Assembly (NCBI RefSeq): GCF_000264995.1
Contig: NW_006767459.1
Location: forward strand, 1-24,687
Reading direction: 5' to 3'
Source of the DNA: Punctularia strigosozonata HHB-11173 SS5
Taxonomy: Eukaryota > Basidiomycota > Agaricomycetes > Corticiales > Punctulariaceae
DNA: 24,687 nucleotides
Shown here: positions 1-24,687 of the stretch, piece by piece
Layout: each line of letters starts with the position of its first letter
Numbering within the stretch: position 1 is the stretch's first letter
The notes under the pieces: model-generated
What the model saw: the letters and a program-made list of their open reading frames with translations, nothing else
Databases searched by the model: none
What the model was told of the DNA's origin: nothing
Translations under genes and position numbers: made by a program

Positions 1-457
1 CGTAATCGGAGGGCTGCCCCTTGCTCTGTAAGATGCCGTAACGTCACCGTCAGAAGAGGTGATGCGACCGCGGCGGGTGGTTCGAGCCGCGCCACCAACC
101 AGCAGGGACGATCGAGCTCGATGCGAACGTTCAGCGGGCATAGTTGACGGAAATGATCCTTGCGATCAACGCTTGAGATGGTGAGATGGTGAGGGCGTTC
201 AACGCTATGAGCTAAAGTGAGCATACACGGAGGCATACTTGAGCGGTACGGAAAGCACAATAGACGGAGATGGGTGTCAAGGGCGATATTCTAAGACAAA
301 AAGGCAAGTTAGGCTCACCGTCGATTCATTGCCTATGCCACGACGTCACATTCCCATCATCGGCCGATGACAGAACGGTCACCGTCCAGCCACAATAAAA
401 CGTGGATGCGAACACGGCAGCAACGATATCGTGTTTGGTCAGAGCCGCGCGAAGACA
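1..457 (-). repeat. Left arm of near-identical long inverted repeat
   Basis: Read on the minus strand this segment matches 24005-24462. By eye I find one substitution and one 1-nt indel across about 458 bp, with similarity stopping abruptly after the shared GAAGACA at 451-457. The arm runs off the left edge of the window, so its full length is unknown. In the right-hand copy the same sequence lies just upstream of a RING-type gene 5' end, so a minus-strand copy of that gene may lie just outside the window. Diverged members of the family occur at 10301-10983, 11218-11900 and about 23085-23610. Confidence 0.93.
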
Positions 458-2301
458 GCCGGACATAAGTACACGAAGCCGGGGTGGGAAAATTCGACGA
501 CAACAGTGACAATGCCGTTGCGCGGCGTGGGTGTAAGGGGGGGAGTTGTACGGATCGCGCACGATTCCTTTATTTCGATCGATGGAAGAGTAGCAGGGCG
601 GACTTAGGTGTCCATCCGAAAGATAGCGTCGCGACGGATTCGTAAAACTAACTTCAGACCTGCGGGTCGTTCAGTGCAGGAGCCGAGCGCCGCTGTCTGA
701 ACTTTCCGCTGCCTAAGGACTATCACTGCATTTCTGAATGAGGAGTGATGCCAGTCCTGCAGGAGTCGACGAGAGACAGTTTGATGCCGGGCACGACAGT
801 GTACGACAGTTCCTCGCGTCTCCAGCAAGTCGCAGTCATAGTGGCGAGACGCGATACCTCGGGTACAAGATCCACCGTCTTTCCTATGCATGTCGCCTGT
901 ATGTTAACAAGCGACTATGAACCATCCGCAGGGTCACGCGGCCCTCCGTTATGCCCAAGAGCAAGGCGTCACAAGCATGGCATGACACTGGGTTAAGATG
1001 AGCACGGAACGGAAGATGGTAGCGGCCCCAAAATATCCTGATGACGGCTGTCTTGGATAACGTACATGCCCAAGCCAGAGTATAGTACCACCCCATGGCG
1101 GACGGCGAGCTCGACGTTCCGCTACGTCGCACGGGCGCGAAGAGTGGCGTCGCGACCGTCGCAATTTTCACGACGACCGTAGTCATTGACTCCCCCCGCT
1201 TTTTGGCCTTGCCGTCTGCGACGAGTGCAAACTGTGCATCGTCACTACGAACATCACCCCGCAATGACATAGAGACCGCTGGTAGGGTAGGCGAGCTTCA
1301 ATAGGCTTGCATCTGCAGATCCCAACCGGCGTCGCAGTCGAGAACGGAAGTTGGAAGGCAGCGCTATAGAGGCACGTCCGGTCAAATGCGTGACGAAGCG
1401 CCGTCGGGTCGCTCACCATCCAAGCGGAGCCTACCTGCGGCCTTCTTCAAGCGGACCACGACGCTTGAGGCGGAAGGCAGAGAAAAAAGGAAAGCCGTAG
1501 CCTCCTGGTCAGATATCGATGTTTGAACATGCGGGAGAAAACAAACGACAGCACAAACGTGATCTAGCCGCATCCGGGGAGATCCACACCACGGTCGACG
1601 TTGGTGCTGCCGGATTTGATCGTTGTATTGGAGGTACAAACGGAACACTAGTAGAGTTGTGGGTACTTCCGTAGTCCGCAATGGAAAGACCAAGGGAGAG
1701 GAAAGCTGGAAGCATCGGTGCAAAAGCGTTGCAAGAGTACAACGACCTGCCCGAGTCAGCGTTCGTTGTGCGAGCAAGACTCGGAGACTCAGAGAACGTA
1801 CCGGCATTACCCTGCCATAACAGCCGCCCTACGCCCTACCGGACTCATCTCGACGTAGACAAAAGGTAGGGTAGGGCATGGAGGGAACAAAGAGATAGAG
1901 GACGTTGGGAGCGAAGTCGTAGTCACATGCAAGAGGCGACGCTATCACTCCAGCCCGAGAACCTGAGCGCGGTGCTTCCTCTTGGCATTGCATCAATTGT
2001 CTTAACTCTTCGCGTTGCTCTGAACTATAACGGATATCTCCCGGTGCCATCGTATCAGACACCTACGCATTGTTGTGTACGGGCGGTGAATGCCCCGTCC
2101 TCGTCCGACATCGTGAAACTGTGGCATCGCGATGTGAGCACAAATTATCTGATTGTTTTCGATACGGCTTTTGACAACCGTCACTTTTCTCTGTATGCGC
2201 TCAGGACTACTCATTGCTGGACTCAATTGGGATGTGTTGCCATATTGTTCCTCATCAATGTATATTCACGTTTGATACATGTCCGGTTCCCCTCGCTAAC
2301 C
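458..2301. other. No recognisable gene
   Basis: Several short open frames occur on both strands, none longer than about 140 codons before the frame that enters the next gene. None shows a family motif, and I could not join them into exons. A frame open from ATG 1927 runs into the gene that follows, but its first 125 codons look non-coding. CTAAC at about 2296-2300 and CTGCCAG at 2314-2320 resemble a branch point and acceptor, so an intron may end inside this boundary. Confidence 0.5.
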
Positions 2302-3340
2302 ATGACTTCCCCTCTGCCAGGCTCTGCTCGACGGGCAGCTTTTTTTCTACCTCTACCACTCCCGGATCGTCAACTCGTGCTCACCTTACATCGTGATCTG
2401 TCATTAGTCGTGGCGAACGAGCCTGTCTCGTACACTGTCCCGATTGGCGCTCGTCTGCATCGTCGCGCTCGAGCTCATGAGGCTCGCATCGCTACCCGCC
2501 CATACCCTCGTACAACACAGCGTAGCACGGTACGATCGACGACCCCCATTGAAACACCCTCCTCCGGTCCTTTCAGGGCGCCAAGTCCTGCCGCTAGGGC
2601 GGCTACCCCTGGTCCCGTTAGGGCACCCAGCACAAGGCGGTCCTCCAGAAATCGCACAGTGTCACCTGGGTTGAAACATGGCACTGCGACGCTGGCTGAT
2701 AGCGAAGATAGCTCTGCTTCATCCGGTGCATCACCGTCCCGAGAATCGACGCCGACGGTCCCTCGTCGCGTTGAATTCGAAACATCGTTCCAAGAACACG
2801 ATCCCGTACCAAGGCCCATCGGGAGCGCCGGTCGTCCCCGAAGCGGCGGCTACACTCTCCGTACCAAGATGGGATTGAAGGACAAGGCTTACAAATCCAT
2901 TCAGGTAAGCGATAATCAAACCCGACCCATGCTGCCTCCTGAGATTACTTCAAGCGCGATGTCAACAAGGTCGTCTCGCAATGGCTCCATCACGCGCATA
3001 CCGTCTCGAAGCAGCCCGCGGGAGCGGTCGAGCGCGCCAAGCACCAAGTAAGCCAGGCGCTTCACCGAACGCTCCGCTTCCCATGACTCACGTTCTGCAG
3101 CTCATAGAGTTACGTCCGGAGTTCGTCAATAAGTACGAGGATGCGTGGCCCCTTGACGATTTGATCTCAAGGCGGCTCGCGTACACGGCGCGAGAAATCA
3201 AGAAGGGCATCAGTAAGCCGCAGGACCCAGCATTCCACGATAACGTGAAGGTCAGGCCTTGCTCCTCGAGGATATCTGCGTTCGTTATCTGACCAACAAC
3301 TTAGTCTCTTCCGGCCCAGTCCATTCTGGGAGCCTTGTAA
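2302..3340 (+). CDS. Hypothetical Ser/Arg/Pro-rich protein, four exons
   Basis: Family not recognised. Proposed exons are 2302-2904, 2955-3047, 3101-3250 and 3305-3340. The introns are 50, 53 and 54 nt, all phase 0 with GT..AG ends, and the last two contain CTGAC or TGACTCAC-like branch points. The product would be about 293 aa. The first 200 residues are low-complexity and rich in S, R, P, T and A, with repeated APS/TPG/RSS-like motifs, so probably disordered. The part from exon 2 on is compact and charged, with segments such as DVNKVVSQWLHH and LIELRPEFVNKYEDAWPLDD, and looks structured. The start is uncertain: the frame is open back to ATG 1927, and an upstream exon is possible. No catalytic motif is visible. 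A short spacer and a dispersed repeat separate it from the next gene. Confidence 0.55.
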
Positions 3341-3526
3341 CATGCTCGACCAGCGGCCACAATGTGTTGTGCCTATGATGGTAATCTGTAGCGGGTAACA
3401 GTTGGCTCCGCATCTTCACAACGACGCGCGGATTATTATTATGTACGGGTGACAATCAGTTCCGCAGATCAACAGTGTCGTGCGAGATAGTTACGGCACA
3501 GCGCCCGAAGATACGCCCGCTGTTTG

Positions 3527-3757
3527 TGCTGTGTGCAACTATATCACTATATCGCAGCGATTGCGGCTGGCAGGACGAGCTCTCCTCAGATACAACAGCC
3601 GGTACAATAAGGAACAACGGAGGGGCGCATCGATGTTAGTGCGGTGTCAGCGCGACGCGTTCCCCGCGATTCCGGTACTCACGATTCGCCTTCGCCGAGA
3701 TCCGCCCGCGGAACAATAAGCAAAAATAAGTACAACAAGGCGGCTTGCAATTGTATT
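3527..3757 (+). repeat. Dispersed repeat, copy A
   Basis: The reverse complement of about 23693-23901 aligns over the whole length, starting near GCAACTATATCGCAG and ending near CGGCTTGCAATTGTA. This copy carries an 8-bp duplication (ACTATATC twice) that the other lacks. The motif ACAATAAG recurs inside both copies (near 3604 and 3713 here). The open frames here are frameshifted between copies, so it looks non-coding. No terminal inverted repeat was seen. It sits in the spacer between two genes. Confidence 0.75.
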
Positions 3758-3883
3758 GGGGGGGGGGCACACGCGGACCAGTAGAGTTGAAGGTAGCGTC
3801 GTCTCGTACCAACGGACCACATAAACAGAGGAGAAGGGCCCAACGCTGGACTCAGAGAGCCCCAACCCTTCCTGCTGTCCATC

Positions 3884-5615
3884 ATGCTGGTCTCAGGAAC
3901 TTGGTCTCGAGGGTCCCGGGGCCCATACCAATGCGCCGGACGCATCATGACGCCGAACATACCGACATACGCCCTCGCTTTCTCCCCAGACGGCTCTTTG
4001 CTGGCGCGAGGAGGTAAGTCAGAAGTTTCCAGGCCGGCCTACAAGTGCATCCTCTGAAATCCAAGTTAGGCGAGGCAGGTCTCGACATCAACGATTTAAT
4101 CACCAGGAAACGAATTGCAGGCATGCCCCACGAGGTCCCGCCCAGCGCTTATGGCCCCGTAGTGGCGCTGAAATGGGCGTCCATACAAGGCCAGCCCGAT
4201 ATGCTGTTTATTGGAACGAAGCATGGTGTCGTCTTCGCCTGGCAACAGAATCGCGTAAGTTTACTCCACCTCATGGCAGGTTAACGTCCTGACTGTCACG
4301 AAAGGCCGTTTACGAGGAGTGCCATGTGTTCCGGGTGCCCGAGGGCGGCGAGATCCTTTCGATGGCGGTTCGGTCCAGCCCTAGTCAAATCCAACTGGTC
4401 CTCAGCACCGCCAATGGCGTTCTTGCATCCTACGACGTCCGTCCTAACAGACTTTGGAAGGAATGGAGCCAAAAATTAGTTGAAATCGAGCCTCGCACCA
4501 TCGAGTTTGCGACGAGCGGAAAGAGCATCATCATCTTCTCGACGTACTCCGGCCAAATGTATGCAATGACGTCTTATCTTGGGTGACGTGCTAATGCCTG
4601 CCAGACACGGATTCCTGAACGGAGAAGGACTTTGGGATCACGGGCCGCGCCTAGACAAGCTCATGTGAGCAGTCGTGCAAGTGGCCTGATCGCTCACCAG
4701 ACATTGAAATAGTGGCCGTGTCACCGTCAACGAGAATGGCGAAGTTGCGATCAACGACAGCGTGAACTTCTGCATACACGATAGTCGAACTGGGGTTCTC
4801 CTCGCAATGTTTCACTCGGGAATCAAGGTATCGACGGTCCCGAAACATGTTTTGTTTGGGGAAGACGAGGAGATTGTGATGGCTGGCAGTGACGCCGGAA
4901 GCATCTATGTCTTTCAGAAGACTGGCCATGGGCTCGAGCAGGTATTGACGAACGGGAATTGCTGTAACCAGATTGTGGCAGTAAGTCAGGCAAAGTGACT
5001 TCGTTGGTAAGAAATACACCGATGCTCATGCTAGTCGGCAGACGCTCAGTACAGCCTCCATGAACTATATTGCATGCGCTACATCCTCAACGACCAGCGT
5101 CGGGGCGGTCGCGGTGTGGACACGCAAACGCGAAGTTGCTGTTGGAGTCAGCATGCTGGGACCGCTTTGGCGGCTGTTATGGCAGATCTGGTGGCTTTTC
5201 AGAAGCGGCAACGCCTGGTTATTGAGACCGGCGTTACACATCATTTCCAGTTCGACATTGCGTGCCCTCTCCTGGTCGTTTGCCCTCTTGTCGAACATCC
5301 TCATCTGGCTGGCAAAGGTATGCCTCGGATTATCACTCTTGCTAGTCATCGTACACTTCCTATGGTCTAAGTTGAGGGTAAGCATGCAATGTGGTCAGCA
5401 GGTGGTGTTGCTAAAGACAAGAATAGGGCGACATTCCTGAGGTGATGAAGTATGCCATCGAGACTGCGGAGTGGGTGATATGGCCCATCATCGTCGCGGG
5501 GAGCAAACACATTGCGAACTTCATAGTCGAGATCATCAGACTGCACTCATCGCGGGAGGTGTGCGAATGGCAAGCAGTGACATACGAATTGCCACGGTTG
5601 AACATTTGGGTATAG
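3884..5615 (+). CDS. WD40-like protein with hydrophobic C-terminal region
   Basis: Seven exons can be joined in frame: 3884-4013, 4070-4254, 4305-4558, 4605-4664, 4713-4980, 5042-5377 and 5427-5615. The introns are 46-61 nt with GT..AG ends, and the product is about 473 aa. The N-terminal 330 residues have WD40-type features: ALAFSPDGSLLARGG near residues 29-43, then VFAWQQNR, then GSDAGSIYVFQKTG. From about residue 338 the sequence turns strongly hydrophobic, with tryptophan-rich and leucine-rich segments to about 407 and another in the last exon (WVIWPIIVAG). This suggests a beta-propeller anchored to a membrane, a layout inferred here rather than known. The start ATG 3884 is the first in-frame candidate after the repeat. 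The frame is open a little upstream, so a 5' exon could be missing. The 3' end is also uncertain: a donor-like GTATAG at 5610 overlaps the stop. Confidence 0.68.
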
Positions 5616-6097
5616 TATCAGTGAAAGCCATCTGTACATATATGATTGTTGCTGTTCTCGGCATCTGTAGCGTCCTTGTTCGCGACCATTTATGCTTTCC
5701 AGTACATTACCAGACGGAGAACACGTCCATGTATGCTAGGTGGTAAACGAGCGTTTCCAGGTGCGGGAGAGCAACCCGAGCTCGCGAAACAACATTTCCA
5801 ACACACTGTATTCAGCCACACCTTGCAGATACGACGCGGATGCACAAAAGTTGAGTGTGGTGGCGCAAGAAACGCGCGCGCGCCAATACTTTTGCAAACA
5901 GCAATAATACAACGCGATCCTTTTCTGGAACAAGACGAGCGGTGGCGTATGCATGTGACCAATACATCCCCAAGACAGCATCGATGGATACATTGGTGAC
6001 ATATCGAGTATCGTCCTTGTAAATTGCATTGAGGCGAGCGCTGCATCGTATTTAACAGGTTCCGAACTTATACCATCTGGTTCTTACTCTTCCGCTA
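5616..6097. other. Intergenic; upstream region of transposase
   Basis: No gene is supported. Hydrophobic open frames at 5640-5750 might be a last exon of the preceding WD40-like gene, but no splice join keeps the frame. A TATTTAA-like stretch lies at about 6049-6055, some 45 bp before the transposase ATG, which is a weak promoter candidate. I searched for CACTA-type termini here and did not find a convincing one. Confidence 0.4.
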
Positions 6098-9000
6098 ATG
6101 CCTGCTCGCTCCTACACGGCGCTCAAGCGGGCGGGGCGCCTCCAAGCCTTGCATGATACTCCTCTATCTCCCGACGTCGCCTCCGACGTGAATGCAGCAG
6201 ACACACTAACTCAGGAGGTCTTCGGCCTCACAGTTGCGGACGACGGCATCATTTCTGATTCACGTCCCGGGCCCTTATGGGCGTCACGACAGGCAAAGCT
6301 TCCTGATGCAGCGATCTCTTCCACCGCCCATATTGTGGACTCACTGAACGATGTCATTCGGGTGTCAATTCCAGCATCCGATCCTAGTCCCCCCGCATCG
6401 GCGGGAGCTGCGATGGCTGAGTCCGGGTCAACCATTTCCCCTGCTGTCCCCACACCGACCGGAACCGTCGCCGACGCATCGTCCACGTTCACCGGGCATT
6501 CGACACGCTTTGAGCGGAGAAGTGACAACCTAACGCGCCGTGCAATTGTTTGTTTGAACCACATCGAGATGGACATTTCATTGTACATGGAGCGCAAACG
6601 GGTCTTAGATGTCGACAGATCACTCAACTCTTTTCTCGAGTTGAGAGACCGTCTAGATCGCATCAAGGAGAACGTTGCTGGCATCACCCGGAGGATTGAC
6701 GCTGTTATCGATGGGAAACGGCGAGTTGAGGGTCAGCTTGCCGTCCTTTACAGCGAACTTGAAAGATGGAAGGACCAGATTAAGCTGGGACCTGCGTCTT
6801 GCGTGTATGACTCTGGTGTGTTCTGACTTGGTTGTATACTCCTTGGCCTCATTTCCTTGCAGGACACCATTTCGATCATCCTGTCGATAAGCTCTCTACC
6901 TTTGCTCAGGTTCTTTTGGTCTTGGTGGTATTTTGCCGCATCATCATGCGCATCAGCGAACGTGACGGCGATTTTATTCTTGGCCTACTGTCTATCGCGA
7001 TGGCCCTCCTTCCCACTGGTTTTCATAATCCATTTGCGTCAGGACCCAGTCGTGAATTACCGAGGACTCTGAGCGCAGTTCTCAACCTCTTCAAACTCGA
7101 TGGACAGTTTCTCACCTACGCCACGTGCACAGAATGTCACCAAACCCATCCGCCTGACAGATCAGGCATATATCCTCAGTATTGCACGAATCAGCCCGTT
7201 CCCGGAACCGCTTGCCGTGCACAGTTGCTGAATGCGGGTGGAAATCCTATCAAACCGTTCCAATACCATCTATTCTGCGACTATCTCGCTGGCATCTTTT
7301 CAAATCGTGAGCTGGAGGAAGCCATCGATGCCTGTACCCGGAGTACAGGCCGTAGTTCCTCCACGCCAGGTGCAATTCACGGGCCTTTTGATGCACGTTT
7401 CATCAAGGAATTCAAAGGCCCCGATGGGAAACCTTTCTCTGTTCGTCCTATGGGTCCCGATGGTCATCCGGGGTCTGAAAGCCGTCTGTTCTTTTCCCTT
7501 TTTGTTGATTTCTTCAACGTCGAATGGTCTAATCTCCATGGAAACAAGAACTCTACAGGCGTCATCGCCTTAGCATGCCTCAATCTCCCAATTGGGGTCC
7601 GATACGCCCCTGAAAATCTCTATCTTGCTGCTCTGGTCCCAGGTCCTCAAGAGCCATCCCTAACAGCTCTGAATCATTACATCCGACCCATTATAGACGA
7701 TTTCGTCACTGGCTGGCATGACGGTTTCTTTCTGTCCCGCACTGCATGTTACAACAGTGGCCGTCTCGCCCGAGTAGCCCTTGCTAACGCTGTGTGCGAT
7801 CTACCAGCTGCTCGGAAAATAGCGTCCTTAGCGCCGTCAATATCGAAGAAGTTTTGCAGTGTATGCAATTGTTGGCATCCTGTGGACCCAACAGACCGCC
7901 GATGGCGATTGACCAAACTGGGCAGGGTCGATTACCAGCAGTGGCGTTGTCGGAACGTTGCCGAGATGCGCGTTGCGGCGGAGAAATGGAGAGATGCTAC
8001 GTCCGAGGAACAGCGGACGCGGCTTTTTCTTGAAACGGGTGTGCGCTGGTCCGAACTTTGGCGGCTACCGTACTGGGATCCGACCCAACAACTCGTTGTT
8101 GACAGCATGCATTGTCTTCTCGAGGGTCTAGCTCACTTTCACTACGTTTCAGTACTGCGCCTAACAGAAAGTGAGGCTTTCGCGAAGGTCAAAGGTCGTC
8201 CTGCCTTCCACTACGAGTTCCAAATTCCCGAAGTTGACGACGAATCCTTGCTTCCGGTCCCAAATCCCCCCTTTCCACCACGGAATGCCTCATGGACAAG
8301 TGCTAATGTCAAGGACATCGAGCGAATACATCGCGACCTTATTTCGGAAATCGCGGCTATCGATGAGACCGATGACGATGACGAGCAGGAGGACAAGGAC
8401 GGTGACATGGGCCACCCCCTGACATTGCAGGCGCTGGAGGACCGGCTGCGGAAACGGTCGCTACGAGCACTAACTTTTGTTGCCGTGGATGATCTTCGCC
8501 TCCCCATCCCCCCACCTAGCCATCGGCGACCCCAGAATCTTAAGCCTCAAAGGCACGAGCTAGCGAAGGCCCTGGTGGGATGGGTGTGTCTCTTGTCTGA
8601 TTGACCTGAATCTACGGACTCATGTTCTTCAGCGTCGGCAGCACCCCTGGAGGTCGTCGACTCCGTTGATCCGAACATCAGACCCGGAAGTATTGAAGAA
8701 GCTTCGCAAAGTCATCAAAACGACAACACGGCCGTCCTGGATCCAATCCGTACCTGCTAACTTCGGGTCGGCTGCCGCTGGCAGCGTAAAAGCTGACGAA
8801 TGGCGTACGCTGTTCCGCATATACCTTCCGCTCACCCTCATCATCATGTGGGGTGAAGCTGCACCTACCGACCCTCATAAGCTTGCGCCATTTCTTGACC
8901 ACACCATGTCGCTTGTCTGTGCCCTATCTCTTGCATGTCGACGTGTTACCAGTGAAGCTATGGCAACTGCATATCGCAAGTCCATCGCCGACTATGTGTC

Positions 9001-9885
9001 CCGCTTACCGACGCTCTATCCGGACCTTGTCCCCCGATCTAATCATCATATGGCCTTTCATATCTATGATTTCCTTCTTTTGTTTGGACCTGTACACTCG
9101 TGGTGGTGCTTTCCGTTTGAACGGCTAATAGGATGGCTTCAGAACACTCCACACAACCATCGGCTAGGTCACATCATTTGACACCTCATTGAGAACAGGA
9201 CTCATTTTTATCCCGTCCAGGTTTCCTTGAAGGCACCGTACACCGCGCCTGTGTCGCAGCTGGCAATTTCAGGCGGTGGTTACGTCGGCCTGAGTCTCCT
9301 GAATCTCTTCGTCAGTGCGAAGATTTATTCCGACGAATCTACGGCACCCAGCCTGACGATCATCCTGGCTTGTTCGAAGAACGGTTCGCCTGCGAGGAAG
9401 AACTGGCACCGAAAGTACAGACATCGGTACCGCTGGATCTCCAGCACCTTGTTCCGGATGGCCGGAGGTTCATATATCAGCGAGCACGTCTTCGCGCGCA
9501 TGGCACAATATACGCTCGCTCCAGGACTCATCGAGGCAATAGCCAGATAGCCTTCCACCCGAGCGGCGATCCGAAAGAGACTCTTGTTCCGGGAACTATT
9601 GAGTATATCTTCGCGTTAGAAGACTCCTTCTCCTTTGCTGTTCGGAGGTTCAAGTCCCTAGCGCCGGAGACGCACGATTCTTTCAATCGCTGGCTGGAGT
9701 TTCCGGCGAAGCTTTGGTCTGCAGAGCAGGAGGAACAACTTGAAATCGTCACCGTGAACTCGGTGTCGTGCCAATTTGCACTCCTTCAACTCTCAGAGAA
9801 GACCGTTGTGGTCCTTCAGCTCCATAGGGTACGCATCGCTCACCCCGGGAGTTTAGGATGCTGATAACGTTATTTCACAGTATTG
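6098..9885 (+). CDS. Plavaka/Tnp2-type CACTA-like DDE transposase
   Basis: The exons 6098-6815, 6863-8583, 8633-9167 and 9221-9828 join in frame through introns of 47, 49 and 53 nt. A further 52-nt intron leads to a two-codon last exon (Tyr-stop), giving about 1195 aa. Residues 1-235 are Ser/Thr-rich, then a coiled-coil-like helix. Cysteines at about 328, 331, 347 and 357 (CTEC...C...C) and again near 571-576 (CSVCNC) look like zinc ligands. Candidate catalytic residues are Asp 455 (SLFVDFF), Asp 653 (VVDSMH) and Glu 869 (KADEWRT). This layout matches basidiomycete Plavaka/Transposase_21 proteins recalled from the family. Frames and splice sites are clean, suggesting a young copy. The exception is the extreme 3' end: after the last intron a plausible tail (VVSRPDPERPEWAHMPR) continues in a different frame. 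No terminal repeats were found. Confidence 0.86.
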
Positions 9886-10300
9886 ATGTGGTCAGTCGCC
9901 CAGACCCTGAAAGGCCCGAATGGGCACATATGCCTAGATGATCGACCTGACCGTCAGCATACTCGAAAGCGTAAACTACGGCCGATCGTTCACCATCAAA
10001 CATCCTCGCTTCTCTACCTGATGGTGCTCAACGTGCTGGCTCGGTCCACGCACGTTCCTCCCACAAGTACTTTTCGCCCGGTCCATAGGACCACGTATGC
10101 CCAACCATAAAACTCAGAAAACGACACGTCAATGCTTGGTAGGTATATAAGTAGTCTACGATATGCTCATGTACGATACGATTCTCGCCCCGGCTCAACT
10201 TAAGACTTACAACGGTCTATCGTCCGAGCCTCTTGAGAGTCTGTCTGACCGTGTGACAACACCTTCGCTCGTGACCGTGTGCAGCACACTGGGTAGCCAT
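9886..10300. other. Intergenic after transposase
   Basis: No gene is supported. A TATA-like TATATAAG lies at about 10144-10151, but no coding start that I trust follows it. The stretch should contain the 3' end of the transposon, yet I could not identify a terminal repeat matching the 5' flank. Confidence 0.4.
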
Positions 10301-10983
10301 CCTATGAGACTGGACTGCATGATCTCCTGTGAGATGTACACGTTGCAGAGGAAGTTGAGCGCTTCAACCAAGGTCTAATAGAACACGTAGTCGATATATT
10401 CATGTACGGGATTGTTCGGTGGTGTTCTTATCGCGATTCTTTGCCATATCGGTGGTCGCGGGCGAACGTCATGCCAAAAATTGTGAACATCCACGAGTTT
10501 CGAGCCGTGACTACATGAGTACGGGGACGGTGTCGGGTAAACGGAAATTCGCCCTTCGCTCTGTATGGTGCCGAAAAGTTGCGACTCGCCGCAGGAGAAC
10601 GTAACGCGACCGCGGAGAGTGGTTTGAGCCGAACCAGTAAAAGGCATCGTGCTCGACTCAACCGATCAACTGGCTTAGTTGATGGAGATCAAAGTTCGTA
10701 CGATGAACGCTCGAAAGGGATGGGATGATGAGAGCGTTAAAGACGATAAGGCAAAGTAAAAGTACACAGAAGCATATTTGAGCAATACCGAGTGCGACGA
10801 ATATCATGAGCCACATCCGAGGACAAAAAGACATCTTAGGCTCACCGTCCATTCGTTGCCCGTGCGACGGCGCCACAGTCCCACAATATTGGGCGAGGAC
10901 AGAACCGTCACCGTACATACAGTCACAATAGCGTGTGAATATTCGGTGGAGGGCCCTGCGTAACGCATGGTCACATCGCAAAT
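10301..10983 (+). repeat. Diverged end-repeat copy, left of gap (683 bp)
   Basis: This block is identical to 11218-11900, which lies on the other side of the run of Ns, with a constant offset of 917. The part from about 10460 to 10983 aligns, with clear divergence, to the inverted repeat at 1-457 in the same orientation. Shared words include ATTTGAGCAATACCGAGTG, TTAGGCTCACCGTC and GAACCGTCACCGT. The part before about 10460 shows no match elsewhere in the window. Confidence 0.9.
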
Positions 10984-11217
10984 NNNNNNNNNNNNNNNNN
11001 NNNNNNNNNNNNNNNNNNNNNNNNNNNNNNNNNNNNNNNNNNNNNNNNNNNNNNNNNNNNNNNNNNNNNNNNNNNNNNNNNNNNNNNNNNNNNNNNNNNN
11101 NNNNNNNNNNNNNNNNNNNNNNNNNNNNNNNNNNNNNNNNNNNNNNNNNNNNNNNNNNNNNNNNNNNNNNNNNNNNNNNNNNNNNNNNNNNNNNNNNNNN
11201 NNNNNNNNNNNNNNNNN
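10984..11217. other. Assembly gap (234 Ns)
   Basis: A run of 234 undetermined bases. Both flanks carry the same 683-bp sequence in the same direction, so the true distance may be zero or negative. Confidence 0.99.
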
Positions 11218-11900
11218 CCTATGAGACTGGACTGCATGATCTCCTGTGAGATGTACACGTTGCAGAGGAAGTTGAGCGCTTCAACCAAGGTCTAATAGAA
11301 CACGTAGTCGATATATTCATGTACGGGATTGTTCGGTGGTGTTCTTATCGCGATTCTTTGCCATATCGGTGGTCGCGGGCGAACGTCATGCCAAAAATTG
11401 TGAACATCCACGAGTTTCGAGCCGTGACTACATGAGTACGGGGACGGTGTCGGGTAAACGGAAATTCGCCCTTCGCTCTGTATGGTGCCGAAAAGTTGCG
11501 ACTCGCCGCAGGAGAACGTAACGCGACCGCGGAGAGTGGTTTGAGCCGAACCAGTAAAAGGCATCGTGCTCGACTCAACCGATCAACTGGCTTAGTTGAT
11601 GGAGATCAAAGTTCGTACGATGAACGCTCGAAAGGGATGGGATGATGAGAGCGTTAAAGACGATAAGGCAAAGTAAAAGTACACAGAAGCATATTTGAGC
11701 AATACCGAGTGCGACGAATATCATGAGCCACATCCGAGGACAAAAAGACATCTTAGGCTCACCGTCCATTCGTTGCCCGTGCGACGGCGCCACAGTCCCA
11801 CAATATTGGGCGAGGACAGAACCGTCACCGTACATACAGTCACAATAGCGTGTGAATATTCGGTGGAGGGCCCTGCGTAACGCATGGTCACATCGCAAAT
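11218..11900 (+). repeat. Second identical 683-bp block, right of gap
   Basis: Same sequence as 10301-10983, as far as I can see without a single difference. Other copies of this family in the window differ at many sites, so perfect identity at a gap points to a duplicated contig end rather than a biological tandem repeat. It belongs to the same family as the inverted repeat arms at the window ends. Confidence 0.9.
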
Positions 11901-11903
11901 ATG

Positions 11904-12131
11904 TCACATGGCCAATTCAGGACCGCGGTTTTCCCCCATGAGGCTTTCCAGGTTTAATGTCAACGTCATGACTCGTGTAGTCAGTGTCTCCAGCTCGTAT
12001 TGACGCAAAAGTTCTGAAATGCACCCTTGCAGAAGGGACAAGCTAGCCTGGGCGAGAAAGGCTGAGCCCGCACGCACGTCGCGCAGCTGCTCATCCTTTC
12101 TCACCTCCCGCGTCGTTTTTGTGTCTCCCAC
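11904..12131 (-). pseudogene. Possible coding remnant, helical protein tail
   Basis: The frame is open for 75 codons without an ATG start and ends at TGA 11904-11906. The translation is amphipathic and helix-like (FLAQASLSLLQGCISELLRQ, then LETLTTRVMTLTLNLESLM), unlike the arginine-rich shadow frames around it. It could be a last exon or a fragment. No family is recognised and no upstream exon could be joined. Confidence 0.25.
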
Positions 12132-12189
12132 CCTTCCCGCCCTACGGCGTTCGCACCGTTTGATTCAGTGTTACTGAATTCCCTTTTCC

Positions 12190-12492
12190 AAACACGGTGC
12201 GCAGGTTGGCCGCGCGTGGTCGGACGGGCCCACCGGCGCGGCGGCTCTCTCCCACATCTTCGTTATCCCTTTCACACGGTTTACTCATTTAGTTTCGCTC
12301 CTTGTCGTTACACGCCGCCTCGCCTCAGCTAGCTTGTTGTCCGGTTTCAACAGCCAGGAGTTCGAAAATTTCCTGGACTCATGTGCTGTTGTCTATAATA
12401 TGTTCAAGAGCCACCTTCCACCGACCTCGCTCTTCCCCTTGAATCAAGAGATGTTTACCTTGGCGACAGCTCATATTCAGCGATCCGACTGA
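12190..12492 (+). pseudogene. Possible coding remnant without a start
   Basis: A frame open for about 100 codons lacks an early ATG and ends at TGA 12490-12492. Its second half reads like a folded protein (SGFNSQEFENFLDSCAVV, YNMFKSHLPPTSLFPL). Directly downstream, two other frames also read plausibly: 12501-12644, with ATG and the tail ILRWVQGNALYLDDNEI, and an overlapping frame with NVYEAQRRDLAADTERR. Together this suggests one exon broken by frameshifts, or successive exons I cannot join. The family is not recognised. Confidence 0.3.
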
Positions 12493-12644
12493 CCAACCCA
12501 ATGTTTACGAAGCCCAACGCAGACGGGATCTCGCCGCAGACACCGAGCGTAGAAATAGCCGCGGAACTCGATCATGCCGGGATTCTGAGATGGGTTCAAG
12601 GCAATGCCTTGTATCTCGATGACAACGAGATACATGTATATTGA

Positions 12645-13306
12645 GAAGAGAGATTGTCTGGGTGGGTACTGAGAAATGTGTCTGTTTCAAGGCATTATTG
12701 ATGATTCTATTCACAGAGTATTGCACCGGACTACGCCTTGAAGTGTTAACATCGGGGACATATAGTAGAGATAGAGGTCTCGTTCTGGGCGATGAAAACT
12801 CGTAACAAAAAGTTTCGTACGGAGATCGGCCCGCGCTCGATTGCAATCTTGGACCAGACATATCAAGAAGTAACGTCTCCTGCGATAATGTCATCCAGTG
12901 CTGACCAAGGACCTCAGGAAGTGTTTATTCACAAAATGCGCTCGGACAGGCAGAACAAGATGGCTTCGACTAAGTCGACCGCAATCGGGGTTATACGCAG
13001 AAGGATTGACGAGGACTAAGGCTCTAGGGAGCAGTATATTCGGCCTTGCACGCACGAGCCTTCGATGCAACTTTGAAAACATGTGGAAGTTGGTACAATT
13101 CATTTGGAAATCACGATACTTGTTATCAGACATGAGCCTCTGGCGCGCGCGCGTCAAATTCCGTTTTCTCTGATCGGATTTAAGCACCGAGAGTCAACAG
13201 ACCTTGTGTTCATCTGGCGGGTCGGCCATCATCGTCGTCCCTTGAAAGGAGAAAAAAAAAGAAGGATCCAAGGTGAATTCCAACGTCGAAGGATCGGCGA
13301 TACAGA
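12645..13306. other. No recognisable gene
   Basis: Open frames are short and arginine-rich on both strands with no motif. The stretch follows the 3' end of the SDR pseudogene, where the missing C-terminal third of that enzyme would be expected. I looked for it and did not see it. Confidence 0.45.
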
Positions 13307-14309
13307 TCATTTACCGACGATCAGCGCCGGCGCCACCGCGTTGCACGTCTGTCGCCCACGGGGTGAGTTCACGGTGAAGCACCGGAGAGAGAGGGAGATG
13401 GGACACTCGCGATGCCGTCTTTGACGTATCTCTGCGCGATCCAGTGCACCAGGCCGTGCATGGCGGATTTGGAGCTGGCGTAGTGCGGCCCTAACGACTC
13501 CGCCGGTGGTCAGCGCAATCACGTCAGCCGCCAGTACACGAATGGCCATCGACAAACCGATGACACCTCCCTTTCCTGAGACGCATATGAATGAGCACAC
13601 TACGAAAAAAAAAAAAAAACTGATAGCAGCCGAGTTTGCTCACCGGCAGCGACGCGTAGGCCAAGAGCGTGAGCAGCGGATCACCTTCGGCGCAGACGAA
13701 GCCAGAGCTCGAACCTCGAACAGAAGATGATCCGTCCCCATTTCTGCTCTTCCATGTGCGGGATGCACAGCTGCGTCACCTATAGCGGTGTATGCGCATG
13801 AACAAGGTGGTAAGCCGAAACTCGCAGACGAGTGGCGTCTGACGCGGGGGACCTCCCCACCCTCCATACCAGATAAGCGGTCCCGGTATTCGTCCTCCAC
13901 GTCCGCTCAAACTCCTCGACACTCATGTCGCCGATATCTCCCCGGGGCCCGATCCGTGTTCCTGTCATGCCGGAGTTGTTCTACAAGATGTCAGGGTGCC
14001 CGAGCTCGCGCACAACCTCGGCGTGCGCCTCGTCGTACGAGGACAGGTCGGCCTGGAACGCGGCCACTTTGACGCCCAGCGCGGCGACGAGCTTCGTGGC
14101 CTCCTCGGCGTTGCGGTGGTAGTGCACCGCGATGGAGCATCCCCGTTTGGCGAGGGCGAGGGCGGTGGCTTTGCCAATCCCTCCGCTGGGCATATGTCGA
14201 TGTCATCCAAGACAAGCCAAGCCCGCAGGTGCGACAGAGGTTCGCCTGATACTTACGTGCATCCCGGAATCAAAGCCAACTTGCCCTGCAGCGGACGTTC
14301 GCTTTCCAT
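13307..14309 (-). pseudogene. SDR family oxidoreductase pseudogene
   Basis: This resembles FabG-like short-chain dehydrogenases, NAD(P)-dependent Rossmann enzymes. Exon 1 (14309-14257) gives MESERPLQGKLALIPGC. A 71-nt intron leads to exon 2 from 14185 (GGIGKATALALAKRG, then ADLSSYDEAHAEVVRELG). The cofactor loop reads PGCTGGIG, with Pro where TGxxxGxG has Thr. At 13983-13981 an in-frame TAG interrupts the DILxNNSG motif, and the reading continues to 13870 (SVEEFERTWRTNTG). The next exon (13779 onward) gives VTQLCIPHMEEQ. The active-site exon HYASSKSAMHGLVHW (Tyr codon near 13482-13480) is displaced by one base from TTGGVV just before it. A GC donor precedes CNAVAPALI. The C-terminal third is absent, and a poly-T tract lies in an intron-like insert. 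Clearly inactive. Confidence 0.87.
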
Positions 14310-14484
14310 GTTGCAGTTCGAGGCAGGAGATAAGATGCGGAATCCGGCAGCCGTTCCCAGTAAGTAAGTCGGAACTCGTCTTACGATGATGTCACAATGC
14401 TTCGGCGCGGGATAAAGTTCGGCTTGACGTGTTCCGGGTCTGGGTGGTGGGTATGTAGAATCATGTTCATTAGAGCAGAGAAAT

Positions 14485-15838
14485 CTAACACGCAGCCACT
14501 GTCTGAGAACGCTTACCCCAGGAACCCGCAGCCCATATAGCAGGTATCGGACAACCCAACATATCACCAGCTCTCCGCATCACCTCCTCATGGCCGACTT
14601 CATAAGCAAGAGCAATTGAATGAGCCACTGGGAGGCCCGGAAGAGGGTATACACTCACCTTTCTCCAGTGAGAGTGGACCGATCTCATGGAGCTGATACA
14701 CCTCCTTCTTGTACTTCTCCGCAGGCGTGAAATGTTCCGCGTCGACGAGATGGAGACAGACGAGCAGCCAGTCCATGAAACCGGCCAGACCGGACCGTTG
14801 CGGCTTATACCACGGTTTGCTCGCCCACCTGTCGTCGGGAGCGACTAGATCAGGGCGATTCGGCCTTAGCGATGCACAGGACTGACCTAGTGGGATGCAT
14901 GCGCGCAACCTCGTCATGTTTCACGTCGGGAACCTCGAGAGGAACGAGCGGGAGAGGGTAGATGCGGGGAAGGAAAACGTAGCGCTGGAAGAGCATCGCA
15001 CCGTTAAGCACGGCCTTCGTGATCAGATGCAAGTACCACGGCTGCGCAGGTTGCCTGACGTGAGGGAAATTACTTTGTGAGATCAGAGAGGGAGGACCGC
15101 ACGTACATCATCGCGATTCTCGTGTGCTCGTTGAGCACGGTGATGACCAGACGATGCGCGAACGGTCGGAGCGGCTTCGATACGTGCATCTGCCTCTGGA
15201 GCTCGCCCATGGTCACCTCCACCACCACCAGGTTGCTATCCGCCGGAACCATGGCGCGCGCTTCGTAGTCTTCGCTCCAAGCCCGCAGCTCATCGAGCGT
15301 GGCCGGGATGGAATGGATTCCCATTCGGCGACCGATTTCCGACCAGAAAACAAAGCCGGCCTAGAAGCGCCTGCTCGATCACGTTCAATTGAGGACGGCA
15401 TTGTTCATACCTGCTGCTCTAGCGGAGATAAAGGCCGCCATCCGTATCGACCCAGCCATCACTATCAACAGACGATTAGGTCTCAGGCATTCAGTTGACC
15501 GCAGTAGACTTGCTATAGGTTCCAAGACGAATAAAGATAGGGTGTAGAGGAAATCGTCATGGCTCTACATTGAAGAAAGGCCATTAGGTGCGAACTGAAA
15601 GATGAATTTCACCGGCTAACGATGTTGTATCGGTCGTGAAGCCAGTTCATCCTGGCGATGGCAATGTTCGCACGTGGGTCCAGATCTTGCTTGCTCGGCG
15701 GAGCGGGTTCATCAAGATCCCAATTGCCATGTATGGGACACGTAAGGAAGGTCACTGGGAAACGAAGGTTTCAGCGCCTAGATGCGCGGTCCCGGCAGAT
15801 GGCCCCAGATGCCGTATCATACCAATCAGAATCTCCGT
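14485..15838 (-). pseudogene. MPAB/Lcp-type oxygenase gene, 5'-truncated, with nonsense codon
   Basis: The sequence resembles the fungal ER-bound oxygenase MpaB family (MPAB_Lcp catalytic domain). Exons on the minus strand are 15838-15823, 15754-15621, 15564-15514, 15461-15411, 15360-15107, 15054-14887, 14828-14659 and 14597-14485, and all phases agree. Together they encode about 318 residues. Segments typical of the family are TEILIVTFLTCPIHG, DPRANIAIARMNWLH, DDFLYTLSLFVLEPI, RYGWRPLSPLEQQ, FWSEIGRRMGI and MHPTRWASKPWYKP, ending near LGCPIPAIW. The N-terminal part expected in the family is missing. The exon at 15461 begins with TGA where an Arg-Trp pair is expected, consistent with CGA to TGA. 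The intron before it has a GC donor. Upstream it joins a tricalbin fragment inside a short intron. Expression as one functional protein is unlikely. Confidence 0.83.
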
Positions 15839-15892
15839 CTGCATGTGGTGTTCGAGTTATTTGGGTCCGCATGAGAGGTTGCAGTGGCTTAC

Positions 15893-16656
15893 GTCGGCAT
15901 ACGCGGGCCATGGAGGTGGTATAGTACGTGTTGCAGACGGAGAGGAGGATGAAGAGCCAGCCCCAGCCGAAGCCAAAACGCGTCAGGAAGTGGGACGTGA
16001 ACACGGCCTGTTATCGCGCGAGCGCGAAGATCAATCGTTGGCAGACTATATGAACGCGTACTAGACGTACGAAGAATATAAGCGCAGCGTTGTGGTACCA
16101 GTCGCCGTAAAACTGCTCGGCGACAAACATCTCGAGCACGGTCTTGTCGCGCGCCTCGTCGTCGTCGAGCGGGCCATCGTCGATTCCGGACACGGCGCGC
16201 CAGCCGACCTTGTACCAGTCTGGGATTGCGGGCGCAGCACCCTCAGGGAAGCCGCCAGGCGGCTCGACTTGCGAGGCTCCGGTGACGGCGCCTGGTGCGG
16301 TATTCGCTGCTGCGTCTTCGTCTGCCTGGACCTTGTCCGCATCTTCGATAATGATGGTGGGGAGGACGGTCGCGCCTCCGGTCGTGACAGGTAGTTCTGC
16401 GGCATCGTTCCTTCTCTTAGCACCCGCGTCTCTGTGCCATGCGAGCACGGATGCATGTCGTGTGCTCACCGTGCGCTCCGCCGCCGTTCTGCTCTTTACC
16501 GACCCTGGAGAGTTGCTCGCGGCCTTTCCCGGCCGCGGCGGCCTTCTGCTCAGGGCTCGCGTTGGCGTCGAAAGTATGGACGGCGACGCTGTTCTTCGCC
16601 GTGTCGTGGTTGATGATGCCGGTGACCTCGGCCTGGGCAGCGAGGGAGGCCGCCAT
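15893..16656 (-). pseudogene. Tricalbin (extended synaptotagmin) 5' fragment
   Basis: Tricalbins tether the ER to the plasma membrane through a membrane hairpin, an SMP lipid-transfer domain and C2 domains. Exons on the minus strand are 16656-16470, 16429-16071 and 16007-15893, with introns of 40 and 63 nt, giving about 221 residues. The ATG at 16656 has a good context (CCCGCCATGG). Visible features are AEVTGIINHDTAKNS near the N-terminus, the WYKVGWRAVSGID motif, AEQFYGDWYHNAALIFF and the membrane hairpin FLTRFGFGWGWLFILL. The sequence stops right after SMARVCR, where the SMP domain should begin. After the donor at 15892 the next exon belongs to an MPAB-type gene. This is therefore the first third of a gene only. 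Without SMP and C2 domains it cannot do the family's job. Confidence 0.8.
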
Positions 16657-16841
16657 GGCGGGCAATGTCGGGGGGTGGGTGATAGCGGTACCAGGGGCGG
16701 GCGATGCGGGTAGTGCGAGCCCGCTGTGCGTTGCGCTAGACGGGCAGTTTGGGTAGTCAAACGCAGGCTGGGCGTTACCGATGTCAATATCGGTATCGCC
16801 GTCGTCGTGCGCAGCATCCCCGGCATCGCTTGTGGAGGTCG

Positions 16842-17150
16842 GCAAAGTGTGCCGGCCTCTGGCGCGTCCGCTTGTGGGGACTGTTCGAGCCCGCTGGTGT
16901 TGTCTTTGCTGGCGGGTCGGTTGATATTGAGCCCGGCGTGCTCGGACACGCCGGTGTCTTGATGCTCGAAGAAGTTGGCGACGGCATACAGGAGGTGGGG
17001 AAGGGTGTCGCTGTCCGGCTAGAGGTGATGCAGGGGCAATTCCAGCACCGGAAGCGGGTGATGCGGGTGATGCGAGGCTACGAGACGCTGCACCTCACGG
17101 TGGTCTTCCTGGCCGAACGCGGGTGTTGCATGACCGATGCGGGGATAGTA
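16842..17150 (-). other. Coding-like stretch upstream of tricalbin fragment
   Basis: On the minus strand a frame reads protein-like across a single TAG at 17021-17019 (QEDHREVQRLVASHHP before it, TLPHLLYAVANFFEHQDTG after it). Near 16842 it could continue into the frame that runs toward the tricalbin ATG, but only with a one-base shift next to a TTT run. The TAG could be a C to T change of CAG, or it could be an intron acceptor (CACCTCTAG). It may be an upstream exon of the tricalbin gene, a separate gene remnant, or chance. The family is not recognised. Confidence 0.3.
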
Positions 17151-17637
17151 TCGGTATCATGTGGTGCGTGGCGTTGTCGTTGTTCGCGGGTCGTCGACCG
17201 GTCCTTGCAGGTCTGATTTGCCCTTCAGTGACATTCGTCGAAGCACGTTCGCATTTTCTGCGCCAGCAGTCTGTCCAAAATTCAGTAAATCTTGCACCCG
17301 AGAGTTGATAAGAACCTATACTAACGAGATACGACCATGTGCGGAGCGCTGACAACAGTCGAGAGCAGGGAAACCATGGTGCAGTCGCGAGCCCCTAGTG
17401 TAGCGTCAGTTCTTGCATTTCTTGAGGACAGTGAAAGGGGGTAATTGTAGGGCGCTCTCTCCATCGACACAAGTATAATTCCTAGCGGAGGTCCCTGTGG
17501 GGCATATTCCAGCCGGATACCAGGACGAGACGGGATCGTGGCCGGAGGCAAGCAAGCATTGTGTGGCCATGCGCGCGAACTCGGTCTCAACAACAAACAC
17601 ACTCTGGTCGCACTCAGCACATCTGAACCTGTCATAC
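17151..17637. other. Spacer before the dioxygenase gene
   Basis: No gene is assigned. From 17406 to 17639 both strands are open. The minus strand starts with ATG and has a cysteine pair (RCAECDQSVFVVETEFARM), while the plus strand runs into the dioxygenase frame with no ATG until 17638. I cannot tell which, if either, is coding. Confidence 0.35.
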
Positions 17638-19371
17638 ATGCCATCTACAGAGGATGCCGAGTTCTACGCTGAATATCTCGATATCCAAGTCAATCAAAGC
17701 CTGAGGAGCCTCGTCAGAGATGCGGAGCAGTATCAAATGATGGGCTCTGACCCCCTTGCCGCACAGGGAGATAGCCCCTTGGAGTACTGGGAGCAGGGCA
17801 TAGGTGTGGAGGATGAAGATCCGGCGGAAGCCCAGGAAAACGTCAATAGAGAAGATACGGAGCAAGATGCCGGTATTGGTGATGTTCGTGCTGATGCACT
17901 ACCCGTTGAAAACTCAGGGTATGTGTTCGACGAACATACAATAAACTGTACTAATATACCATAGACTGGCTACTGGACAGAGCAATAAGAAAAAGTGAGC
18001 CGCTAAATACCAATATTTCCTGATACCACTCACGAACGTTCATTCAGAACACACAAACACAGGCACATGAAGGCCCAAGTGATGCGAAGGAAGGCCAAGA
18101 ATAAAGCTGCGGCGCGCTCCATCGATAGACTTCCACATATAGCCAAGGCCGTTATCGTGTCCAGAAAACTCTCCGACATTGATCATGTTACAACGACGGT
18201 GGACTTCATTGACACACCTACAAAGGGGGCTTGGAAGGGACATACTACTGCCCCACGTGAAGTCCCTAATATGGATGATCTGCTGAATCGGGGATTCAAA
18301 CTGATTGAGTGGGACGCCTCGTATGTCACATAGTGTCATCCTGTTATTGTGTTGAATCAAGCTGATGCCATTTGTAGACGCCCCTTGGTCGTAACCGATT
18401 CCGAAGGGCGAATTATGGTTGCCTTCCATCCTGCTCCTCCTGACAAGGATGATGGCCCAGCATTCTCTGCCACTTGTGACCGCGTTGCCAAGAAGCTGTA
18501 CGATCTGGGTAAGGACCCAAAGTTGCAAGCTAGGTTTGATCCGGGGAAGGATTATCACCGAAGGGGCACCTTTCCAGTACTGACCACCGGCGTCGCCATG
18601 GGTGGAGGTCAGAAAGGTCCCATGAATCTCGTCAAGGACATGGGCCAGGTTCACAGAGGAAAGGCTCTCAAAGAACTGTTAGCTGACCCAGATGTACAGC
18701 GTTTGGCAAACTTCGGAAGTAGTGAGTAAATGTGTGCACTATGCAAACTTTCCCTTGCTTATTCCATATTAGCAAACCTGCTATACACTGCGCCAAAGTT
18801 GTACAAATACTACAACGATGTCGTCTGCCGGACAGAAAAGTTTGATCCCTCTCTTCAATTTCCTTTCCCAAAGTCTGTGTTCAGCATGGCGACTTTCAAC
18901 CTCGGAGGATGTGTTTTCACCGAGCGTCATTTTGATGTGTGCGACTTTGCTGGAGGGCTTTGCTCTATTCAGGCGCTTGGCAACTACAATCACAAGAAAT
19001 GTGGCCATCTCGTTCTATATGAGCTCAGACTCGTCATCGAATTTCCACCGAGGTCGGAGGCCTCCATCCCATCAGCATGCGTTTCTCACTCCAACATTCC
19101 TGTGACTGAGGAAGACGAGTTCCGTGCATCCTTCACTCAATACACCTTGGGCGGACTATGCCAATGGGATGCTTGCGACCAGCGCACTATCAAGTGGATG
19201 AAGGAGAACAATCCTGATGCGCTGGCTCAGTACGAGGCAGTGGGTAAGGCAACAAGATGGGAGGAGCACGTCAAGAGGTTCAGCAAGCTGAATGAGCTCG
19301 CTAATGATATACTCTCTATCTCTAAAGGTGTGGGTGTCAAGCGGAAACGGAAGGTGTCAGACGCAACTTAG
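17638..19371 (+). CDS. TET/JBP-like 2-oxoglutarate/Fe(II) dioxygenase
   Basis: Five exons join perfectly: 17638-17918, 17965-17994, 18048-18320, 18378-18721 and 18773-19371. The introns are 46-57 nt and the product is about 508 aa. The catalytic core is near the C-terminus: GGCVFTERHFDVCDFAGG gives the iron ligands His 362 and Asp 364, CVSHSNIPV gives the distal His 415, and FRASFTQYTLGGL gives Arg 427 for 2-oxoglutarate. These match the fungal 2OGFeDO JBP1/TET family, whose studied members oxidise 5-methylcytosine in DNA. Residues 1-95 are acidic. A lysine/arginine-rich patch follows (near 103-128), possibly for nuclear entry or DNA contact. A basic tail VKRKRKV ends the protein. No stop or frameshift was seen. 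Fungal TET/JBP genes are known to be expanded and linked to transposons. Here the gene converges on an integrase with 31 bp between stops. Confidence 0.87.
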
Positions 19372-19402
19372 TTATGGTATCATATTCTGTGACTATATAG
19401 GT

Positions 19403-21328
19403 CTAAAACATGTCTCCATACAATACCCTTGCCATTGTGAGAGAATAAGACCATAGAGTGGGAATATCTGAAGAGCTTGGAAGCTGCGCTGACCACTGTG
19501 TTAGCAGTTCGTTGAAATGTCGGCTCTGTAGATCGTCTAGTATCTGATGGGGTGGGTCCACCGGTACCGAATTAAGATGTTCTGGTGGGCCACTGCGACC
19601 TAACCATGAGCCTCCATCGCCTTGATCGCGGCGAGGATTTTGGATATGATTGGCCAGGTTATCGTCCCGAAGTGCCTCCCAGTCTACGCCAAACACCTCC
19701 AACTCATCCTCAGGCATTGCTTCATCAACAGACAATAACTGGTCACCACGAACGCCATGCACATACATATCAAAAAAGAACATATCTGCAGGGGATCTGT
19801 TAGGGCCACCGCGGATTCGGATCTGATGTTGGCTCCATGATTGGGCAAAGAATGTGAGTTCCTGATTGATCCGTGGCAGGAACAAATAATGGAGGAGCCA
19901 GAGGTGATTAGAGTTATTAACGTCGAGGCCATGACGTAATTCTAGATTGTAGAAAGCTTCTGACCAAGCTGCACCAACTTGAGAAGTCACGTCCACCCAC
20001 AATCTTTCGATGCGGACATTATGAACACTCCTGGTGGGAAGTTATATCAAGACCCTTTTGAAAATTTGGGCAGACACATACCGTCCCCAAATGTACGAGC
20101 CTCGTCGCTCTCCGCGATAGGCTTCCATCCATGCAGCATGCGGTATATTTTCAACTCCGTGATCTCCCCGTATCCTCGATGGAATCCCATACTGTAAGGC
20201 GGCCTCAAGAAATACATCGAGAACAGTCTGGCCACGGTTGTTATTGCTCGCTCTTAACCCTGTGATGAGGTGCGAGTATCCATCGATAAACCCATGTATC
20301 ACAATTCGCCACCGGATAAGACCTTGACACAGATAAGATCGCTGGTAATTGCAGTAGATCGTGCATAGTACTTACCATGCTGACCATCATGATGCCAGAG
20401 TGCATTAGGTCCTGGAACAGAATATATTCTTCGCCGAATACGGATACGATCAAAGGTTCGGTGAATAGGATCAATGCGGCGTAACGACTCCTGTATGCGT
20501 TCTCCAGGAACTCTATGTCCTAGATTTAGCAGCATACCATTGATCATGGTAATACCTGCACGGCGGTAGCGGGTGCGAAGCTGGATAATTAGGGCATCAA
20601 GGTCCTGATCTGACAATGTAGAGACCGGGCGCGTGTAGGAAGTACTTTGATGCGGAATTTCTGTATGAGCCTCTCCTACATCGGTTGTAGCGGGGTCAAG
20701 GAGGGGGTCACCATTACTTGGGTCATTGTCCAAATTAATAGTGGGACCGACCGCTGCTGGGTTGGCAGAAGGAGTATTTTCTCTGGGTAATCTGTTCCTT
20801 AACGGAGCTTGTTGTGGTTCCACGATGCCATAGTCCAACAGTGCATTACGAACAGTTGTCCTGCTAACTCCCAGAAAGCATGCAACTGCAGCAGTGGAGC
20901 AGAGGCTATAGGCCGAACGGAGGAATTGTTCATCGATATAGATCCGTGGACGACCAGGACCCCTAGAAGCAGCCTCCTGTATAATGGTAGGATGACCATG
21001 ATGGGACGCGTCCAATGTATCACGATAGTGTTCACGGATATCTCCTCTCATGCCCTCAATGCCATGCATTACCGTGCGTAACTCATCTGCGGGAAAGAGA
21101 TGTGTATGCTGGGTGGGCCATCAGACTCTAGTATACAGACAAGAAAGATCAAACTCAGACCGATGATATGAGTTGAGATCATTCGTCTAGGCTATTGCCC
21201 ACCTGCTCGATTCTCCGGGGATCAAGTTCGGCGGGATCTCTCTGCACGATCTCCTGAACTGCCTGGAGAAAACCACGATACCGAGATCGGAATTCTGCAA
21301 GTAGCTGTGATTCACGATGGGCATCCAT
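19403..21328 (-). CDS. Integrase-core (rve-type) DDE transposase
   Basis: Exons on the minus strand are 21086-20376, 20322-20082 and 20030-19403, with introns of 53 and 51 nt, all in phase. They hold an HTH-like segment (FLGVSRTTVRNALLDYG) and an integrase fold. Counting from ATG 21069, the likely catalytic acids are Asp 228 (WHHDGQHG), Asp 245 (GFIDGYS), Asp 285 (RGDHGVEN) and Glu 320 (NVRIERLW). The whole region closely matches agaricomycete integrase-core proteins as I recall them. The family N-terminus (MDAHRESQLLAEFRSRYR) is present from ATG 21328 but ends at TGA 21181-21179, and I found no splice join to 21086 that keeps the frame. Either the 5' end is damaged, or translation starts at 21069 (about 520 aa). 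It runs tail to tail with the TET/JBP-like gene, so both may belong to one element. Confidence 0.88.
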
Positions 21329-22027
21329 CGGAGCGGCAGATAGTGACTGACAGTATAGCAATGCTCTACTGATTGGATATACGCAGTACAATCCTGACAA
21401 ACCCGAATCTGAACAGTGGCTGTGTAGAGTGTAGAGCCACTTAGCCAGAAACCCAGAACCTGGGCTTGTAGATCAGTGAGCTTCAGACACGGCAAACCTA
21501 CAACCAAAAACCTGCAATATAGATTAATCAGCTACTCTCGGTGATGTGTGATACACAGTAAAACTAAGTATATGTTGCTATTAAAAGGCATACAGCTACA
21601 CTCAATACTTACAATCTATGACTACACGTCAACCTTGGTATTACCGGAGACCAGAAAGCTGGGACACTGATTTGCATAAAAGCCAAAACCTGAAAGCACG
21701 AAGCAGACACCAGCAGTGCATTTTAGTCGCGGAACTACCATTTCAGGCAGGTGAGTGGCTTTAGCGACCTCGGCAGTGCGTGGCGGTGCTCAGGAAGGTT
21801 CGGCAATGCATGAAACCGTGAACCTGAAAGTGCAATTATGCAACGAAAACTGAGGCCATAAAGGAGGGTACGGTGAATCTCAAAGATGAATTAATATTGT
21901 GAACTCGACACGCGCGACGTGTCACGCGCGCTTTACAGACTGGAGCTTTCCGATTACTTGCTTCGCAACGACATAGTAGCAACACTGTTCCCTTATCTTT
22001 GTGGGATACAGATACGCAAGGCTCGGA
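21329..22027. other. Upstream region of integrase; no gene
   Basis: This is relatively AT-rich sequence with loosely repeated words (CCTGAAAGCACG and CCTGAAAGTGCAA; CAGTGCATTTT, CAGTGCGTGG and CAATGCATGA) between about 21680 and 21835. They could be subterminal repeats of the element that carries the integrase. A short hairpin-capable GC motif, GACACGCGCGACGTGTC, lies near 21907-21923. I could not find a matching inverted end on the left side. Confidence 0.35.
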
Positions 22028-23307
22028 TCATCGGGCGCTATAGAAGTTCAGGGGTTCGGGAAAAAAATCGCGAAGTACATCTTGATTTGGATCGTGCCAA
22101 TTGTGCTCCGAGTCCTCCAATGCTTCGTATGGCACAGCGGGAAAACGCCCAACAAGCCTGCTCATACGACGATTGAGGGTCGGCCGTATCGTCAGCTTGA
22201 AATAGCATACATTAGGGAAGGTCTTGTACAGGAGGGAAATGTACACTCACTCGCTGGCGGCACACGGGACAGCTATATCTCGGCATTGTACGATCATGCA
22301 TTGCCGTGGACAAGACAAGGCGTAGCACGGAGGACAACATCATATTGCGTCGAATGTCCCCGGCCACATGTTGAAGGTTTAACGGAAGAGAGAAAGCATC
22401 AGACCCTTGGAGCCGGTGAATTCGCGCTGGGTCGTAAACCGGTCGACCGCTGATCGTGCGATGCAGTTCAAGGTGTTCATTAAACCATGCGGCAACGCAG
22501 CCTCGACAGAAGGTGTGGCCGCATGCGAGGCTGAAGTAAGCGTGAGCTCACAGATTCCCTACGAAGTTGCAAGACCTACGTAACAGGATTCCGGAGGCGT
22601 TGCGCGCAAACCTGGCAATGGAGGTCGTCCTCAATCTCCGAAAGCCTCTGTTGAAGGGGTTGCAGGTGCTGACGAGCCTGCGTCAGCTCATCCCGTGCTT
22701 GTAGCAATGCATTTTGCGCGACGTCAGCACGTTCCTGAGCCTGGACATTCTCTTCCTGCGCAATGGCTGCCGCTTTCTTGGCCTCAATGGCTTCATCCTT
22801 GGCTACCTCGAGCTGGGCGCTCACGTCCTCAAAGTCTTTCAGACGGAATGACGGCGGCTGAGAACATGTCAACAAATGATCACCACCTTGAGGGCAGTCG
22901 CAGGCCAACGGAGCTCACCGCACGCACGTCGTGAGTCCGGGGGCTCGAGGTCGAAGCCGTGACGGTGGCGGAGACAGTAACTGCCTCGAAGCAAGAGCCT
23001 ACAGACTGAGTAACGCATGCTGTCGTACCCTCGCGGTCAACACATCAGTCAGGGCAAGCACGCGCGGTGAGGTATCACATACCGCGTCGCCGACACCGGA
23101 ACCGGAGGAGATAATAAAATGGTAGCTTTCGTCCAAGGAGGCGTTGGCCACGTCGGCCACAATGTTGTTTGGAGGGGCGGACGCCGGACCAGGGCGAAGA
23201 TCGTCCTCACAAGTCGCGACGATTGACGGGCTGAGTGCGTCGACCGCGCGAGTACGAGGGCGGCGTCGGGCGCTCGGAGGGTTGCCCCTCGCTCTGTGAG
23301 GTGCCAT
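22028..23307 (-). CDS. RING-finger protein with coiled coil, long RING loop
   Basis: Exons on the minus strand are 23307-23083, 23029-22919, 22857-22580, 22530-22251 and 22195-22028, all phases matching, with introns of 49-61 nt and a product of about 353 aa. Residues 1-112 are low-complexity. Residues 118-190 form an Ala/Glu/Gln-rich coiled coil. A C3HC4 RING follows: Cys 193 and 196 (CQVC), Cys 208, His 210, Cys 213 and Cys 216 (CGHTFCRGC), then Cys 292 and 295 (SCPVCRQR). The gap of 75 residues between the sixth and seventh ligands exceeds the usual 4-48. RING proteins usually act as E3 ubiquitin ligases; the substrate here is unknown. The start is uncertain: ATG 23307 lies inside the repeat, while the sister copy has ATG at a position that is GCG here. 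The tail ends DFFPEPLNFYSAR. The 5' end is duplicated in inverted form at 24.3-24.6 kb. Confidence 0.8.
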
Positions 23308-23610
23308 AATGTCACCGTCCCAAGAGGTGGCGGGACCGCGGCGAGTGGTTCGAGCCGCACCACGAACCCGCAATGGGCATTGTGCTCGACTCAATCGATC
23401 AACGGGCATAGTCGATGGAGATCAAAATTCGTGCGATCAAGGCTTAGAAGGGATGGGATGATGGGAGTGTTCGACGCGATGAGCCAAAGTGAGGGTACAC
23501 GGAGGCATATTTGAGCAATACTGAGTGCACAAAAGAAAGCGATGAATAACAAAAGCCACGTCCGAAGACACCGTCGATTCGTTGCCCGTGCGACAGCGCC
23601 AATCCCACGC
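23085..23610 (-). repeat. Diverged end-repeat copy overlapping RING gene 5' end
   Basis: In reverse complement this aligns with about 24030-24573, with many substitutions, and in direct orientation with 1-457 and 10460-10983. It covers the first exon and upstream region of the minus-strand RING gene. Relative to the right copy, the first exon here has about 20 extra codons (within NNIVADVANASLDES and flanks). Confidence 0.8.
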
Positions 23611-24004
23611 CATCGAGGATGCTTTTCCCACACCACTTCGTCCCCACTGAGATCTAGTGGTTGTGTTTGTAACGCACATACAGGGATTGATCACAGTACA
23701 ATGGCAAGCCGTCTTATTGTACTTAGCGTTTCTTATTGTGCCGCGAATGGCTCGGGGAAGGCATTTGATGAGTGACAGAATGCCGCGCTGATACCGCATT
23801 AACATCGATGTGCCCTTCCCATGTTCCTTATTGTACCGGCTGTTGTATCTGAGGGGACTTTGTCCTGCCAGCGGCAATCGCTGCGATATAGTTGCCCACA
23901 GCTCTTGGTTGAAGCAGCCATCGCTCCTGATGTGTTCGGGAGTAAACGTGCACCGTTAGAATTTTGCCAACCGTTTCTGCGTCAATGGAAGTCCCGACTC
24001 CAAT
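23611..24004. other. Axis of the inverted duplication; contains dispersed repeat
   Basis: This stretch separates the two inverted copies of the RING gene head and holds no supported gene. Its centre is the second copy of the dispersed repeat found at 3527-3757. Both flanking gene heads point away from it, so any promoter for them would be expected here or in the flanking repeat arms. Confidence 0.5.
23693..23901 (-). repeat. Dispersed repeat, copy B
   Basis: Reverse complement of the 3527-3757 element, with scattered substitutions and small indels. The ACAATAAG motif recurs on the minus strand near the middle and near the end. It lacks the 8-bp ACTATATC duplication of copy A, so copy B may be closer to the ancestral form. 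Confidence 0.75.
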
Positions 24005-24462
24005 TGTCTTCGCGCGGCTCTGACCAAACACGATATCGTTGCTGCCGTGTTCGGCATCCACGTTTTATTGTGGCTGGACGGTGACCGTTCTGTCATCGGC
24101 CGATGATGGGAATGTGACGTCGTGGCATAGGCAATGAATCGACGGTGAGCCTAACTTGCCTTTTTGTCTTAGAATATCGCCCTTGACACCCATCTCCGTC
24201 TATTGTGCTTTCCGTACCGCTCAAGTATGCCTCCGTGTATGCTCACTTTAGCTCATAGCGTTGAACGCCCTCACCATCTCACCATCTCAAGCGTTGATCG
24301 CAAGGATCATTTCCGTCAACTATGCCCGCTGAACGTTCGCGTCGAGCTCGATCGTCCCTGCTGGTTGGTGGCGCGGCTCGAACCACCCGCCGCGGTCGCA
24401 TCACCTCTTCTGACGGTGACGTTACGGCATCTTACAGAGCAAGGGGCAGCCCTCCGATTACG
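24005..24462 (+). repeat. Right arm of near-identical long inverted repeat
   Basis: Partner of 1-457, with two differences seen over about 458 bp. Beyond 24462 the left partner would lie outside the window, so homology may continue. This arm sits immediately upstream of a plus-strand RING gene 5' end, so the repeat appears to be the upstream region of that gene family. Confidence 0.93.
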
Positions 24463-24513
24463 CGACATCGCCCACGTACTCGGGCCTTCACGGCTCGCAG
24501 CCCGTCGATCGTC

Positions 24514-24687
24514 ATGACTTGCGAGGATGATCTCCGCCCTGGCGTGGTGGCTGGCCCTTGTTCCGGCGACGCGGTATGCGATACGCCACCACGCGACCTT
24601 GCCTTGACTGACCTGATGACCGCCAGGGTGGATACAGCAGCCTAAGGAGACCATAGAAAGCTTGTCCACCGCCTGAGGATGCTGAAA
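24514..24687 (+). pseudogene. Second RING-family gene 5' end, shortened and incomplete
   Basis: The exon 24514-24573 reads MTCEDDLRPGVVAGPCSGDA and matches the first exon of the minus-strand RING gene, minus about 20 codons. The following intron (24574-24626, GT..AG) has the same length, 53 nt, as its counterpart at 23030-23082. The next exon starts GGTGGATAC but meets TAG within ten codons in that frame, so this copy is probably broken. The window ends before the coiled coil and RING could appear. Confidence 0.6.

Follow-up and report, generated by a model that had tools for sequence, protein, structure and literature searches.

The window analysed here, which is the whole of a 24,687-bp contig (C27) in an assembly of 33.6 Mb, carries a gene for a TET/JBP-superfamily dioxygenase and a gene for an integrase-type transposase, which converge on each other. 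With a probability of about 60%, the pair may be taken as the main part of a single old IS3EU/GingerRoot-like transposon, now present in one copy, with a captured TET/JBP dioxygenase, in which both genes would have moved jointly. The compositional block shared by the two genes, the co-location of dioxygenase and integrase loci in the genome and the very short distance between the two stop codons together favour one element, short of proving it.

The gene pair and the integrase-type transposase

The dioxygenase gene occupies positions 17638-19371 on the forward strand and is predicted to contain five exons (17638-17918, 17965-17994, 18048-18320, 18378-18721 and 18773-19371) coding for 508 aa. 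Its introns are of the GT-AG type, and no stop is found within the 508 aa once the predicted introns are removed. The gene for the rve/rva_4 integrase-type transposase is located on the reverse strand at 19403-21328, with four predicted exons (21328-21203, 21108-20376, 20322-20082 and 20030-19403) coding for 575 aa that are likewise free of stops; one of its introns has AAG at its 3' end, where YAG is usual. The exon joins in both genes are predictions from sequence alone.

The preliminary description of this DNA had claimed a convergent pair 31 bp apart, clean reading frames, and an rve-type partner in place of a KDZ transposase, and in these points it was right. Between the forward-strand stop codon, whose last base is 19371, and the reverse-strand one, which begins at 19403, there is a gap of 31 bp (19372-19402); both spliced models (508 aa and 575 aa) are without an in-frame stop; and the spliced integrase matches the Pfam family PF24764 (rva_4) at E 2.8e-66, while no KDZ match is present on C27. 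Because only 31 bp separate the stops, the 3' ends of the dioxygenase and integrase transcripts very probably overlap, and this overlap could feed RNA-based silencing.

Apart from rva_4, the integrase matches the classical rve family of Pfam slightly below the cut-off (E 3.3e-7). Among the NCBIfam families IS481 is the best match (2.5e-12), followed by IS3 (1.3e-4), and both are matched by all three integrase copies scanned. The catalytic residues D283, D340 and E375 are invariant in the three integrases aligned (window, C4 and C3), and a weak helix-turn-helix signal is seen around residues 100-138 (HTH_50, E 0.095). The integrase profile has no match among solved structures, and a scan of a viral sequence collection with the integrase gives no relative.

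According to the available text of PMC10045372, IS3EU/GingerRoot and IS481EU sit near IS481 and IS3, apart from Ginger1/2 and Polinton, and the criteria for IS3EU/GingerRoot are a first D at 100-300 residues from the N-terminus and the lack of an HHCC motif. The window integrase, classed here by these published criteria and not by a tree, agrees with them, with D283 as its first catalytic D and its relation to IS481/IS3. It resembles IS481EU/GingerRoot, as far as these are covered in the same text (PMC10045372), in having IS481 and IS3 as its nearest prokaryotic relatives, in the long N-terminal region ahead of the first catalytic D, and in the absence of the HHCC motif, the last being judged by eye.

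Two genome searches agree on five integrase loci (C27, C4, C3, C18 and C2). The window and C4 integrases are 58% identical, and the differences counted by position in the codon (0.40/0.22/0.63 and 0.37/0.27/0.65) speak for purifying selection, apparently long-lasting, along the lineages of both. The C18 integrase has a stop codon within the conserved core. Downstream of the integrases on C18 and C3 there is an ORF with weak similarity between the two loci (blastp 7e-6 in a set of three sequences); the C18 ORF was considered as an accessory gene and discarded, for a genome search finds only the ORF itself and the window holds no match to it.

Compositional block, element ends and co-location

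Both genes are covered by one AT-richer and CpG-depleted block (17251-21900), which is the candidate extent of the element (about 4.3-4.6 kb). The observed/expected ratio (o/e) of CpG has a mean of 0.75 in nine 500-bp windows inside the block and of 1.12 in 37 outside, windows containing N being left out, and the difference has a Mann-Whitney p of 4e-6 with block limits that were drawn from the same data. The ratio is 0.72 over 17638-19371 and 0.81 over 19403-21328, with TpG/CpA values of 1.23 and 1.18, respectively. The other large segments of the contig, including the CACTA-like transposase at 6056-9864, have CpG o/e values of 1.02-1.18, and the short right flank (21329-22001), which is mostly inside the block, has 0.84. 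When the stretch from position 11.3 kb to the right end of the window is searched for a single segment, 17581-21901 scores best, and a start at 17261 comes close behind. Among overlapping 1-kb windows (those with >100 N left out), 16 of 91 fall below 0.9; fifteen of the sixteen are within the block or cross its right edge, and the remaining one (6751-7750, o/e 0.85) is in the CACTA-like transposase.

The limits of the block are near dispersed repeats ending at 16675 and beginning at 21861. On the left, the repeat at 16200-16675 matches C1:1702946-1703421 at 98%, and the match ends at 16675. On the right, a short repeat (21861-22002) matches C17:468889-469042 at 85%, and another repeat (89% to C18:352215-353167) begins where it ends. 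The repeat end at 22002, of which C17 shares the final bases, was rejected as an element end, there being no matching left end in the window.

The pair is not alone in its CpG loss, since the other TET/JBP and integrase loci compared are also depleted (o/e 0.56-0.97). Among the relatives of the window dioxygenase, depletion is stronger in four of the five (0.33-0.47), and the fifth, on C17, has 0.83. The block is thus of the methylated kind, and a younger age or better protection may distinguish the window copy from most of its relatives.

The preliminary description had found no element ends, and searches controlled by mononucleotide shuffles of the flanks lead to the same result: no terminal inverted repeats (TIRs) with a target duplication stand out at the window pair or at the C18, C4, C3 and C2 integrases. 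IS3EU/GingerRoot elements have TA..TA termini and a 6-bp target-site duplication. For TA-ended candidates with a 6-bp duplication, the best observed score in the window is reached by 30 of 40 shuffles, and the corresponding numbers (of 40) are 25 for C18, 39 for C3, 20 for C2 and 2 for C4. In a free TIR search next to the window pair, the best score of 11.5 is beaten in two of six shuffles (12 and 12.5). A candidate element on C4 (60470-67715) has a perfect 6-bp duplication, but its ends agree at no more than 17 of 30 bases; it was set aside as borderline. The ends of the element may have decayed.

Ten TET/JBP-like loci were found in the genome, of which four come from Pfam and six, the window included, belong to the window family; both lists are lower bounds. 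The KDZ (PF18758) hits number 48 and merge into 29 loci, none of them on C27. A TET/JBP-like gene is present within 12 kb of three of the five integrase loci, and within 5 kb of two (distances between representative points), while the 12-kb figure for KDZ is 0/29. The Fisher values for this comparison at 12 kb, 0.0017 with the window and 0.011 without it (2/4), are indicative, as the limit was picked after the positions were known; at 5 kb without the window (1/4 versus 0/29) p is 0.12. None of the 29 KDZ and four Plavaka loci is within 20 kb of any of the ten dioxygenase loci found. The C18 dioxygenase (+) and integrase (-) are likewise convergent, at a distance of about 3 kb and separated by a further ORF. 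Those on C2 are divergent and 11 kb apart, across a stretch of withheld sequence, which is a loose association.

The alternative that two unrelated old transposon-borne genes came to lie side by side by chance on a small, transposon-rich contig should be considered here, and it is rather unlikely. It agrees with the lack of ends and with the single occurrence of the pair: further copies, which the preliminary description had proposed to seek in the same genome, were looked for, and the convergent pair was found nowhere else in it. It also agrees with the integrases on C3 and C4, which stand alone: in 30-kb stretches around them, for C4 short of the far ends, no TET/JBP-like ORF of at least 50 aa was detected within about 10 kb on each side. 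Moreover, the three co-located loci have different dioxygenase subfamilies, those near the C18 and C2 integrases being of the Pfam Tet_JBP subfamily and not of the window's, whose five relatives are found at none of the integrase loci. The co-locations on C18, where the pair is at a contig end, and on C2 may stem from common transposon-rich compartments. Chance does not, however, readily account for a spacing of 31 bp with both frames open, for both genes lying in a single compositional block whose limits are close to flanking repeats, or for the same proximity being seen at none of the 29 KDZ loci.

The suggestion in the preliminary description that one mobile unit carries both genes is therefore upheld in part. 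The shared block, the co-location of the families and the published TET-bearing IS3EU elements speak for it, and the lack of ends, the single copy and the solitary C3 and C4 integrases speak against it. Integrase copies lacking the dioxygenase, with element ends between the two genes, had been named as what would refute it; such integrases do exist on C3 and C4, but the searches revealed no element ends in between.

The dioxygenase and its substrate

The window dioxygenase keeps the metal-binding H-x-D (in RHFDV), the distal H (in SHSNIPV) and the R (in FRASFTQY). A Pfam search with the single ORFs and with the spliced protein gives no Tet_JBP match, and the single sequence, compared with the PDB, finds no solved TET and nothing relevant. 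With its 400-aa core, five relatives are found in the genome (C5, C15, C12, C13 and C17). The four Pfam Tet_JBP loci are C2:2870434, C2:1251230, C18:580412 and one on C9; a profile of the six members of the window family matches the first three at 6e-10 to 3e-8 (computed with a search space of 400,000) and does not match that on C9. The H-x-D and the distal H are in register between the profile and these matches, and H, D and the distal H are invariant in all seven aligned rows (the six family members and the C18 Tet_JBP protein). Together with the R, which also aligns with the C18 member, these residues make up the TET/JBP triad and the 2OG-binding Arg. Judged by these residues and profiles, the window dioxygenase is a member of the TET/JBP superfamily and represents a separate, divergent subfamily. 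The earlier label 'TET/JBP-like' holds, accordingly, for the six-member profile, which matches three of the four Tet_JBP loci, while Pfam on the gene alone is silent.

A seven-row profile that includes the C18 Tet_JBP protein matches NgTet1 structures, which are of Naegleria Tet-like dioxygenases (5cg8 at 7.5e-4 and 4lt5 at 1.1e-3). The profile of the six family members finds no TET among solved structures up to E 10, and the link to the solved TETs thus rests on the intermediate C18 sequence. The single-sequence AlphaFold model of the last exon has a pLDDT of 36, which is too low for use. The PE-type TET/JBP, which according to the available text of PMC12730594 has HxE in place of HxD, is ruled out, as HxD is present in all six family members. 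Where CcTET has Gly331 and Asp337, two residues named in that text (PMC12730594), the window dioxygenase has Asp and Cys, respectively, by plain counting from HxD and not by structural alignment.

We infer that the substrate of the dioxygenase is 5-methylcytosine (5mC) and that the benefit to the element is anti-silencing. It is unlikely that the enzyme, instead of being a 5mC demethylase, is a passenger with a different substrate (hypermodification, 6mA or RNA). The divergence of the subfamily, the silence of Pfam on the gene alone, the family-only profile finding no TET structure, and the Asp and Cys counted at the two CcTET positions would all agree with such a passenger, but the H-x-D, the distal H and the R of the window enzyme align with those of the Tet_JBP member from this same genome, and with those of NgTet1 when the mixed profile is used.

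It is improbable that the pair is a domesticated locus of former transposon genes retained by the host, such as, perhaps, a demethylase serving the host next to a transposase no longer in use: the single occurrence, the open frames, the purifying selection on the integrase lineage and the lack of recognisable ends would suit it, but the contig of 24.7 kb is rich in repeats with transposon remains around the pair, the CpG loss across both genes is methylation-like, and all three catalytic residues of the integrase are kept.

Known TET-bearing transposons and the proposed mechanism

TET/JBP genes are known in 11 DNA transposon lineages according to the available text of Kojima (Biology 2025, PMC12730594). 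In that text (PMC12730594), TET-bearing IS3EU elements are described from rusts (Pucciniales) and Tuber indicum; those of rusts have TIRs of >30 bp together with duplications of 6 bp. Every one of these IS3EU elements, from rusts or from the truffle, has its TET gene located between the transposase and an alpha-kinase. For Agaricomycetes, the TET-bearing lineages listed there are Kyakuja, Zisupton, EnSpm, Plavaka and Helitron2, with no IS3EU among them (PMC12730594). According to the available text of the source, annotations of IS3EU itself exist for Ganoderma and Phlebopus. A TET-bearing IS3EU of an agaricomycete is not reported in the article texts searched, and an earlier notice, for example in supplements or in Repbase, is possible.

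Like the TET-bearing IS3EU of the available text (PMC12730594), the window pair combines an IS3/IS481-related transposase with a neighbouring TET/JBP-type dioxygenase, for which an anti-silencing role has been proposed. It differs from them in that no ends and no alpha-kinase are detected, in that its dioxygenase is of the HxD type and belongs to a separate, divergent subfamily, and in that its host is an agaricomycete, to which the many KDZ and the Plavaka transposase genes of the genome also point. No alpha-kinase (PF02816) match is present on C27, but at least one relative of the window dioxygenase, that on C5, has an alpha-kinase next to it in a convergent arrangement; the ORFs next to the C15 and C13 relatives look similar by eye and have no Pfam match. 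With the TET-bearing KDZ and Plavaka transposons, as given in the same text (PMC12730594), the pair shares the dioxygenase superfamily, the link to DNA transposons and the fungal class, whereas their transposase is another than that of the window. The pair therefore probably belongs to the already known class of TET-bearing DNA transposons and is not a new kind. Somewhat more tentatively, and at slightly less than even odds, it may represent a compact two-gene agaricomycete transposon of about 4.3-4.6 kb, in which an IS3EU-like transposase is combined with an unclassified TET/JBP subfamily and the alpha-kinase is missing; oxidase genes here would then travel with integrase-type and not with KDZ elements, and the alliance of transposon and demethylase would have arisen once more.

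Under the proposed mechanism, the pair would be the worn remains of a cut-and-paste element carrying its own anti-silencing oxidase. Cutting and joining of the element ends would fall to the integrase-type enzyme, and the dioxygenase would oxidise 5-methylcytosine on the element DNA, so that silencing by the host would be weakened long enough for the element to be expressed and to move. DNA methyltransferase-type genes are present in the host genome (C5:349232 at 3.9e-13, plus two weak matches). The CpG loss over both genes suggests that the pair was methylated despite its enzyme and mutated through deamination; any protection would therefore have been incomplete or short-lived at best, limited for instance to the time around transposition. 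The earlier proposal that the element lifts the methylation of its own copies is thus narrowed, as the CpG loss of the block speaks against protection that is lasting and complete, and suggests that the element's own DNA was not fully protected over the long term.

If the pair is one element, the capture of TET/JBP genes by IS3EU-type transposons extends to another fungal class and to another oxidase subfamily, and the view of demethylase capture as a recurrent anti-silencing strategy is strengthened. The pair may also serve as a small system for asking whether an oxidase coded by a transposon protects its own DNA. For the KDZ and Plavaka elements that carry TET genes in Agaricomycetes, PMC12730594 refers to Iyer et al. 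2014, who reportedly dealt with them. In the genome studied here, KDZ transposase genes are abundant and Plavaka transposase genes are present.

Neighbours of dioxygenase relatives and of other integrases

On contig C5 (L036, C5:2003334-2006600), a relative of the window dioxygenase lies convergent to an alpha-kinase gene, the Pfam match of which was above the cut-off in the genome search. Relatives on C15 and C13 (L037 and L039) are likewise convergent to ORFs that look alpha-kinase-like by eye and are without a Pfam match. The C5 alpha-kinase and these look-alike ORFs beside dioxygenase relatives recall the alpha-kinase of the rust IS3EU elements (PMC12730594).

The ORFs located 3' of two other integrases, on C18 (L017, C18:581072-582493) and C3 (L023, C3:1535356-1536683), exhibit weak similarity to each other, and are possibly an accessory gene of the C18 and C3 integrase elements.

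CACTA-like remains

Remnants of a CACTA-like transposase occupy 6056-9864 (PF02992, 2.3e-6, slightly below the cut-off; DUF4218, 0.0056). Taken as a whole, they do not share the CpG loss of the dioxygenase-integrase pair (CpG o/e 1.02), although a single 1-kb window within them is at 0.85.

Repeats and contig ends

A perfect 683-bp direct repeat (10301-10983 and 11218-11900) flanks the stretch 10984-11217. The gene at 22212-22914 (minus strand), which encodes a RING-finger protein with a coiled-coil-like stretch, lies within a block that is repeated on C18, C9, and C13.

An inverted repeat with 99.6% identity between its arms is present at both contig ends (1-457 and 24005-24462); it may mark a larger unit or be a repeat at which the assembly stopped. 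Further diverged copies of this repeat are found at 10.5, 11.4, and 23.2 kb of the window, and on C18 and C9.
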